64,000 bases of DNA, taken from contig JABSOM010000003.1 in the NCBI GenBank assembly GCA_013215945.1, positions 186,001 to 250,000 on the forward strand. The letters are read 5' to 3'. The notes under the pieces are model-generated. The model searched no databases. It was not told where the DNA came from and saw only the letters and a list, made by a program, of their open reading frames with translations. Position numbers and translations under genes: made by a program. This document shows positions 1 to 64,000 of this stretch, piece by piece (within the stretch, counting starts at the first letter, position 1; the number at the start of each line of letters is the position of its first letter). This DNA comes from Campylobacteraceae bacterium. Its GTDB lineage: Bacteria > Campylobacterota > Campylobacteria > Campylobacterales > Arcobacteraceae.

Positions 1-404
1 CGGGTCTTATTATTGCTCATGCGATTTTAGGAGTTCCTTTTGTTGTTATTAATGTTTTATCCTCTTTAAATGCTTATGATTTAAATTTATCAAAAGCATC
101 CACCAGTCTTGGTGCATCTAGAGTGTATACATTTTTTCATGTTATGTTTCCTTTGATTAAACCAGGGATTATATCAGGATGGCTTTTTGCTTTTATTACT
201 TCTTTTGATGAAGTAATTATTATTATTTTCTTAGCAGGACCTGAGCAAAGAACAATCCCAAGGCAGATGTTTTCGGGATTAAGAGAACAAATTAGTCCTA
301 CCATATTAGCAGCGTCTACTTTGTTATTACTTTTATCTGTTGTGCTTCTTGTTAGCATACAGTATTTACAAAAAAAGAGTAATGAACAAAGAGGCATAGA
401 ATAA
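1..404 (+). CDS. Polyamine-type ABC transporter permease, C-terminal part (5' end outside window)
   Basis: The frame is open from base 3, so the start lies before the window. About 133 residues are visible. They hold the inner-membrane permease signature (EAA-type loop) around 'KASTSLGASRVYTFFHVMFP' and three hydrophobic segments, the pattern of PotC-like permeases that import spermidine/putrescine with a PotA ATPase and PotD binding protein. Those partners would lie upstream, out of view. The aminotransferase gene follows 41 nt downstream and is probably co-transcribed, which suggests uptake and use of a diamine or omega-amino acid. The exact substrate cannot be told. Confidence 0.85.
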   Translation, partial: GLIIAHAILGVPFVVINVLSSLNAYDLNLSKASTSLGASRVYTFFHVMFPLIKPGIISGWLFAFITSFDEVIIIIFLAGPEQRTIPRQMFSGLREQISPTILAASTLLLLLSVVLLVSIQYLQKKSNEQRGIE

Positions 405-445
405 ATTTAAAAATAAAAAATAGAATTAAAACTTAAAGGATAAAT

Positions 446-1756
446 ATGAGCAACATTAAAAATATGACTACACTTTGGAAACCTTTTACACCAAACAGAG
501 AGTTTAATAAAAACCCAAGAATATTCACTTCTTCTGATGGAATGTATTATACAAGCGATAAAAATGAAAATGTTTTAGATGCTGTGTCTGGTTTATGGTG
601 TTGTAATTTAGGAAATAACTATAAAAGCATTGTAAGTGCGATTAAAGACCAAAGTGAGATAATGTATTATTCTCCTGCTTTTCAAGTGGCACATCCACTG
701 GAATATGAGCTTGCAAATGAGCTAATAAGTATAGCTCCCAAACACATCAAACACGTGTTTTTTGCAAATTCTGGTTCAGAAGCTGTAGAAAGTGCATTAA
801 AAATGGCACTTGCTTATCAAAAAGCTATTGGGCAAGGTACACGAACCTTAGTTATTGGGCGCGAGAGTGCATATCATGGGGTTAATTTTGGTGGAATTTC
901 AGTAGGTGGTTTGGTTAATAATAAAAGACAATATAATAATTTGATTAAAACCTTTCATATGCCGTGTATTTTAGATATTGAGAAAAACGCTTTTACAAAA
1001 GGAATGCCAAAACATGGGGCTATTAAAGCAGAAACTTTATTATCCCTTATTAATACTCATGGAGCAGAAAATATTGCAGCTGTAATAGTTGAGCCCGTAG
1101 CTGGATCAGCTGGGGTTCATATTCCTCCTGTTGGTTATTTAGAAAGGATTTCACAAATTTGTAAAGAAAATGGAATATTACTTATTTTTGACGAGGTAAT
1201 TACAGGTTTTGGTCGTTTAGGTACTCCTTTTGCGGCCGATAAATTTGGAATAGAACCGGATATGATTACGTGTGCAAAAGGTCTTACTAATGGAGCTTCT
1301 CCTATGGGTGCAGTGTTAGCTAGTTCACAAGTGTATGATGGAATTGTTAATAACAGTAAAACACCTATAGAGTTTTTTCATGGGTATACCTACTCAGGAC
1401 ATCCCTTATCGTGTGCTGCTGGAATTGCCACTATTAAAGCTTATAAAGAAGAAAAATTCTTTGAAAAAGTAGCAGGAATGGAAGAATTTTGGCAAGAAGA
1501 GTTGCACTCTTTAAAAGATTGTTCGAATGTTATTGATATAAGAAATCTGGGCTTAGTAGGTGCGGTACAATTGTCCTCAAATACAAAAGGTCCTGGAATA
1601 AGAGGAAATGATATTTATTTAGAATGTTTTAAGAATAATCTTCTTGTACGAGCAACAGGAGATATTATTGCTTTATCACCTGCTTATATTGTGAGCAAAG
1701 ATGAAATAAAACAAATTGTATCAATACTAAGAGATGCCATTAATAAAGTGGCATAA
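446..1756 (+). CDS. Class III aminotransferase, omega-amino acid--pyruvate type
   Basis: 436 residues, the full length of the class III PLP aminotransferase family. Visible are 'NSGSEAVESALKMA' (phosphate binding), 'ESAYHGVNFGG', 'IFDEVITGFGRLG' (Asp that pairs with the PLP pyridine nitrogen) and 'TCAKGLTNGASPMGAV' (the PLP lysine). N-terminal 'LWKPFTPNREF' and 'VSGLWCCNLG' match the beta-alanine/omega-amino acid:pyruvate subgroup, which also includes putrescine-pyruvate enzymes. A clear RBS (AAAGGA) precedes the ATG. Its place after a polyamine-type permease favours a role in diamine or beta-alanine catabolism; the substrate is inferred, the family is not in doubt. Confidence 0.88.
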   Translation: MSNIKNMTTLWKPFTPNREFNKNPRIFTSSDGMYYTSDKNENVLDAVSGLWCCNLGNNYKSIVSAIKDQSEIMYYSPAFQVAHPLEYELANELISIAPKHIKHVFFANSGSEAVESALKMALAYQKAIGQGTRTLVIGRESAYHGVNFGGISVGGLVNNKRQYNNLIKTFHMPCILDIEKNAFTKGMPKHGAIKAETLLSLINTHGAENIAAVIVEPVAGSAGVHIPPVGYLERISQICKENGILLIFDEVITGFGRLGTPFAADKFGIEPDMITCAKGLTNGASPMGAVLASSQVYDGIVNNSKTPIEFFHGYTYSGHPLSCAAGIATIKAYKEEKFFEKVAGMEEFWQEELHSLKDCSNVIDIRNLGLVGAVQLSSNTKGPGIRGNDIYLECFKNNLLVRATGDIIALSPAYIVSKDEIKQIVSILRDAINKVA

Positions 1757-1769
1757 AAATAATACATCC

Positions 1770-1801
1770 GTGCAGGTGGGTTTTACGTTCCTTACCTGCA
1801 C
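1770..1801. terminator. Convergent hairpin between aminotransferase and sensor kinase
   Basis: GTGCAGGT (1770-1777) pairs perfectly with ACCTGCAC (1794-1801) across a 16-nt loop. A T-rich run follows on the plus strand. It sits in the 54-nt gap between two convergent genes, as expected of a shared terminator. The loop is long for an intrinsic terminator. Confidence 0.5.
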
Positions 1802-1810
1802 CCATGTTTT

Positions 1811-4309
1811 TTAATTTTTATTAATAGGAATATAAATAGAAAACTCCACTCCATTTTTTATATTTTGTACACTTAATTTTCCATGCATATTTTGTTCAAT
1901 AATCATTTTACTCATATATAAACCTAGGCCTGTCCCATTATAACTCTCTTTAGTGCTAAAATAGGGTTCAAATATTCTATCAAGAATCTCTTCTTCAATG
2001 CCACCTGCATTATCGCTTATAAAAATTTGCACACTGTTATCTTTTATTTTTGTGTTGATATTAATGTTTGGCTTATTAATTTTTGTTTCAAGAAAAGCAT
2101 CTTTTGAGTTCGTTATTATGTTTAATAATACTTGTGAGAGTTCACTCTCAAAACCATATATTAATATATCTTGGGAATCTGTATTATTTATTTTAATACT
2201 GTTACTTTTAAAACTGTCATCAATTAGAAAAATGGTTTGTTTAATGGCTGTTTGTATTGAAAATTCTACTTTTTCTTTATTGGGTTGAAAAAAGTTTCTA
2301 AAATCATCAATTGTTTTTGACATTTTACCTGTAAGGGCATTACTTAATAAGAGTTGTTTGTCCAAATATTCTTTATTCAATTTATTCAAAGAATACCTCA
2401 AATGAACATTTTGAAACAGCGTGCTCAAAGCACTTAATGGCTGTCTCCATTGATGAGCAATCATGCTAATCATTTCTCCCATTTCTGCTAATTTTGACTG
2501 TTGGATAAGAAGTTGTTCTTGTTTTTTTCTAGTATTAATCTCTTCTTTGATTCTTGCATCCAGAGTATTATTCAAGTCTTCAAGTTCTAAGGTTTTTAAT
2601 TTTAGTTTTTTATTGCTGAGCTTTAATTCTTTGGTTCTTAACTCAACTTTTCGTTCCAAGGTATTATTAAGAACTTCAATTTCTTCTTTTACTTTTGTTA
2701 ATTTATTAATATATTTTCTTTGCATAATATAGGTATAGGTAATCAGCAACCAAATAAAAACAAAAAAAGCAAGGATTTTCCAAAAGAGCTTATAATCAAA
2801 ACCTTGTTCATATTTAATTGAGACCCAATTATTTATAATTTTTTGTCTGGTTTCATCACTAATAGAATCAATTACTTTTTCAAAGATATTAAACAGTATT
2901 AGATCATCATTTCTAACCCCTATTGATAACTTCCAGCTCTCATCAAATTTGCCTGATATCTGTAAACTTCCAAAAAAATCTTTTTGAAAAGCATAAGCCA
3001 CGTTAAGGTGGGTAGATACTTGTCCAAAAAGTTCTCCTTTTTCAACTTTTTGCAAACCTGTATGTAAATGCTCTACATCAACAATATTCATTTCTGGGTA
3101 TAAACGTCTTAATTTTTCATTGTAAGCAAAATCTTTTTGAACTCCAATTTTTTTATGTTTTAATGCTCTTAAATCACTGATAAACGTTATATTCTTTTTA
3201 GTAACTAAAACCAAAGGTGCGGTAATATAAGCTTTTGTAAAGTTCATATATTCTTGTCGGTTTTTTGTAACCATAGCTAAAGAAAGAATATCACAGGTTT
3301 TATTTTTCATATATTCTAAAGATTGTGTCCAGTTTTTTGTTTCAATGAGTTTTATAGGTATACCAATTCTTTTTTCAAAAATCTTCATATAATCAGCCAC
3401 CATTCCAATATGCTTGTGATTAAGTATTTTTTCATAAGGCATCCAATCTGGATCGGCACACATATTTATACGTTTCTTGTTTTGTAAGTGTAATAACTCT
3501 TTATTATTAAGCTTCAAAGGTAAATTGGCTAAATCTCTTAAAAACCATTTATCAAAAAGTTCTTTTTTCTCTTTTACAGTAAGGGAGTTAAGACCTTTTT
3601 CCAAAATTGTGTGCAAGATTGGGTTGTTTTTATTGGTAAAAAAATATAAGTTTGAAGGTTCAAAAATAATCAAAGGCATGGCTTTTAATCCAATAATAAG
3701 ATTGTCTTCTAAGTAGGTTTGAATAATAATGGGAGAGGCCATAATAGCATTTACTTTTCCTTCCAAAAGAAGTTGTACCGAATCTTGCATATTTTTTGTT
3801 TGAATGATTTTAAAAGATGCATTGTTACTGTTTTTTTTAAGAATTTTTCCTTCTTCTTGTATTATGGCTACTTTTTTATCTTTTAGATCATCAATTGATT
3901 GAATGTCATTTTCTTCTTTTTTTACAAAAAGAATCTTTTTTATTTGTAAAAGTGGGGAAGAATATAAACCAAAACTACTTTTTAATTTTGCCTGACTAAT
4001 GAGAGGAATAACATCTATTTTACCTGTTTTGAAATTTGAGAATAGTGTACCTTGATGTACTACAAGTGTTTTTGTTTTTATATTATATTTATTGATTATA
4101 AGCTGTAAGATATCACTTGCAAAACCATCTCGGTCTTTGTCTTTGTTAATATACGTTAAGGGGTATAAGTCAGTAACTCCCACTTTTACTTCATTGTTTT
4201 CTATCCATTTACGTTCCTGTTTATTTAATGTTGAAGAAAAAAGCAAGGTATTTAAAAAGAAAAAAATTATAATAAAATATTTTAAAAATGTAGGGTAGGT
4301 CATTTTCAT
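1811..4309 (-). CDS. Membrane histidine kinase with two periplasmic solute-binding domains
   Basis: 832 residues. A hydrophobic N-terminus (about 8-25) acts as signal or anchor. Two SBP_bac_3-like domains follow (about 30-260 and 275-500); the second begins near 'CADPDWMPYE', typical of this fold in sensors. A membrane helix lies at about 525-545, then a coiled coil (545-610). The H-box is 'MIAHQWRQPLSAL' with phospho-acceptor H619, and the ATPase carries N-box 'NIITNSKDAF', G1 'DNAGGI' and G2 'GTGLGLYMSK'. It overlaps the upstream receiver-kinase gene by 4 nt (ATGA), so the two are translationally coupled. It probably senses a small amino compound; the ligand is unknown. Confidence 0.9.
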   Translation of the reverse strand: MKMTYPTFLKYFIIIFFFLNTLLFSSTLNKQERKWIENNEVKVGVTDLYPLTYINKDKDRDGFASDILQLIINKYNIKTKTLVVHQGTLFSNFKTGKIDVIPLISQAKLKSSFGLYSSPLLQIKKILFVKKEENDIQSIDDLKDKKVAIIQEEGKILKKNSNNASFKIIQTKNMQDSVQLLLEGKVNAIMASPIIIQTYLEDNLIIGLKAMPLIIFEPSNLYFFTNKNNPILHTILEKGLNSLTVKEKKELFDKWFLRDLANLPLKLNNKELLHLQNKKRINMCADPDWMPYEKILNHKHIGMVADYMKIFEKRIGIPIKLIETKNWTQSLEYMKNKTCDILSLAMVTKNRQEYMNFTKAYITAPLVLVTKKNITFISDLRALKHKKIGVQKDFAYNEKLRRLYPEMNIVDVEHLHTGLQKVEKGELFGQVSTHLNVAYAFQKDFFGSLQISGKFDESWKLSIGVRNDDLILFNIFEKVIDSISDETRQKIINNWVSIKYEQGFDYKLFWKILAFFVFIWLLITYTYIMQRKYINKLTKVKEEIEVLNNTLERKVELRTKELKLSNKKLKLKTLELEDLNNTLDARIKEEINTRKKQEQLLIQQSKLAEMGEMISMIAHQWRQPLSALSTLFQNVHLRYSLNKLNKEYLDKQLLLSNALTGKMSKTIDDFRNFFQPNKEKVEFSIQTAIKQTIFLIDDSFKSNSIKINNTDSQDILIYGFESELSQVLLNIITNSKDAFLETKINKPNININTKIKDNSVQIFISDNAGGIEEEILDRIFEPYFSTKESYNGTGLGLYMSKMIIEQNMHGKLSVQNIKNGVEFSIYIPINKN

Positions 4310-5505
4310 AGGTGTATCTTTTTAGATAAGAGGATAGAAAAACAGACACCTTCTCGTATGTTTTTTACAGACAACTTTCCTTGATGATGTTTTTCAATAA
4401 TTATTTTTGACATATAAAGGCCTATTCCTGTTCCATTTTTTTCTTTTTTGGTTGAAAAGTAGGGTTCAAAGATTTTATCTATTATTTTTTCATCAATAGC
4501 GCTGCCATTGTCATAGATATCTATTTGCACAGCATCTTTTATATCTTTTGTACTAATTTCAAGGATTGAATTATTATTTTCTTTTTCTAAGAGTTTTTCT
4601 TGTGCATTTTTAAGAATGTTTAGCAAAACGTGAATAATTTCATTTTCACAGATATTTAGTTTATGTTTACTTTTTAAATCAAGTAACACTTTTATATTAT
4701 TGGTTTGTAAATCTTTTTGCATTATTTTTAAACAATTTTGAATGGCATCATCGATTGTTTTATTGAGAATTTTTTTATCGGATTTATGGAAATTTCTAAA
4801 ATCATCTATAGTGGTAGTTAGGTTTTGTACGTAGAATTCTATTTCACCAAGTTTATGTTTAAAAAAAGAAGCTTGCTCTTTTCTTCCTTTTTTTGTTTCC
4901 AAATTAAAAGCTTCGCTTAGTGTTTTGTATTTTAAATTAAAAGCGGCTGTTCCAATTGAAGCTAAAGGTTGTCTCCATTGGTGGGCTATCATATTAATCA
5001 TTTCTCCCATTGCTGCAAACCTAGACTGTGTCACCATAATTTGCTGAGTTTCTTTATTTTTTTGAACTTCAATGTTAAGCTTTTTGTTTTTCTCAAGTAA
5101 CTGTTCTTTTAATATCTTAGGCTCTATGGCTTTAAGTAGTGTTTCTTCTAATTTATAGATATCAATAGGTTTTAATACGTAAGAGCTAATACCTAAGTCA
5201 ATAGCTTGCATTAATAAGCTTGTTTCTTGATGGGCAGTTGTAATAACTACAGGAATGGATGTATCAATTTCTCTAATTTTTTGAACCATTATAATACCAC
5301 TCATTTTGGGCATCTTAATGTCTGTTAAAATAAGGTCTATTTTTGTTTTAAAATTTTTAAATAAAGATAAACCTTCTTGGCCATTTTTTGCACAAATAAC
5401 ATGTATTCCAAAAAGATTTAGACTTTCTGTAATTCCATTTTGAATGGAGGCTTCATCTTCTGCATAAAGAATAGTTATATTTTTTAGAAGGTCTTTATTT
5501 ATCAT
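4306..5505 (-). CDS. Soluble hybrid protein: receiver domain followed by histidine kinase
   Basis: 399 residues with no membrane segment. Residues 1-125 are a receiver domain (acidic 'AEDE', phospho-acceptor D62 in 'LILTDIKMP', 'KP' at 112-113). A coiled coil leads to an H-box 'MIAHQWRQPLAS' with H175, and a HATPase with 'NILKNAQEKL' and 'GTGIGLYMSK' ends the protein. The order REC-HK suggests that an upstream kinase phosphorylates it and so tunes its own kinase activity. It is the first gene of the unit with the tandem-SBP kinase and diverges from the OmpR-type regulator at 5692. Confidence 0.88.
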   Translation of the reverse strand: MINKDLLKNITILYAEDEASIQNGITESLNLFGIHVICAKNGQEGLSLFKNFKTKIDLILTDIKMPKMSGIIMVQKIREIDTSIPVVITTAHQETSLLMQAIDLGISSYVLKPIDIYKLEETLLKAIEPKILKEQLLEKNKKLNIEVQKNKETQQIMVTQSRFAAMGEMINMIAHQWRQPLASIGTAAFNLKYKTLSEAFNLETKKGRKEQASFFKHKLGEIEFYVQNLTTTIDDFRNFHKSDKKILNKTIDDAIQNCLKIMQKDLQTNNIKVLLDLKSKHKLNICENEIIHVLLNILKNAQEKLLEKENNNSILEISTKDIKDAVQIDIYDNGSAIDEKIIDKIFEPYFSTKKEKNGTGIGLYMSKIIIEKHHQGKLSVKNIREGVCFSILLSKKIHL

Positions 5506-5691
5506 AAATATATTTCCCTTTACAGAAATGATTTTTTGATAAATAGTAGCATAAAACGAATCATATACTATATAACTTTAGGTAAATAGAAACACTAAGA
5601 AGTTAAACCTTAGGATATTTAATGACACCTTGTCATCTTGAAATTAATCTAAGAAATAAAATGTTAACATATTTGCAAGAAAAGGATTTTG

Positions 5692-6435
5692 ATGGATTAT
5701 GCTTTACTTAAAAAATATACTAAAGATATAAAAGTACTTTTTGTTGAAGATGATAGAGATTTTAGAAAAGAGTTTACGGAACTGCTTTTGAATATCTTTC
5801 CACATGTTACTACAGCTATTGATGGATTAGACGGGTGTGATAAATATAAACAGTATCATGAACGTACAGATAATTATTACGATTTAGTTATTTCAGATAT
5901 AAAAATGCCTAACTGTGATGGAATAGAATTTGTAGATGCTATGTATAAAATCAATAAAGAACAAATAGTGGTTATTTTATCTGCACGAAATGAATTTACG
6001 TATTTATTGCCTCTTATTAATCTAGGTATACAGCATTTTTTTACAAAACCCATTGATTACTCTAGTTTCTTAGATGATATCTTAATAATAAGTCACAAAA
6101 TCTATTATAATAATTTAGATGTAGATATTAGTATTATAAAAATCACGGATGCCTTAATATGGAATAAAGAGCAAAAAAAGTTATCAAATAATAATACAAT
6201 AATACATCTGACTAAAAAAGAAATCATTTTAGTAGATACCATTTTAAATAATAATGGGAGAATATATACGGCAAATGAACTTATCTCAAGAATTTGGGCT
6301 GAAGATATGAACGTTAATGCGGATATCAAGAATCTAAAAAATGTCATATCTCGTTTACGAAATAAGGTTCCAGAATTAGATATTAAAAATATTTATGGAA
6401 TGGGTTATAAAGCAGCGTTGCCAATCCTTCTTTAA
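5692..6435 (+). CDS. OmpR-family response regulator (receiver + winged helix)
   Basis: 247 residues. The receiver has acidic pair 'VEDD', phospho-acceptor D69 ('LVISDIKMP') and 'TKP'. The C-terminal third is a Trans_reg_C winged helix ending 'VISRLRNKVPEL..IYGMGYKAAL'. A TTG three bases upstream is possible, but the ATG at 5692 has the better spacing from AAGGA at 5681. It is divergent from the two kinase genes, and is the obvious DNA-binding output of that relay. Its targets are unknown; the nearby aminotransferase operon is a candidate by position only. Confidence 0.88.
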   Translation: MDYALLKKYTKDIKVLFVEDDRDFRKEFTELLLNIFPHVTTAIDGLDGCDKYKQYHERTDNYYDLVISDIKMPNCDGIEFVDAMYKINKEQIVVILSARNEFTYLLPLINLGIQHFFTKPIDYSSFLDDILIISHKIYYNNLDVDISIIKITDALIWNKEQKKLSNNNTIIHLTKKEIILVDTILNNNGRIYTANELISRIWAEDMNVNADIKNLKNVISRLRNKVPELDIKNIYGMGYKAALPILL

Positions 6436-6446
6436 TTAGAAGGATT
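6423..6446 (+). terminator. Hairpin overlapping the 3' end of the response regulator
   Basis: AATCCTTCT (6423-6431) pairs with AGAAGGATT (6438-6446) over a 6-nt loop. The stem includes the last codons and stop. No T-tract follows on either strand, so it may act as an mRNA end stabiliser rather than an intrinsic terminator. Confidence 0.35.
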
Positions 6447-6478
6447 AATCATACTTAAAAAGTAAGAAGTATTATTTT

Positions 6479-6745
6479 CTAGTGGTTTTTACTTTCTTCC
6501 ATTAGTTTTAAAATATTATCATGAACTTCACTTGCTTCTTCATCGGTGATTTTATTATCTTCAATAGCTAAAAGTATACTTTCTAATTCTTCTAAGAGAC
6601 CATACATCTCCTCTAATGCTTTTAAATCATCTTCGCTGTCTTCTTCATCTTTTACTAAAGTATTTAACTCTTTAATATAACCTTGGATTTCTGGTACCAT
6701 CATTTCTTTAATTGCTGTTTGTAATTTTTCTTTTATTTCACTCAT
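6479..6745 (-). CDS. Small acidic helical protein of unknown function
   Basis: 88 residues, not recognised. Very rich in Glu, Asp and Leu with a heptad-like pattern through most of its length, so probably a soluble helical bundle or coiled coil. No cysteine, no membrane segment, no known motif. A clean RBS (AAGGA, 7 nt from the ATG) supports it as a real gene. It starts 9 nt after the stop of the gene at 6755-7171 and the two probably form one unit. Confidence 0.65.
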   Translation of the reverse strand: MSEIKEKLQTAIKEMMVPEIQGYIKELNTLVKDEEDSEDDLKALEEMYGLLEELESILLAIEDNKITDEEASEVHDNILKLMEESKNH

Positions 6746-6754
6746 TTTATTTCC

Positions 6755-7171
6755 TTAAAATACGAAAGATATATCTAGTATATTTAAATTATAGATATTT
6801 ATTTTAACATCTTTAGAATCCAGAATACTGTACTCCAATGTATAGTCGTTTGGGTTTTTTATTTCTTTATTGTTTTTTACAAAATTACTGTATTTATCAA
6901 AATCAATTATTGCATATATAAATAAGGCTTTATTTTTAAAACTCTCATTATTAATATATTTTTCATAAACCATAGAATTTGCACTTTCATCGTATTTATC
7001 GTAAAAATTCTTTTTATATAAAGCTTCAAGCTCTTCATGTTTATCAAATGTTTTTGTATTATATAAAAAATACTCTTTTTTTAATAAACTCTCTAATGCT
7101 TTGGATATTTTAAAATAAGAATACTTTTTATATCCTTGTTCATTTGATAGTTCCTGTTTTTTTTCAATCAT
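6755..7171 (-). CDS. Hypothetical protein of unknown function
   Basis: 138 residues from the ATG at 7171, which has a strong RBS (AGAAGGAAGTAC before ATG); an in-frame start 16 codons earlier has none. Lys- and Tyr-rich, with no signal peptide or membrane segment, and no motif I recognise. It ends in a hydrophobic beta-like stretch 'NIYNLNILDISFVF'. It precedes the acidic protein at 6479 with only 9 nt between them. The gene runs away from the S10 leader. Confidence 0.6.
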   Translation of the reverse strand: MIEKKQELSNEQGYKKYSYFKISKALESLLKKEYFLYNTKTFDKHEELEALYKKNFYDKYDESANSMVYEKYINNESFKNKALFIYAIIDFDKYSNFVKNNKEIKNPNDYTLEYSILDSKDVKINIYNLNILDISFVF

Positions 7172-7277
7172 GTACTTCCTTCTAATTCTTAGAATATTAA
7201 AAATATTCTTTAAAATCAATAAATATACGGATATAAAAAGAATTTTAATGCATTTATTTACTGAAATTTTTTTTACA

Positions 7278-7406
7278 TTCCTTCTAATAAGGATGAAAAG
7301 TGAATTATTTCATCTATTCACCTAGTATTCACGTCTCCTAAATCAATTTAATCACAACTGTGAATAAGTTTTCTAAAAAAGCAATACCTATCCTTATTAA
7401 AAGGAA
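7278..7406. repeat. Inverted pair of TCCTT-N5-AAGGA elements and a GTGAAT cluster in the S10 leader
   Basis: TTCCTTCTAATAAGGAT (7278-7294) and ATCCTTATTAAAAGGAA (7390-7406) are inverted copies of each other with one mismatch, and each is itself a TCCTT-N5-AAGGA palindrome. Between them are four copies of GTGAAT/ATTCAC (7300, 7316, 7327, 7360). This is the only stretch over 300 bases without a gene (7172-7538). It looks like an operator region serving the divergent genes; the binding protein is unknown. Confidence 0.5.
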
Positions 7407-7444
7407 GTAAAATGGTACTATCTTTTAGACAAAGCCCATAACTC

Positions 7445-7473
7445 TTGACATTAGACCCAAAATAAGTTATAAT
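7445..7473 (+). promoter_or_regulatory. Consensus sigma70 promoter of the S10-spc operon
   Basis: TTGACA (7445-7450), a 17-nt spacer, and TATAAT (7468-7473): a perfect consensus promoter, unusual for this phylum, where the -35 box is usually weak. It is about 65 nt before rpsJ, leaving a leader of roughly 60 nt. It fits the high expression needed for ribosomal proteins. Confidence 0.85.
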
Positions 7474-7538
7474 CCGCGTCCATAAAATGTGGTTAGGGTG
7501 CGTTTACGTAGATCTAACGAGTTCTTTAAAGGAAAAAA

Positions 7539-7853
7539 ATGGAAAAAATTAGATTAAAGCTTAAAGCTTATGATCATAGAGTTTTAGATAGAAGTGTTGC
7601 TTCAATTGTAGAAGCTGTTAAAAGAACTGGTGCTGAGTTGAGAGGTCCTATACCTTTACCAACAAAGATCAGAAGATATACTGTTATCAAAGGTCCTCAC
7701 GTTAATAAGAGTTCAAGAGAGCAATTCGAAATTAGAATTCACTCAAGAATGATTGATATCGTTTCTGCGACTCCAGATACAGTAGATTCACTAATGAAAT
7801 TAGACCTAGCTCCTGAAGTAGATGTTGAAGTTAGATCTATGGGTCAAGAATAG
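7539..7853 (+). CDS. rpsJ: 30S ribosomal protein S10
   Basis: 104 residues. '[15 protein letters not shown]' and '[19 protein letters not shown]' are the S10 signatures. S10 also serves as the NusE transcription factor. First gene of the operon, preceded by AAAGGAAAAA as RBS. Confidence 0.98.
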
Positions 7854-7866
7854 GAAAGGGTAAAAT

Positions 7867-8445
7867 ATGGAATTTATAGTACAGAAAATCGGTATGAGTA
7901 GAACTGTTACAGTTCCTGCTGTTCCTGTTACACTTTTAAGAGTTCTTGATACAAAAGTGTGTGCAGTTCTAGAAAACGGTGACGCAATCGTTGCATATGC
8001 AAACGGTAAAAAATTCAATAAAGCTATTGAAGGTCAACAAAAAAAATACAACTTATCAAAAGAGTTCAATAGATTTGCAACAATCGCTGTAGCAAATACT
8101 GAAGCTGGAGACCAAGATGTATCTGTTTTAAATGATGCTAAGTTATTAAGATCTACTTTTATTTCTAAAGGTAGAGGTTTTGCTGGTGTTGTTAAAAGAT
8201 GGAACTTTGCAGGTGGTCGTGCATCTCACGGTCATAGAATGGGTCGAACGACTGGTTCTATTGGTAATGCTGAGTGGCCAGGTAGAGTTATGCGTGGTAA
8301 AAAAATGCCAGGTCATTATGGTCATTGTACTGTATCTGTTAGAAATGATGTTGTTTCATTTGATGCAGAAACTGGTATCTTAGTTGTTAAAGGTTCTATT
8401 TCTGGACCAAACGGCGGATTAGGTAAAGTAAAGGTTGCTAAATGA
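7867..8445 (+). CDS. rplC: 50S ribosomal protein L3
   Basis: 192 residues. '[20 protein letters not shown]' and '[23 protein letters not shown]' are the L3 core that reaches the peptidyl-transferase centre. Overlaps rplD by 4 nt (ATGA). Confidence 0.98.
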
Positions 8446-9053
8446 GTAAAGCATTAATTTTAAACGACAAATTTGAAAACGCTGGTGATATTACATTACC
8501 TGCTAAATATGCAGAGATTAACTCTCATAACTTATACCTTTATGTTAAGTCTTATTTAGCTTCTTGTAGAGCTAATACTGCTAGAGCAAAAGGTAGATCA
8601 GAAGTTCGTGGTGGTGGTAGAAAACCTAAAGCACAAAAAGGTTCTGGTGGAGCTAGATGGGGATCATTAAGATCACCTTTATTCGTTGGAGGGGGACAAG
8701 CATTTGGACCTCAAAAAAGAAACTATGTTCAAAAAGTTAATAAAAAACAAAAAGTCTTGGCTTTAAGTTTTGCATTAAATGCACAAGGGCAAAATGGTTC
8801 TTTATTTACTGTTGATTCAATTAAACTTGAGTCTGGTAAAACTAAAGATGCTGTTGCAGTAATGGCTAAATTAAACCAAAGAGACGTATTAATCGTTGTT
8901 GATTCAATTGACGAAAATACTTATTTAGCGTTTAGAAACATTAAGAATTGTTATATGATAGAAAAACAAGAAGTTAACGCTTATTTGATTTCTGCATATC
9001 ACTCAGTACTAATTGAAAAATCAGTGCTTGAAGCATTAACAAAAGAGGCGTAA
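8442..9053 (+). CDS. rplD: 50S ribosomal protein L4
   Basis: 203 residues, usual length. The extended loop '[25 protein letters not shown]' region that lines the exit tunnel is visible at about 47-75. In E. coli L4 represses the S10 operon; no similar leader structure can be asserted here. Coupled to rplC by a 4-nt overlap. Confidence 0.98.
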
Positions 9054-9054
9054 G

Positions 9055-9336
9055 ATGGCTGATATTACAGATATTAAAGCAATATTATATACAGAGAAAA
9101 CAATTGAATTACAAGAAAGTGGTGTAATCGTTGTTCAAACTAGTCCTAGAATGACTAAGAATGGTTTAAAAGAAGTGTTTAGAGAGTACTTTGGTGTAAC
9201 ACCTACAAAAGTTAACTCTTTAAGACAAAAAGGTAAAGTTAAAAGATTTAAAGGGAAACTAGGATCACGTCCAGATTTCAAGAAATTCTATGTAACACTA
9301 CCAGAGGGCGCTGAAATAGCGAACCTTTCAGCTTAA
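9055..9336 (+). CDS. rplW: 50S ribosomal protein L23
   Basis: 93 residues. '[14 protein letters not shown]' and '[18 protein letters not shown]' match L23, the exit-tunnel rim protein that docks trigger factor and SRP. One base separates it from rplD. Confidence 0.97.
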
Positions 9337-9346
9337 GGGATTATGA

Positions 9347-10174
9347 ATGGCAATTAAAAAATTTAGACCAATAACACCTTCAAGAAGATTTATGACTGTA
9401 ATGGATACTTCTGATATTACTTCTAAACCAACGGTTAGATCTTTACTTAAAAGAGTAAAAGCTCATGCTGGTAGAAATAGTAACGGTAGAATCACTTCTA
9501 GACATAAACAAGCAGGTGCTAAAAAACTATACAGAATTATTGATTTCAAAAGATCTAAGTTTGGTGTAGAGGGAACTGTTTCAACTATTGAATATGACCC
9601 ATACAGAAACTGTAGAATTTGTTTAATTACTTATGCTGATGGAGATAAGAGATACATCTTACAACCTTCAGGTTTATCTGTTGGAACTAAAATCATGGCT
9701 CAAGAGTCTGGTTTAGATATTCTTCCTGGTAATGCAATGAGATTAACTAGTATCCCTGTTGGTACTATGGTTCATAATATTGAAATGAAACCTGGTAAAG
9801 GTGGGCAAATTGCTCGTTCTGCTGGTGGATATGCTCAAATTATGGGTAGAGAAGACAAGTATGTTATCTTAAGATTACCTTCTGGTGAGATGAGAAAAAT
9901 TCTTGGTGTTTGTATTGCTACTATTGGTATTGTTGGAAATGAAGATTATTCTAACATGGTAATTGGTAAAGCTGGACGTTCTCGACACTTAGGAAAAAGA
10001 CCTCAAACAAGAGGATCTGCGATGAACCCGATTGATCACCCTCATGGTGGTGGTGAAGGTAAGACAAACTCTGGACGACATCCTGTTACTCCATGGGGTA
10101 TGCCAACTAAAGGTTATAAAACTAGAAAGAAAAAAGCTAGTGATAAACTAATCATTTCAAGAAAGAAGAAGTAA
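9347..10174 (+). CDS. rplB: 50S ribosomal protein L2
   Basis: 275 residues, full length. '[26 protein letters not shown]' region carries the conserved His of L2 close to the peptidyl-transferase centre. The basic C-terminus '[17 protein letters not shown]' is typical. Spaced 10 nt from rplW. Confidence 0.98.
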
Positions 10175-10177
10175 ACT

Positions 10178-10456
10178 ATGGCTAGATCAATAAAAAAAGG
10201 TCCATTTGTAGACGCTCACCTAATCAAAAAAGTTATGAAAGCTATTGAATCAGGTGATAAGAAACCAATTAAAACTTGGTCAAGAAGATCTATGGTATTA
10301 CCAGACATGATCGGACTAACTTTTACAGTTCACAATGGAAGAAATTTCGTACCTGTTAACGTGACAGAAAATCATGTTGGATATAAATTAGGTGAATTTG
10401 CACCAACTAGAACATTTAAGGGCCATAAAGGTTCTGTTCAGAAGAAGGTAGGTTAA
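10178..10456 (+). CDS. rpsS: 30S ribosomal protein S19
   Basis: 92 residues. '[19 protein letters not shown]' and '[23 protein letters not shown]' are diagnostic of S19. Three bases after rplB. Confidence 0.98.
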
Positions 10457-10457
10457 T

Positions 10458-10862
10458 ATGAGTATATTACAACACAAAAAAGCAAAAAAATTAACTAAAA
10501 CTGAAAGAAAAGCTGCTGGTATCAATAAAAGCCACACAGCTACGTTAAAGTTTATCAGAATTGCACCTCTTAAAGCTAGATTAATAGCAAGAGAAGTTCA
10601 AGGTATGAATTGTGAATTTGCAATTGCATCATTACAATTTACTCCTAATAAAGCTGCTGGAATCATTTCTAAAGTTATCGCATCTGCTGTTGCAAATGCT
10701 GGTTTAGAACCTGAAGACGCAATTGTAGTTTCTGCTAGAGTTGATAGAGCTCCTGTTCTTAAGAGATTTACTCCAAGAGCTAGAGGTAGTGCTTCTCCAA
10801 AGCATAAACCAACTGCGCATATCTTTATTGAAGTTGCTGCAGCACCAAAAGGAGACAAGTAA
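10458..10862 (+). CDS. rplV: 50S ribosomal protein L22 with an N-terminal extension
   Basis: 134 residues. The L22 core starts at about residue 28 ('[20 protein letters not shown]') and ends in '[20 protein letters not shown]', the tunnel hairpin and C-terminus. About 23 extra basic residues precede the core compared with the E. coli protein; a lengthened L22 start is familiar in Campylobacterota. The ATG follows a good RBS and overlaps rpsC by one base at its end. Confidence 0.96.
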
Positions 10863-11563
10863 TGGGTCAAAAAGTTAATCCAATAGGTTTAAGACTTGGT
10901 ATTAATAGAAACTGGGATTCTAGATGGTTTCCTTCATTCAAAAAAATGCCTGCTAATGTTTCTGAAGATGACAAAATTAGAAAATTCATTAAAAAAGAAT
11001 TATACTATGCTGGAATCGCTCAAACAATAATTGAGAGAACTGCTAAAAAAGTTAGAGTTACAATCGTTGCTGCTAGACCTGGTATTGTTATTGGGAAAAA
11101 AGGTGCGGATGTTGAAAAACTTAAAGCTAAATTAGCTTCACTTACTGGTAAAGAAATTGCTGTAAATATTAAAGAAGAAAGAAAACCTCAATTATCTGGT
11201 CAACTTTCTGCTGAAAATGTTGCACAACAATTAGAAAGACGAGTTGCATTTAGAAGAGCTATGAAAAGAGTTATGCAAAATGCAATCAAATCTGGAGCTA
11301 AGGGTATTAAAGTACAAGTAGCTGGTAGACTTGGTGGAGCTGAAATGGCTAGAACTGAATGGTATTTAGAGGGAAGAGTTCCTTTACATACTTTAAGAGC
11401 TAGAATTGATTATGGTTTTGCTGAAGGTCACACTACTTATGGTTGTGTTGGTATTAAAGTTTGGATTTTCAAAGGTGAGGTTCTTGCAAAAGGCGTTCCT
11501 GTTGAAAAAGCTGAAGATACTTCTAAACCAAAAAGAAGACCACAGAAGAGAAGAGGTAACTAA
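10862..11563 (+). CDS. rpsC: 30S ribosomal protein S3
   Basis: 233 residues. '[13 protein letters not shown]' start, KH domain '[19 protein letters not shown]', and C-terminal '[21 protein letters not shown]'. Part of the mRNA entry site and helicase. Starts on the last base of rplV (TAATG). Confidence 0.98.
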
Positions 11564-11565
11564 TT

Positions 11566-11991
11566 ATGTTAATGCCTAAAAGAACTAAATTTAGAAAAAT
11601 GATGAAGGGACGAAATCGTGGTAAAGCGACAAGAGGTTTCTCTTTAGCATACGGTGATATCGGACTTAAAGCTACTGAACATGGTAGAATTGATTCTAGA
11701 CAAATTGAAGCTGCTAGGGTTTCTATGACTAGAAAAGTAAAAAGACAAGCTAAAGTTTGGATTATGGTATTCCCTGACAAACCTTTAACTGCTAAACCCT
11801 TAGAAACACGAATGGGTAAAGGTAAAGGTGCTGTTGATAAATGGGTTATGAATATCAAGCCTGGTCGAATTCTTTTTGAGATGGCTGGTGTAAGTGATGA
11901 GTTAGCAAGAGAAGCTTTAACTTTAGCTAGACACAAGTTACCATTCAAAAGTAAAATAATTACAAGAGATAGTGAAAATGATTTATTCTGA
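11566..11991 (+). CDS. rplP: 50S ribosomal protein L16
   Basis: 141 residues. '[19 protein letters not shown]' start corresponds to the E. coli start, so the first ATG is kept over the one at codon 3. '[26 protein letters not shown]' is the L16 core that positions tRNA in the A site. Overlaps rpmC. Confidence 0.97.
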
Positions 11992-12169
11992 TTTAAAAGA
12001 AAAAAGTTTAGAAGAACTAAACGGGTTATTAAAAGAAAATAAGGTGCTTCTTTTTGAATTAAAAGCTAAGCTAAAAACTATGCAGTTAACGAATACTTCT
12101 GAATTAAAAGTAGCTAAAAAAGATTTAGCTAGAATTCAAACAGCAATCACTGCAGTAAAAGCTAACTAA
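11978..12169 (+). CDS. rpmC: 50S ribosomal protein L29
   Basis: 63 residues, a two-helix bundle. '[24 protein letters not shown]' and '[19 protein letters not shown]' are typical L29. I chose the ATG at 11978; a GTG two codons earlier is also in frame. It starts inside rplP (14-nt overlap), so it is translationally coupled. Confidence 0.94.
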
Positions 12170-12180
12170 GGATCTATGAT

Positions 12181-12432
12181 ATGGCAATTAAAAAAGAGAT
12201 TCAAGGTATAGTGGTAAAAATTTCTGGAGACAAAACTGCATCTGTATTAGTTACTAGATCTGTTATGCATCCTAAATATCACAAAACTGTGAAAAGATTT
12301 AAGAAATATTTAATTCATGATGAAAAAAATGAATTAGCTTTAGGTGATTCTGTTACTGCATTAGAATGTAGACCATTATCTAAAAGTAAATCTTATAGAT
12401 TAAATACTATCCTTAAAAGAGGAGTTAAGTAA
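12181..12432 (+). CDS. rpsQ: 30S ribosomal protein S17
   Basis: 83 residues. '[22 protein letters not shown]' and '[19 protein letters not shown]' match S17, an early 16S-binding protein. Its stop shares one base with the rplN start. Confidence 0.97.
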
Positions 12433-12800
12433 TGATTCAAAGTTTTACAAGACTAAACGTAGCTGACAACTCTGGTGCAAAAGAAATTATGTGTATCAAA
12501 GTTCTTGGTGGATCTAAAAGAAGATATGCTTCTGTTGGTGATGTTATTGTTGCATCAGTTAAAAAAGCTATCCCTAATGGAAAAGTAAAAAAAGGTCAAG
12601 TTGTTAAAGCTGTAGTTGTTAGAACTCATAAAGAGATTCAAAGAGAAAATGGTTCTTTAATCAGATTCGATGACAACGCTGGTGTTATTCTTGATGCAAA
12701 AAGAGAACCAATTGGAACAAGAATTTTTGGACCAGTTGCTAGAGAAGTTAGATACAAAAACTTCATGAAGATTGTTTCACTTGCTCCGGAGGTACTATAG
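12432..12800 (+). CDS. rplN: 50S ribosomal protein L14
   Basis: 122 residues. '[22 protein letters not shown]' and '[24 protein letters not shown]' are diagnostic L14 ends. First gene of the classic spc segment, here continuous with the S10 segment. Confidence 0.98.
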
Positions 12801-12801
12801 T

Positions 12802-13041
12802 ATGGCGAATAAATTAAAAATCAAAAAAGGTGATATTGTAAAAATTATCGCTGGTGATGATAAAGGTAAAACAGGAGAAGTTTTAGTTTCTATGCCTGCA
12901 TCTAGACAAGTAATTGTTAAAGATTGTAAAGTAGCTAAAAAAACTGTTAAACCTGATCAAGACAAAAACCCTAACGGTGGATTTGTTAACAAAGAGATGC
13001 CTATTGATATCTCTAATGTTGTAAAAGTAGAGGGTGAATAA
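12802..13041 (+). CDS. rplX: 50S ribosomal protein L24
   Basis: 79 residues from the ATG at 12802, which has a strong GGAGG (12788-12792) that lies in the end of rplN. A longer in-frame reading from 12772 lacks family support. '[25 protein letters not shown]' is the KOW motif of L24. Shorter than the E. coli protein, as usual in this phylum. Confidence 0.96.
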
Positions 13042-13042
13042 G

Positions 13043-13591
13043 ATGGCATCTAGATTATTAGAAAGATATAAATCAGAGATAAAAGCTGTTTTAGAAACTG
13101 AATTTCCTAAGAATAAAACGTTAACTGCGAAAGTAGAAAAAGTTGTAATTTCTGTGGGTGCTGGTGAAGCAATGAAAGATTCTAAATTAATGCAAAATAT
13201 TCAAGATACTATCTCTTTAATTGCTGGTCAAAAAGCAGTTAAAGTTATTGCTAAAAAATCAGTTGCTGGTTTTAAAGTAAGAGAAGGTTATCCTGTAGGA
13301 ATTAAAGTTACTTTAAGAGGCGAACAAATGTACGCATTCTTAGACAAACTTTGTTCTGTTGCATTACCAAGAGTTAAGGATTTTAGAGGTCTTAATAGAA
13401 ATGGTTTTGATGGTTATGGTAACTTCAACTTTGGATTAGAAGAACAATTAATGTTCCCAGAAGTTGTTTATGATGATATTATTAAAACACATGGTATGAA
13501 TATTGCTATTGCAACTTCTGCTGATAACGATGCGGAAGCATTCAGATTATTAGAATTAGTTGGTGTACCATTTAGTAAAGGAAGAGCGTAG
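13043..13591 (+). CDS. rplE: 50S ribosomal protein L5
   Basis: 182 residues from the ATG at 13043. '[19 protein letters not shown]', '[23 protein letters not shown]' and '[15 protein letters not shown]' are L5 blocks. It contacts 5S rRNA and P-site tRNA. One base after rplX. Confidence 0.97.
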
Positions 13592-13592
13592 T

Positions 13593-13778
13593 ATGGCAAA
13601 AAAATCTATGATCGCTAAACAACAGAGAACTCCTAAGTTCGCTGTTAGAGCATACACAAGATGTTCAGTTTGTGGTAGACCACATTCAGTATACAGAGAT
13701 TTCGGTCTTTGCAGAATTTGTTTAAGAAAAATGGCTAACGAGGGTTTATTACCTGGTGTTAGAAAAGCTAGTTGGTAA
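13593..13778 (+). CDS. rpsN: 30S ribosomal protein S14, zinc-ribbon (type Z) form
   Basis: 61 residues from the ATG at 13593, preceded by AAAGGAAG. The short form with four zinc cysteines is clear: 'CSVCG' and 'CRICL', separated by '[11 protein letters not shown]'. A zinc-free long paralogue, if any, is not in this window. The longer in-frame reading from 13560 only overlaps rplE and has no support. Confidence 0.97.
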
Positions 13779-13790
13779 GGAAATAAAGCT

Positions 13791-14189
13791 ATGATGAATG
13801 ATATGATCGCAGATGCTTTAACTAGACTAAGAAATGCAGCATTGAGAAAGTTAGAAGTAACAACTCTTTTGCATTCTGGTACAGTTGTAGGCGTTTTAAC
13901 AGTGTTAGAAAGTAAAGAGTATATAACTTCTTTTAAAGTTATTGATGGTGAAAACAACAAAAAAACAATTAAAGTAACTCTTAAGTACGATGATAATGAG
14001 AAATCAGTTATCAACGAAATCAAAAGAGTTTCTAAACCTGGAAGAAGAGTTTATAAGTCATCTTCTGAGTTAAAACATTTTAAAAACGGATACGGTACAA
14101 TCATTGTTTCTACAAACAAGGGTGTTATTGCTAACGACGAAGCTTTTGCTTCTAAAGTTGGTGGTGAAGTACTGTGTACAGTTTGGTAG
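13791..14189 (+). CDS. rpsH: 30S ribosomal protein S8
   Basis: 132 residues. '[18 protein letters not shown]' start and '[31 protein letters not shown]' C-terminal core are S8. In E. coli S8 represses spc translation; this cannot be judged here. Two ATG codons in tandem (13791, 13794) make the exact start uncertain by one residue. Confidence 0.97.
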
Positions 14190-14198
14190 GGGTAGAAT

Positions 14199-14732
14199 AT
14201 GTCAAGAATTGGTAAAAAAACTATCGCTATTCCTGCAGGAATTGAAGTTTCTGTAGAGGGTTCTATTATTTCTGTAAAAAAAGGAAATAAAGTATCAACA
14301 GTAGAAACTCATAACAGAGTTACTGTAGTTATTGAAAATAATGAAGTGAACTTAGGAAAAGTTGGAGAAGAAAAAGAATCTTCTGCTTTCTGGGGAACAT
14401 ACAGAGCATTATTAAACAACGCAATCACTGGATTAGACAAAGGTTTTCAAAAATCTTTAGAAATCAACGGTGTTGGGTACAGAGCTGCTGTTAAAGGTAA
14501 AGTATTAGAATTACAATTAGGATATTCTCATCCTATTAATTATGATATTCCAGAGGGATTAGATATTTCTGTTGAGAAAAATTTAATCCATGTTAAGGGT
14601 GCTGACAAACAACTAGTTGGTCAAGCTGCTGCAATTATTAGAGGCTACCGAAAACCAGAACCGTATAAAGGTAAAGGTGTTAAGTATACTGACGAGGTTA
14701 TCGTTAGAAAAGCCGGAAAAACTGCGAAGTAA
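14199..14732 (+). CDS. rplF: 50S ribosomal protein L6
   Basis: 177 residues. '[15 protein letters not shown]' start and '[25 protein letters not shown]' end are typical of L6, near the factor-binding site. Confidence 0.98.
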
Positions 14733-14741
14733 GGGTAAATA

Positions 14742-15101
14742 ATGAGTAGAGCAAAAGACATAGCAAAAAAGAATTCGTTAAGATTAAGAAGAAAAAGAAG
14801 AGTTAGAGGTAATATCTCTGGTTCAGCTGTACTTCCTAGACTTACAATTTTTAAATCGAATAAATATTTAAGTGCACAAGCTGTTGATGATGTTAATGGA
14901 GTTACTTTAGCTTCAATTCATTCAAAAACGTTAAACTTAAGTGTTAATAAAGAAAATGCAGTTAAAGTTGGAGCAGAATTTGCTAAAACATTAAAAGCTG
15001 CTAAGATTGATACAGTTGTATTTGATAGAAACGGTTACCTTTATCACGGTGTAGTAGCAGCTTTTGCTGACGCACTAAGAGATAATGGTATCAAAATTTA
15101 A
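14742..15101 (+). CDS. rplR: 50S ribosomal protein L18
   Basis: 119 residues. Basic N-terminus 'LRLRRKRRVRGNISG' followed by 'PRLTIFKSNKYLSAQ' and 'FDRNGYLYHGVVAAFADALRDNGI', the L18 5S-rRNA-binding protein. Confidence 0.97.
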   Translation: MSRAKDIAKKNSLRLRRKRRVRGNISGSAVLPRLTIFKSNKYLSAQAVDDVNGVTLASIHSKTLNLSVNKENAVKVGAEFAKTLKAAKIDTVVFDRNGYLYHGVVAAFADALRDNGIKI

Positions 15102-15110
15102 GGGTTGATG

Positions 15111-15551
15111 ATGGCAATTAATAAAGATGATTTCGAAGAAGCAATTGTTAATATTGGTAGAGTTACAAAAGTTGTAAAGGGTGGTAGACGTTTTAGATTT
15201 ACTGCTTTAGTTGTTGTTGGTGACAAAAAAGGTACTATTGGTTTTGGAACTGGTAAAGCGAAAGAAGTTCCTGATGCTATTAAAAAAGCATTAGATGACG
15301 CTTTCAAAAGCCTTGTTAAAATATCTTTAAAAGGTACAACTATTGCACACGATATTGAGCATAAATACAATGCTTCAAGAATTTTATTAAAACCTGCATC
15401 TGCGGGAACTGGACTAATAGCAGGTGGTGCTACTAGACCTGTTCTTGAGCTTGCTGGAATTAAAGATATTATCGCAAAATCTTTAGGTTCAAATAATCCT
15501 AACAACCTTGTACAAGCTACTGTTGAAGCATTAGCAAGAATCAAAGGATAG
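15111..15551 (+). CDS. rpsE: 30S ribosomal protein S5
   Basis: 146 residues. '[33 protein letters not shown]' is the S5 double-strand RNA-binding region important for decoding accuracy. Start codons TTG (15105), ATG (15108) and ATG (15111) stand in tandem; AGGG at 15101-15104 best fits the last one. Confidence 0.97.
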
Positions 15552-15554
15552 ATG

Positions 15555-15953
15555 ATGGCATTAAATAATTTACAACCAGCTGCTGGTAGTACTAAAAATA
15601 CTAAACGAGTAGGTAGAGGTCAAGGTTCGGGAACGGGTAAGACAGCTGCAAGAGGAAATAAAGGTCAAAAAGCTAGATCTGGATATTCAATTAAGAGACA
15701 TTTTGAAGGTGGTCAAATGCCTCTTCAAAAAAGACTTCCTAAAGTTGGATTCTTTTCTAGAGTAAGTAAACCTTATTCAATCAACGTTGAAAAAGTAACT
15801 CAAGTTGCAAACTTGAGTGAAATTACAATGGAAACAATTAAAGCTGTGTACAAGTTGTCTAAATCTGTAACAAAAGTTAAATTGGTTGGAGCATCTGCAA
15901 AAGATTTAGCTTCAAAAATTAAAGACGATAACGTTACAACAACTGGTAAATAG
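15555..15953 (+). CDS. rplO: 50S ribosomal protein L15
   Basis: 132 residues. Gly-rich start '[30 protein letters not shown]' region and '[17 protein letters not shown]' are L15. Tandem ATG codons at 15552 and 15555; GGA at 15546-15548 better suits the second. Directly precedes secY, as in most bacteria. Confidence 0.97.
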
Positions 15954-15955
15954 TT

Positions 15956-17218
15956 ATGAATAAAGATCTAATAAATAAGATTCTTATTACATTAGGTTTC
16001 ATTCTTCTCTACAGGTTACTGGCATATGTGCCAGTTCCTGGAGTTAATATTGACGTAGTAAAAGAGTTTTTTGATGCAAATTCAAACAACGCTTTAGGAT
16101 TAGTTAATATGTTCAGTGGTAATGCAGTAGAGAGATTAAGTATTATTTCACTTGGTATTATGCCTTATATTACAGCCTCAATTATTATGGAACTTTTAAG
16201 TGCTACCTTTCCTGCTTTAGGAAAAATGAAAAAAGAACGTGATGGTATGCAAAAATATATGCAAATCATTCGATATACAACTATTGTAATTACGTTAATT
16301 CAATCTATTGGTGTATCAATGGGTTTAAATTCATTAACAGGTTCAGCAGGTCAAAGTGCAATCTCAATTGATATGGATACTTTTATTGCAGTTTCTGCAA
16401 TTTCAATGTTAACTGGAACTATGCTTCTTATGTGGATTGGTGAACAAATCACACAAAAAGGTATTGGTAATGGTATTTCATTAATCATCTTCGCAGGTAT
16501 TGTTTCTGCAATTCCTTCTGCTATTGGTGGTACAATTGATTTAGTAAATAATGGTCAAATGAACTTTTTAACAGTTCTTGCAATTGTTGTTATAATTTTA
16601 GCTACTGTTGGAGTTATTATTTATGTTGAACTAGGTGAAAGAAGAGTACCTGTTTCTTATTCTAGAAAAGTTATGATGGCAAGTCAAAACAAGCGAATAA
16701 TGAACTATATTCCAATTAAAGTAAACTTAGCAGGTGTTATTCCCGCAATTTTTGCTTCAGCTATTTTAATGTTCCCTGCAACTATTTTGCAAGGAAGCCA
16801 AAATGAAACATTACTGATAATCGCTGATTATTTAAGTCCTGCTTCATATACTTTTAATTTATTTATGTTTTTGTTTGTTGTATTTTTTGCATTCTTTTAT
16901 GCATCAATTACTTTCAATGCAAAAGATATTGCTGACAATTTAAAAAAACAAGGTGGGTTTATCCCAGGCGTTCGTCCTGGAACATCAACTGCAGAATTTT
17001 TAAATGATGTAGCTGGAAGATTAACTGTTTGGGGAGCTGTGTATTTAGGATTAATTTCTACACTTCCTTGGTTGATTGTTAAAGCTATGGGAGTACCATT
17101 CTATTTTGGTGGTGTTGCCGTTCTTATTGTTGTACAAGTTGCAATTGATACAATGAGAAAAATCGAAGCTCAACAGTATTCAAATAAATATGAAACACTA
17201 AGTGCGGTTGGACTATAA
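15956..17218 (+). CDS. secY: Protein translocase channel subunit SecY
   Basis: 420 residues with about ten membrane helices. 'RLLAYVPVPGVN' near the N-terminus, 'SLGIMPYITASIIMELL' (plug/TM2), 'ELGERRVPVSYSRK' and 'QGGFIPGVRPGTSTAEFL' are SecY signatures. Forms the inner-membrane Sec channel with SecE and SecG, which are not in the window. Two bases after rplO. Confidence 0.98.
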   Translation: MNKDLINKILITLGFILLYRLLAYVPVPGVNIDVVKEFFDANSNNALGLVNMFSGNAVERLSIISLGIMPYITASIIMELLSATFPALGKMKKERDGMQKYMQIIRYTTIVITLIQSIGVSMGLNSLTGSAGQSAISIDMDTFIAVSAISMLTGTMLLMWIGEQITQKGIGNGISLIIFAGIVSAIPSAIGGTIDLVNNGQMNFLTVLAIVVIILATVGVIIYVELGERRVPVSYSRKVMMASQNKRIMNYIPIKVNLAGVIPAIFASAILMFPATILQGSQNETLLIIADYLSPASYTFNLFMFLFVVFFAFFYASITFNAKDIADNLKKQGGFIPGVRPGTSTAEFLNDVAGRLTVWGAVYLGLISTLPWLIVKAMGVPFYFGGVAVLIVVQVAIDTMRKIEAQQYSNKYETLSAVGL

Positions 17219-17221
17219 ATT

Positions 17222-17980
17222 ATGTCAATAATTTTAAGAAAACCACATGAAATTGAAAAACTACGCACAGCCTCTCGGGCTGTTGCGCAGACTCTAGAAT
17301 ATCTATCTTCAAATGTAAAAGCTGGTATGACCTTAAAAGAAATTGATGCTATGGGTGATAAATTCTTAGCTGATCGTGGGATTCGTCCTTCTTTTAAAGG
17401 TTTATACGGTTTTCCTGCTGCTGTTTGTACCTCACTTAATGAAGTTATAATACACGGTATTCCTAGTGATACTGTTGTTAAAGAAGGGGATATCCTTGGA
17501 CTTGACATTGGAACTGAAATTGATGGATGGTATGGAGATGCAGCTATTACTATGCCTATTGGAAAAATATCAAAAGAAGATGAAGCCTTGATTGCTTGTT
17601 CAAAAGATGCTTTGTATCACGCTATTGATATTATTCGAGATGGAATGAGATTTAAAGAGTTATCTAAAGCAATAGAAGATTTTATTGTAGGTAGAGGTTA
17701 TATTCCTTTAGTGCGTTTTTGCGGACATGGTATTGGAAAACAACCTCATACTGATCCAGAGATTCCTAATTATTTAGAATCAGGATCTGCAAAATCAGGA
17801 CCTAAAATAAAAAATGGTATGGTTTTTTGTTTAGAACCAATGATCTGTCAAAAAGAAAATGAACCTGTTATTTTAGATAATGACTGGGATGTTGTCTCAA
17901 GCGATGGTCTTAGAGGTTCACATTATGAACATACAGTTGCTGTTATTAACGGTAGAGCTGAAATCTTAAGTAAAGTCTAA
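17222..17980 (+). CDS. map: Methionine aminopeptidase, type I
   Basis: 252 residues. Metal ligands are visible in context: Asp in '[19 protein letters not shown]', His in '[17 protein letters not shown]', Glu in 'FCLEPMI' and 'HYEHTVAV'. Removes the initiator methionine from nascent proteins. Sits between secY and infA, with 3 nt from secY. Confidence 0.97.
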
Positions 17981-17991
17981 AAGGAAAAAAT

Positions 17992-18210
17992 GTGTCAAAA
18001 GATGATGTTATAGTAATAGATGGTAAAGTAATTGAGGCCTTACCTAATGCAATGTTTAAAGTTGAATTAGATAATTCTCACGTAGTATTATGTCATATCT
18101 CAGGAAAAATGAGAATGCATTATATTAAAATTTTGCCAGCTGATAAAGTTAAAGTAGAAATTACACCTTATTCATTGGATAAGGGTAGAATTACTCACAG
18201 ATATAAATAA
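17992..18210 (+). CDS. infA: Translation initiation factor IF-1 (GTG start)
   Basis: 72 residues, OB fold: '[33 protein letters not shown]' region and '[12 protein letters not shown]' end. The start is GTG at 17992 with AAGGA at 17981-17985. An ATG at 17990 overlaps it in another frame and is not the start of a conserved product. Last gene of the operon; rpmJ, rpsM, rpsK, rpsD, rpoA and rplQ do not follow. Confidence 0.96.
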
Positions 18211-18238
18211 ATAAAAGGAAGGAAACTTCCTTTTATTT
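18209..18238 (+). terminator. Intrinsic terminator of the S10-spc operon
   Basis: A 13-bp perfect stem, AAATAAAAGGAAG-type arms (left 18209-18221, right 18226-18238) with a GAAA tetraloop; the T-rich tract is part of the right arm. It begins within the infA stop codon. Marks a clear end of the operon. Confidence 0.85.
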
Positions 18239-18270
18239 CTCTAAAAATCATTAGAAAAAATCTTTTATGA

Positions 18271-18276
18271 TATAAT
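18271..18276 (+). promoter_or_regulatory. -10 box for the diguanylate cyclase gene
   Basis: TATAAT 36 nt before the ATG at 18312, after the operon terminator. No good -35 box is seen, as is usual in this phylum. Confidence 0.5.
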
Positions 18277-18311
18277 ACAAACAAATTATTATTATTAAAT
18301 GAAAGACTAAA

Positions 18312-19565
18312 ATGAATGATATTGTACCTATTATCAAAAATACCCTAGAAGTACTAAAAAGCAATAAAACACCAGTAACTCCAAAAGCTTATGAAAAAGA
18401 ATTTTTTGCACAAGCACATATTAATGGTGGAGCAGATGAGCTTACAACAATAAATACAATTTTAACATCTCTAAGTGCTGATGAAAAAAATATTGTACGA
18501 AAAGAAAAAATCACTACTTATTATGAATTAGTCGAATTATTATTAAAAAGGATATCTTCAAATGATATCTCAAGATTTTTAAAACATCTTAAACTTATTA
18601 TGAGTCCTTCTTTAGACAATTCTCTTCTTGATGAAATAGAAAGTATTGTAAATAAAATATCAAAAAACCCTAAAAAATTAACACAAAACGCTTCCATTAA
18701 TGAATTAAACATTTTAAGTAAAAAAAGAATTCGTTTGGATAAAAATATTTTAAGCACTAAAACACAAGATATTAAAAAGATATTGGCTTTAATTGGAGTA
18801 TATTTAAACAAATCATTAATTCAAAGTCGTGATACAAATGAAGAAATTTACCGTATTAAGAACGAATTAGTGAGTTTAGACTTGTCCTTCGAATCAAGTA
18901 GAGAATTGGTTTCAATTCATTCTAAGTTGGTTCAAACGGTTAGTAATTTAGAAAATTCACTTGCTAAAAATCAAATTGATTTAATTAAGGGTCAGGAAAA
19001 TCACAGTGTTTTAGAAGAAAAGATTAAAAAACTAGAAGATGATTTATCTACTTTAAACAAAGAAAGATTTACGGATTTTTTAACTGGCGTTTTAAACAGA
19101 CGTGCTTTTGAAAATGAAATTATAAAGATTGAAAATGAATACAATATTTTTGATTCTCAATATGCTATTGTATTCTATGATTTAGATCATTTTAAGAGTA
19201 TCAATGACAAATATGGACATGACTGTGGGGATACCATCTTAAAGAATTTTGCTTCTTTATTGAATAAACTTACACGGGTTGATGATGTTGTAACACGTTA
19301 TGGGGGAGAAGAATTTGTCGTTTTGGTGCATTATAAAAAAGAAGAAGAAATTATCAAGTATGTCAAAAGAGTTAAAAATATTATTTCTAATAATTCTTTT
19401 GTATATAAAGATGATTTGATTAAAGTAAAATTTTCAGCCGGAGTTACTTTTAGAAAAGACTATGAATCCTCAGAAGAAACTATAATGGCTGCGGATAAAT
19501 TTTTATACAAAGCAAAAGAATCAGGACGTGATAAAATCGTTATGTCTAGTGGAACTATTGACTAA
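18312..19565 (+). CDS. Diguanylate cyclase (GGDEF protein)
   Basis: 417 residues. The N-terminal 240 residues are helical with a coiled-coil ending about 200-245 and are not recognised; no membrane segment is seen. The GGDEF domain (about 250-415) has 'FYDLDHFKSINDKYGHDCGD' and an intact active site GGEEF at 331-335. The product-inhibition site RxxD (RVDD, 322-325) is five residues before it. So it should make cyclic di-GMP and be feedback controlled. It stands alone between two terminators. Confidence 0.9.
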   Translation: MNDIVPIIKNTLEVLKSNKTPVTPKAYEKEFFAQAHINGGADELTTINTILTSLSADEKNIVRKEKITTYYELVELLLKRISSNDISRFLKHLKLIMSPSLDNSLLDEIESIVNKISKNPKKLTQNASINELNILSKKRIRLDKNILSTKTQDIKKILALIGVYLNKSLIQSRDTNEEIYRIKNELVSLDLSFESSRELVSIHSKLVQTVSNLENSLAKNQIDLIKGQENHSVLEEKIKKLEDDLSTLNKERFTDFLTGVLNRRAFENEIIKIENEYNIFDSQYAIVFYDLDHFKSINDKYGHDCGDTILKNFASLLNKLTRVDDVVTRYGGEEFVVLVHYKKEEEIIKYVKRVKNIISNNSFVYKDDLIKVKFSAGVTFRKDYESSEETIMAADKFLYKAKESGRDKIVMSSGTID

Positions 19566-19567
19566 TT

Positions 19568-19610
19568 AAAAAAAGCCCTTTTTTCTATCCAAGATAAAAG
19601 GGCTTTTTTT
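19568..19610. terminator. Intrinsic terminator after the diguanylate cyclase
   Basis: AAAAAAAGCCCTTTT pairs with AAAAGGGCTTTTTTT (right arm ends 19610) over a 13-nt loop. T-runs on both strands, so it can work in both directions; only the plus-strand gene needs it. Confidence 0.8.
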
Positions 19611-19622
19611 GTACAATCACAC

Positions 19623-20291
19623 ATGACAAAAAGAAATAAGAATAATATTTTATATAAGCTAAATTTTTTAAAATCACTTGGTTTTGAATATTGTGAAAAT
19701 ATTAACTTATCCATAAATTTAGAAAATACACAAAAACTTCCAAATAATTTAAATGAATTGAAAAATATTGTTGATAACTGCCATTTATGTTCCCTTTCTA
19801 AGAGCAGAAAAAATGTTTTATTTGGTATTGGTAATATTAACAGTGATGTTGTTTTTTTATACGATGAACCCAATTCTTTTGAAGATTCACATGGAGAATA
19901 TTATTGGGGCAAAAACTCTGAACTTTTAGCTAAAATGATAGAAAGTGTTTTAGAAGTTAAAAAAGAAGAGGTATATTTAAGTGCAATTGTTAAATGTAAA
20001 TCATCTAAAGGAAATATTACCTGTGATGATGTTTCTTCATGTAGCTCTTATTTACATAAACAATTGAGTATATTAAAACCTAAAATATTAGTTCTTTTGG
20101 GAGAAAATGCCCACAAACATTTATTTAATGATAATGAGAATTTTGATGAAATACGAGGAGTTTTTTTAAAATACAATGGAATTGATACTATGTGTACCTA
20201 TCATCCAAGTTATTTATTACGAAATCCATCTTTAAAAAAAGAAGCATACCATGATATGTTAAAAATTAAAAAACTAATGGAGAAATTTTGA
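19623..20291 (+). CDS. Uracil-DNA glycosylase superfamily protein (family 4-like, Fe-S)
   Basis: 222 residues. After about 50 divergent residues comes 'CHLCSLSKSRKNVLFGIGN', then 'WGKNSELLAKMIESVL', 'EVYLSAIVKCKSSKG', 'LKPKILVLLGENA' and 'CTYHPSYLLRNP', the order of blocks in Fe-S uracil-DNA glycosylases. The cysteines C-x2-C and C-x14-C would bind the cluster. The usual catalytic 'GEAPG' block is altered here to 'LYDEPNSFEDSHG', so activity on uracil is likely but not certain. Overlaps the next gene by 4 nt. Confidence 0.78.
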   Translation: MTKRNKNNILYKLNFLKSLGFEYCENINLSINLENTQKLPNNLNELKNIVDNCHLCSLSKSRKNVLFGIGNINSDVVFLYDEPNSFEDSHGEYYWGKNSELLAKMIESVLEVKKEEVYLSAIVKCKSSKGNITCDDVSSCSSYLHKQLSILKPKILVLLGENAHKHLFNDNENFDEIRGVFLKYNGIDTMCTYHPSYLLRNPSLKKEAYHDMLKIKKLMEKF

Positions 20292-21421
20292 AAAATATAG
20301 TTATATTTATACTAAGTATTTTTATTTTTGTTGGCTGTTCTGTAAAACAAGAAATAATTGTAAAAGAAAAAGATTCAAGAATTGATCTTAAAAATAATGA
20401 TGAAGTTAAGGTGCAAAAAGCCAAAGAAGTTAAAAAAGATGAACTCTTAAAAGCAAGTTCAATTGGTTTGTTAGATATACAAAAACTTTTTGAAAATGAA
20501 AATAAATCGTATAAAGTTGCTATTGTTTATCCTTCCCGCATTGTTGGTAAATATGCTAAAAAGTCTGTTGATACGGTTATGGGTTATTTTTTATTTAGAA
20601 ATTTAAATGTAAATATTACTACTTTTGATTCTTTTAATATTGATGAAGATAGTGTTAGGCGTGTTTTTAATGAAATGGCGGAAAAGGACTTTGATGCAAT
20701 AATTGCTTTATATCCCAAATCTGCCATGGAAATAATCTCTGGAATAAACAGCATAAGTACTAAAAAAATATATTTTCCTTTGGTTTTAAAAGAAGAAGTA
20801 ATAGAAAAAAATAATTCTTTTATATACGGGGCTATTTCATATAAAGATCAAGTTTTGCTTTTACAAAAGTTATCAAATGATGCAAATATTACTTTTTATG
20901 AGAACTCATTTATAGGAAATAAACTTAATAAAATCTACAATGAAAATGTTTTTTCCATTTTATCTACAAAAGTAATTAAAAGAAATCAAAATAACTTCAA
21001 AAGAATTGTAAAAGATAAAAAAATCAACAGTTCAACGCTGATGTTAAACACTCCTATTATCAAAACATCAATTATTTTATCTCAGTTACGGGTCTATGAT
21101 ATTGTTCCTTCTGTTATTTTATCTACACAATTAAATTACAATCCTCTTATTATTTCTTTAACACAATTTGAAGACAGATTAAATTTCATTACAGCAAATT
21201 CAATTGAAAATGTTGATGCAAAACTAGAAGATACCTTGAGTTTATTAGATATTGATATACGATACAATTGGGTTAATTATTCAATTCTTGTAGGTATTAA
21301 TTATTTATATGATCAAAATGCAAGGAATATCATTACTAATTCTGTAGTAAATAATGAAGTTATTTATACGCCTAAGTTTTACAGAGCAACGGTATATGGA
21401 TATGAACTCTTAGAAAAGTAG
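20288..21421 (+). CDS. Lipoprotein with periplasmic-binding-like fold, unknown role
   Basis: 377 residues from a TTG start that overlaps the upstream stop. Signal peptide with lipobox 'IFIFVGC' (Cys about 17). A charged linker precedes an alternating alpha/beta region beginning 'YKVAIVYPSRIVGKYAKKSVDTVM' that recalls the type I periplasmic-binding fold of LpoA-like proteins. I do not recognise a named family. It probably sits at the periplasmic face of the outer or inner membrane. The coupled UDG-like gene upstream gives no hint of function. Confidence 0.65.
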   Translation: MKNIVIFILSIFIFVGCSVKQEIIVKEKDSRIDLKNNDEVKVQKAKEVKKDELLKASSIGLLDIQKLFENENKSYKVAIVYPSRIVGKYAKKSVDTVMGYFLFRNLNVNITTFDSFNIDEDSVRRVFNEMAEKDFDAIIALYPKSAMEIISGINSISTKKIYFPLVLKEEVIEKNNSFIYGAISYKDQVLLLQKLSNDANITFYENSFIGNKLNKIYNENVFSILSTKVIKRNQNNFKRIVKDKKINSSTLMLNTPIIKTSIILSQLRVYDIVPSVILSTQLNYNPLIISLTQFEDRLNFITANSIENVDAKLEDTLSLLDIDIRYNWVNYSILVGINYLYDQNARNIITNSVVNNEVIYTPKFYRATVYGYELLEK

Positions 21422-21424
21422 TTT

Positions 21425-21452
21425 TTGGCTTTAAGTAAAAATTCGATATAAT
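21425..21452 (+). promoter_or_regulatory. Promoter of aspS
   Basis: TTGGCT (21425-21430), 16-nt spacer, TATAAT (21447-21452), about 55 nt before the aspS start. Confidence 0.6.
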
Positions 21453-21507
21453 CGCGACTAATTATATTAATAGGTAGTCTAAAAGAGATGCCTTAGGGAG
21501 CGATTAA

Positions 21508-23262
21508 TTGAGAACACATTATTGTACAGAAGTTAGTGAAAAAAACATTGGTGAAACTGTTACTGTTGCAGGTTGGGTAAACAGTAGACGTGATCACGGT
21601 GGTATTATATTTATAGATTTAAGAGATAAGGGCGGTTTGGTTCAATTGGTTGCAGATCCTTCTTTATTAAGTGATGCTGAAACAGTTAGAGATGAATATG
21701 TATTAATTTGTACTGGTCTTGTTAGAGCACGTGGAGAAGGACTTGAAAATCCTAATTTAAAAACAGGTAAGATTGAAATTGTTTTAGAAAAACTTGTTAT
21801 CGAAAATAAATCTAAACCTATGCCTTTTGATATTAATGACGATAAAGTAAATGATGAAATCAAACTAAGAAACAGATTCTTAGAACTGCGATCAACTAAA
21901 TCATACAATATCTTTAAACTTCGTTCAACTGCTGCAATGCAAGCTCGAAATACGCTTGATGAATTGGGATTCTTAGATGTTGAAACACCTATTTTAACCA
22001 AATCAACTCCTGAAGGAGCTAGAGATTATTTAGTGCCTTCTCGTGTTCATCCAGGTGAATTTTACGCCCTTCCACAAAGTCCTCAATTATTCAAACAATT
22101 ATTAATGGTATCTGGTTTTGATAAATATTTCCAAATTGCTAAATGTTTTAGAGATGAAGATTTAAGAGCAGACAGACAACCTGAATTTACTCAAATAGAT
22201 GTTGAAATGAGTTTTTGTACTCAAGAAGATGTAATAGAAGTAGCTGAAAAATTAATTTATGATGTATTTACAAAATGTGGGAAAAATGTACCTTCTACAT
22301 TTAAAAGAATGACATATAACGATGCTATGGAAAACTATGGTTCTGATAAACCAGATATGAGATTTGACTTATCTATGGTTGATGTGATTGATATTTTTGC
22401 AAACTCAACAAATGAAATCTTTGCAGGAATTGCAAAAGATTCTAAAAATAACAGAATCAAAGCTTTACGCGTTCCAAAGGGAGATACTTTATTTTCTAAG
22501 AGACAAATGAAAGGTTTTGAAGAATATGTTAGAAAATTTGGAGCTAAGGGTTTAGGTTATTTTCAAATGAAAGAAGATGGTCTTAAAGGTCCTTTAACTA
22601 AATTCTTTTCTGAAGCTGATTTAGAAGCTATTATAAGTACAACTAAACTTGAAGTGGGAGATGTTGTATTCTTTGGAGCAGGGGATAAAAAAACGGTATG
22701 GGATTATATGGGTCGATTTAGATTGTATTTAGCGTCTATGATTGATGGTATGATTGATAAAGATGCTTTTGAATTTTTATGGGTAGTTGATTTTCCTATG
22801 TTTGAAACAATTGATGGAAGAACAAAAGCCTTACACCATCCTTTTACTATGCCTAAGAACCCAAGTGATCTGGATAATGATGATTTAGAATCTGTTGAAT
22901 CTATTGCTTATGATATTGTGCTTAATGGTACAGAATTAGGTGGAGGTTCTATTAGAATTCATAAAGAAGATATTCAAGCTAAAGTATTTAAAGTAATGGG
23001 AATTTCTGATGAAGAAGCAAATGAAAAATTTGGTTTCTTGTTAGATGCTCTTAAATATGGAGCACCATCACATGGTGGATTTGCTTTAGGACTTGATAGG
23101 TTAATCATGCTTTTAGCAGGTACTGATTCTATAAGAGATGTTATTGCTTTTCCTAAAACACAAAAAGCGCAATGTTTATTAACACAAGCTCCAAGTCCTG
23201 TTGACAATGAGCAGTTAAAAGAACTTTCATTAAGAATTAAAAAAGAAGATAAATCTATTTAA
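21508..23262 (+). CDS. aspS: Aspartyl-tRNA synthetase (TTG start)
   Basis: 584 residues. N-terminal OB fold '[23 protein letters not shown]', class II motif 2 '[23 protein letters not shown]' and motif 3 '[14 protein letters not shown]', with the large bacterial insertion domain between them. The TTG start is placed by AGGGAG at 21494-21499 and the conserved 'MRTHYC' N-terminus. Relatives in this phylum usually charge both tRNA-Asp and tRNA-Asn and depend on GatCAB; that is family knowledge, not seen here. Confidence 0.97.
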
Positions 23263-23272
23263 TTTTGATTTA

Positions 23273-23311
23273 ATTATTATACGGCAGTTAATCTAAGTGC
23301 TGTATAATAAT
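23273..23311. repeat. Long A/T hairpin before the metal-binding-protein gene
   Basis: ATTATTATAC (23273-23282) pairs with GTATAATAAT (23302-23311), and the stem continues GGCA/TGCT with one G-U pair, leaving an 11-nt loop. No T-tract follows, so it is either a weak aspS terminator or an operator-like element for the gene at 23348. Confidence 0.45.
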
Positions 23312-23347
23312 ATACTATATATTACTTACTAGTTTTGAGGAGATTTA

Positions 23348-24166
23348 ATGTTAATTAAAATATTTATTTGTTTTTTTTTACTTGTTAATACTCTTTATTC
23401 TTACCAAAAAACAACGGTAGTTGTTACTCTTGAACCGTATAAATATTTGGTTGAAAAAATTGGTAAAGGAAAAGTAAGAGTAAAATCTTTATATAAAAAC
23501 TCAAAAATAATCAATAATCACTCCCAATTTGAATTAAGAAAACTCTCTAAAAGTACTGTGTATATGACCTCTCAATTAAATAATGAAAACAACTTTATTG
23601 ATATATTTAAGAAGTATAATAAAAATATTAGAATAGTCGATATTTCTTTAAATATAAAAAGGTTGCCCTTAACTTCTAAGAAGAATAATCCCTATATTTG
23701 GCTGGACCCATTAAATTTAATAAGTATTTCGCATAATATTTTAAAAGAATTAATAAGAATTGATAAAAGAAATGAAAAATATTATGTAAATAACTACATT
23801 TCATTAATTGAAGAAATTGATTCTTTATTTATTCGCATTAGAAAACTCTACGATGCAAGTGAAAAAGACAATGCTTATGTTTTTGAACCTAAATGGGATT
23901 ATTTTGCAAGAAGATATAATTTTTCTGTTTTTCTTATCAAAGAAGAAATTATAAAAGCGCATGAGCTTTCTAAATTTTCTGCTTTTACTAAAGAAAACTA
24001 TATTGCAAAAACACTTACTGCTCCCAATATTGACTATGATGTGCTTCGTTCTGTCGCAAATACCAGTGATACTACAATAATAGAACATGACATTTATAAA
24101 TACGGGGTACTTGCTAATATTTATAACTTAGGTTTTATTCTTTTTACAAAAAATAAAATAAAATAA
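23348..24166 (+). CDS. ZnuA/TroA-type metal ABC substrate-binding protein with degraded ligand sites
   Basis: 272 residues. Signal peptide 1-18, then the cluster A-I fold: 'VVVTLEPYKYLVEKIGKGKVRVKSL', 'PYIWLDPLNLISISHNI', 'VFEPKWDYFARRYNFSV' and a closing 'TTIIEHDIYKYG'. Family members bind Zn or Mn with three His and one Asp/Glu. Here only H58 ('NNHSQFEL') is in place. The His of 'HxWLDP' is Tyr (Y116), and the His usual before 'P..aYfa' is Glu (E180). No permease or ATPase gene lies nearby. It may bind another metal or have lost transport function. Confidence 0.8.
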   Translation: MLIKIFICFFLLVNTLYSYQKTTVVVTLEPYKYLVEKIGKGKVRVKSLYKNSKIINNHSQFELRKLSKSTVYMTSQLNNENNFIDIFKKYNKNIRIVDISLNIKRLPLTSKKNNPYIWLDPLNLISISHNILKELIRIDKRNEKYYVNNYISLIEEIDSLFIRIRKLYDASEKDNAYVFEPKWDYFARRYNFSVFLIKEEIIKAHELSKFSAFTKENYIAKTLTAPNIDYDVLRSVANTSDTTIIEHDIYKYGVLANIYNLGFILFTKNKIK

Positions 24167-24199
24167 ACTACAAACGCATATAAATACAAAAGGTTAATA

Positions 24200-25492
24200 A
24201 TGAATAATGCATCTCTAATGAAAGAAGACTTAAAACATATTTTTCACCCTTGTTCTCAAATGAAAGATTATGAAACACTTCCTTTAATTCCTATAAAAAA
24301 AGCAAAAGCTTCTTATATTGAAGATTTTGAAGGTAACAGATATTTAGATTGTATCTCTTCTTGGTGGGTGAATTTATTTGGTCATAGCAATGATTACATT
24401 AATCAAAAAATTAATGAACAATTACAAGACTTAGAGCATGTTATTTTTGCTGGTTTTACTCATAAACCTGCTATTGATTTAGCAAGAAGAATAATAGCTT
24501 TAACACCAGAACCTCTGCAAAAAGTTTTTTTTGCGGATAATGGTTCTTCTGCAATTGAAATTGCTTTAAAAATGTCTTTTCAATACTTTAAAAATAAAGG
24601 AGAATCAAGACCCTTATTTGTATCTTTGAGTAACTCTTATCATGGAGAAACTATGGGGGCTTTAGCAGTTAGCGATTCGGGTTTGTATAAAGATATTTAT
24701 GAAGACATACTAATTAAAACCTTGCATGCTAAATCTCCTGCAATATTTGATGAAGATGAAGCTATTGCTGATATGATAAAAGTTCTAGAAGATAATAAAG
24801 GAAAAGTAAATTCTGTTGTAATTGAACCCTTAGTACAATGTGCTGGTTCTATGAAAATGTATGATGCTACTTATATTACACGTTTACGTAAAATCTGCGA
24901 TGATTATGGGGTATTTTTAATAGCCGATGAGATTGCTGTTGGTTTTGGGCGAACAGGAACGTTATTTGCTATTGAGCAAGCCAATATTAGTCCTGATTTT
25001 TTATGTACGTCTAAAGGTTTAACAGGTGGTTATTTACCCTTATCTTTGGTTTTATTTACAAATGATATCTATGATGCTTTTTACTGCGATTACAACGAAG
25101 GAAAATCTTTTTTAGATTCTCATTCTTATACGGGTAATGCTCTTGCTTGTGCTGTTGCTAATGCTGTTTTAGATATTTTTGAAAAAGACAATGTTATTGA
25201 AAAAAATCTTGAAAAAATAGATTTTATAAAAAATGAAACGCAAAAATTTAAAAAACTAAAAAATGTTACAGAAGTAAGACAAAGAGGTATGATTTGTGCC
25301 ATAGAGTTAGAAGAATTTGAAAATGGTAAAAGAATTAATTTAGATATTTTTCAAGCGGCTTTAAAAGAAGGTGTTTATATTAGACCCTTAGGGAATGTCG
25401 TTTATTTTATGCCACCTTATTGTTTTACAAAAGAGGAGCTTAAAAAAATGATTGATACTACTTATAAAATTGTAAGTGATTTAAATAAATAA
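24200..25492 (+). CDS. bioA: Adenosylmethionine-8-amino-7-oxononanoate aminotransferase
   Basis: 430 residues. 'YLDCISSWWVNLFGHSN' and 'FAGFTHKPAIDLA' are BioA hallmarks, with 'ADNGSSAIEIALKM', 'IADEIAVGFGRTG' and the PLP lysine in 'TSKGLTGGYLPL'. It converts KAPA to DAPA in biotin synthesis using S-adenosylmethionine as amino donor. Other bio genes are not adjacent. It follows the metal-binding-protein gene by 33 nt and may share its transcript. Confidence 0.95.
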   Translation: MNNASLMKEDLKHIFHPCSQMKDYETLPLIPIKKAKASYIEDFEGNRYLDCISSWWVNLFGHSNDYINQKINEQLQDLEHVIFAGFTHKPAIDLARRIIALTPEPLQKVFFADNGSSAIEIALKMSFQYFKNKGESRPLFVSLSNSYHGETMGALAVSDSGLYKDIYEDILIKTLHAKSPAIFDEDEAIADMIKVLEDNKGKVNSVVIEPLVQCAGSMKMYDATYITRLRKICDDYGVFLIADEIAVGFGRTGTLFAIEQANISPDFLCTSKGLTGGYLPLSLVLFTNDIYDAFYCDYNEGKSFLDSHSYTGNALACAVANAVLDIFEKDNVIEKNLEKIDFIKNETQKFKKLKNVTEVRQRGMICAIELEEFENGKRINLDIFQAALKEGVYIRPLGNVVYFMPPYCFTKEELKKMIDTTYKIVSDLNK

Positions 25493-25526
25493 AAAATCGA
25501 ATCTTAAAGCATAAGTTGCTTTTAGA

Positions 25527-25532
25527 TATAAT
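25527..25532 (+). promoter_or_regulatory. -10 box for adk
   Basis: TATAAT 54 nt before the adk start. The -35 region (TTAAAG) is weak. Confidence 0.5.
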
Positions 25533-25585
25533 GCAAAAACATAATTTATAATTAATATTAAATAAAATTTATAGGGGAAACATTT

Positions 25586-26170
25586 ATGAAAAAACTTTTT
25601 TTAATTATTGGAGCACCAGGTTCTGGTAAAACTACGGATGCGGAATTAATTGCAGCAAAACACGAGAACATTACACATTATTCAACAGGTGATATGTTTA
25701 GAGCAGAAGTTGCAAGTGGAAGTGAACGAGGAGCTTTAATTGACTCTTTCGTATCTAAAGGTAATTTAGTACCCATTGAAATCGTAATTGAAACAATTGT
25801 AACAGCTATTAAAAATGCACCAACACCTCTTGTTGTAATTGATGGTTATCCTAGATCAGCAGAGCAAATGACTGAGCTTGACACATACTTAAATACTGAA
25901 AAAGAAGTAGAATTAGTAAGTGTTATTGAAGTTCAAGTATCTAAAGAAGTGGCGTGTCAAAGAGTACTTGGACGAGCTGCAGATGCAGAAGTGGTAAGAG
26001 AAGATGATAATGTTGAAGTTTTTAATAATAGAATGAAATTATTTACTGATCCTTTAGCTGATATTCAAGCATTTTATGTAAACAAAGATTTGTTAAAACA
26101 AATTGATGGTGAGAGAACTATTGAAGTAATAGTTGATGAAATGGATGCTTTTATTCAATCAAAAATCTAA
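25586..26170 (+). CDS. adk: Adenylate kinase, short form
   Basis: 194 residues. P-loop 'GAPGSGKTT', '[16 protein letters not shown]', 'VVIDGYPRS' and '[14 protein letters not shown]' are diagnostic. The LID is the short form (no zinc LID insertion). Balances AMP, ADP and ATP. In many bacteria adk lies between secY and map; here it is a separate gene 8 kb further on with its own promoter and terminator. Confidence 0.96.
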
Positions 26171-26185
26171 AAAATAATAATTACT

Positions 26186-26217
26186 AAAAAGGCTATTTCA
26201 CGTGAAATAGCCTTTTT
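26186..26217. terminator. Perfect palindromic terminator after adk
   Basis: A 32-bp perfect palindrome: AAAAAGGCTATTTCAC (26186-26201) and its complement, followed by further T residues. Effective as an intrinsic terminator. Confidence 0.85.
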
Positions 26218-26329
26218 TTATGCTTTTTTTTTGAATAACCTAAAAAATAATTGTTTTTAATCAAGGTAAATTTTACTAAATTTATATAAAATTTTCTCAC
26301 TAAAATTAATAAGTGCAAAAGGAGATAAA

Positions 26330-29035
26330 ATGTTTAAAAATATTTCAATAAAAGCAAAGGTACAATTATTGGCAATAATACCCAGTATCTTTTTAATATT
26401 GTTAGCTTACAAATCTATTATGGGGGATTATACTAAGGTTGAGAAACTTAAACGCTTAAATACTGGTATTGAATTATCCATTAGAATTTCAGCGTTAATT
26501 CATGAAACACAAAAAGAAAGAGGAAATACTGCTGGATATTTATCGAGCAAGGGGCTTAGTTTCTCAAATAAACTTAAACAACAAATTACACAAAGTAATG
26601 AAAAATTAAAAATATACCATGATTTCATTAATACGAATGATATGGTATTAATTTCTCAAAATACAAAAAATTTATTAGATGATGTTTTACTTGATATTAA
26701 TAGAATGCCTTCTATTAGAGAACAAGTAGCTTCTTTTAAATTAAGTTTAGGACAAGCGTTGTTTTATTATACAAATATCAATACAAAACTATTAAATATC
26801 GTGATAGAAGTATCTAAAATATCCGATTCTTCAGCATTGTCTCAACAATTATCTGCTTATTCCAACTTTTTATTAAGTAAAGAAAGAGCAGGTATTGAAA
26901 GGGCTGTTGGTTCAAGTGCTTTAAATAAAGATGCTTTTACAAATGCTTTAAAAATGAAATTTACAAATCTTATTTCTGCTCAAAAAGCCTTTATGAATAA
27001 CTTTTTACAATATGCAAATGAAAAAACGAAAGAAAAATACCATTCACTCGTAAATACGGAAAAAATAAAAGAAGTTGAAAGTATTAGAAGTGTTTTATTG
27101 CAAGCAGGGGAAAAACATTTATTAGTATCGAAAATGAAAGATTTACTTGCTATCAATGGTATTGTAGATAATATGAATGCTTACCATATTAGCAAAGATG
27201 AAACTTTTAAAAATCAAGCTAAAAAAAATTATATTGCTTTTAAAAACTTAGTGCAAAAATACAAAACACTTAAAAATACAAAACAAGAAGAACTTTTTTT
27301 GATTGATAAAATTGATACCTATCTTCTTACGAATATGAAACAAACAAACAATAGTTATACTAATAATGACAGTATTAATCAAGCATTAAAAACACTGGGA
27401 ACTTCTTTATTTTCAGTGAAATCTTTATACTGGTTTGAGACCATATCTGTAAAAATTAATGCTTTAAAAAAGATGGACGATTATTTAGCTAGCGCTTTAC
27501 TTAAGGGTATAAAAAAAGAAAAAGCTCTGGCTGATTCTTCTTTTTATCTTATTTTATTTTCAAGCATTTTCTTTTTTCTTTTTGTGGTAATAATGGCAGG
27601 TATGTTTATTAAATCAATTGCAAAATCTTTAGATGAATTTTCTTTAGGTTTATTGAGCTTTTTTAGATATTTAAATAAAACAGATTCCAAGATATCACTT
27701 TTACATGAAGATAAAAGCAGTGAAATAGGAAAAATGTCAATTGTTATTAATAAAAACATTAAAAAAGTACAAAAAGACTTAGAAGAAGAGAAATATGTGA
27801 TGGATCAAACCATTACAGTACTTCAAGATTTAGGAGAGGGGGATTTGTCTCAAAGAATTAGTCTAAGAAGTTCAAATCCTTCTTTAAATGAATTAACAAA
27901 ACTCTTAAATAAAATGGCAAGTAATTTTGAAAATAATATAAACAATGTACTTAATGTTTTGGCTGAATACTCTTCTTATAATTATATGAATAAAGTTGAT
28001 ACAAAAGGAACGAAAGAACATTTAGAAAAACTAGGACTTGGGGTGAATACTTTAGGAAACTCGGTGACAGAAATGTTAATTTATAATAAAAAAATTGGTT
28101 TATCTTTAAACAGTTCTTCTGATTCTTTATTAAACAATGTTGATATTTTAAATCAAAATTCAACGGCAGCTGCCAGTTCTCTTGAAGAAACTGCTGCTGC
28201 TTTAGAAGAAATAACCTCCACAATTGTAAGCAATTCAGATTCAATAGCAAAAATGAGCGAATATGCTACTTCTTTAACGCAATCTACAAAACAAGGTCAA
28301 GAATTAGCCAATAAAACTATGATAGCGATGGATGAAATTAACAATCAAGTTTCTTCTATTAGTGAAGCCATTAGTGTTATTGATCAAATCGCTTTTCAAA
28401 CCAATATTTTATCATTAAATGCAGCAGTAGAAGCAGCAACAGCAGGGGAAGCAGGAAAAGGGTTTGCAGTTGTAGCTCAAGAAGTAAGAAACCTTGCCTC
28501 ACGCTCAGCTGAAGCTGCCAATGAAATCAAAGCGTTGGTTCAAAATGCAAATAACAAAGCCAGCGAAGGAAAAGAAGTATCTTCTTCTATGATTGAAGGA
28601 TATTCATTATTAAATGAGAATATTATTAAAACCATTGAGTTGATCAAAACAGTTGAAGTTTCATCTAATGAACAAAAAGCAGGCATAGAACAAATTAATG
28701 ATGCGGTTAACAAACAAGATCAGCAAACACAACAAATCGCAAGTGCAGCAAATGAAACCTATGATATTGCAATGGGGACCTCAAATATATCTAAAGAAAT
28801 TGTGCAAAGTACCAATGAAAAAGAATTTATAGGAAAAGAGAAAATTGTATTGGAAAATACAATTCCTTCAAATACAAGCCCGAAAATTACTTTTGCACCT
28901 GAGCTAAAAGAACTTGAAACAAAAAATGTTAGTAGAAATAATACAAATAGTATGCAAAAAGAATTGAAAAACTATGCGGGTAATAATACTGCTTTTATTG
29001 AACAAAAACAAGATGAAGAATGGGAAAGTTTTTAA
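26330..29035 (+). CDS. Methyl-accepting chemotaxis protein with nitrate/nitrite-sensing (NIT) domain
   Basis: 901 residues. Membrane helix at 12-29, a periplasmic helical NIT-type domain (about 35-390) with its typical '[17 protein letters not shown]' at 55-71, a second helix at 402-427, a HAMP-like and linker region, and the conserved signalling hairpin '[20 protein letters not shown]' at about 685. The C-terminus ends E-W-E-S-F, like the CheR/CheB-docking pentapeptide of enteric receptors. NIT domains bind nitrate or nitrite in known cases; the ligand here is inferred. The HAMP-to-tip region is closely similar to the receptor at 39332. Confidence 0.9.
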
Positions 29036-29049
29036 CCTTCTTCTAAAAA

Positions 29050-29682
29050 TTAGCGATGTGGTTGGGTGTAAAAATTAAACTTCCAACCATCATCTCTTGG
29101 GTATTTATCTAAAGAGAAGTTTTTCCAAACTTTTTTGCATATAAATAAACCCCTCTCTTTACCCACTTTTGCAAAAATATGGGCTCTTCCAAAGTTGAGA
29201 GAAACACCTTTTCCATTTGCATACATATATGCAAGATTACAATTGGCTTTTTCATACTTCTTTTTTGATGAAGCTTCATAATATTTAACGGCTTTTTTAT
29301 AGTCTTTTTTTACTGTTCTTCCATACGTATATAAATTTCCCATCATATTTAAAGCAGCTGCTTGTCCTTCTTTTGCAAGAGCATCAAATATTTCAAAGGC
29401 ACGTTTTGGATTATAATATTTTGTATTTTTATTTAAGTAAATGACTCCAAGATTATATTTTGCTTTTTTATGCTCCAAAATGGCAGCTTTTTTTAAGTAT
29501 AAATAGGCTTTTTTATAGTTTTTAGGAACAACATTTCCTAAATAATATGTTTTTCCTAATTCATAATAGGCTTCAACATCTTTTATTTCTAAGCGTTTTT
29601 TATAATAATCAAAATCTTTTTTATTTATTATGTTTGCTTGCAAAAAAGAAATAATAAATAAAAAAGAAAATAGTAGTTTCAC
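29050..29682 (-). CDS. Secreted Sel1-repeat protein
   Basis: 210 residues. Signal peptide 1-16 ('[14 protein letters not shown]'). At least four Sel1-type repeats of about 36 residues, such as '[30 protein letters not shown]' region and '[15 protein letters not shown]'. Such solenoids mediate protein contacts in the periplasm. Its start overlaps the alr stop by 4 nt. Confidence 0.82.
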
Positions 29683-30701
29683 CTGATTTCTTTTTTAATA
29701 GAAGGTTTTAATGATGTAAGTATTTCATATGAGATGGTATTATTAATTTTAGCAAGCTCTCTTACATCATTAAACAAACATACTTCATTCTCTCCGCACG
29801 CTAATGATATATTATCCATTGAGACATTACCTAACAAATTATAGCCTTGAGCTGTCTTATATGCTTTATTAGAGTTATATCTAAAAAATCCATCGCCATA
29901 TCCAATATCATAATTGGATACCATCATATCGCAAGGAGCTTCGAAAGTAGAAGAATAACCAATACGTTGTCCTTTTTTCAATAATCTTGTTGAAATCTTT
30001 TTTGCCCAGAGTTCTAATACGGGTTTTAACTTGGGTACGTTAAAAACACTGTTGCTTTCTAAGTAACCATATTGAGCAATACCAATTCTGGCAAAATCAT
30101 CTTCATAATTTTTACTTCTAAAAGTAGCGCTTGAGTTAGCAGAATGAAACTTAGGAATAGCTAAAGAAAGTTTTTCACATAATGTGAAAACAGTTTTTTT
30201 AACTCTTGCGAAATTACGGCGTTGCCAGTAAAAATCACTGGATAATTTGTCTGCACTACGGTGATGAGTGTAAACACCTGTAAGTACAAGATTTCTTCTG
30301 CAGATACCTAAAATAGCTACCTCTATGTCCTTTTCCTGTATTCCATTTCTGTGCATTCCTGTGTCAACTTTAAGGTGAACCTTCGTGTTTTTAGGAAGTG
30401 TATTGATGTCAGATAAATCATTGATTGTGATGTGAAAAGCATGTGAATAAGTAGGGATATTAGTATCAGCAAGAATTAAGATTTCTTCAAAAAGGGATTC
30501 TATTACTTTGGCTTCATTGAAAAATTGTACTACAGCTTTCGTTATACCGAACTCTTTTGCTAAGGTAGCCATTTCTAATAAACCATGTCCATAAGCATTA
30601 TCTTTATAAACTACTGCAATTTTGTCTTTTGAACCCAGGTGATTGCTAAGAATTTGCAAATTTGCAAAATAATTTTCTTTGATTAATACAATTTTTGACA
30701 T
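29679..30701 (-). CDS. alr: Alanine racemase
   Basis: 340 residues. The PLP lysine is K33 in '[10 protein letters not shown]'. '[15 protein letters not shown]', 'YTHHRSADK', '[10 protein letters not shown]' and '[13 protein letters not shown]' follow in family order. Provides D-alanine for peptidoglycan. Slightly shorter than the 360-370 usual. Coupled to the Sel1 gene downstream. Confidence 0.94.
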
Positions 30702-30741
30702 AAGAAACCTTTTGTTAATAAAATACTGTTTTATGACTATG

Positions 30742-30772
30742 AAAATAAGAGAATAGCATTATTCTCTTATTT
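30742..30772 (-). terminator. Intrinsic terminator of uvrC
   Basis: AAATAAGAGAATA (30743-30755) pairs with TATTCTCTTATTT (30760-30772) over a 4-nt loop; on the minus strand a T-rich stretch follows. The stem overlaps the uvrC stop codon. Confidence 0.65.
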
Positions 30773-32593
30773 AAAGTGATTAAATACTAAATCACTGTCT
30801 TTTTTATTTAAAACCTCTTGCAATTTTAATGAGTTTGCTGTTTTAATTTCTTCAAAGGTTCCAAAATAGGAAAGCAGTTTTTTTACTTTTCCTTCTCCTA
30901 TTCCTTTGATTTGCAACAAGGATATTTGTTTATCTTCTGTTCTTTTTTGTTTTTTATGAAAGGAAATAACAAATCGGTGAGATTCGTCTCTTAGTCGTTG
31001 AACAAATTGTAAGCGTTGGTCACTTGGTTTTAGTTTCAGTTCAATATATTTCTCATTTTTTCTAAAATGAAGAATATCATGTGCACTTCCTTTGGCTCTG
31101 TGTGACTTTGCATCAATTTTTTCTTTTGAAATAGCTATGGCTTCAAGATTAACCCCATGTGAAGCTATTAAATCATGTGCCAGTTTTAATAAAGTAGATC
31201 CCCCATCTAAAATCCATAAATCAGGAGCTTGATTTTTTTCAAAAGATTCAATTCTTCTTAAGAGTACTTCTCTCATTTGTCCATACTCATCTTTTGCTTC
31301 CAGATTATAGTGTCTGTAATCACTTTTAATCCAGCCTTCTTGCCATACAACCATAGCACCAACTGTAGCTTGTCCCATCATATGAGAATTGTCAAAAGTT
31401 TCTATTCTATTAGGTGTCGTTTCTAAAGAAAATAAATCTTCTAATTTAAGATAAATATCTTCTGAGCTTTTAGTAGCTTCCAAGCGTAATAATTCACTAC
31501 AATTGTTTAAAGCAATGGTCATTAAAGCATATTTTTTATCTTTTTTAGGAGAAATAATAGCTATTTTTTTATTAAATTTAGAATATAAGAATTCTTCTAA
31601 ATACTCTTTTTCATCTAAATCAATGGCTACTAGTATCTCTTTTGGTAAAATCGGTATTTCATTGTCATAATAATTTACAATAGCTCTGCTATAGGCTTCA
31701 TTTAAATCCAAAGAAGAGTTGTCTTCTAAAAAATTGAGTTTAATAAAATCATAAGAAGAAGAGGTTAGTTTTCCTTCTCGTATAAATAAACGTACTACCA
31801 CTGCTTTTTTTGGTCCTGCTTTAATAGCAAATAAGTCAATATTCTCTCTTGTAGCTAAATCCATTCCTGATTTAATTTCAGATTTTTTGATGGTTTTTAT
31901 TCTATCTCTCATTTTAAGAGCATCTTCAAATCTAAATTCTTCTGAAAACTTTTCCATTTTAAGTTTTAGTTCTACTATCAGTTTTTTTTTGTTATATACA
32001 TATTCCAGCGCTGTTTTTATAAGAGAGGAATACTCTTCTTTTGTTATTTTTCCTTCGCATGGGGCATGGCATTTTTTTATTTGATAAAATAAACAGGCTT
32101 TTTTGCCTTTTACACAGGCTTTTTTTTGCACCAATGGAACCAAATCATAAATAGAAGCCAACATATCTCGAGCCCCAATTGAATAAGGTCCAAAATATTT
32201 AATATTTTTGCCTTTATATACTTTTCGTGTGATTTCCAAACGAGGAAAATCTTCATTATAATCAATATAAATATAAGGGTAGGTTTTATCATCGCGTAAT
32301 AAAATATTGTATTTGGGTTTAAGTTGTTTAATTAAAGAGTTTTCAAGTATTAAAGCATCATTCTCATTGGGTGCAATAATCCACTCTAATGAAACTACTT
32401 CGCTAATCATTTTGAAAATTCTAGGACCTAATTTTTCAGCAGGAGCTAAAACAGGGCTAAATTTAAAATAAGATTTTACTCTGTTTTTTAAAACTTTCGC
32501 TTTTCCTATATAAAGAAGTCTTCCATTTTTATCAAAGTATTGGTATACACCAGCAGAGGTTGGAAGTTGTTTGAGTTTTTCTTCTAAAGTCAT
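30767..32593 (-). CDS. uvrC: Excinuclease ABC subunit C
   Basis: 608 residues from the ATG at 32593; a TTG five codons earlier is in frame but without family support. GIY-YIG nuclease at 12-90 ('SAGVYQYFDKNGRLLYIGKAK'), UVR motif about 200-235, RNase H-like nuclease with 'IETFDNSHMMGQATVGAMVVW', and a terminal helix-hairpin-helix 'LLQIKGIGEGKVKKLL'. Makes both incisions in nucleotide excision repair with UvrA and UvrB. RBS is weak. Confidence 0.97.
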   Translation of the reverse strand: MTLEEKLKQLPTSAGVYQYFDKNGRLLYIGKAKVLKNRVKSYFKFSPVLAPAEKLGPRIFKMISEVVSLEWIIAPNENDALILENSLIKQLKPKYNILLRDDKTYPYIYIDYNEDFPRLEITRKVYKGKNIKYFGPYSIGARDMLASIYDLVPLVQKKACVKGKKACLFYQIKKCHAPCEGKITKEEYSSLIKTALEYVYNKKKLIVELKLKMEKFSEEFRFEDALKMRDRIKTIKKSEIKSGMDLATRENIDLFAIKAGPKKAVVVRLFIREGKLTSSSYDFIKLNFLEDNSSLDLNEAYSRAIVNYYDNEIPILPKEILVAIDLDEKEYLEEFLYSKFNKKIAIISPKKDKKYALMTIALNNCSELLRLEATKSSEDIYLKLEDLFSLETTPNRIETFDNSHMMGQATVGAMVVWQEGWIKSDYRHYNLEAKDEYGQMREVLLRRIESFEKNQAPDLWILDGGSTLLKLAHDLIASHGVNLEAIAISKEKIDAKSHRAKGSAHDILHFRKNEKYIELKLKPSDQRLQFVQRLRDESHRFVISFHKKQKRTEDKQISLLQIKGIGEGKVKKLLSYFGTFEEIKTANSLKLQEVLNKKDSDLVFNHFK

Positions 32594-32616
32594 AGCGCAT
32601 TCTACCAAAAAAACCC

Positions 32617-32761
32617 AAAAAACCTTTGTAAAGTTGCGCCTTTTATCCTATTTCTGCGTTAGAATTTATTTTTGCTTACTCACATACTACAGTATGCTCG
32701 CAAGCAAAAATAAATGCTGCCTTGAACTAGAATAAAATTCACAGCTTTACAAAGGTTTTTA
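32617..32761. repeat. Long imperfect palindromic element (REP/MITE-like)
   Basis: The outer arms AAAAACCTTTGTAAAG (32618-32633) and CTTTACAAAGGTTTTT (32745-32760) match perfectly over 16 bp. Inside, ATTTATTTTTGCTT (32674-32687) pairs with AAGCAAAAATAAAT (32702-32715) around a small CATAC/GTATG centre. Arms between are partly complementary. The whole 145-bp stretch lies between the Crp-type gene and uvrC, carries no gene and would fold into a cruciform. It looks like a non-autonomous repeat rather than a plain terminator. Confidence 0.7.
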
Positions 32762-32802
32762 CAAAACTAGAATTTAAAACTAGAATTAATAGTTAATGCC
32801 AC

Positions 32803-33411
32803 TTATTTTAAAAGCAGTATTTTACCTCTTTGTAGTTCTATGAATTGTTTATTTTTTAAGTCTTTTAATACTCTGCTTATTACTACTCTTGATGTGCCTA
32901 AATGATTGGCTATTTGTTCATGGGTAATGGTAATAGTATTACTTTTATGTGAGCGTAAAAAATCCAGTATGCGGCTATCAAGTCTTTTAAATTTTATATC
33001 TTCTACTAAGGTGGTAAGCGCTGCAAATCGAAGGGTAAACATAGAAAAAATAAATTTTTGATACTTCATTGAGTTAATCATAAGGTACTGTATTGTTTCT
33101 TTGGGAATCATCCAACCTTTAATATCGCTACTTGCTTCAGCCGTTGCAACTGCTTTTGTTTCTGACAGGGTGCTTGCAATATTCACAATGCACTGTTCTC
33201 CTTGACAAAAATCATATAAAGGTATGGATTCATTAGTAGAAGTACTAATTGAAAGTTTGACACTACCTTCTATTAAATATAAAGTATCTTTACATATATC
33301 ATCTTCATAAAACAGTATGGTACCTTTTTTTACTTCGACATATTTTGAGCTAGCTTTTATCTTATCAACGTCTTTTTTATCTAAATCCCTAAAAAAATCA
33401 AATGCTTCCAT
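32803..33411 (-). CDS. Crp/Fnr-family transcriptional regulator
   Basis: 202 residues. Cyclic-nucleotide-binding-like beta barrel (1-115, 'YVEVKKGTILFYEDDICKDTLYLIEGSVKL'), a dimer helix, and a winged helix with recognition region 'THEQIANHLGTSRVVISRVLKDL' (about 160-182). It lacks an N-terminal Fe-S cysteine cluster, so it is not a classical Fnr; the effector is unknown. It lies downstream of a double cupin and a small unknown gene, and a Crp-type palindrome precedes that group. Confidence 0.88.
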   Translation of the reverse strand: MEAFDFFRDLDKKDVDKIKASSKYVEVKKGTILFYEDDICKDTLYLIEGSVKLSISTSTNESIPLYDFCQGEQCIVNIASTLSETKAVATAEASSDIKGWMIPKETIQYLMINSMKYQKFIFSMFTLRFAALTTLVEDIKFKRLDSRILDFLRSHKSNTITITHEQIANHLGTSRVVISRVLKDLKNKQFIELQRGKILLLK

Positions 33412-33487
33412 ATCTTAACTCGCTTTTATTTATTTAATAGTATACAGAGATATATGCTGAATGTAAATGAAACTAATTTCATTTTTC

Positions 33488-34108
33488 TTATACTAAATGT
33501 CCTGTTTTTACAAAAATAATTGTTTCTTCTTCCACATAAGGAAAATGTTTACTTAGGTGAGGACTACGTGTCCAGTTTCCTTTTTCATAAGAACCATGTT
33601 CATCTATAAATATACCACTTAATACAAATATTTCTTCTCCACCCCAATGACTGTGTGAAACAAAACGCTCATTCTTGGGCCATTTAACCAAAGCTGCATT
33701 ATCCCCTAATCCCATTACTTCCAAGTTTCCATGTCCTTTTGACCAAAAAGAAGTATTTGTATTAACAATACATTGCTCATCATCACTAAAATAATTTTTT
33801 TTGCGAAATAATAAACAAGAACTTTCACTTGAAACAAATTTCTCTCTTTCTTTGGGTAGTCTTAGATAAGTACCTTTTTCAAATGAGCCAAATTCATTAA
33901 TATACGTGCCTTCAAGTACAAATATTTCAACACTGTTTATTAGAGATGAATCATCATTTTTTACAGAATTTTTATTTATTTTAATAAGGGCAGTTTCTTT
34001 TATCCCCTCTTTTGACAAAATCTTTTTACAGACATTTTTATTCTTTAATTCTTCCCATTTTAATGTATTTGAATTAATTGAGACTCTTTTTTTATAATTG
34101 TTGTTCAT
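33488..34108 (-). CDS. ChrR-like duplicated cupin protein
   Basis: 206 residues with two similar cupin halves. The C-terminal half (about 130-206) has 'FVSHSHWGGEEIFVLSGIFIDEHG' and 'RSPHLSKH', the metal-binding HxH...E...H pattern of the ChrR anti-sigma cupins. The N-terminal half (about 50-115) repeats the frame ('VEIFVLEGTYINEFGSFEKG') but has lost the histidines. The zinc-binding anti-sigma N-terminal domain of true ChrR is absent. Likely a small metal- or oxidant-responsive protein; role uncertain. Followed by the Crp-type gene. Confidence 0.78.
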   Translation of the reverse strand: MNNNYKKRVSINSNTLKWEELKNKNVCKKILSKEGIKETALIKINKNSVKNDDSSLINSVEIFVLEGTYINEFGSFEKGTYLRLPKEREKFVSSESSCLLFRKKNYFSDDEQCIVNTNTSFWSKGHGNLEVMGLGDNAALVKWPKNERFVSHSHWGGEEIFVLSGIFIDEHGSYEKGNWTRSPHLSKHFPYVEEETIIFVKTGHLV

Positions 34109-34135
34109 AATTTACCTTTGTTACTCGTTCTTTAG

Positions 34136-34161
34136 AAAAACCCTTCAAAAGAAAGGTTTTT
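34136..34161 (-). terminator. Intrinsic terminator between the small unknown gene and the cupin gene
   Basis: On the minus strand an 11-bp stem (AAAAACCTTTC with GAAGGGTTTTT, one G-U pair) closes a TTTT loop, the T-run being in the right arm. It begins just after the stop at 34167, so the cupin gene may depend on read-through or its own promoter. Confidence 0.6.
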
Positions 34162-34166
34162 AGCCT

Positions 34167-34460
34167 CTAAAACACAGAGTATATTCTTATTTCTGGGCTT
34201 TCTTCTAATAGTGGTGTTAATTCATTGACTACATCATTAGAAAAAATTTTACTTTCTAAATATGCTTGTGCGTTATTTACTGAATCAAAGCCATGTAATA
34301 CTTGTACATCTTCATTTCTTATTAATAAGTCTTTTGATTTTGCACCTTTTACTTCCGTTAAAAAGGGTGCTTTATATTTTGTATAAACTCCTACTGCTGC
34401 TTTTCTGTTTGTTTCATTTATTTTTAATGTAATCTCTAAAAATGTTTTTGACGTGTTCAT
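34167..34460 (-). CDS. Small protein, possibly dimeric alpha-beta barrel (ABM-like)
   Basis: 97 residues. Pattern 'FLEITLKINETNRKAAVGVYTKYKAPFL' then 'VQVLHGFDSVNNAQAYLES' and a final 'PEIRIYSVF' resembles the antibiotic-biosynthesis-monooxygenase/EthD-type fold, in which the phrase 'f.s.e.a.ayl.s' is common. This is a fold guess only. RBS AAAGGAAAAAC precedes the ATG. Its upstream region holds a Crp-type site placed at -41.5. Confidence 0.55.
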   Translation of the reverse strand: MNTSKTFLEITLKINETNRKAAVGVYTKYKAPFLTEVKGAKSKDLLIRNEDVQVLHGFDSVNNAQAYLESKIFSNDVVNELTPLLEESPEIRIYSVF

Positions 34461-34575
34461 TGTTTTTCCTTTTTTAAGTTAATGTTTAAAATAATCATTT
34501 TCTAAAAATTCTTATTTCACCTGGATTTATATGTAAAAACAATTGTTCTTTTTTTGTTAAGCTTTTTACGATTTA

Positions 34576-34618
34576 ATTATAGAGATTTTTTTTATTTTTG
34601 TCTGCAACATGTGTTACA
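34576..34618 (-). promoter_or_regulatory. Promoter with Crp/Fnr-type palindrome centred at -41.5
   Basis: On the minus strand TGTAACACATGTTGCA (34618-34603), a palindrome with one mismatch, lies 21 nt before TATAAT (34581-34576). If that is the -10 box, the palindrome centre falls at -41.5, the standard class II activator position. The core GTAAC-N4-GTTGC is close to TTAAC-N4-GTTAA sites of Crp/Fnr-family regulators. It would drive the 34460 gene and perhaps the cupin and Crp genes. Confidence 0.55.
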
Positions 34619-34759
34619 TAGAAATAAACGATTGGGGTGTAAGATATAAGAGCCAAATTAATGAAAGCATAATTTATGAATGTTAATCCGAGTATTCTTA
34701 TATAATTTTATTTATATATGTTTCTGTTATGATTGCAATAATATAAAAAAAGGATGTGT

Positions 34760-34921
34760 ATGTTTGAGTTAGAGTTTTTTATTTCTTTGATGATATCAGC
34801 AGTAATAGTATATTTTATTAGAAAAAAATTGGCTGCTAGAAAAAAAGTGAAAGAAGATTTTGCACCATTGAGACAAAAAGATATTAAAAAACGCCTCAAA
34901 AAAGAGAAGCGTTTAAAATAA
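34760..34921 (+). CDS. Small single-pass membrane protein
   Basis: 53 residues: a hydrophobic helix at about 5-20 ('EFFISLMISAVIVYFI') followed by a strongly basic cytoplasmic tail rich in Arg and Lys. The ATG at 34760 has AAAGGA at 34749-34754. A bidirectional terminator forms on its stop codon. Not recognised as a named family. An antisense reading of this stretch (34708-34899) has no RBS or sensible composition. Confidence 0.65.
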   Translation: MFELEFFISLMISAVIVYFIRKKLAARKKVKEDFAPLRQKDIKKRLKKEKRLK

Positions 34922-34943
34922 GATTGTTTAACAATCTTATTTT
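34915..34943. terminator. Bidirectional terminator between convergent genes
   Basis: AAAATAAGATTGTT (34915-34928) and AACAATCTTATTTT (34930-34943) form an almost perfect palindrome with A/T runs at both ends. It overlaps the stop codons of the small membrane protein (plus) and the barrel protein (minus). Confidence 0.75.
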
Positions 34944-35463
34944 AGAATTTATATTTTGTTACAAATAAAATATTGTTTGAACTTAAATCATTGTCTGAGT
35001 TTGTATCTTTGTATCTGTACTCTAGACCTAAATCAAACTCTTTAGTTAAAGCATAATTTACTCCAAGCATTGCTTGATATACAAAATATGTCTCATCATT
35101 TTCTCCGCTATCAAACTTAGCACTACCTAGTCCTAATCCAGCATAAGGAGTAAAATCAGAATCTAAGTTGAGATTATAAAAGCCATTAATCATTAAATTA
35201 TTAGTTTTGCCAGTGCCATTCACATTAGTATCAACATTTCTCCACTTATTCTTTTCATATGTGTATTCAAGTTCAATATCAAATTCTTGTATTTTAGTTC
35301 CTATTGCAAGAGTTAGTATTGATTCCCCTGAAAAATTAACACCCTTTACATTTGAATCTACACTAGATGTTCCTAAACCTAATTTTACATACAACTCTTG
35401 TGAAAAAAGACTTGTACTAAGAGCTAGACTTAATAAACTTGTAATCGCTATTTTTTTTATCAT
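34942..35463 (-). CDS. Small outer-membrane beta-barrel protein
   Basis: 173 residues from the ATG at 35463, which has AAGGAAACAAA before it and begins a standard signal peptide ('MIKKIAITSLLSLALSTSLFS'). The remainder alternates in short amphipathic strands ('YVKLGLGTSS', 'DIELEYTYE', 'FTPYAGLGLGSAKF', 'FDLGLEYRYKDT') and ends in aromatic F ('LFVTKYKF'), the OmpW/OmpX-like eight-strand barrel pattern with its C-terminal Phe for BAM. Function unknown. Confidence 0.85.
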   Translation of the reverse strand: MIKKIAITSLLSLALSTSLFSQELYVKLGLGTSSVDSNVKGVNFSGESILTLAIGTKIQEFDIELEYTYEKNKWRNVDTNVNGTGKTNNLMINGFYNLNLDSDFTPYAGLGLGSAKFDSGENDETYFVYQAMLGVNYALTKEFDLGLEYRYKDTNSDNDLSSNNILFVTKYKF

Positions 35464-35639
35464 TTTGTTTCCTTTTAATTTGTGAAATAATATTAAAAGT
35501 TCTTTTAAAATAAGCTTAAAAGTTATCACTATAATTAATTTGGTAAAAAAAGAACATTAATAGGTGACTTTTATAGCTGTACTTCTTTCTCTTATTTGTA
35601 TATTTTGAAATTATGCTAAAATTCTTTAAAAAGAGAAAT

Positions 35640-36344
35640 ATGCCTGGCCGTTTAGTTATATATGATGATAGACCCTTTAAAGAAGACTGTAAAAATCTAA
35701 TACAATTAGATATGGTACAAAAGCTTACTCCTTCTTACAATATAGCTCCTACTCTTGCTCTTCCCGCCCTTTTAAACAATGGCAACTATTTATACGGACA
35801 TTTTGGTTTTTTACCTTCTTGGGCTAAGGATAGGACTTCTATGAATATAAATGCAAGGAGTGAAAGTATTTTTGAAAAAAAAACCTTTCGTGAAGCTTTT
35901 AAAAGCAGACGTTGTATTATTCCTATTAATGGGTTTTATGAATGGCAAAAAGAAAATAAAGAAAAAATACCTTTTTATGTTTCATCTTCTAAGAATGAGT
36001 ATTTAGCACTTGCTGGTATTTGGGATGAATGGTTTGATAAAGATTTAAATATGAAAATAGTAACACTTGCTTTAATTACCTGTGATGCCAATACCAAACT
36101 AGCTAAAATACATCATAGAATGCCAGTTGTATTAGAAAAACAAGATTTTCAAACATGGTTAAATTCCAGTGATATTCAAGAATTAAATAAAATGTTTAGA
36201 ATATATGAAAGCTCGAATATTAAGATGCAAGAAGTAAGAAAAGAAATAAATAAAGTTTCTTTTAACGAAGTTTCTTGTTTAGATGAAGTAGATAAAAAAG
36301 AAGAAATCAAAGAAGAAAAGATTTCTTCTCTTTTTGATTTATAA
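35640..36344 (+). CDS. SRAP-domain (YedK/HMCES-like) protein lacking Cys2
   Basis: 234 residues from the ATG at 35640, the position matching the family start. The SRAP fold is clear: 'SYNIAPT', 'NARSESI' (N71), 'IIPINGFYEWQ' (E101), 'ALITCDANTKLAKIHHRMPV' (H159). Family members begin M-C-G-R-F and use Cys2 to form a thiazolidine cross-link with abasic sites in single-stranded DNA. Here the start reads M-P-G-R-L, so the key Cys is Pro. An ATG nine codons upstream (35613) is possible but lies in a likely extended -10 box. Its last 6 nt overlap the convergent gene. Confidence 0.85.
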   Translation: MPGRLVIYDDRPFKEDCKNLIQLDMVQKLTPSYNIAPTLALPALLNNGNYLYGHFGFLPSWAKDRTSMNINARSESIFEKKTFREAFKSRRCIIPINGFYEWQKENKEKIPFYVSSSKNEYLALAGIWDEWFDKDLNMKIVTLALITCDANTKLAKIHHRMPVVLEKQDFQTWLNSSDIQELNKMFRIYESSNIKMQEVRKEINKVSFNEVSCLDEVDKKEEIKEEKISSLFDL

Positions 36345-38324
36345 CCACTCTTTTAAGGGTTTTGGTTTTCCTAGGAAATAACCTTGCCCATAGGTGATTC
36401 CTATTTTTGTAAGTTCATCTACATCTTCTTGTGTTTCTACATATTCAGCAACTGTTTCTTGTTTTTTCAAAGTAGCAATTTCATGTATGTATTTTATAAC
36501 TGCTTTATCCATAGGATCATTGTGCATATCTTTAATAAAAGAACCATCTATTTTTATAATATCAAAAGGAAGACTTTTCAAATATTCAAAAGAGGCCATT
36601 CCTGTACCAAAATCATCCAATGCCAAACCAATGCCAACACTTTTTAACCAAGATATAAATTCATTGGCTAAAGAGAAATTTCCAATAGCTGAGGTCTCTG
36701 TTACTTCTAATTCCAATTTTTCCCAAGGAAAATCAAAATACTCAATGGCTTCTTTTATTTTTTTCTGGAAAGTAGGGTTGTTTAAAGAAGCACCATCTAA
36801 GTTAATATGTACAGAGTGCAAGTTTTTTAAATGTTTTTTATCTTTACTTACTTTTTCTAAATAAGTCCATAATACATACATATCAATATCACACATTAAT
36901 TGATATCTATTGGCGGTAGGTAAAAAACTATCAGGTGGAATAAAATTTCCTTCTTTATCCCACATTCTAATTAATATCTCATAAGAATACTTTTCACTTT
37001 TTTCTTGTAAAGGAACAATAGCTTGAGCAAAGAGCTCAAATCTTGAACCTTCTTCTCCTGCTAGAGCTTCTTTAATATTAGAAGCTGTTTGTACTTCAGC
37101 ATCAAAACGTTTAGTGATTTCATCATTTTTTTCATAAATATAGGCTGTGTTTTTTCCAAGAGTTTTTGCTGTATATAAAGAACTGTTTCCGATTTTTGTT
37201 AATTCTTTGAGTGTGTATTCATTGGCTTTAAAACAAACCACCCCAATACTAGAACTAACACTGTTGGCTTTTTGTTCCCATACAAAACGATAATCACTTA
37301 AGAGTTGAACACTTTTTTCAATGAGTTCATTTAATTCATCTTTTGTTTTAATACTTAATAAAACAACAAAATGATCTCCATCCACTCTTGCAAAAACAGA
37401 ATCATCTTTTAGGGTTTGCGCATAAGAATGAGCAATCATTTTTAAGAGTTTATCTCCTGCATGATACCCCAGTGTTTCATTGATTAATTTGAAGTTATCA
37501 ATATTAATATTTAACATACAATATTGGAGATTACTATCGCTTCTTAACATTTTTTTCAGCTCTTTTTCAAAATAAAAACGATTAAAAGTTCCCGTTAATT
37601 CATCATGACTGGCTTGGTAAATTAGTTGTTGAGAAGAGGTAAAAATTTGTTTCATCATGGTATTAAAACCATCGAATAATTCTTTTATTTCATTTTTCGC
37701 CTGTGTTTTTAGAGGAGTGATTTCTTCTTTTGTAGGATCATATGAAGAAATAGAATGACTTAAAAGTGCAAAAGGTTTAGTATAACTCTTACTTAAATAT
37801 AAAGATATGAAAAAACTTAAAATCAATGCAAAAGGAAAAATCAAAAAGATAATAAACAAATCTCTTTTTTGCCTTTCTTGGTATTGTTTCAGATTCATAT
37901 TTAATATAGTATGCCCAAAAGAATAATTATCAGCAGAAATATCTTGTTTTATATATAAATTGTCTTGAGTGAAAAATATTTTATTTTTTACCAGTTGATC
38001 GTGGTACATAAAAATGGCTTCTGTTTGTTCATATTGATAAAGCTCTTTTGAATCATTGTCATAAACAACCAAACCATCAAGATTTTCAAAGCCTGTTAAA
38101 CGATAATTTATATCTGAGAATTGATCGGCATTAGAAGCTATTATTACTTTTAATAAATCATTGTTCAAGGATTTAACAAGGGTTTTTGCTTGATCTATTG
38201 CCAGATGTTCTCTGTCTTGTTTGTACAAACGCTCAACTATGAATAAAGTACTAGCTTCAATAACAATAACCAAAAAGGTCATTATTAAAATAAGTTGAAT
38301 TTTTAGTGAAAATTTAGCCCACAT
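36339..38324 (-). CDS. Membrane GGDEF-EAL protein, probable c-di-GMP phosphodiesterase
   Basis: 661 residues. Two membrane helices (about 10-28 and 155-178) enclose a periplasmic sensor of about 125 residues, then a HAMP-like region, GGDEF (about 235-395) and EAL (about 410-661). The cyclase active site is degenerate, DGDHF at 315-319. The EAL domain reads E-I-L (E449) but keeps 'HINLDG', 'ELEVTET', 'LALDDFGTG', 'DIIKIDG', 'AEYVET' and 'YGQGYFLGKP', so it should be catalytic. It removes cyclic di-GMP in response to an unknown periplasmic signal. Confidence 0.88.
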   Translation of the reverse strand: MWAKFSLKIQLILIMTFLVIVIEASTLFIVERLYKQDREHLAIDQAKTLVKSLNNDLLKVIIASNADQFSDINYRLTGFENLDGLVVYDNDSKELYQYEQTEAIFMYHDQLVKNKIFFTQDNLYIKQDISADNYSFGHTILNMNLKQYQERQKRDLFIIFLIFPFALILSFFISLYLSKSYTKPFALLSHSISSYDPTKEEITPLKTQAKNEIKELFDGFNTMMKQIFTSSQQLIYQASHDELTGTFNRFYFEKELKKMLRSDSNLQYCMLNINIDNFKLINETLGYHAGDKLLKMIAHSYAQTLKDDSVFARVDGDHFVVLLSIKTKDELNELIEKSVQLLSDYRFVWEQKANSVSSSIGVVCFKANEYTLKELTKIGNSSLYTAKTLGKNTAYIYEKNDEITKRFDAEVQTASNIKEALAGEEGSRFELFAQAIVPLQEKSEKYSYEILIRMWDKEGNFIPPDSFLPTANRYQLMCDIDMYVLWTYLEKVSKDKKHLKNLHSVHINLDGASLNNPTFQKKIKEAIEYFDFPWEKLELEVTETSAIGNFSLANEFISWLKSVGIGLALDDFGTGMASFEYLKSLPFDIIKIDGSFIKDMHNDPMDKAVIKYIHEIATLKKQETVAEYVETQEDVDELTKIGITYGQGYFLGKPKPLKEWL

Positions 38325-38329
38325 AATCG

Positions 38330-39187
38330 TTATTTTGACAAATTAGTTATAGGCAAAGAATCATCATTTCCCCACTCTTTCCAAGAAGCATCATAATTAG
38401 ATACATCATAACCTAATTCTCTAAGCGCAAAATAGTTCATAGCAGCAACTCTTCCAATGTCACAATATACAACTACTTTTTTATTTTTATTAAGACTTTT
38501 ATAGGTTTCTCTTAGTTGTTTTTTATTTTTAAGTACTTGATAATTATTAGAATAATTTATATTGTGTGTTGCCGCAATATGTGAAGCTGATTTTATATGA
38601 CCAAATCTTTTTGCCGCAGATTTTTTTCCAAGATATGCATCATAAATACGTGCATCAACGATTTCAACATTGGGGTTTTTTGTAGCAATTTGTGTTGTAA
38701 ATTTTGTAGCTAAACGTTGATTATTGATTCTTACAATATAGTCACTTTTTTTTATATCTCGTATATTTGTTTGAATGGGATTTTTTGTATTAAGCCACTG
38801 TTCATAACCTGCATTTAAAAGTTTTACATTTGAAAATCCATAAACTTCAAGTGTCCAGAATAATCTTGCAGCATCAAAATAGGTACCATTATCATAAATA
38901 ATGATTTCATCATTTATATTTAGACCTAAGTTTCTGATTATTGTTTGCATTTTATTAGGTGCAACTACTTTTCCATTTAGCTCTTGATGTTCATATGTCA
39001 AGTTTATTGGGAAGTTAAGGGCATTTTTAATATGGCCTTTTAAATAATATCGTTGACTTCTTGTATCTAAAATTTTATAGTTATCAAGATTCTTATTTAA
39101 TTCTTCTTGATTTATTCTTAAACTTTTTGCTTCTAAAGCAAGATTCAAAAATAAAAAAAGCAATATAAGTTTTGCAAATTTTTTCAT
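38330..39187 (-). CDS. Periplasmic two-domain rhodanese (sulfurtransferase)
   Basis: 285 residues. Signal peptide 1-20 ('LILLFLFLNLALEA'). Two rhodanese domains: the first (about 25-140) has 'IIYDNGTYFDAARLFWTLEVYG' with no active-site cysteine, the second (about 165-280) has 'VVYCDIGRVAAMNYFALRELGYD', placing the persulfide Cys. The inactive-plus-active layout is that of thiosulfate/mercaptopyruvate sulfurtransferases. Five bases after its end lies the start of the GGDEF-EAL gene. Confidence 0.88.
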   Translation of the reverse strand: MKKFAKLILLFLFLNLALEAKSLRINQEELNKNLDNYKILDTRSQRYYLKGHIKNALNFPINLTYEHQELNGKVVAPNKMQTIIRNLGLNINDEIIIYDNGTYFDAARLFWTLEVYGFSNVKLLNAGYEQWLNTKNPIQTNIRDIKKSDYIVRINNQRLATKFTTQIATKNPNVEIVDARIYDAYLGKKSAAKRFGHIKSASHIAATHNINYSNNYQVLKNKKQLRETYKSLNKNKKVVVYCDIGRVAAMNYFALRELGYDVSNYDASWKEWGNDDSLPITNLSK

Positions 39188-39331
39188 AATAGTCCTTTTA
39201 CGTTATTATACATAAAACAATTTTAAAAGAAATAAATATTATTATTTATTTCTTTTGTTGTTTTACAATATCAGTTGATATTATTAAATATTATATAATG
39301 CAATTGTTTGTTAAGTGTTAAGGAATTAATT

Positions 39332-41761
39332 TTAAAAACTTTCCCATGTTTCATTATTATCTTGAATGCTTTCTTTTTTTACACTTGATTTTGTTTTCAC
39401 AAGAATAGTATCTGTCGTTTTTACAATATTTTTTGAAGATAAAGCTTGTACTTCTTCCATGTTTTTTGCTTTTACGTCATCTTTTCCTGGGAACTCTTTT
39501 TTATTAGCATCGCTTACAACTACTTTAGCAATAGTATCTGTTTGTTTGGCAACATCATAGGTTCTGTTTGATATTTCTGCATTTTCTTGTGTTTTTTGAT
39601 CTAAAGCATTAATGGCATCATTTATTTGTTCAATACCCGTTTTTTGTTCTGCACTTGAATTTTCTACATCTTTAATAAGTTCAATGGTTTTTACAATATT
39701 GTGTTGAAGTCCTTCATAACCTTTTATCATATTAGAAGTAATGTTTTTGCCTTCTTTTGCTTTGTTTTTAGCATTTTCAACAAGTGTTTTAATTTCTTCT
39801 GCTGCTTGAGCCGATCTATTTGCTAGATTTCTAACTTCTTGAGCAACTACTGCAAACCCTTTTCCTGCTTCCCCTGCTGTTGCTGCTTCTACTGCTGCAT
39901 TTAAAGATAAGATATTGGTTTGAAAAGCAATTTGATCAATAATTAAAATGGCATCATTAATAGCATTTACTTCTGCATCAAGTTGATTCATAGAAGTACT
40001 TGTTTCTTCTGCTTGTTTTTCTCCTTTTTTGGCGGAGTTTTCTAATTCTTTGGCATAAGAAGCCATTTTTGCAATGCTTTGAGAATTTTGTACAATGTTT
40101 GAAGTTATTTCTTCAACAGCTGCTGCTGTTTCTTCTAAAGCAGCAGCAGAGGTATTGGCATTTGTATTTAGTAGGTCCACATTTTCTAATAAAATATCCG
40201 TACTCTCATCTAAAGTAAGGCCATTGGTTTTGTTTTCGATTAGCATTTGAATGCTTGCTTCTCCTAAAAAATTAATACCATTGGCTAATTCTAAGATATG
40301 TTTGGTAATACCCTTCGTTTCTACTTTTGGGTGGTAGTTAAATTCACTGTATTGTTTAAGAACTAAAAGAATGTTTTCTATATTATTTTCAAGATTTGAA
40401 CCCATTTGGTTTAATAATGAACTTAGTTTTTGCAAAGAAGGATTAGACGTTGTATTAGATACTCTTTGCGATAAATCTCCTTTTTCAAATTCATTAAGAA
40501 TAGAAATAGTTTCATCAATGACTTTGTTATCTTCTTCAATTATTTTTTGTGTTTTTATGATATTTTCATTAACAACGAAGGACATTTTTCCAATTTCATC
40601 ATGACTTAAAATATTTAAATGCTCTACTTCTTTTTTTTCTTTATTTAAATAAGCAAAAAAACTGAGTAAACCTTCTTGAAAAGAGTTTAGGGGTTTAATA
40701 ATAATTTTATTAATAAGTACGTAAATCATAATAGAAATCAATACTAATAAAATAAAAGCAATAAGGACAATTTCAATACCTAAGGCTTGAGGTACTTCTA
40801 ATACTTCTATTTCATCAATTTCTGATAATATTGCCCATTTTATGTCTTTGGATATTTTAATGGAATCATAGGCTGATAAAACAAGGTTATTATTGTAATC
40901 AAGGATTATTTTTGTATTGTTTTTTCCTTTGAGCGCAGCTAGTGAAGCTTCTGTTTTAACCTGTCCTAAGGCAGTGTTTGAAAAAGATGCTTGTACCGTG
41001 TGGTTTTTTGGATCTAAATAGGAGTCACTTCTCATTAAAAAGTCTTGCCCTACTAAATAATCTTCTTGTGATTTTCCATAACCTTTTCTGAAGTGCATAA
41101 TATCATTAATGTCTTTATTTGAAATTTGAAAAACAATAATTCCTTTTATTTCCTCATCTTGAAAAAGAGGAGCGCCTAGGAACATGGTCGCTTTATTGTT
41201 ATTAACGCTGTATTTTTGCATATCAATAAAAGTGGCTTTTTTGTTCTCTAGGGTTTTTTTCCAAATCAAGGCAAGAGGGCTGTTTTTTAAATCACCAAAT
41301 TTTAAATTACTTCCATAATCACTTAATTTAGAAGCGCTATATAAAACATGGCCTGTACTTGCATTGATTAGATAGATATCGTTGTATCCATACTCTTGTA
41401 CAAAATTTTGAAAAAAGTTTTCATGGGGATCTGTTGCTTCTTTAACACTTATAATACTGACATCAAATTTTTCATCTTCTTCGACATCCAAATCATCAAA
41501 AAGATTTCCCAAATCATATAATAATTCATCGGAATTAGAACCTTTACTTAAAACATTGATGTCTTTGATTCTTTGCTCAAAATAATTCTTTACTTGTTTG
41601 GCTTTATTATCTCTTGCAGATCGTAAAGAATCATAACTTTTTTTCATAAGAGATTCTTTGGCTTTATTAACCGAAACATAACCCAAAACGGCAGATAAAA
41701 ATGCCAGTGAAAAGAGGGTGATAAACAGTATCTTAGATTTAATTGTGAGGTTTTTTAACAT
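39332..41761 (-). CDS. Methyl-accepting chemotaxis protein with dCache-like sensor
   Basis: 809 residues. Membrane helix at 10-30, a large periplasmic region (about 35-320) with '[26 protein letters not shown]' and '[19 protein letters not shown]', typical of dCache sensors, a second helix at about 324-352, linker, and the signalling tip '[20 protein letters not shown]' near 608. The C-terminus ends T-W-E-S-F, a CheR/CheB docking pentapeptide like that of the receptor at 26330, with which it shares the linker and tip. Ligand unknown. Confidence 0.9.
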
Positions 41762-41919
41762 GATAGATTTCCTTAGCCCATAGTAATAATTAATGTAATT
41801 AGTTTATCGAAAAAAAACAAAAATAATACGTACAGGGACTAAAATTTCAATTATTGTAAGAATAATAATTTTTAAAAACATTATTAATGAATTTTAAGAT
41901 AAAAATAATTTATACGTTC

Positions 41920-42264
41920 TTAATGAAGAAAACAATACTTAAAATAATCATGTGTAATATAATGTTCATAATGATCAATGTCATGATACGATATTGTAGA
42001 TATCTCAAGTTCTTTAAAAACATCTTTTATTACTGAAATAGCCTCTTTATCAGCAGAGTAAATAATAGATTTATTTCCCATATTTCCAATTATAATCTTA
42101 TTTGTTCGTGTTAATATTGTACTAATATTTGTATCCCAATATTCTGCTAATGCATCAATTTCAGATAATTCTTCTGAACGATGATCCCAGTTAGAACATA
42201 AATCTGGTAATAATCCACACGTTTTTATATCATCAAAATCTAAAGTAATTCCATGCAGTTTCAC
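41920..42264 (-). CDS. Hypothetical protein of unknown function
   Basis: 114 residues, not recognised. Acidic N-terminal half with 'CGLLPDLCSNWDHRSEEL', then a compact alpha/beta-like part 'KIIIGNMGNKSIIYSADKEAISVIKDVFKELEI' and a His- and Tyr-rich tail 'HDIDHYEHYITHDYFKYC'. No signal peptide or membrane helix. The tail could hold a metal, which is only a composition-based remark. Preceded by AAGGAGTTT as RBS; otherwise isolated. Confidence 0.6.
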   Translation of the reverse strand: MKLHGITLDFDDIKTCGLLPDLCSNWDHRSEELSEIDALAEYWDTNISTILTRTNKIIIGNMGNKSIIYSADKEAISVIKDVFKELEISTISYHDIDHYEHYITHDYFKYCFLH

Positions 42265-42382
42265 AATAAACTCCTTATTTATTAGTTATATAAACTATTT
42301 TATCTAAGATTTAAAAAGATAATTTGTATAATAATTAATTAGTTTTAAATACTAAGAATTATTATAGTTAATTCTTTTATCT

Positions 42383-42985
42383 TTAAGAATTCATGAAAAT
42401 AGCCAAAGATAGAAGTGCAAGAATCAGAAATATTAGTTTAAAGGGTATTTTCCCCTTATTTTCTTGTTTCTTTTTTAAGGCATTTTCTATGTCTTCTTGT
42501 GCCTGTGTAATTTCTTGTAAAAAACATCTACAATAAGCAGAAGTACAAGTATGCTCCAAAATTTCATTAATATCTTCATCAATAGAAAAAACACGCTCGC
42601 TTAGGCTTTCACAGCCTTTACAGGTTTTTTCATCACAAGAGTGTTTTAGTTTAAAATACAAAACTCCTGATTTTTTAAATTCATCAATGCTTGTTTTTTT
42701 GTATTCAAGTGTTCTGATTTTATGAAATAAATTTGATAAAAGTGACTTTGGATTTAATCCAAGTATCTGTTCTTTTTCAAAAACATTAATAAGCTCTTTG
42801 GTAAATTCAATATTGTTATCTAATTGCAGCTCTTCTTTTTCTTCTTTATTTAAAAGGTTTTTACTTTCATTTAGATTAATAGTGTGCTCAATATGTTGTT
42901 TAACAATTTCTTTTGTACTTTGTTTAAAATAATGCTGTTTATCAAATTCTTGATTAAAAAATTTATCTAAAGAAGCAGTTTTCAT
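42383..42985 (-). CDS. Tail-anchored protein with Cys-rich MuF-like motif
   Basis: 200 residues. A long Lys/Glu-rich helical part (1-110), then 'CDEKTCKGCESLSERVFSIDEDINEILEHTC..AYCRC', then a charged linker and one C-terminal membrane helix ('LIFLILALLSLAIF'). The pattern C-x2-C-x2-L...VFsIDe...H...CRC resembles the C-terminal motif of phage head-morphogenesis (MuF/gp7) domains, but the rest does not match. It is not in a phage context. Function unknown; probably binds zinc and faces the cytoplasm. Confidence 0.6.
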   Translation of the reverse strand: MKTASLDKFFNQEFDKQHYFKQSTKEIVKQHIEHTINLNESKNLLNKEEKEELQLDNNIEFTKELINVFEKEQILGLNPKSLLSNLFHKIRTLEYKKTSIDEFKKSGVLYFKLKHSCDEKTCKGCESLSERVFSIDEDINEILEHTCTSAYCRCFLQEITQAQEDIENALKKKQENKGKIPFKLIFLILALLSLAIFMNS

Positions 42986-43068
42986 AATAAATCCTTATAA
43001 ATATAGAGTAAAACGTACTACTTACTCTCTATATCATATCAAAGTAAATATAAATTTTTGAATAAAAA

Positions 43069-43141
43069 TAATATCTAATAATAAAATTAGATATTATAAA
43101 TGTAAAGACTGTTTTTGTATTAACGATATATTTAGATATTA
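43069..43141. repeat. Three copies of TTAGATATTA upstream of the TPR-glycosyltransferase
   Basis: TAATATCTAAT (43069-43079) and ATTAGATATTA (43086-43096) form an 11-bp inverted repeat over 6 nt; a third copy TTAGATATTA follows at 43132-43141. They lie in the 212-nt gap before the gene at 43198. Possible operator; A/T richness lowers confidence. Confidence 0.4.
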
Positions 43142-43197
43142 GATTACGTTATTTTTATAAGTGACTACATTTAAGTAAGCTGCAAAGGAAAAAGGAC

Positions 43198-44886
43198 ATG
43201 AGCCCTAATAAAGTTGTTCAAAATTTATTAGAAGAAGCTATTCATAAATATAAAATAAAAGATTTCAAAACATCAAAAAAACTATTGGAAAATATATTAA
43301 AAATAGAAAAAAATAATTATGCAGCACTTAATAACCTAGGGCATATTAATAAGGGTTTGGGAAATTTAAAAGAAGCTTTATCTTATTATATCCAAGCCCT
43401 TAAATTAAATCCGAACAATGCAATGAATTATAATAATTTAGGAATTGTATACGAGGGATTAAAAGACTATAAACGAGCAAAAGAAGCTTATAAAATGGCT
43501 ATTAAAATCAATCCTAAGTTTTCAAAAGCTATTACTAATATGGGTGTGATTTTATACAAAGAAAAAAAATATAAAGAAGCAATAAATATTTTTAATATTG
43601 CTTTAGCTGTTGATGAAAATTATCATGAATTACACAGTAATATAGGTGCGTGTTTTAACAAATTAAAAGACTACGACAAAGCAATAGCGTCTTTAGAGAA
43701 AACAATTAAACTACTGCCCCATCATGCCGGAGCGTATACAAATTTAGGAAATGTTTACAATAAAACATTTAATTACAAAAAAGCTTCACAACTTCATGAA
43801 AAATCTATTGTACTTAATCCTAAAGGTTTTCATGCTTACAGTAATGTGGGCACTTCCTATAAATACCTTGGCTTAAGTAAAAAAGCCATAACAGCGTATT
43901 TAAAAGCTATATCGTTACATCCCAATTTTGTTAATGCACATTTTGATCTAGCAAGCATGTATTTATCGCAAGGAGAGTTTGAAAAGGGATGGGAAGAGTA
44001 TGAGTGGCGCTTTAAAAAAGAAGGAATGTTTTCTCATCTTCTTAAGTATAAAGATATCTTTTCAAAAACCATGCTAAAAAAAGAGATGAATATAGAAGGC
44101 AAAACCCTTTTACTTCATTGTGAACAAGGTTTTGGGGACTCCCTTCAGTTTATTCGTTTTTTAGTGCCTTTAAAGAAAAAATTTAAATGTAAAATAGCAG
44201 TAAAATGTAGAAATGAATTAAAAGAATTATTCAAATGTCTAAAAGAAATTGATATTTTAGTATCAAGAAGTGAAAAAACTCCTTCTTTTGATGTGCATTT
44301 ACCAATAATGAGTTTGCCTTATATTTTAGAAATGAAAAATACAAATGAACTGCCCAAAACAAAAGCATATTTACAAACAAAAGTAAATAAAAAATATAAG
44401 ATCAAAAAAGAAAAAGGCAAAATAAATATAGGTATTTGCTGGAGTGCTTCGCTTACAGGTGAAAGTTATGAAGGAAAAGTATTTGCTTTAAAATACCTAG
44501 AAGATTTTATTAATTCTAAGAATATAAATGTATACTCCTTACAAGTAGGATCCCAAAAAGCGGATATTAAAAAACTTTCTTATGAAGATAAAATTATTGA
44601 TTTAAGTGCCCACTTAAGTGATTTCTCACAAACAGCTTCTTTAATGAAAAGTATGGATCTTATTATTTCACCTGATACTTCTGTTGCACATTTAGCAGGA
44701 GCCTTAAATAAACCTGTTTGGATTCTTTTGAAAAAAATTCCAGATTGGAGATGGGGGAATAAAGGCTTAAGTACTCCATGGTATCCAAGTGCTACTCTTT
44801 TTAGACAAAAAACAGCAAGAGTTTGGAGTGATGTTTTTGAATCCATGTCTGAAAAACTTTACGAAAATTTTAACATAAAAATATAA
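43198..44886 (+). CDS. TPR protein fused to a GT9-like glycosyltransferase domain
   Basis: 562 residues. Residues 1-270 are about seven TPR units ('AALNNLGHINKGLGNLKEALSYYIQALKLNPN' type). Residues about 295-562 form a GT-B domain: 'LLLHCEQGFGDSLQFIRF', 'INIGICWSASLTGESYEGK', 'MDLIISPDTSVAHLAGALNKPVWILL', the 'D-T-s-v-aHLA' block of GT9/heptosyltransferase-like enzymes. Soluble, no signal peptide. Such fusions glycosylate surface polymers or proteins; the acceptor is unknown. It converges on the exopolysaccharide locus and may serve it. Confidence 0.85.
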   Translation: MSPNKVVQNLLEEAIHKYKIKDFKTSKKLLENILKIEKNNYAALNNLGHINKGLGNLKEALSYYIQALKLNPNNAMNYNNLGIVYEGLKDYKRAKEAYKMAIKINPKFSKAITNMGVILYKEKKYKEAINIFNIALAVDENYHELHSNIGACFNKLKDYDKAIASLEKTIKLLPHHAGAYTNLGNVYNKTFNYKKASQLHEKSIVLNPKGFHAYSNVGTSYKYLGLSKKAITAYLKAISLHPNFVNAHFDLASMYLSQGEFEKGWEEYEWRFKKEGMFSHLLKYKDIFSKTMLKKEMNIEGKTLLLHCEQGFGDSLQFIRFLVPLKKKFKCKIAVKCRNELKELFKCLKEIDILVSRSEKTPSFDVHLPIMSLPYILEMKNTNELPKTKAYLQTKVNKKYKIKKEKGKINIGICWSASLTGESYEGKVFALKYLEDFINSKNINVYSLQVGSQKADIKKLSYEDKIIDLSAHLSDFSQTASLMKSMDLIISPDTSVAHLAGALNKPVWILLKKIPDWRWGNKGLSTPWYPSATLFRQKTARVWSDVFESMSEKLYENFNIKI

Positions 44887-45009
44887 TATTGAAGGAAAGA
44901 ACATCATAAATTAAAAGAACGAGTGTTTCTTAGATTCTTTTGTCCTCAAAATCACTCTGTACTTTAATTGGGCTTTTCTTAGTTGGTTTTTAATGTAAGT
45001 GTGAGTATT

Positions 45010-46122
45010 TTAATTTTTTTGAAAATTCATTATAAACCTTGCACCCTTATCTCCATTTTCTACATTTAAGTGTGAGCCAAAACTGGCTTCAATGACAAGT
45101 CTTGCCATATAAAGACCCACTCCTGTGCCCTTGTCTTTTGTTGTGAAATAAGGATTAAATATTTTATTCTTTAAACTATGGGGTACTCCACCTGCATTAT
45201 CTTCAATAAAGAATTCAATACAATCATCATTTTTAAAACTTTTAATTTGTATTTCTTTTTTTATTATTTTATTTTCAACCAGTGCTTCTTTTGCATTAGA
45301 AATAAGATTTATTAAGACTTGTTCAAACTCTGATTCTGTACCATAAATATATTTTTCTTGAATATCCATTAGAATCTTTATTTCATTTTCCTCCAATTGT
45401 TTTTTCATTAAATTTAATATTTTATTAACAGAAACTTCAATACTAAAATCTTTTTTTAATTTATTTGGGTTGAAATAATCTCTAAAATCATCAATAGTTT
45501 TACTTAAAAATTGAATTTGAAATTTGGTGCTTTCATCAAAATCTTTTACAAACTCTTCATTTATTTCATTAAAATCAAAAGAACTTTTTATATCCTGACA
45601 ATAAAGAGAGAGAATGTTTAAGGGTTGTTTTAATTGATGAGATATCACATTTATCATTTCTCCCATTGCCGCCATTTTAGACTGATAGATAATTATTTCA
45701 TTTTTTTGGTTTAGTTCGTTTTCTCTCATAATTTTATCTTCAAAAAGTTTGATATAAACCCTTAATTTTGAAGTGAATAATGCATTATTAATTGGTTTGG
45801 TTATATATTCAATGGCTCCTAAATCATAGCCTTTTTGTTGATATTCATCTTTATCATAAATACCTGTAATAAAAATCACTGGTATATCTCGTATTTTATC
45901 TATTCCTTTTAAATATTCTGCAAATTCAAAACCATCAATATCTGGCATTTGAATATCTGTAAGGATTAAATTGATATCTTTTTTCATAAGTTTGTCAATT
46001 GCGTCTTGAGCACTTTTAGAAACTTCAATCTTAACATCAAATTCATCTAAAATCATAAGAGATAAAGCGTCTAAATTTTGTTCTATATCATCAACAAGCA
46101 AAATTGTAAATAATTGTTTCAT
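45010..46122 (-). CDS. Receiver-histidine kinase hybrid (last gene of operon A)
   Basis: 370 residues, soluble. Receiver domain 1-125 with phospho-acceptor D56 ('LILTDIQMP'), a short coiled coil, H-box 'VISHQLKQPLNIL' with H162, and ATPase motifs 'NLISNAKEAL', 'DNAGGV' and 'GTGVGLYMAR'. Same REC-HK design as the protein at 4306. It starts 8 nt after the OmpR-type regulator and ends the unit of regulators attached to the exopolysaccharide genes. Confidence 0.88.
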   Translation of the reverse strand: MKQLFTILLVDDIEQNLDALSLMILDEFDVKIEVSKSAQDAIDKLMKKDINLILTDIQMPDIDGFEFAEYLKGIDKIRDIPVIFITGIYDKDEYQQKGYDLGAIEYITKPINNALFTSKLRVYIKLFEDKIMRENELNQKNEIIIYQSKMAAMGEMINVISHQLKQPLNILSLYCQDIKSSFDFNEINEEFVKDFDESTKFQIQFLSKTIDDFRDYFNPNKLKKDFSIEVSVNKILNLMKKQLEENEIKILMDIQEKYIYGTESEFEQVLINLISNAKEALVENKIIKKEIQIKSFKNDDCIEFFIEDNAGGVPHSLKNKIFNPYFTTKDKGTGVGLYMARLVIEASFGSHLNVENGDKGARFIMNFQKN

Positions 46123-46130
46123 CTTTTTAC

Positions 46131-46781
46131 CTACTTTTTTATTATATATCCAACACCACGGACATTTTTAATTAATTCAAAATCGATATGTTTTCTTATA
46201 TCTCTTATATGACTAGAAATAGTATGCATGTCTTTAAAAGCATCTTCATAAATAAAATCTGCAATAGTATCAAAGGATAAAACTCTGCCTATATTTTTAA
46301 TCAATAAATACAAAATTTCATTTTGTTTTTTTGATAAAATAATCATTTTTTTCTCTTTGAATAACTGCTTTTCAATTAAGTCATATTTATATCCATTTTG
46401 AAATTCAATGTAATCTTTAAAATGAAAATTTTTTATTATAGCATCCATTCTTAACTCTAATTCCGCGAGTTCAAATGGTTTTTTTAGATAATCGCTGCAA
46501 CCAAGGGCATAGGCTTTTTTAATATTGGAGATATCCACCATTGCACTTATCATAATGACAGGAAAATCAATCTTTTTGTCTCTTAAAAATTCCAATACTT
46601 CAAAACCATCAACATTTGGCACGTTAATATCAAAAATAAAAAAATCAAAGTCATAAAGATTAACATCGTCTAACATATGTAAACCATCATCAAAACCAAT
46701 TATTTCATGACCTTTTAATGTAAAATATTTTTCAATATGTTTTTTTAATAAAAAGTCGTCTTCAAGTAATAAAATTTTCAT
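46131..46781 (-). CDS. OmpR-family response regulator in operon A
   Basis: 216 residues. Receiver with 'LEDD', D51 in 'FFIFDINVP' and 'KKPF', then a winged-helix domain with 'ILSKKQNEILYLLIKNIGRVLS' and the closing 'HIRDIRKHIDFELIKNVRGVGYII'. The only DNA-binding protein of the unit, so the best candidate in view for binding the 17-bp sites at the heads of the locus operons; that link is inference. Start overlaps the upstream stop by 4 nt. Confidence 0.88.
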   Translation of the reverse strand: MKILLLEDDFLLKKHIEKYFTLKGHEIIGFDDGLHMLDDVNLYDFDFFIFDINVPNVDGFEVLEFLRDKKIDFPVIMISAMVDISNIKKAYALGCSDYLKKPFELAELELRMDAIIKNFHFKDYIEFQNGYKYDLIEKQLFKEKKMIILSKKQNEILYLLIKNIGRVLSFDTIADFIYEDAFKDMHTISSHIRDIRKHIDFELIKNVRGVGYIIKK

Positions 46782-47809
46782 TTTTCTTCTTTATAAATGA
46801 AGCTAAATTTTGTAAAATTATTGACAGACTTAACTTTAACTTCAATTTTATTTTTTTTGCATACTTGCGCAACGATATCCAATCCAATACCTAAACCAAA
46901 ATGATTGCTGTCTTCTTGAAAAAGATTTTTAAATATTTCATCTTTGTTTTTGATAATTCTACCTTGGTTTGAAATTGAAAAAACAATTTTATCATTTCTG
47001 TTTTTTACTTTTATTTTTATAGTGGTATTAGGACTTGCATATTTAATAGCATTGGATAGTACATTTAAAAGTAACCTTTTTAATTCTACATCATTTATAT
47101 AAATCATTGGATTTTCAATTTCATTGTCAAATGAAAACGTAATATATTTTGTTTTTGCAAGAGGTTTAAAATATTTAATCTGTTTTTCTATAAATAAATC
47201 CAGTTCTAACCATCTGGGATCAAAAGGGCTGATTTCTTTTTTAATAGCATAATAAATATCGTCAGAAACCACATTTAAATTGATCATTGCTGCTTTAATA
47301 CTATCCATATACTCACTGGTCCCATACTCTAATGTTTGCATCTCAATTCCTGTTTGAATGACACTTAAAGGTGTATATATTTCGTGAAAAGATTTTTCAA
47401 GCAAATTATTCAAAGAAGAAATAATTATACTTGTTTGAAGATGTGCTTTGACCCTAATTATCACTTCTTGTTCATTAAAAGGTTTTGGAATATAATCAAT
47501 ACCTCCCACTTCAAAAGCTTTAACTTTGTCTTCTATATTGGTAAGTGCTGATAAAAATATGACAGGGATATCTTTTAAATTCTTGTCTTTTTTTAAATTC
47601 TTGCAGGTTTCATAACCATCAATTATAGGCATCATAATATCCAGTAGTATTAAGTCTGGTTGGATGTTTTTTGCGATTTCAATGCCTTTTAATCCATCTT
47701 TAGCCATGAATAATTCATAACCATGTTTATCAAGCATATGTCTTAATACATTGATATTTTCTGAAACATCGTCTATTATAAGTATTTTTTTATTTAATGT
47801 TTTTTTCAT
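46778..47809 (-). CDS. Receiver-histidine kinase hybrid in operon A
   Basis: 343 residues, soluble. Receiver with D57 ('LILLDIMMP') and 'PKPF', then a divergent HisKA 'SFHEIYTPLSVIQ' with H142, and an ATPase with 'NVLSNAIKYA' and 'FGLGIGLDIV'. The G1 box is weak ('SISNQGRI' instead of DxGxG), so kinase activity may be low or phosphatase-biased. Overlaps both neighbours by 4 nt, which suggests tight coupling of expression. Confidence 0.85.
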   Translation of the reverse strand: MKKTLNKKILIIDDVSENINVLRHMLDKHGYELFMAKDGLKGIEIAKNIQPDLILLDIMMPIIDGYETCKNLKKDKNLKDIPVIFLSALTNIEDKVKAFEVGGIDYIPKPFNEQEVIIRVKAHLQTSIIISSLNNLLEKSFHEIYTPLSVIQTGIEMQTLEYGTSEYMDSIKAAMINLNVVSDDIYYAIKKEISPFDPRWLELDLFIEKQIKYFKPLAKTKYITFSFDNEIENPMIYINDVELKRLLLNVLSNAIKYASPNTTIKIKVKNRNDKIVFSISNQGRIIKNKDEIFKNLFQEDSNHFGLGIGLDIVAQVCKKNKIEVKVKSVNNFTKFSFIYKEEK

Positions 47810-49212
47810 AATACATCTGCTTCAATTTTATTTATTATTTCTTCAAAATTATAGTTATTAAGGTATTTTTTTAATACTTTTTTAGATTTCTGATTATTTA
47901 TTTTTTCCATAATCTGAGATAACTTTTTATATTGTCCTAGTTTTGCATACTTAAGGATGTCTTGTTTTAACGCTTCATCCTCAATTACTATAAAATCATT
48001 TGCAACTCTTATACTCATTTTATCCTCAAATTCGAATTCTTTACCACTAAAAAAAATCAAAGCCTGCTCAATATCACTGAAACTATAGGGTTTTATTATA
48101 TAATTTGTAAAGTACTGGCTAAGTAATTTTAAGTCTTCACTCATAACAGATGCGGTTAGCGCAATAAGAGGTAATTTTTTATTTGTTTTTTGTATATGTT
48201 TTACAATATCAATTGAATTATTATTACCAAGGTTCGTATCCAGAAAAATCATATCAACAGACTTATTTTGTAAATAATTTAAAAGTTCATCTTCTTTGTT
48301 AAATATTTCATATTTTATTTTCTTAGAATTTAAATAAGATTCAAGAATTGATTTTTCTTTATCTATTCTTTTGCCTATTAAAATGAAAAGTTCATTGTTC
48401 TTTTTGAGCGATTTTATTTCTTTAAGTTCAAAAACCTCTTTATTGAAAGCAAGAAAATTTTCTTTAGAAGATTCACATTTAATCACAAAAGAAAACTTAC
48501 TTCCTTCATTTTTCATGGAATCGATTTTTAATTCACTTCCTAGGGCTATTATATTTTTATTTGCAATGGCTAGTCCTAAACCATTGCCTTCGTAATCATT
48601 GCTTTCTTGTGTTCTGATGTAATTCTCAAAGATTTTTTCTTGCATGGATTTTTCAATACCTACCCCTGTGTCAATAACTTCAAATAAAATACTGTTATCA
48701 TCCTTTTTTTTACAATTAAAAACCACACTACCTTTGTGTGTGAATTTTATTGCATTTCCAACAATATTCAAAAGAATGTAGAAGAGTTTATTTTTGTCAC
48801 TTTTTATAATAAAATCAGGCTGCAATTCATTATTAAGTACTATTTTAATATTTTTTGAAAGAGCAATAGATTCAAAGATAGAATATATATTAGTAATAAG
48901 TGTATTTAATTCAAAGTCACTAATGTTCAACTTTTTTAAGCCTACATTTTTACTAATATTAATTATTTCATTGATTAAATCTATCATATGTGTGCTTGCA
49001 TCTAAAATTTTATCAATAAGCTCTTCTTGTTCATCATTTAAGAATTTATTTTTTGATAAAATTTGTGTATGACCATAAATTGAATTTAAGAGGGTTCTTA
49101 CATCATGTGATATATTAGATATGAAAATATCTCGGGAATTGTCATTGGATTGTATTTTCATCTCTTTGATTATTGTAATAAGTTCTTTTTTTGTCAAGGT
49201 ATTATAATCCAT
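47806..49212 (-). CDS. Histidine kinase with C-terminal receiver in operon A
   Basis: 468 residues from the ATG at 49212 (AGGA at the right distance; a GTG six codons earlier has no RBS). HisKA 'ISNISHDVRTLLNSIYG' with H36, ATPase 'LLNIVGNAIKF', 'DTGVGI' and 'GNGLGLAIAN' (about 140-245), then a receiver with 'MIFLDTNLGNN' and 'IIKPYSFSDI'. No sensor or membrane part, so its input must come from a partner, possibly the STAS or the beta-helix protein encoded just upstream. Confidence 0.87.
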   Translation of the reverse strand: MDYNTLTKKELITIIKEMKIQSNDNSRDIFISNISHDVRTLLNSIYGHTQILSKNKFLNDEQEELIDKILDASTHMIDLINEIINISKNVGLKKLNISDFELNTLITNIYSIFESIALSKNIKIVLNNELQPDFIIKSDKNKLFYILLNIVGNAIKFTHKGSVVFNCKKKDDNSILFEVIDTGVGIEKSMQEKIFENYIRTQESNDYEGNGLGLAIANKNIIALGSELKIDSMKNEGSKFSFVIKCESSKENFLAFNKEVFELKEIKSLKKNNELFILIGKRIDKEKSILESYLNSKKIKYEIFNKEDELLNYLQNKSVDMIFLDTNLGNNNSIDIVKHIQKTNKKLPLIALTASVMSEDLKLLSQYFTNYIIKPYSFSDIEQALIFFSGKEFEFEDKMSIRVANDFIVIEDEALKQDILKYAKLGQYKKLSQIMEKINNQKSKKVLKKYLNNYNFEEIINKIEADVL

Positions 49213-49243
49213 AATAAATCCTATAATCACTAAATAAATTAAG

Positions 49244-50128
49244 TCACAAGTTTAAAAGGTGAAGGGAATTTGATGAAACAAATTTCTTATCAATATTATA
49301 TACTTTTTTATTATTTTTATCAACTATTGCATTTGCTAAAATTAACTTTTCATCAAATTTCAAATTTTTATTAATATATGTATTGTCATAAACAATAGAA
49401 TTTGTTATTTCACAATGTGATTGAATAAAAACATTGGGGTTTAAAACAGTATTCGGACCTATTTTTGAGTTTTCACAAACTTTTACATTGTCCATAATAA
49501 TGACGGGAGCAATAAGTTCGCATCCACTTTCAATTTCAACATTTTTTCCAATAAGAATTCCTTTCTCATTGTTATAACCCAGCAAAAAATATTTATCATT
49601 TAAATTCTTAAAAATAAGATTTGAAATATGAAAATAATCTTCAACAGAAGTCATTTCTTTTAAATGTAATACGTTTTTTTGTTTAAAAGTATTTATGTTA
49701 ATATTTTTAAGGTGATTTTTTATATAAAATATTTTAAAACTTTTGTCTCTAAAGAGGGTGTTTTGGGATGAATTGAAAAAGGTATTGTCAATTAGATTGA
49801 AATTATTTTTTATAAAACCAAAATTTTCAATAATTATTAATTCTTCATCTTTGAAGATATCAAAGTTTCTTAAATATGATTTTTCACTGCTGTAACTTTT
49901 GATAAATGTTATCTCAAAATTGAGTGTATCTATGGTATTAAGCTTCTTCTTTAAATCCAAAGGATCATTACTAGCAATAAATACCTCTTTAATTCCAAGC
50001 TGATATAAAAAATCAAAATAATAAGCAAGCAGTATTTTCCCACATATTTTTAAAAATAGTATTTCATCTATAAAGTTTAAGGCATTTTCTTTATGCTCTT
50101 TGTTGCATACTTGTATTACTGCTCTCAT
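49244..50128 (-). CDS. Degenerate sugar nucleotidyltransferase with left-handed beta-helix
   Basis: 294 residues. N-terminal 'MRAVIQV..' and 'LKICGKILLAYYFDFLYQLGIKEVFIA' follow the outline of NDP-sugar pyrophosphorylases, but the nucleotide-binding GxGTR..P..KP signature is missing. The C-terminal third has hexapeptide repeats ('LIGKNVEIESGCELIAPVIIMDNVKVCENSKIG' region) of a left-handed beta-helix. So it may bind a sugar nucleotide without catalysis. It sits in a regulatory operon, and overlaps the STAS gene by 38 nt with its own strong RBS (AAGGAG). Confidence 0.72.
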   Translation of the reverse strand: MRAVIQVCNKEHKENALNFIDEILFLKICGKILLAYYFDFLYQLGIKEVFIASNDPLDLKKKLNTIDTLNFEITFIKSYSSEKSYLRNFDIFKDEELIIIENFGFIKNNFNLIDNTFFNSSQNTLFRDKSFKIFYIKNHLKNININTFKQKNVLHLKEMTSVEDYFHISNLIFKNLNDKYFLLGYNNEKGILIGKNVEIESGCELIAPVIIMDNVKVCENSKIGPNTVLNPNVFIQSHCEITNSIVYDNTYINKNLKFDEKLILANAIVDKNNKKVYNIDKKFVSSNSLHLLNL

Positions 50129-50474
50129 TGTGTTTCTCCTTATTAAAACTATTTAAAGCTTCAACTTCATTTTTATAAATTTCAAATAAAGAGTCAACTC
50201 TTGTAATTTCAAAAACAATTTTAGGTTGATTTATTAGATTTATGAGCTTTATTTGCGTATTATTTTTCATTGTTATTTTTAAGCAGTTGATAATATAACT
50301 GAGTCCAGCAGAGTCAAGTAATTCTAGTTTCTCTAAATCAAATATATAATTTTTGCTGGTATCAACCTTTGAAATCACATCACTTTTTATGGCTTTAATT
50401 GTATCTGAAGTCAAACTGCCATTGAATCTCACTATTATAATATCTTGTTTGTTCTCATAGTTTATACTAAACAT
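50091..50474 (-). CDS. STAS-domain protein (anti-sigma-factor-antagonist type)
   Basis: 127 residues. STAS fold with 'IIIVRFNGSLTSDT', 'YIFDLEKLELLDSAGLSYIINCLK'; the phosphorylatable Ser is S55 in D-S-A-G. A 25-residue polar tail follows. In partner switching, such a protein is phosphorylated by a kinase/anti-sigma factor and reactivated by a PP2C phosphatase. A receiver-PP2C protein is encoded at 62818, but no HATPase anti-sigma factor of that class is in view. First gene of operon A, preceded by the 17-bp site. Confidence 0.87.
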   Translation of the reverse strand: MFSINYENKQDIIIVRFNGSLTSDTIKAIKSDVISKVDTSKNYIFDLEKLELLDSAGLSYIINCLKITMKNNTQIKLINLINQPKIVFEITRVDSLFEIYKNEVEALNSFNKEKHNESSNTSMQQRA

Positions 50475-50514
50475 AATAACTCCTTCATTCTTTTATAAAT
50501 TATAAACAAACAAA

Positions 50515-50531
50515 TTGCAAGTACTTTGCAA
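50515..50531 (-). promoter_or_regulatory. 17-bp site A (TTGCAA-N5-TTGCAA) before the STAS operon
   Basis: Perfect TTGCAA half-sites spaced by 5 nt, 41 nt from the STAS start codon. On the minus strand a TATAAT follows 10 nt later, so the site would cover about -39 to -23. One of four such sites in the locus. Confidence 0.7.
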
Positions 50532-50532
50532 A

Positions 50533-52458
50533 TCAATAAGAACCTTTTGAAAAAAACACAGCAGGAATTGTTTTAAGTAAAAGAATAATATCGTATACAA
50601 AACCATGTTCTTTTATGTATTTTTTGTCCATAATCACCTGCTGTTTAAAAGGTATTTCACTTCGACCACTTACTTGCCAAATACAAGTAATTCCTGGTTT
50701 AATATCTAAACGTTTTCTGTCTTCTATACTATATTCTTCAACCTCACTTATAATTGGTGGTCGTGGCCCCACTAAACTCATCTCACCTCTTAATACATTG
50801 AATAATTGTGGCAGTTCATCAAGGCTTGTTTTTCTGATAAATTTCCCTACTTTTGTAATTCTTGGATCATCTTTCATTTTAAAAGTTATCCCATCTTTTG
50901 ATTCATTTTTTTGTACTAATTGTGTTTTTAAAGCAGAGGCATGCATTATCATTGATCTAAATTTATACATTTTAAATATTTTTCCATTTTTTCCTACTCT
51001 GTTTTGACAAAAAAGAAAAGAGCCTTTAGATTCAATTCTAATAACAAGCCCAAGTACACAAAAGAGTGGTAAAAGTAGAAATAACATAAGACCAGAAACA
51101 ACAATGTCCATTAATCTTTTGAAGAAAGAAGAACAATTTAATTTAAGTTTCCATAAGATATTTTTGTATTTATAATGAAATGTATGTGCGTCATAGTTTT
51201 TTAAATAACTCTCAATCAAAATATTTTTATTAGAACTCTTTTTATATTGATACACCCCATATAAAAATTGGGGGTTTCCTATAAGATACCTTTTCCACAT
51301 TCTTTGTGGTTCTTGTAACATTCTATACGTCCACTCAAAACCAATTTCTCTTATAAAAAGAGGGGCTCTTTTTATAGATTTTGAATAAAAATCAAACAAA
51401 CCTCCTACTCCCAAAAACAGCTTTGCATCAATTTTATTTTTGTATTTTTCAATAAAAGCTTCTTGCACAGAAGCTCCTAAAGCAACAAATAAAATATCCG
51501 CTTTTGATTGATTTATATCTCGTATTAATTGGGGAATATCTTGTTTTTGTACATAACCATGATGTACTCCCACAATTTGTAATGTTTTGTATTTTTTCAA
51601 TAATTCGTCTTTTGCTCTTTGTGCAAGGCCTTTTTTAGCACCATAAAGATATATTTTATAATCTTGTTTTTGGGCCAGAGAACAAATATAAGGAAATAAG
51701 TCGGTTCCATTTAAATTTTCTTTTAAAGGATTATCTAAGATATTACAGGCAATATTAATACCGCTACCATCAGGCAATATATAATCACCTTTTTGCAAAA
51801 TGTGTTTATAAACAGGATCCTTTTGACTTTTATTTAAACAATCCGCATTAACAAAATAGAGCGATTTTTTTTCTTTTTTGTCTACTGCATTTTTTATATT
51901 TTTTAATATCTCTATTCTTGTTAAATTATCAAATTCGATATCAAATAATTTTACTTTTGAACGGTAATTGATTATTTTTTTATAATATAAAAGAGAAATT
52001 AAGGATTTAATAAGTATTTTAAAATCGTAAAAGAAACTTCTATGTTTCAAATACTCTTTGTTACATTTGTATATTGAGGTATTAGGAATTTTATTATTTT
52101 TATGTACAAACCAAAGACTACACAGTCCAATTTTATTTTCATTTGTTTCATAAGAAGATTTTTCTTGACACTTAGCCAAGCCCACAAGTGAGATATCTCC
52201 TTTTAATATGTAATAAAACAAAGGAATATTTCTCGCAAATAGGGGCTCTGTATTATATACATAGAATTTTTCTTGTTTATTTATAATAATACTTCTAAAA
52301 ACATCTTTTTTTAAAAACATTTTATTTTTTATGAGATAATAAAAGAACAATAAAAATCCAAAACTTAAGACGCATAAAGATAAGAGATATTCAAGACAAC
52401 GTTTTTGAATACTGTAAAAATTTATTTTTTTCATAAAGTTTAATAATTTTTTTTGCAT
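50533..52458 (-). CDS. PGPT(degenerate)-WecG/TagA-PGPT fusion, initiating sugar transferase
   Basis: 641 residues from the ATG at 52458, which has GGAG 6 nt before it. Residues about 165-410 are a WecG/TagA/CpsF glycosyltransferase ('NADCLNKSQKDPVY', 'ILPDGSGI', 'GVGGLFDFYSK', 'GFEWTYRMLQEP'). Residues about 425-641 are a complete monotopic phosphoglycosyl transferase (PGPT): 'KRLMDIVVSG', 'YKFRSM', catalytic D-E in 'SLDELPQLFNVLRGEMSLVGPRP', 'KPGITCIWQVSGRS'. Residues 10-150 repeat this fold in reduced form ('KRCLEYLLSL', 'FRS', 'LFYYILKGDISLVG') without the D-E pair. It should load the first sugar phosphate on undecaprenyl phosphate and add the second. Confidence 0.88.
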   Translation of the reverse strand: MQKKLLNFMKKINFYSIQKRCLEYLLSLCVLSFGFLLFFYYLIKNKMFLKKDVFRSIIINKQEKFYVYNTEPLFARNIPLFYYILKGDISLVGLAKCQEKSSYETNENKIGLCSLWFVHKNNKIPNTSIYKCNKEYLKHRSFFYDFKILIKSLISLLYYKKIINYRSKVKLFDIEFDNLTRIEILKNIKNAVDKKEKKSLYFVNADCLNKSQKDPVYKHILQKGDYILPDGSGINIACNILDNPLKENLNGTDLFPYICSLAQKQDYKIYLYGAKKGLAQRAKDELLKKYKTLQIVGVHHGYVQKQDIPQLIRDINQSKADILFVALGASVQEAFIEKYKNKIDAKLFLGVGGLFDFYSKSIKRAPLFIREIGFEWTYRMLQEPQRMWKRYLIGNPQFLYGVYQYKKSSNKNILIESYLKNYDAHTFHYKYKNILWKLKLNCSSFFKRLMDIVVSGLMLFLLLPLFCVLGLVIRIESKGSFLFCQNRVGKNGKIFKMYKFRSMIMHASALKTQLVQKNESKDGITFKMKDDPRITKVGKFIRKTSLDELPQLFNVLRGEMSLVGPRPPIISEVEEYSIEDRKRLDIKPGITCIWQVSGRSEIPFKQQVIMDKKYIKEHGFVYDIILLLKTIPAVFFSKGSY

Positions 52459-53530
52459 GACATCTCCAATCATATTGTTTCGCTCTTTGCAAACCCGCTT
52501 TTTTCATTTGTGTTTGCAATTTTTCATTGTAAAGAACCATCATTATTGTGTTTTTTATGTTTATTTCATCGTATTCGTCAAAGAAAAAACAAACATCTTT
52601 TCCTATTTCTATTAAAGATGAGTTTGAAGCACATGCAACAGGTACGTTCATTGCCATTGCTTCGATTAAAGGAATTCCAAATCCCTCGTAAAGGGAAGGG
52701 AAAACAAACAGTTTCGCACGTGAAAAAAGAAAAGGCATGTCTTCATTTTTTACAAAACCAAGAAATTTTATGTGTTTTTTATCTTTAGATTTATTTACGT
52801 ATTCATGAATGAAATTGGCATTTCCACAATCACTTCCTACCAACACCAGGTCATAGGTATTCTTAAGTTCTAAAGGCAAATTTTCGTAGGCTTTTATAAG
52901 ATTAATATGGTTTTTTCCTGGATGCTCAATTCTAGATATGTATAAAATATATTTAGAAGTAAGATTAAACTTTCTTGTTTTTGTTGTTTTATTTTTATCA
53001 TATAATTTTTTGTCAAATCCATTTGGATTGACTATTATATTTTCCTCTTTTACTTTTAAATACTTCAACATATCACTTTTTGTATTATTGCTTACTGCAA
53101 CAATTTTATCAATACCCCTTAAAAAAAGAGGAATAAAATGTTTTATATAGAACATTCTAAAACAATCGTATTTTTTCTTGATATAAAACTGTGATAAATC
53201 ATGAAAACTAGCAATAGTATATAAAGGATAATATATCATGAGCCTTCTATTTGCTGCAGGTAAAAAAATGAAATCATATTTATTTGATATTAAAAAAGGC
53301 AAAATAATAAAATGAAATAATATATTTAAAGCTGTGTGTTTTAAGAGATCTGGATATACAATAAAATGGATATTTTTATGTGTTCTTGTATAGTTTTTTA
53401 TATCACTTTTTAAAATAGCCAAATATATTTCATTGTTTAAGGCTAAATTGAACACGCAGTTTTCGATATAGTTTGAAATTCCAGATTTACCTTGATCAAA
53501 AACCAAAGCACTTACAAATATTTTATACAT
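52391..53530 (-). CDS. Glycosyltransferase family 4 (first gene of operon B)
   Basis: 379 residues, GT-B fold. 'YILYISRIEHPGKNHINLIKAYENLP' opens the nucleotide-binding half and 'FVFPSLYEGFGIPLIEAMAMNVPVACAS' carries the E-x7-E motif. Acts at the cytoplasmic face on lipid-linked sugars. RBS AAGGATTTAAG. Its 3' end overlaps the next gene by 68 nt, a deep overlap with the internal RBS inside it. The 17-bp site B lies 38 nt before its start. Confidence 0.93.
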   Translation of the reverse strand: MYKIFVSALVFDQGKSGISNYIENCVFNLALNNEIYLAILKSDIKNYTRTHKNIHFIVYPDLLKHTALNILFHFIILPFLISNKYDFIFLPAANRRLMIYYPLYTIASFHDLSQFYIKKKYDCFRMFYIKHFIPLFLRGIDKIVAVSNNTKSDMLKYLKVKEENIIVNPNGFDKKLYDKNKTTKTRKFNLTSKYILYISRIEHPGKNHINLIKAYENLPLELKNTYDLVLVGSDCGNANFIHEYVNKSKDKKHIKFLGFVKNEDMPFLFSRAKLFVFPSLYEGFGIPLIEAMAMNVPVACASNSSLIEIGKDVCFFFDEYDEINIKNTIMMVLYNEKLQTQMKKAGLQRAKQYDWRCHAKKIIKLYEKNKFLQYSKTLS

Positions 53531-53567
53531 CTTAAATCCTTGTATTAATGAATACTACGATTGTTTT

Positions 53568-53584
53568 ATGCAAATACATTGCAT
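53568..53584 (-). promoter_or_regulatory. 17-bp site B (ATGCAA-N5-TTGCAT) before operon B
   Basis: Perfectly palindromic half-sites ATGCAA and TTGCAT with a 5-nt centre, 38 nt from the GT4 start codon. Confidence 0.7.
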
Positions 53585-53640
53585 TATATTTTAAAAAAAT
53601 CAAGGATCTTATATATTTACAAGATCCATCTTTGAAATAT

Positions 53641-54519
53641 TTATTGATAATTCCCATATGTAGGTTCTTTATCTTTATTCTTTTTTCGTTTAATACCATT
53701 TTTATGTCCTAAATAATAGGCATAATGGTAAACCAAACGGAAAATCAATGTTTTAAAAAAACCAAATACATCAAAATATTTTAAATGAAAAATAAAATCA
53801 TGAAAAATAGAAGTGAGATAATTTTTAATCACTGTAAAAACATTTAATTTTAAATCAAAAATATAGGCATCTGCTTCCCCCTCAACATATTTTCTATTAA
53901 ACAGCTGCTTAAAATTATAATTGTGAGAATGCATTACTAAAGCCTCTTTTACATATTGAATGTGATATCCTTTTTCTTTGATATCTATTGCCCATTTTGT
54001 ATCCTCAGAAGCCCAAGATTGGGTATAAAAAGGAACTTCTTTCCAAACCTCTCTTTTAATTGCAGCAAGAGGAAGAGAAAAGTGCATCCATTCTGGTTTT
54101 TCTCCCATAGGAAAAGAAACTTCATAATCTCTTCTAACCCATAACATTGCTTCAGGACGGCAAACTTGTCTTGCAAACACGGCATGTGTATTTTTGTTCA
54201 CCAGCCCATCCAATAAAAGCTGTAAGGTATTAGGTAAAAGCATGATACAGTCTGAATTTAGAAAAACAACAACATCGTTATTGCATTTTTGTAAAACATA
54301 ATTAATTACTTTTCCGGGATGATATTCTTGTGCTTTTATTTTTACAAGAGTATGTTTATATTTGGAACATTTTTCCAAGGTATCATCTTTTGAACCTGAA
54401 TCAACAATGATCAAATCAAAATGCGTAAAGCTTTGTGAAAATAAAGCTTTTAAACTTTGATCTATTATTAATGAAGAATCTTTTGTTCTCATTATTATTG
54501 AAACGCGTTTATCAAACAT
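53641..54519 (-). CDS. Glycosyltransferase family 2 (last gene of operon C)
   Basis: 292 residues. GT-A fold: 'VSIIMRTKDSSLIIDQSLKALFSQSFTHFDLIIVDSGSKDDT' opening, DxD-like 'NSDCIML', and 'WASEDTKWAIDIKEKGYHI' (the ED acceptor site). The C-terminal 80 residues are aromatic and basic, perhaps peripheral to the membrane. Rhamnosyltransferase-like by general shape. Overlaps the NodB-like gene upstream by 8 nt. Confidence 0.92.
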   Translation of the reverse strand: MFDKRVSIIMRTKDSSLIIDQSLKALFSQSFTHFDLIIVDSGSKDDTLEKCSKYKHTLVKIKAQEYHPGKVINYVLQKCNNDVVVFLNSDCIMLLPNTLQLLLDGLVNKNTHAVFARQVCRPEAMLWVRRDYEVSFPMGEKPEWMHFSLPLAAIKREVWKEVPFYTQSWASEDTKWAIDIKEKGYHIQYVKEALVMHSHNYNFKQLFNRKYVEGEADAYIFDLKLNVFTVIKNYLTSIFHDFIFHLKYFDVFGFFKTLIFRLVYHYAYYLGHKNGIKRKKNKDKEPTYGNYQ

Positions 54520-55336
54520 GACTTACTCCTTTTTTATTCAATAGCTCGCTCATATGAATATTTTCACACGTAGAGATATATTCCAATATTTCATCCACTT
54601 TTTCAAACTTATCACACAAATACATTGTGATTGGATGGATAATGACATTTGATAAAAGCCCTTTTTGTTCATTTTCTTTTAATTGATTTAAAAGCATTTC
54701 GCTCCACTCCTCGATATAATAAGAATTGGGACCAAAATCATCACTCCAGTTATATCTTTTTTGCCAGGTTTTAATCCATTTAGGTGTTCGTTCTGCATGA
54801 ATTAGATGTTCATGGTCGGGAATAATATTGATAGGCAAATTGTATAATCCTGTTTTATGTTTTTGAAGTCCATAGGAGTTTTTTGAAACACCATCAGAAC
54901 ATATTTTTATGCCTGCTTTAAAAAGAACTTCTTCCGTGTTTACTCCATGCATATACATATGATTTCTCCATACTTTAATCGTTTTTCCAGACATTTTATA
55001 AATGATATCCATGGTTTTTAAAACGTCTTTTCTTTGAATCCATTTGGGACCATTATAATTTTTTGTCAATTTATTCCAAACACGATGAAAAAACTCATAT
55101 TCAAAAGCATTATAATTATGTCCTCCTGTTTCAATTAAGGGGTTATATATAATGGACGAGACATCATCAAACTCTTCTAAAAAAGATTTTCCTGTTATAA
55201 AACAGGTCATTTTCACCTTATGTTTTTCCAAGCGTTTTAAAAAAGCGCGTGCTGTTTGCATTTCAGTGATATCACAATGTTTTTGATTAAGCGTTTTTAG
55301 ACTTTTATGGTGCAAATCACCTGTTAAACAAATCAT
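54512..55336 (-). CDS. NodB-like polysaccharide deacetylase-fold protein
   Basis: 274 residues from the ATG at 55336 (AAAGG 7 nt upstream). 'MICLTGDLHHKSL' and 'KVKMTCFITGKSFLEEFDDV' followed by 'LIETGGHNYNAFEYEFFHRVW' follow the NodB pattern of strand, metal Asp, 'T.Fi.G' and H-x3-H-like block. The usual 'DDG' is 'TGD', and the second His of H-x3-H is Asn-x-Phe, so the metal site is altered. It may deacetylate or simply bind the polymer. Located between an NT-fold protein and GT2 in the same unit. Confidence 0.72.
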   Translation of the reverse strand: MICLTGDLHHKSLKTLNQKHCDITEMQTARAFLKRLEKHKVKMTCFITGKSFLEEFDDVSSIIYNPLIETGGHNYNAFEYEFFHRVWNKLTKNYNGPKWIQRKDVLKTMDIIYKMSGKTIKVWRNHMYMHGVNTEEVLFKAGIKICSDGVSKNSYGLQKHKTGLYNLPINIIPDHEHLIHAERTPKWIKTWQKRYNWSDDFGPNSYYIEEWSEMLLNQLKENEQKGLLSNVIIHPITMYLCDKFEKVDEILEYISTCENIHMSELLNKKGVSHV

Positions 55337-55346
55337 AAATAAACCT

Positions 55347-56534
55347 TTATAAACCATATTCTTTAAAAGAGAAATTATTGTTTACATATTTTCCCCAATA
55401 TAAAAGATATTGTTGTTTTAATAATGTGGAATCACTTGTGTTAATATGAAAAAAACTATTGAGTACATCGGTATTTTTATCTTGCATTCCAAACGCTACA
55501 TAAGGAAAAAGAAGGGGAAGCACTCCTTTGTATCCAAGCATTTTTACTCTTAATCTATTTGTTAAACTCAAGTTTTTTATCACATGATTGGGCAAAAATA
55601 AATTGCGTATATTTTTTAAAACCATTTTAAGACTTAAGTTATGAGATAAAGAGTTTGACAAAGCAGTTTCAAAATAACCTTGCCATTTGATATCTTTTTT
55701 TTGTAAAGACATTGCTTCACAGTTTAAATGTATTTGTTTGAGTATCTCTTTTACCTCATTTTGAAAGTCAATCAAATTAAGTTGTAAATATTTTTGATAA
55801 TTGGGCTCAAACCTAAAAGCCATTGCGTCATCATACATTTTTTTAAAATTTTCATCAATATTTTTTTGATTTCTCATACGTATTTTTTTTTCAACATAAG
55901 AATAATGGTACTGCCCTTGATAGTATAAAAGAGCATCTCCATATCCTATGATTGCTTTTACACAATGTTTAATTATGGTTTTTAAATCTTTCATTGTATG
56001 GTCTTTTTTCGCAAGTATCAAATCATTGATCGTAAGAAGGGTTCCTCTGTTTACCATCAAGTTACGTATATCCCAATCGGGTATATTTTCAATATCAAAA
56101 CGGCTCATATGCGTAAAAAAAGAGAAGTCGCCATTAATAACTTTATGACCATATTTCATATCATAGGTGATGACCAAAGGTTCACATATTCTTAATTTAA
56201 ATTCACCAATAAGTGAGAGATCAAAATCAATGTTAAAATGGCTGCAATGACTTGCGATTATTGAGTGAATGTTATTTTTAAGTTCGATTTCTTTTGTCTT
56301 GCCAATATTTTTAGAAACAATCAAAAAATCTAAATTGTTATGGGGGAATTCCACATTCTGAATTTTTATTACACCTCCTTCACCTCTTCCATAACCTCCA
56401 ATTAAAATCACACATGTATACGATGAAGAAACAATAGATGCTTCAATGTCACTGGAAATATCATTCAAGAGTTTTGTCATTTTCTCTTCAAAATGTACAC
56501 TTCCTTTAAGACTTAATTTTCCAAAAGATTTCAT
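55347..56534 (-). CDS. Nucleotidyltransferase-fold protein of unknown role in the exopolysaccharide locus
   Basis: 395 residues from the ATG at 56534 (AGGAG before it). Residues 40-110 show the polymerase-beta-like NT fold: 'VILIGGYGRGEGG' (46-54 area), 'NNLDFLIV' (D69) and 'NIDFDLSLI' (D103, D105), the G-G-x-G-R-G-E plus carboxylates of active nucleotidyltransferases. The rest is helical, ending 'LLYWGKYVNNNFSF'. I know no named family with this layout. One base separates it from the GT4 gene. It could modify a protein or sugar of the pathway by NMP transfer. Confidence 0.7.
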   Translation of the reverse strand: MKSFGKLSLKGSVHFEEKMTKLLNDISSDIEASIVSSSYTCVILIGGYGRGEGGVIKIQNVEFPHNNLDFLIVSKNIGKTKEIELKNNIHSIIASHCSHFNIDFDLSLIGEFKLRICEPLVITYDMKYGHKVINGDFSFFTHMSRFDIENIPDWDIRNLMVNRGTLLTINDLILAKKDHTMKDLKTIIKHCVKAIIGYGDALLYYQGQYHYSYVEKKIRMRNQKNIDENFKKMYDDAMAFRFEPNYQKYLQLNLIDFQNEVKEILKQIHLNCEAMSLQKKDIKWQGYFETALSNSLSHNLSLKMVLKNIRNLFLPNHVIKNLSLTNRLRVKMLGYKGVLPLLFPYVAFGMQDKNTDVLNSFFHINTSDSTLLKQQYLLYWGKYVNNNFSFKEYGL

Positions 56535-56535
56535 T

Positions 56536-57690
56536 TTAAACTCCTTGTAATTTTTGATTGAAGATGTCAATCAAGTTATTTATATGTGTTTGGCTTTTAA
56601 AGTTATGTTGCGTACTTTTAAAAGCATTGAGGCAAAAATTTTTATGCAAGCTGGGATTTGAAATTAGGTCATTTATCTTAAGAGCCAAATCCTGCGCATT
56701 ATTTGACTCAAAAAGAAAACCATTGTTGCCATGGATTAACCACTCTTTGATTGCTCCCACATTAGCAGCAATCACAGGAAGTCCGGCTTTTAAAGCTTCA
56801 ACACCTGTTAAATTAAATGTTTCAGGTGTTCTGCTTGGCACAATTAAACAATAAGCACGTTGATAATAAAATAACAGTTTTTCATGCTCAATTTGTCCAA
56901 TGAATTCGACTCGTTCTTCTATTTTTAATTTTTGGGCATAGTGTTTAAGAAATTCTTCTTGTGCTCCAGATCCTATGATTTTCAAAGAATATGATTTATC
57001 AATATTTTTCATTGCATTTAATAAAATATCTATACCTTTACCTGTAACTAATTGTCCCACATACAACAATGTTTTACTCTTGTTAATATTCATACTGTTT
57101 TTATATTCAACATTGTCGTTTGCATACAAAGGATTGATCATTATTTTTGATGCTTCAAAATGATGAAGTTTTAAATGTTCTTTCATATAGGATGATGCGA
57201 CAATAAAAAGATCTAAACGTTTGTTGATATCTTGCAGTTTTTGAAGTTTCCCCAAACTTGCTATTTTAAATCCATCTTGGGTTTTTTTGATAAATCCCAA
57301 ACACGAATAACAGTCTAAACCTGTTTTACAAATACACGTTTTTTTACTCAAGGTTTTGTATTTATGTTCTCTTAAACAAAACAATTTATGATCATGATAA
57401 AATCTTATTTTTTTAACCTTAGACTTCATAATCTCTTCATAACTGGCATAATCATGTAACTGATGTATATATAAGAGGTCAGGATTAATATTTTGTATTT
57501 GTTCTTTGATACAAAGCAAAGGAAAAGCACTGTCAAATATATCAAGAAATTCATTTTCTACCTCAATATTTGGATCATAAAGAAGTGAAGATTTGATACC
57601 TTTTTTATTTAAATGTTTAACGGTATTGTAAATATACTGTTCTGCACCGCCACCTCTTGAAGCTTTATTGTTTATCCATAAAACATGCAT
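56536..57690 (-). CDS. Glycosyltransferase family 4 (first gene of operon C)
   Basis: 384 residues from the ATG at 57690, with GGAG 6 nt before; the longer in-frame reading from 57735 would start inside the 17-bp site and lacks an RBS. N-terminal 'HVLWINNKASRGGGAEQYIYNTVKHLNKKG' and C-terminal 'LIVPSRTPETFNLTGVEALKAGLPVIAANVGAIKE' (E-x7-E) are typical GT-B. A cluster of Cys (about 130-150, 'CICKTGLDCYSCLG') is seen in some GT4 enzymes of such loci. Confidence 0.92.
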   Translation of the reverse strand: MHVLWINNKASRGGGAEQYIYNTVKHLNKKGIKSSLLYDPNIEVENEFLDIFDSAFPLLCIKEQIQNINPDLLYIHQLHDYASYEEIMKSKVKKIRFYHDHKLFCLREHKYKTLSKKTCICKTGLDCYSCLGFIKKTQDGFKIASLGKLQKLQDINKRLDLFIVASSYMKEHLKLHHFEASKIMINPLYANDNVEYKNSMNINKSKTLLYVGQLVTGKGIDILLNAMKNIDKSYSLKIIGSGAQEEFLKHYAQKLKIEERVEFIGQIEHEKLLFYYQRAYCLIVPSRTPETFNLTGVEALKAGLPVIAANVGAIKEWLIHGNNGFLFESNNAQDLALKINDLISNPSLHKNFCLNAFKSTQHNFKSQTHINNLIDIFNQKLQGV

Positions 57691-57729
57691 CGCATCTCCT
57701 TTATCAATACAAAATTTTAACCTTCTTTT

Positions 57730-57746
57730 ATGCAAATAAATTGCAA
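57730..57746 (-). promoter_or_regulatory. 17-bp site C (ATGCAA-N5-TTGCAA) before operon C
   Basis: ATGCAA and TTGCAA half-sites, 5-nt centre ATAAA, 40 nt from the chosen GT4 start codon. Its position argues for the start at 57690. Confidence 0.7.
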
Positions 57747-57757
57747 ATTCTTAAGAG

Positions 57758-60145
57758 TTATTTGCAACTAAGCATTTGTCTGTATATTGAGTTTATTTGA
57801 GAATTGATTAATGACGTATCAAATGTTAAAACAGTCTTTTTCGCATTTTCTATCAAGGTATTTCTTAGGGATTCATTTTGTATCAAAAGAAGTAGGTTTT
57901 TTTCTAAAGATTCTATTGAATTATTTTTAAAAATCAATGCGTCTTTTTTATCTTTAATACTATTACAAACACCTGCAATGTTACTTACAATTACAGGCAG
58001 AGAGCTGGCCCAAGCTTCAAGAACAACAATACCAAAAGGTTCGTGAGTTGAGGGAAGAATCAAAACATTTGAATTTAAATAAAGATCAATTAATTCTTTT
58101 GACTCAGGTTTAAGATGAGTAATAAAAGTAATATATTTCTCTAAAGAATGTTTATAAATATATTCTTTTATTTCTTTATAATAAACTTTGTCCGTAATAT
58201 TTCCTGCAAAGAATATATGGATATTTTTGTTTTTTATCTTATTTAATACTTTCAATACTAACAATTGATTTTTTTGTAAATCAATTCTGGCACTAAGCAA
58301 ACAGATAAAGGTTTTATCATTTAAAGCATATTTTTTTCGTATATTTTGATTTTTAGCTTTTGAAAAAGTAGCAATATCTACACTGTTTGGCAATAAAAAA
58401 ATGTTTTTATTTGTATTGTTTTTTTTGAGTTTGTTATACTCTTCTTTATTCAAACATATAACTGCATTTGAATCTTTTATTACTCTTCGAGAACCAAAGA
58501 TCAAACCCAGAATTTTACCCCACTCCAAACTATTTGTAAAAGAATTATTCTGAGTATTGTTTATATTTCTGTTATAAACACCTCCATGAATGGAGACAAT
58601 ATAAGGAATATTGCGTATTTTGCAAACAATTCTTGCAATTGCTCCTATTCTTTTAAAGGTATGTAAATGTATCAAATCGATATTCTTTTTGAATAAGAGA
58701 GAAAACAACAAAGAAAAAGAAAATACATTTCCACCAATAAGATTTAATTTTTCTTTTACTTTTGTGCCTAAATTAATATAAGGATAAAAATAGCTGAATC
58801 TTTTGATTTTAATTCCCCTCATACTTTCTGTATGTTGTGTATTTAATATTGTAGTTGTGTATACTTCTGAATTAATATGAAACTTTTTTAAGCCTAGAGC
58901 ATAAGACATAATCACATTCTCCGTTCCACCCCAATGTGTTTGTGTGAAACGTCTGGGAATATGAATAACATTTATCTCTTTTACTTTTAGATTGTTTATG
59001 AAAGCATATAGTTTTTTTGATACTTGTTCTTGTGAATGGTTTGTTACAACATAAGAGTAGGCTTTTATTCCAGCTTTTTTGCATTCATTTGTATTACGCG
59101 CCAATGCTAGAAATTTTGAAGCAATATTTTTTGCCCCTTCTTCAATAAAAATACAATCTTTCATATCTAGTCCCTCCGCACCAATAGGAGTTGTTAAAAT
59201 AGTTTTTTTTAAAAAAGCTGTTTCAAGTATTCTTGTTAATGTTCCCGATGCGATTACAAGAGGCAAAAAAACAAATTCACTTGCTTTGATATAAGCACTT
59301 AAATCATCCACTTCTCCCACAAACTCAATGTTTGCATATACTTTATCGTAGAGGATGGTTTTATTTTTTCCGATGACCAGGATTTTTATATTTTCTTGAA
59401 TCAGAAAATCTTTTATCAAAGGATAGATTTTATTTATTATAAAGGCATAGGCACTCGTATTAACTGTTGAATTTAACATTCCATAAAACAGAATAAACCT
59501 GTTTTTATTTTTGCTTTCTTTGAGTGGTTTAAGCTCATGAACTACATTGGGTAATACCTTGTGTTGTTTGATATTTGCTAGCTTGTATTTGTTTTTTACC
59601 AAGTGTATTTCTTCTTCATTGGTATAAAAAAAGGTAAAATTATTCTTTAAGAATTTTTTCTCAAAATAATACAGTTTTAAATACTCGATTAAAAAATATC
59701 TGTTTTTTAAACTTTTATTGTTTTTCCATGCTTCGTAACATATGCGAGAACTTAACATATCTACATCAATAATTATCTGAGAAAATGGCAGAATTTTATT
59801 TGCAATATTTGCTAATATTGCCGTTGAATTAAATTTAAAAACCAACAAGTCATATTGATTTATGCCTAGTATTTCTTTAAAATAATCGAGGTATCTTTTA
59901 TTAAAACCATAGAGAGCTTGGGGCAAATAAAAAGAACTTTTTTCACTTTTTATAAGATACATTTTATTGATTTTATGTTTTTCTAAAATTTCACTTTTAT
60001 ACTCTTTATCTTCAATAAGAAGTATGTCCGTATCATATTTTAAACATAAAGACTCAAATAAGAATTTACTTCTATTTTTATCTCCCCCACAAAGTCCTAA
60101 AAATGGTCTGTCTATGTATAAAACTTTTAGTTTTTTAGTTTTCAT
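57758..60145 (-). CDS. Double glycosyltransferase: two GT4-type units in one chain
   Basis: 795 residues. Residues 1-390 form one GT-B unit ('KVLYIDRPFLGLCGGDKNRSKFLFESL', later 'ASGTLTRILETAFLKKTILTTPIGAEGLDMKD'). Residues 395-795 form a second ('NVIHIPRRFTQTHWGGTENVIMSYALGL', '[22 protein letters not shown]', 'LPSTHEPFGIVVLEAWASSLPVIVSN' with E-x7-E). Fusion could add two sugars in sequence. Overlaps the preceding nucleotidyltransferase by 11 nt and is the last gene of operon D. Confidence 0.9.
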   Translation of the reverse strand: MKTKKLKVLYIDRPFLGLCGGDKNRSKFLFESLCLKYDTDILLIEDKEYKSEILEKHKINKMYLIKSEKSSFYLPQALYGFNKRYLDYFKEILGINQYDLLVFKFNSTAILANIANKILPFSQIIIDVDMLSSRICYEAWKNNKSLKNRYFLIEYLKLYYFEKKFLKNNFTFFYTNEEEIHLVKNKYKLANIKQHKVLPNVVHELKPLKESKNKNRFILFYGMLNSTVNTSAYAFIINKIYPLIKDFLIQENIKILVIGKNKTILYDKVYANIEFVGEVDDLSAYIKASEFVFLPLVIASGTLTRILETAFLKKTILTTPIGAEGLDMKDCIFIEEGAKNIASKFLALARNTNECKKAGIKAYSYVVTNHSQEQVSKKLYAFINNLKVKEINVIHIPRRFTQTHWGGTENVIMSYALGLKKFHINSEVYTTTILNTQHTESMRGIKIKRFSYFYPYINLGTKVKEKLNLIGGNVFSFSLLFSLLFKKNIDLIHLHTFKRIGAIARIVCKIRNIPYIVSIHGGVYNRNINNTQNNSFTNSLEWGKILGLIFGSRRVIKDSNAVICLNKEEYNKLKKNNTNKNIFLLPNSVDIATFSKAKNQNIRKKYALNDKTFICLLSARIDLQKNQLLVLKVLNKIKNKNIHIFFAGNITDKVYYKEIKEYIYKHSLEKYITFITHLKPESKELIDLYLNSNVLILPSTHEPFGIVVLEAWASSLPVIVSNIAGVCNSIKDKKDALIFKNNSIESLEKNLLLLIQNESLRNTLIENAKKTVLTFDTSLINSQINSIYRQMLSCK

Positions 60146-61304
60146 TTGGAATTCTTTGTTTTAATAAGGATGAAATACTTGTTTCAAGTGGGGTTTTATT
60201 CTTTTTTACTCGAATGTCTTCAACAAGCCAATTCATTTCACATTCTTGTGTATCAAGAAAATTTCCATCTAAAGATATAATAGAATCTGAGAAAATTATT
60301 TTATTTTCTATAGAAGCAGGAAAAGTAATTTTTTTATAGTCATCAATTATAGATTTTTTTATTAAAACATTTTTTTCGATATGGCAATTTGATCCAATCA
60401 TACAAGGCCCTATAATAGTTACGCCTTCATCTATTTTTGTTGAAGAACCTATAAAAACAGGAGGAATGATAGTGACTTTTTCAAAATCTATTTTTACATT
60501 TAATCCAACAAAAATGCCTTTTTTAATTTCTTGTGCAAATATATTGTAATTTTTGATTTCTCCTTTTAATATTGCAGATGTTGCATAATAAAAGTCATTC
60601 ACATTACCAATGTCTATCCATTCATAAGGAATATTTACTCCATAGATATTTAATTTTTTTGAAACAAGTTTAGGAAGTAATTGACTTCCTATATCGTATT
60701 CTCTGTCTTTTGGAATGTAATCAAATATTTCTGGTTCAAAAACATAAATCCCCGTATTTGCTAAAGTAGAAGAAGCTTCTTCCCTGCTTGGTTTTTCTTG
60801 AAAAGAGATTATTTTATCTTCTTTATCTAGTTCTACAATGCCATATTTGCTGACATTTTTTAAAGAAACATTTTTCAAAGCAATAGTAACAAGTGATTTT
60901 TTTTCTTTGTGTATTTTTATTACTTTTTTTATATCTAAATCAATTAATGCATCTGCACATAATACTAAAAATGTATCATCAAAGAATTGATTGTCATCTT
61001 GAATTTTTTTCATTCCTCCTGCACTACCAAGTGCTTTGGGAATTAATTCCTTGTTTACTTTTTCGCCCTCAAAAGAATAAGCAATATGAACACCAAATCT
61101 ACTACCGTTTCCAAAATATTGTTCAATTTGGGTAGAGAGATAACTTGTATTTATTATAATTTCTGTGATTCCATTGTTTTTTAAATGTTCAATTATTGAT
61201 TCTAAAACAGGCTTTTGAAGAAGAGGAATCATGGGTTTTGGAATATTGTTTGTAATAGGTTTAACCCTAGTTCCTCTACCCGCAGCCAAAATCATTGCTT
61301 TCAT
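60135..61304 (-). CDS. Sugar-1-phosphate nucleotidyltransferase with beta-helix tail
   Basis: 389 residues. Complete signature 'KAMILAAGRGTRVKPITNNIPKPMIPLLQKPVL', 'LVLCADALIDLD', 'FQEKPSR', 'WIDIGNVNDFYYAT'. The C-terminal part has hexapeptide repeats ('IPPVFIGSSTKIDEGVTIIGPCMIGSNCHIEKN' region). Mannose-1-phosphate guanylyltransferase or glucose-1-phosphate uridylyl-/thymidylyl-transferase; the sugar cannot be fixed from the sequence. Ten bases after manC. Confidence 0.9.
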   Translation of the reverse strand: MKAMILAAGRGTRVKPITNNIPKPMIPLLQKPVLESIIEHLKNNGITEIIINTSYLSTQIEQYFGNGSRFGVHIAYSFEGEKVNKELIPKALGSAGGMKKIQDDNQFFDDTFLVLCADALIDLDIKKVIKIHKEKKSLVTIALKNVSLKNVSKYGIVELDKEDKIISFQEKPSREEASSTLANTGIYVFEPEIFDYIPKDREYDIGSQLLPKLVSKKLNIYGVNIPYEWIDIGNVNDFYYATSAILKGEIKNYNIFAQEIKKGIFVGLNVKIDFEKVTIIPPVFIGSSTKIDEGVTIIGPCMIGSNCHIEKNVLIKKSIIDDYKKITFPASIENKIIFSDSIISLDGNFLDTQECEMNWLVEDIRVKKNKTPLETSISSLLKQRIPNEN

Positions 61305-61314
61305 CTTTTATCCT

Positions 61315-62706
61315 TTATCCTATTCGTTTGTAATCATCTTTGTATCTTACAATATCATCTTCTTCAAGATAATCCCCGACTTGGACTTCTACTAAGAGTA
61401 AATCAATTTTGCCTTTATTTGCTAATCTGTGTTTCGTACCCATAGGAATATAAACAGATTCATTGACACAAACAAGTTTTTTATTTTTTCCAATAGTAAC
61501 CGTAGCTGTTCCACTTAATACAATCCAGTGTTCACTTCTGTGATAATGTTTTTGTAAAGAGAGGCGTTGTTTTGGTTTAACTAAAATAGTTTTAAATTTA
61601 TAATTGTCTTTACTTTCTAATAAATTATAACTGCCCCATGGTCTATGAACTAAAGGATGATCTTGCGTTATTGATGAACCTTGGGCATTTAATTTATTGA
61701 CAAGCTCTTTAACATCTTCACATTTACCTCTTTTTGCAATTAACAATGCATCCGCGGTATCAACTACTATTAAATCATCAACATTTGAAAGTACAACTTT
61801 TTTTCCATTTGCTAGTACTAAATTATTGCTAGAGTTCATTAATAGGGGTTTTTCATTTTTATAGCTGATTGCATTTGTTTTTTCTTTAGGCAATTCATCA
61901 TAAATAGCATCAAAACTTCCCACATCATTCCAAGAGAATTCTGATTTGACAATTCTTAACTTATGAGAGTTTTCCATAACCGCACAATCAATGCTTATGT
62001 CTGGGATACTTCCCATTAATTCACTGTTTAAAAATAAGGGTTTTGATTTTTCGACACTTTTAAATGCATAAATACACATTTCATAAACATCTAATGCATG
62101 TTCTAAGGCTTCACTTAATAAATTTTCAGCTTTAAAACAAAACATTCCACTGTTCCAGAAGTATCCCTCTTGTGTATATTCTCTTGCTTTTTCAATATCA
62201 GGTTTTTCGTAAAATTTTTCAACATCTTCGTTCGGTGCTTTTATATAACCATAACCTGTGTTCGCATCTAAGGCTTTTATACCAAAAATACTAATAAAAC
62301 CCTCTTTTGAATTCAGAAGTGCTTTATTTACAGATTTTTGATAATCTTTGTCGCCCTTAATGGTATGATCACAAGGAGTCACAAAAAGTACTTCATTTTT
62401 ATCTACATATAAACTTGCTATTATAATAGCAGCCGCTGTATTTCTTCCAATAGATTCTAAAATAAATTCAACATTTATCTTCAAAGAAAAATCATTTATT
62501 ATTTGACTGATTTGTTCTTTTGCAATAAAATAGTTTTGTTCATTACAAACAATTAAAAACTTATTTGTAAAAACTTTATTTCTTAAAATGGTATTTTGAA
62601 ATAAAGAGTATTTAGATGTAAGTTTTATGAATTGTTTGGGCATATGGCTTCTTGAAATGGGCCAAAGTCTTGTACCATTTCCGCCAGATAATATTACATT
62701 TGTCAT
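61315..62706 (-). CDS. manC: Mannose-1-phosphate guanylyltransferase / mannose-6-phosphate isomerase
   Basis: 463 residues, the standard two-domain type II enzyme. Guanylyltransferase 'MTNVILSGGNGTRLWPISRSHMPKQF', 'VTPCDHTI', 'FWNSGMFCF', then a C-terminal cupin isomerase 'HRPWGSYNLLE', 'QKHYHRSEHWIVLSGTA', 'IPMGTKHRLANKG'. Gives GDP-mannose for the polymer. Strong RBS GGAGG 8 nt before the ATG. First gene of operon D, with the 17-bp site D 54 nt before its start. Confidence 0.95.
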   Translation of the reverse strand: MTNVILSGGNGTRLWPISRSHMPKQFIKLTSKYSLFQNTILRNKVFTNKFLIVCNEQNYFIAKEQISQIINDFSLKINVEFILESIGRNTAAAIIIASLYVDKNEVLFVTPCDHTIKGDKDYQKSVNKALLNSKEGFISIFGIKALDANTGYGYIKAPNEDVEKFYEKPDIEKAREYTQEGYFWNSGMFCFKAENLLSEALEHALDVYEMCIYAFKSVEKSKPLFLNSELMGSIPDISIDCAVMENSHKLRIVKSEFSWNDVGSFDAIYDELPKEKTNAISYKNEKPLLMNSSNNLVLANGKKVVLSNVDDLIVVDTADALLIAKRGKCEDVKELVNKLNAQGSSITQDHPLVHRPWGSYNLLESKDNYKFKTILVKPKQRLSLQKHYHRSEHWIVLSGTATVTIGKNKKLVCVNESVYIPMGTKHRLANKGKIDLLLVEVQVGDYLEEDDIVRYKDDYKRIG

Positions 62707-62759
62707 TTTGCACCTCCAACAAGTTAAACGACTTATATTTAGAAGTTTTCCATAAGAAG

Positions 62760-62776
62760 TTGCAAATAAAATGCAG
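62760..62776 (-). promoter_or_regulatory. 17-bp site D (TTGCAA-N5-ATGCAG) before manC
   Basis: TTGCAA and ATGCAG half-sites with ATAAA between them, the least symmetric of the four copies, 54 nt from the manC start. Confidence 0.6.
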
Positions 62777-62817
62777 AAGAGAAAGAGGAGTAAATTAAGT
62801 AAAAAATATTTTATATA

Positions 62818-64000
62818 TTATAAAAATTTTGTGATAAGGATAGTAGTATCGTCATTTTTTTCTTTTTCTTTTATAAAGTTTTCTAAAGAATACGTAATAC
62901 TGTTTAAAAGCTGAGAGGCAGTTTTTTTAGTGTTTTTTTTAATTGTTTCTGTGAGTCTGTTCATGCCATACATTTCTTGATTTTCATTGATAGCTTCATT
63001 TAAACCATCTGTATATAACACCATAAAATCGTTTTTAGAAATACTTTTTGTTAGAACTTGATATTCCCTTTTTTCAAATATTCCCAAAGGAATGGATATT
63101 GAACGTAAATGTTCCAAAGAATCTTTCTTTGAATTGTAATATAAAATATCATTGTGTCCTGCACCGATATAAGCGATTCTATTCTCTTTTTCATAAAACT
63201 TGATAAAAAAGGCAGTAATAAAAAAACTGTTATTTTTTGCATCAGAACATACCATATCATTGATATGTTCAACTTGATCTTGAAAAGAAGAGGCTGTGGA
63301 TAAAATAGCTCTGCATATCCCTCTAAAACTACTCATATTAATAGCTGGACCAAGGCCGTGACCCGATACATCAGCTATTACAATATTGATCGCTTTATCA
63401 CTTGAAACAAAAAAATCATAATAATCTCCACCTACAAATTGTGCAGCCTCAAAATGTGTTGCAATCTGCATTTTATTACTACTAGGTATCTCTTTTGGTA
63501 GAAAATTTTGCTGCACCTTTTGTGCTATCATCATTTCTTCTTTTAAATACTTGGCTTTTTTAACTTCTTCCAGTGATTTTAATAAAATAATATTTTTTTC
63601 TTCTAATTCTTTGGTTCTTTGTTTTACCAAATCTTCTAAGTTTGTTTTGTATTGTATATTTTCGCGTGTATATTTTATTTGCATCAATATTTTATAAAGA
63701 ACATCAAAAAGTTTATCATGCACAATGGGTTTGAAAATAAAACCGTCAACACCCAGTTCTATCGCTTGTGTTAAAAAATTGATATCAGCATAAGAAGATA
63801 AGAATATGACTCTTTGTGATTTATAAACTTGTTTGATTGAAATAACCATTTCTAGGCCATTAAGTTTAGCCATAACAATATCACTTATAACCAAATCAAA
63901 TTTATGTTTCATATATAAAGCCAAACCATCTTGCCCATTTGAAGCAGTATGAACTTCTTTAAATATTTTTGTAAATAAGTTGTATGTTTTTTTTCGAGCT
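62818..64000 (-). CDS. Receiver-PP2C (RsbU/SpoIIE-type) phosphatase, N-terminus outside window
   Basis: The frame is open to base 64000 on the minus strand, so the true start is beyond the window; a TTG at 63924 is not the start. The visible part begins within a receiver domain ('VHTASNGQDGLALY', phospho-acceptor Asp in 'LVISDIVMAKLNG', 'KP'), then a coiled coil and a SpoIIE domain with 'LPKEIP', 'FVGGDYYDFF' and 'VIADVSGHGLGPAINMSSFRG', the metal Asp residues in place. It should dephosphorylate a STAS protein under receiver control; the STAS protein at 50091 is the only candidate in view. Confidence 0.9.
   Translation of the reverse strand, partial: ARKKTYNLFTKIFKEVHTASNGQDGLALYMKHKFDLVISDIVMAKLNGLEMVISIKQVYKSQRVIFLSSYADINFLTQAIELGVDGFIFKPIVHDKLFDVLYKILMQIKYTRENIQYKTNLEDLVKQRTKELEEKNIILLKSLEEVKKAKYLKEEMMIAQKVQQNFLPKEIPSSNKMQIATHFEAAQFVGGDYYDFFVSSDKAINIVIADVSGHGLGPAINMSSFRGICRAILSTASSFQDQVEHINDMVCSDAKNNSFFITAFFIKFYEKENRIAYIGAGHNDILYYNSKKDSLEHLRSISIPLGIFEKREYQVLTKSISKNDFMVLYTDGLNEAINENQEMYGMNRLTETIKKNTKKTASQLLNSITYSLENFIKEKEKNDDTTILITKFL

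Follow-up and report, generated by a model that had tools for sequence, protein, structure and literature searches.

In published accounts of the SRAP family its Cys2 is "absolutely conserved" according to one paper (PMC3765255) and "invariant" according to another (PMC9436759). In E. coli YedK, Glu105 and His160 open the abasic sugar, the N-terminal amine forms a first Schiff base and ring closure by the thiol yields a stable thiazolidine; SRAP proteins are established as protectors of the abasic site (PMC9436759). The YedK mutants C2A and C2S form no stable cross-link and give a trappable Schiff base, and C2A acts as an AP lyase, which the E105Q change slows strongly and H160Q to a lesser degree (PMC9436759). 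Formaldehyde-blocked YedK opens the ring without trapping it, with strand breakage as the outcome, and YedK also reacts with 3'-PUA ends (PMC9436759). An N-terminal proline is the nucleophile of the Fpg/Nei enzymes, among which mycobacterial Nei2 acts on single-stranded DNA as an AP lyase (PMC11323726). No paper on a SRAP protein with proline at residue 2 (Pro2) was found in the open-access literature, which leaves out most subscription journals.

The window analysed here, a stretch of 64,000 nucleotides of contig JABSOM010000003.1 from a member of the Arcobacteraceae (hereafter the family), encodes such a protein (Table 1). The codons ATG CCT GGC CGT at 35640-35651 read M-P-G-R, as the initial annotation of this DNA had it. 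The same annotation listed N71, E101 and H159 as kept active-site residues; this holds for N71 and E101, whereas the conserved histidine is H158, and H159 is its variable neighbour. The protein matches the Pfam SRAP family over residues 2-206 (E 8e-58, 195.8 bits against a curated cut-off of 27.1). This is its only Pfam match, which leaves it outside the Fpg/Nei sequence family, and its gene is the single SRAP gene of the window genome. It has the Asn, Glu and His that define the thiazolidine cross-linkers but lacks their Cys at position 2, as does every readable orthologue in the family. Directly after the initiator Met it carries the Pro characteristic of Fpg/Nei-type enzymes (MPGR, with the start certain in several orthologues). 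Comparison of the gene with its closest orthologue gave a dN of 0.034 and a dS of 0.237 (dN/dS ~0.14); it is therefore under purifying selection.

Table 1. Features of the Pro2 SRAP gene and its 5' flank, in window coordinates
Feature	Position	Strand	Basis
Upstream in-frame start with 9-codon extension MLKFFKKRN, judged unused	35613..35639	+	Orthologues without conserved extension, several with a stop just upstream
AAAAAGAGA, ribosome-binding-like stretch 5' of ATG 35640	35628..35636	+	Shared with orthologues L005 and L018
SRAP-domain protein, 234 aa, M-P-G-R N-terminus	35640..36344	+	Pfam PF02586 and AlphaFold2 model
CCT codon, Pro2 where catalytic Cys2 is expected	35643..35645	+	Conserved in 29/29 family members
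Asn71, equivalent of YedK Asn75	35850..35852	+	Alignments
Glu101, equivalent of YedK Glu105 (general acid/base)	35940..35942	+	Alignments
His158, equivalent of YedK His160 (ring opening)	36111..36113	+	Alignments
C-terminal ISSLFDL, degenerate version of the QLSLF sliding-clamp-like tail	36321..36341	+	Orthologue comparison; motif PMC12309361

Two ways in which Pro2 might prove unreal had been raised at the outset, a sequencing error and an upstream start. The former was excluded because each of the 29 family SRAPs that can be read at the N-terminus has Pro2. As for the latter, the reading frame is indeed open from ATG 35613, and translation from there would place Leu at residue 2 and make the Met-Pro pair internal, but the orthologues argue against its use. 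The N-terminal extension is common to the closest orthologue (L002) and to no other; a stop codon lies immediately 5' of the start in four orthologues (L013, L017, L023 and L027); the codon preceding Pro is ATG, GTG or TTG in all of them; and two orthologues from another genus, L005 and L018, retain the AAAAAGAGA that lies just 5' of ATG 35640 in the window. The start at 35613 was ruled out on the missing conserved extension, the stops and the kept AAAAAGAGA, and we regard an artefact of this kind as very improbable.

In order to see how widely Pro2 occurs, a DNA pattern (MPGR...YN.xP...NARxE) was used alongside family-wide searches, whose loci are the best-scoring ones per search, that is, samples and not censuses. 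An SRAP gene is found in 30 of the 104 family genomes and is absent from 74, and all 29 family SRAPs with a readable N-terminus, that of the window included, carry Pro2. The check proposed in the initial annotation, whether M-P-G-R is fixed in relatives, thus came out in its favour; its framing of Pro2 as an Arcobacteraceae question was sound as to fixation there but too narrow in scope, since Pro2 recurs in unrelated phyla. The pattern, which retrieves 29/29 family SRAPs in hand (the window genome among them), matched at 42 places in a set of 84,980 genomes of bacteria and archaea. Reading of the frames left true Pro2 SRAPs in Arcobacteraceae, Sulfurimonas, Sulfurovum, Opitutia and Rhodobacteraceae, together with lone in-frame sequences from Planctomycetota, Gammaproteobacteria and Anaerolineales (Chloroflexota). 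Six matches (L164, L170, L183, L185, L186 and L197) were dropped as chance or out-of-frame hits, and one of the 42 places is a broken copy.

The residue is distributed differently from group to group. The Sulfurimonas family has an SRAP in 16 of 200 genomes, comprising six Cys2, nine Pro2 and one broken Pro2 form. In the four Rhodobacteraceae genomes in which it was first found, the Pro2 protein is a second SRAP alongside a Cys2 SRAP; this second type occurs in about 41 of 296 genomes, with Pro2 in 30/30 read. The samples from Opitutales and Anaerolineales are mostly Cys2 (29 and 30 read as such, respectively). A phage origin of Pro2 was rejected, the Pro2 pattern having 0 matches in viral contigs versus at least 120 for its Cys2 form; the window protein is less than 60% identical to its phage relatives, and for viruses residue 2 was assessed through the pattern scan. 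Degraded copies were also encountered: a Pro2 SRAP broken by several stops (L219, in the genome of L167) indicates that some lineages have lost the gene, and one Arcobacteraceae SRAP of 191 residues (L029) is without the stretch bearing the catalytic histidine.

The number of origins was addressed with a quick tree of 91 SRAPs in which residues 1-2 were masked. The Campylobacterota Pro2 proteins form one clade (SH-aLRT 99) that adjoins the Campylobacterota Cys2 SRAPs, and those of Rhodobacteraceae form a separate clade (SH-aLRT 99). The Anaerolineales Pro2 sequence nests within Anaerolineales Cys2 proteins (SH-aLRT 93), and the Opitutia Pro2 and Cys2 proteins group together (SH-aLRT 89). The residue-2 label changes five times on this tree, the strongly supported branches of which are, taken alone, compatible with one origin. 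The hypothesis that all Pro2 forms make up one clade was rejected (AU p 0.0039), whereas pairwise unions with the Campylobacterota Pro2 clade were not (Opitutia p 0.13, Rhodobacteraceae p 0.22, the Chloroflexota sequence p 0.058). At least two origins of Pro2 are therefore supported by the sequence data, and the best tree suggests more than two.

Loss of Cys2 has left the remainder of the active site in place. The Asn and Glu are found in 81/81 Pro2 and 215/215 Cys2 SRAPs, and the His in all those that cover the site. The positions Gly3, Arg4, Asn37, Pro40, Arg77, Arg95 and Trp106 (YedK numbers) are retained about equally in Pro2 and Cys2 SRAPs. A compensating substitution common to all Pro2 clades was sought over the same 81 and 215 proteins and none was found; changes such as W61F in Campylobacterota or W67G and P164G in Rhodobacteraceae are specific to their lineages. 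The view with which this work began, that the retained residues argue against simple decay, is strengthened by the fixation in the family, the recurrence in unrelated phyla and the complete active site.

An AlphaFold2 model of the window protein, built from an alignment of 35 Pro2 sequences, reached a mean pLDDT of 88.9 and a pTM of 0.86. All 15 entries listed by VIA-align for this model are SRAP structures (Z 20-28), which identifies the predicted fold as that of SRAP. The model aligns with YedK and HMCES structures from residue 2 onwards, residue 2 falling on residue 2, and scores Z 25.5 against the Schiff-base complex of YedK C2A (8d2m). The best match is BT_1218 (2f20, Z 27.8), a Bacteroides SRAP deposited as a structural-genomics entry, which is also the closest solved structure by sequence (E 2e-29). 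By homology and predicted fold the Pro2 protein thus classes as an SRAP that falls outside the definition of a thiazolidine cross-linker at residue 2.

Many of the Campylobacterota proteins also share a C-terminal motif. A Qxx[LMI]F terminus, usually in the form GQLSLF or RQGTLF, is present in 25/29 Arcobacteraceae and 11/11 Sulfurimonas-type Pro2 proteins (~0.1 expected in shuffles) and in 13/29 Opitutales Cys2 proteins, and is absent in the Rhodobacteraceae, Anaerolineales and viral ones. Sliding-clamp-like QxxLF ends are thus seen in many bacterial SRAPs of both Pro2 and Cys2 type (L005-L030, L161-L194, L265-L293). HMCES carries a PCNA-binding box, and the QxxLF tail of bacterial SRAPs is possibly the counterpart of that clamp tether. 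The bacterial sliding-clamp motif itself is QL[S/D]LF, more generally QxxLF (PMC12309361). The tail of the window protein has no glutamine, so a clamp tether is not claimed for it.

No conserved operon was found around the SRAP gene across the family loci. In three Sulfurimonas loci (L166, L168 and L187) the gene immediately upstream of the Pro2 SRAP gene, 14-17 bases away, codes for a RecD2-like helicase, which suggests an operon of the two genes there; a RecD2 motif was seen in a fourth locus (L194). A tesA-like esterase gene lies near the Pro2 SRAP paralogue in 21/34 Rhodobacteraceae loci (L158, L180, L195 and others), and uvrC adjoins the SRAP gene in two family loci.

From Pro2 as observed in the window protein, its fixation and repeated occurrence, the retained active site and the fold, we infer a chemistry and a cellular role. 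We propose, with a slight leaning in favour, that the window protein is a non-suicidal Pro2 SRAP that would form a transient iminium at abasic sites in single-stranded DNA and be released by beta-elimination or hydrolysis. Met-Pro is a good substrate of methionine aminopeptidase; removal of Met1 by this enzyme would leave an N-terminal proline in the pocket that usually holds Cys2. Glu101 and His158 would then open the abasic sugar as their counterparts do in YedK, and the proline nitrogen would attack C1' to give an iminium, by analogy with YedK C2A and C2S and with Fpg/Nei chemistry. The initial annotation had already raised a Schiff-base-like adduct on the imino N-terminus, a plausible chemistry, with DNA binding in the absence of cross-linking as its alternative; the AP lyase that the published C2A results imply for an SRAP deprived of its thiol goes beyond it. 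Because a stable thiazolidine could not close without a thiol, the adduct would end either by beta-elimination, that is, with a strand cut by AP lyase activity, or by hydrolysis. Given the behaviour of YedK C2A and of Fpg/Nei, Pro2 together with an intact Glu and His leads us to expect a transient reaction with turnover, by which a suicide cross-linker would become a turnover enzyme. Most Arcobacteraceae and Sulfurimonas orthologues could in addition be tethered to the clamp through their C-terminal QxxLF, a tail that is degenerate in the window protein. Whether the adduct would end in cleavage we judge to be about an even matter.

More broadly, Pro2 SRAPs may constitute a recurrently evolved and hitherto unrecognised class of enzymes acting on abasic sites: a suicide cross-linker would have turned into an AP lyase that works through an N-terminal proline, in convergence with Fpg/Nei, and some bacteria, the Rhodobacteraceae, would run both versions. 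We put this forward tentatively, at somewhat short of even chances. Fpg/Nei (PF01149) was detected in 0/104 family genomes, so N-terminal-proline AP chemistry of the Fpg/Nei kind is otherwise absent there; HhH-GPD glycosylases gave three matches in the window genome.

Several considerations weigh against a lyase. The known lyase activity is that of the Ala2 mutant, and Schiff-base trapping is that of the Ala2 and Ser2 mutants; Pro2 is placed beside them by analogy; in the Pro2 pocket a proline iminium may form more slowly, or may be hydrolysed instead of undergoing elimination. A cut at a fork, where the abasic site is single-stranded, would do harm, and this favours a role in protection or one that involves no cutting. 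The gene is also dispensable, given the family genomes without it and the occurrence of decayed copies. The protein could instead be a reversible shield or sensor that binds abasic single-stranded DNA non-covalently or through a short-lived, hydrolysed iminium, protects the site and passes it to a repair partner, clamp-tethered where the tail is intact. Such a role would accord with the protection established for SRAP, with the wholly kept DNA-binding and active-site core and with the clamp-like tail of 36/40 Campylobacterota Pro2 proteins. The strict retention of the Glu and His of ring opening and Schiff-base chemistry nevertheless points to catalysis, and the strand breakage given by formaldehyde-blocked YedK likewise weighs against a shield; we hold this reading to be a minority possibility, at perhaps one chance in a handful.

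Two further readings seem to us unlikely, and to a similar degree. The substrate might be not the intact abasic site but the 3'-unsaturated-aldehyde ends left by Nth-type lyases, processed by delta-elimination as in Fpg/Nei. The reactivity of YedK with such ends fits this idea, as does a family without Fpg/Nei in which the window genome keeps HhH-GPD glycosylases able to make them, but His158 is kept throughout although it would be needed mainly for ring opening and not for 3'-PUA. The SRAP scaffold might otherwise have taken up another task and abandoned abasic-site chemistry, or be decaying: the known cross-link requires Cys2, one Sulfurimonas-family genome holds a broken Pro2 copy and one Arcobacteraceae copy has lost its His region. 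Set against this are the repeated choice of proline at residue 2, the retention of the Asn, Glu and His and the DNA-binding core, and the low dN/dS.

Cys2 underlies the function that SRAP is accepted to have, and a natural replacement that is both fixed and recurrent, at times with a Cys2 paralogue beside the Pro2 form, suggests a second SRAP mode. If the non-suicidal reading is true, it would bear on how single-stranded DNA with abasic sites is handled in bacteria without Fpg/Nei. The natural Pro2 proteins offer material for separating cross-linking, protection and cutting of such sites. With E. coli YedK and human HMCES the window protein shares the full-length fold (VIA Z about 24-26), the MxGR N-terminus, the active-site Asn/Glu/His and the conserved DNA-binding core; it differs from them in the exchange of Cys2 for Pro, which on sequence grounds should preclude a thiazolidine cross-link, and most Campylobacterota Pro2 members add the QxxLF tail. 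Like the laboratory mutants C2A and C2S of YedK it is an SRAP minus the Cys2 thiol, but it owes this to a change that arose in nature, repeatedly, and became fixed, and its residue 2 is a secondary amine, proline. With Fpg (MutM) and Nei it has in common the Pro after the initiator Met, which in those enzymes is exposed once the Met is removed and serves as the Schiff-base nucleophile of the AP lyase (PMC11323726); they belong to an unrelated sequence family, and any likeness in chemistry would be convergent.
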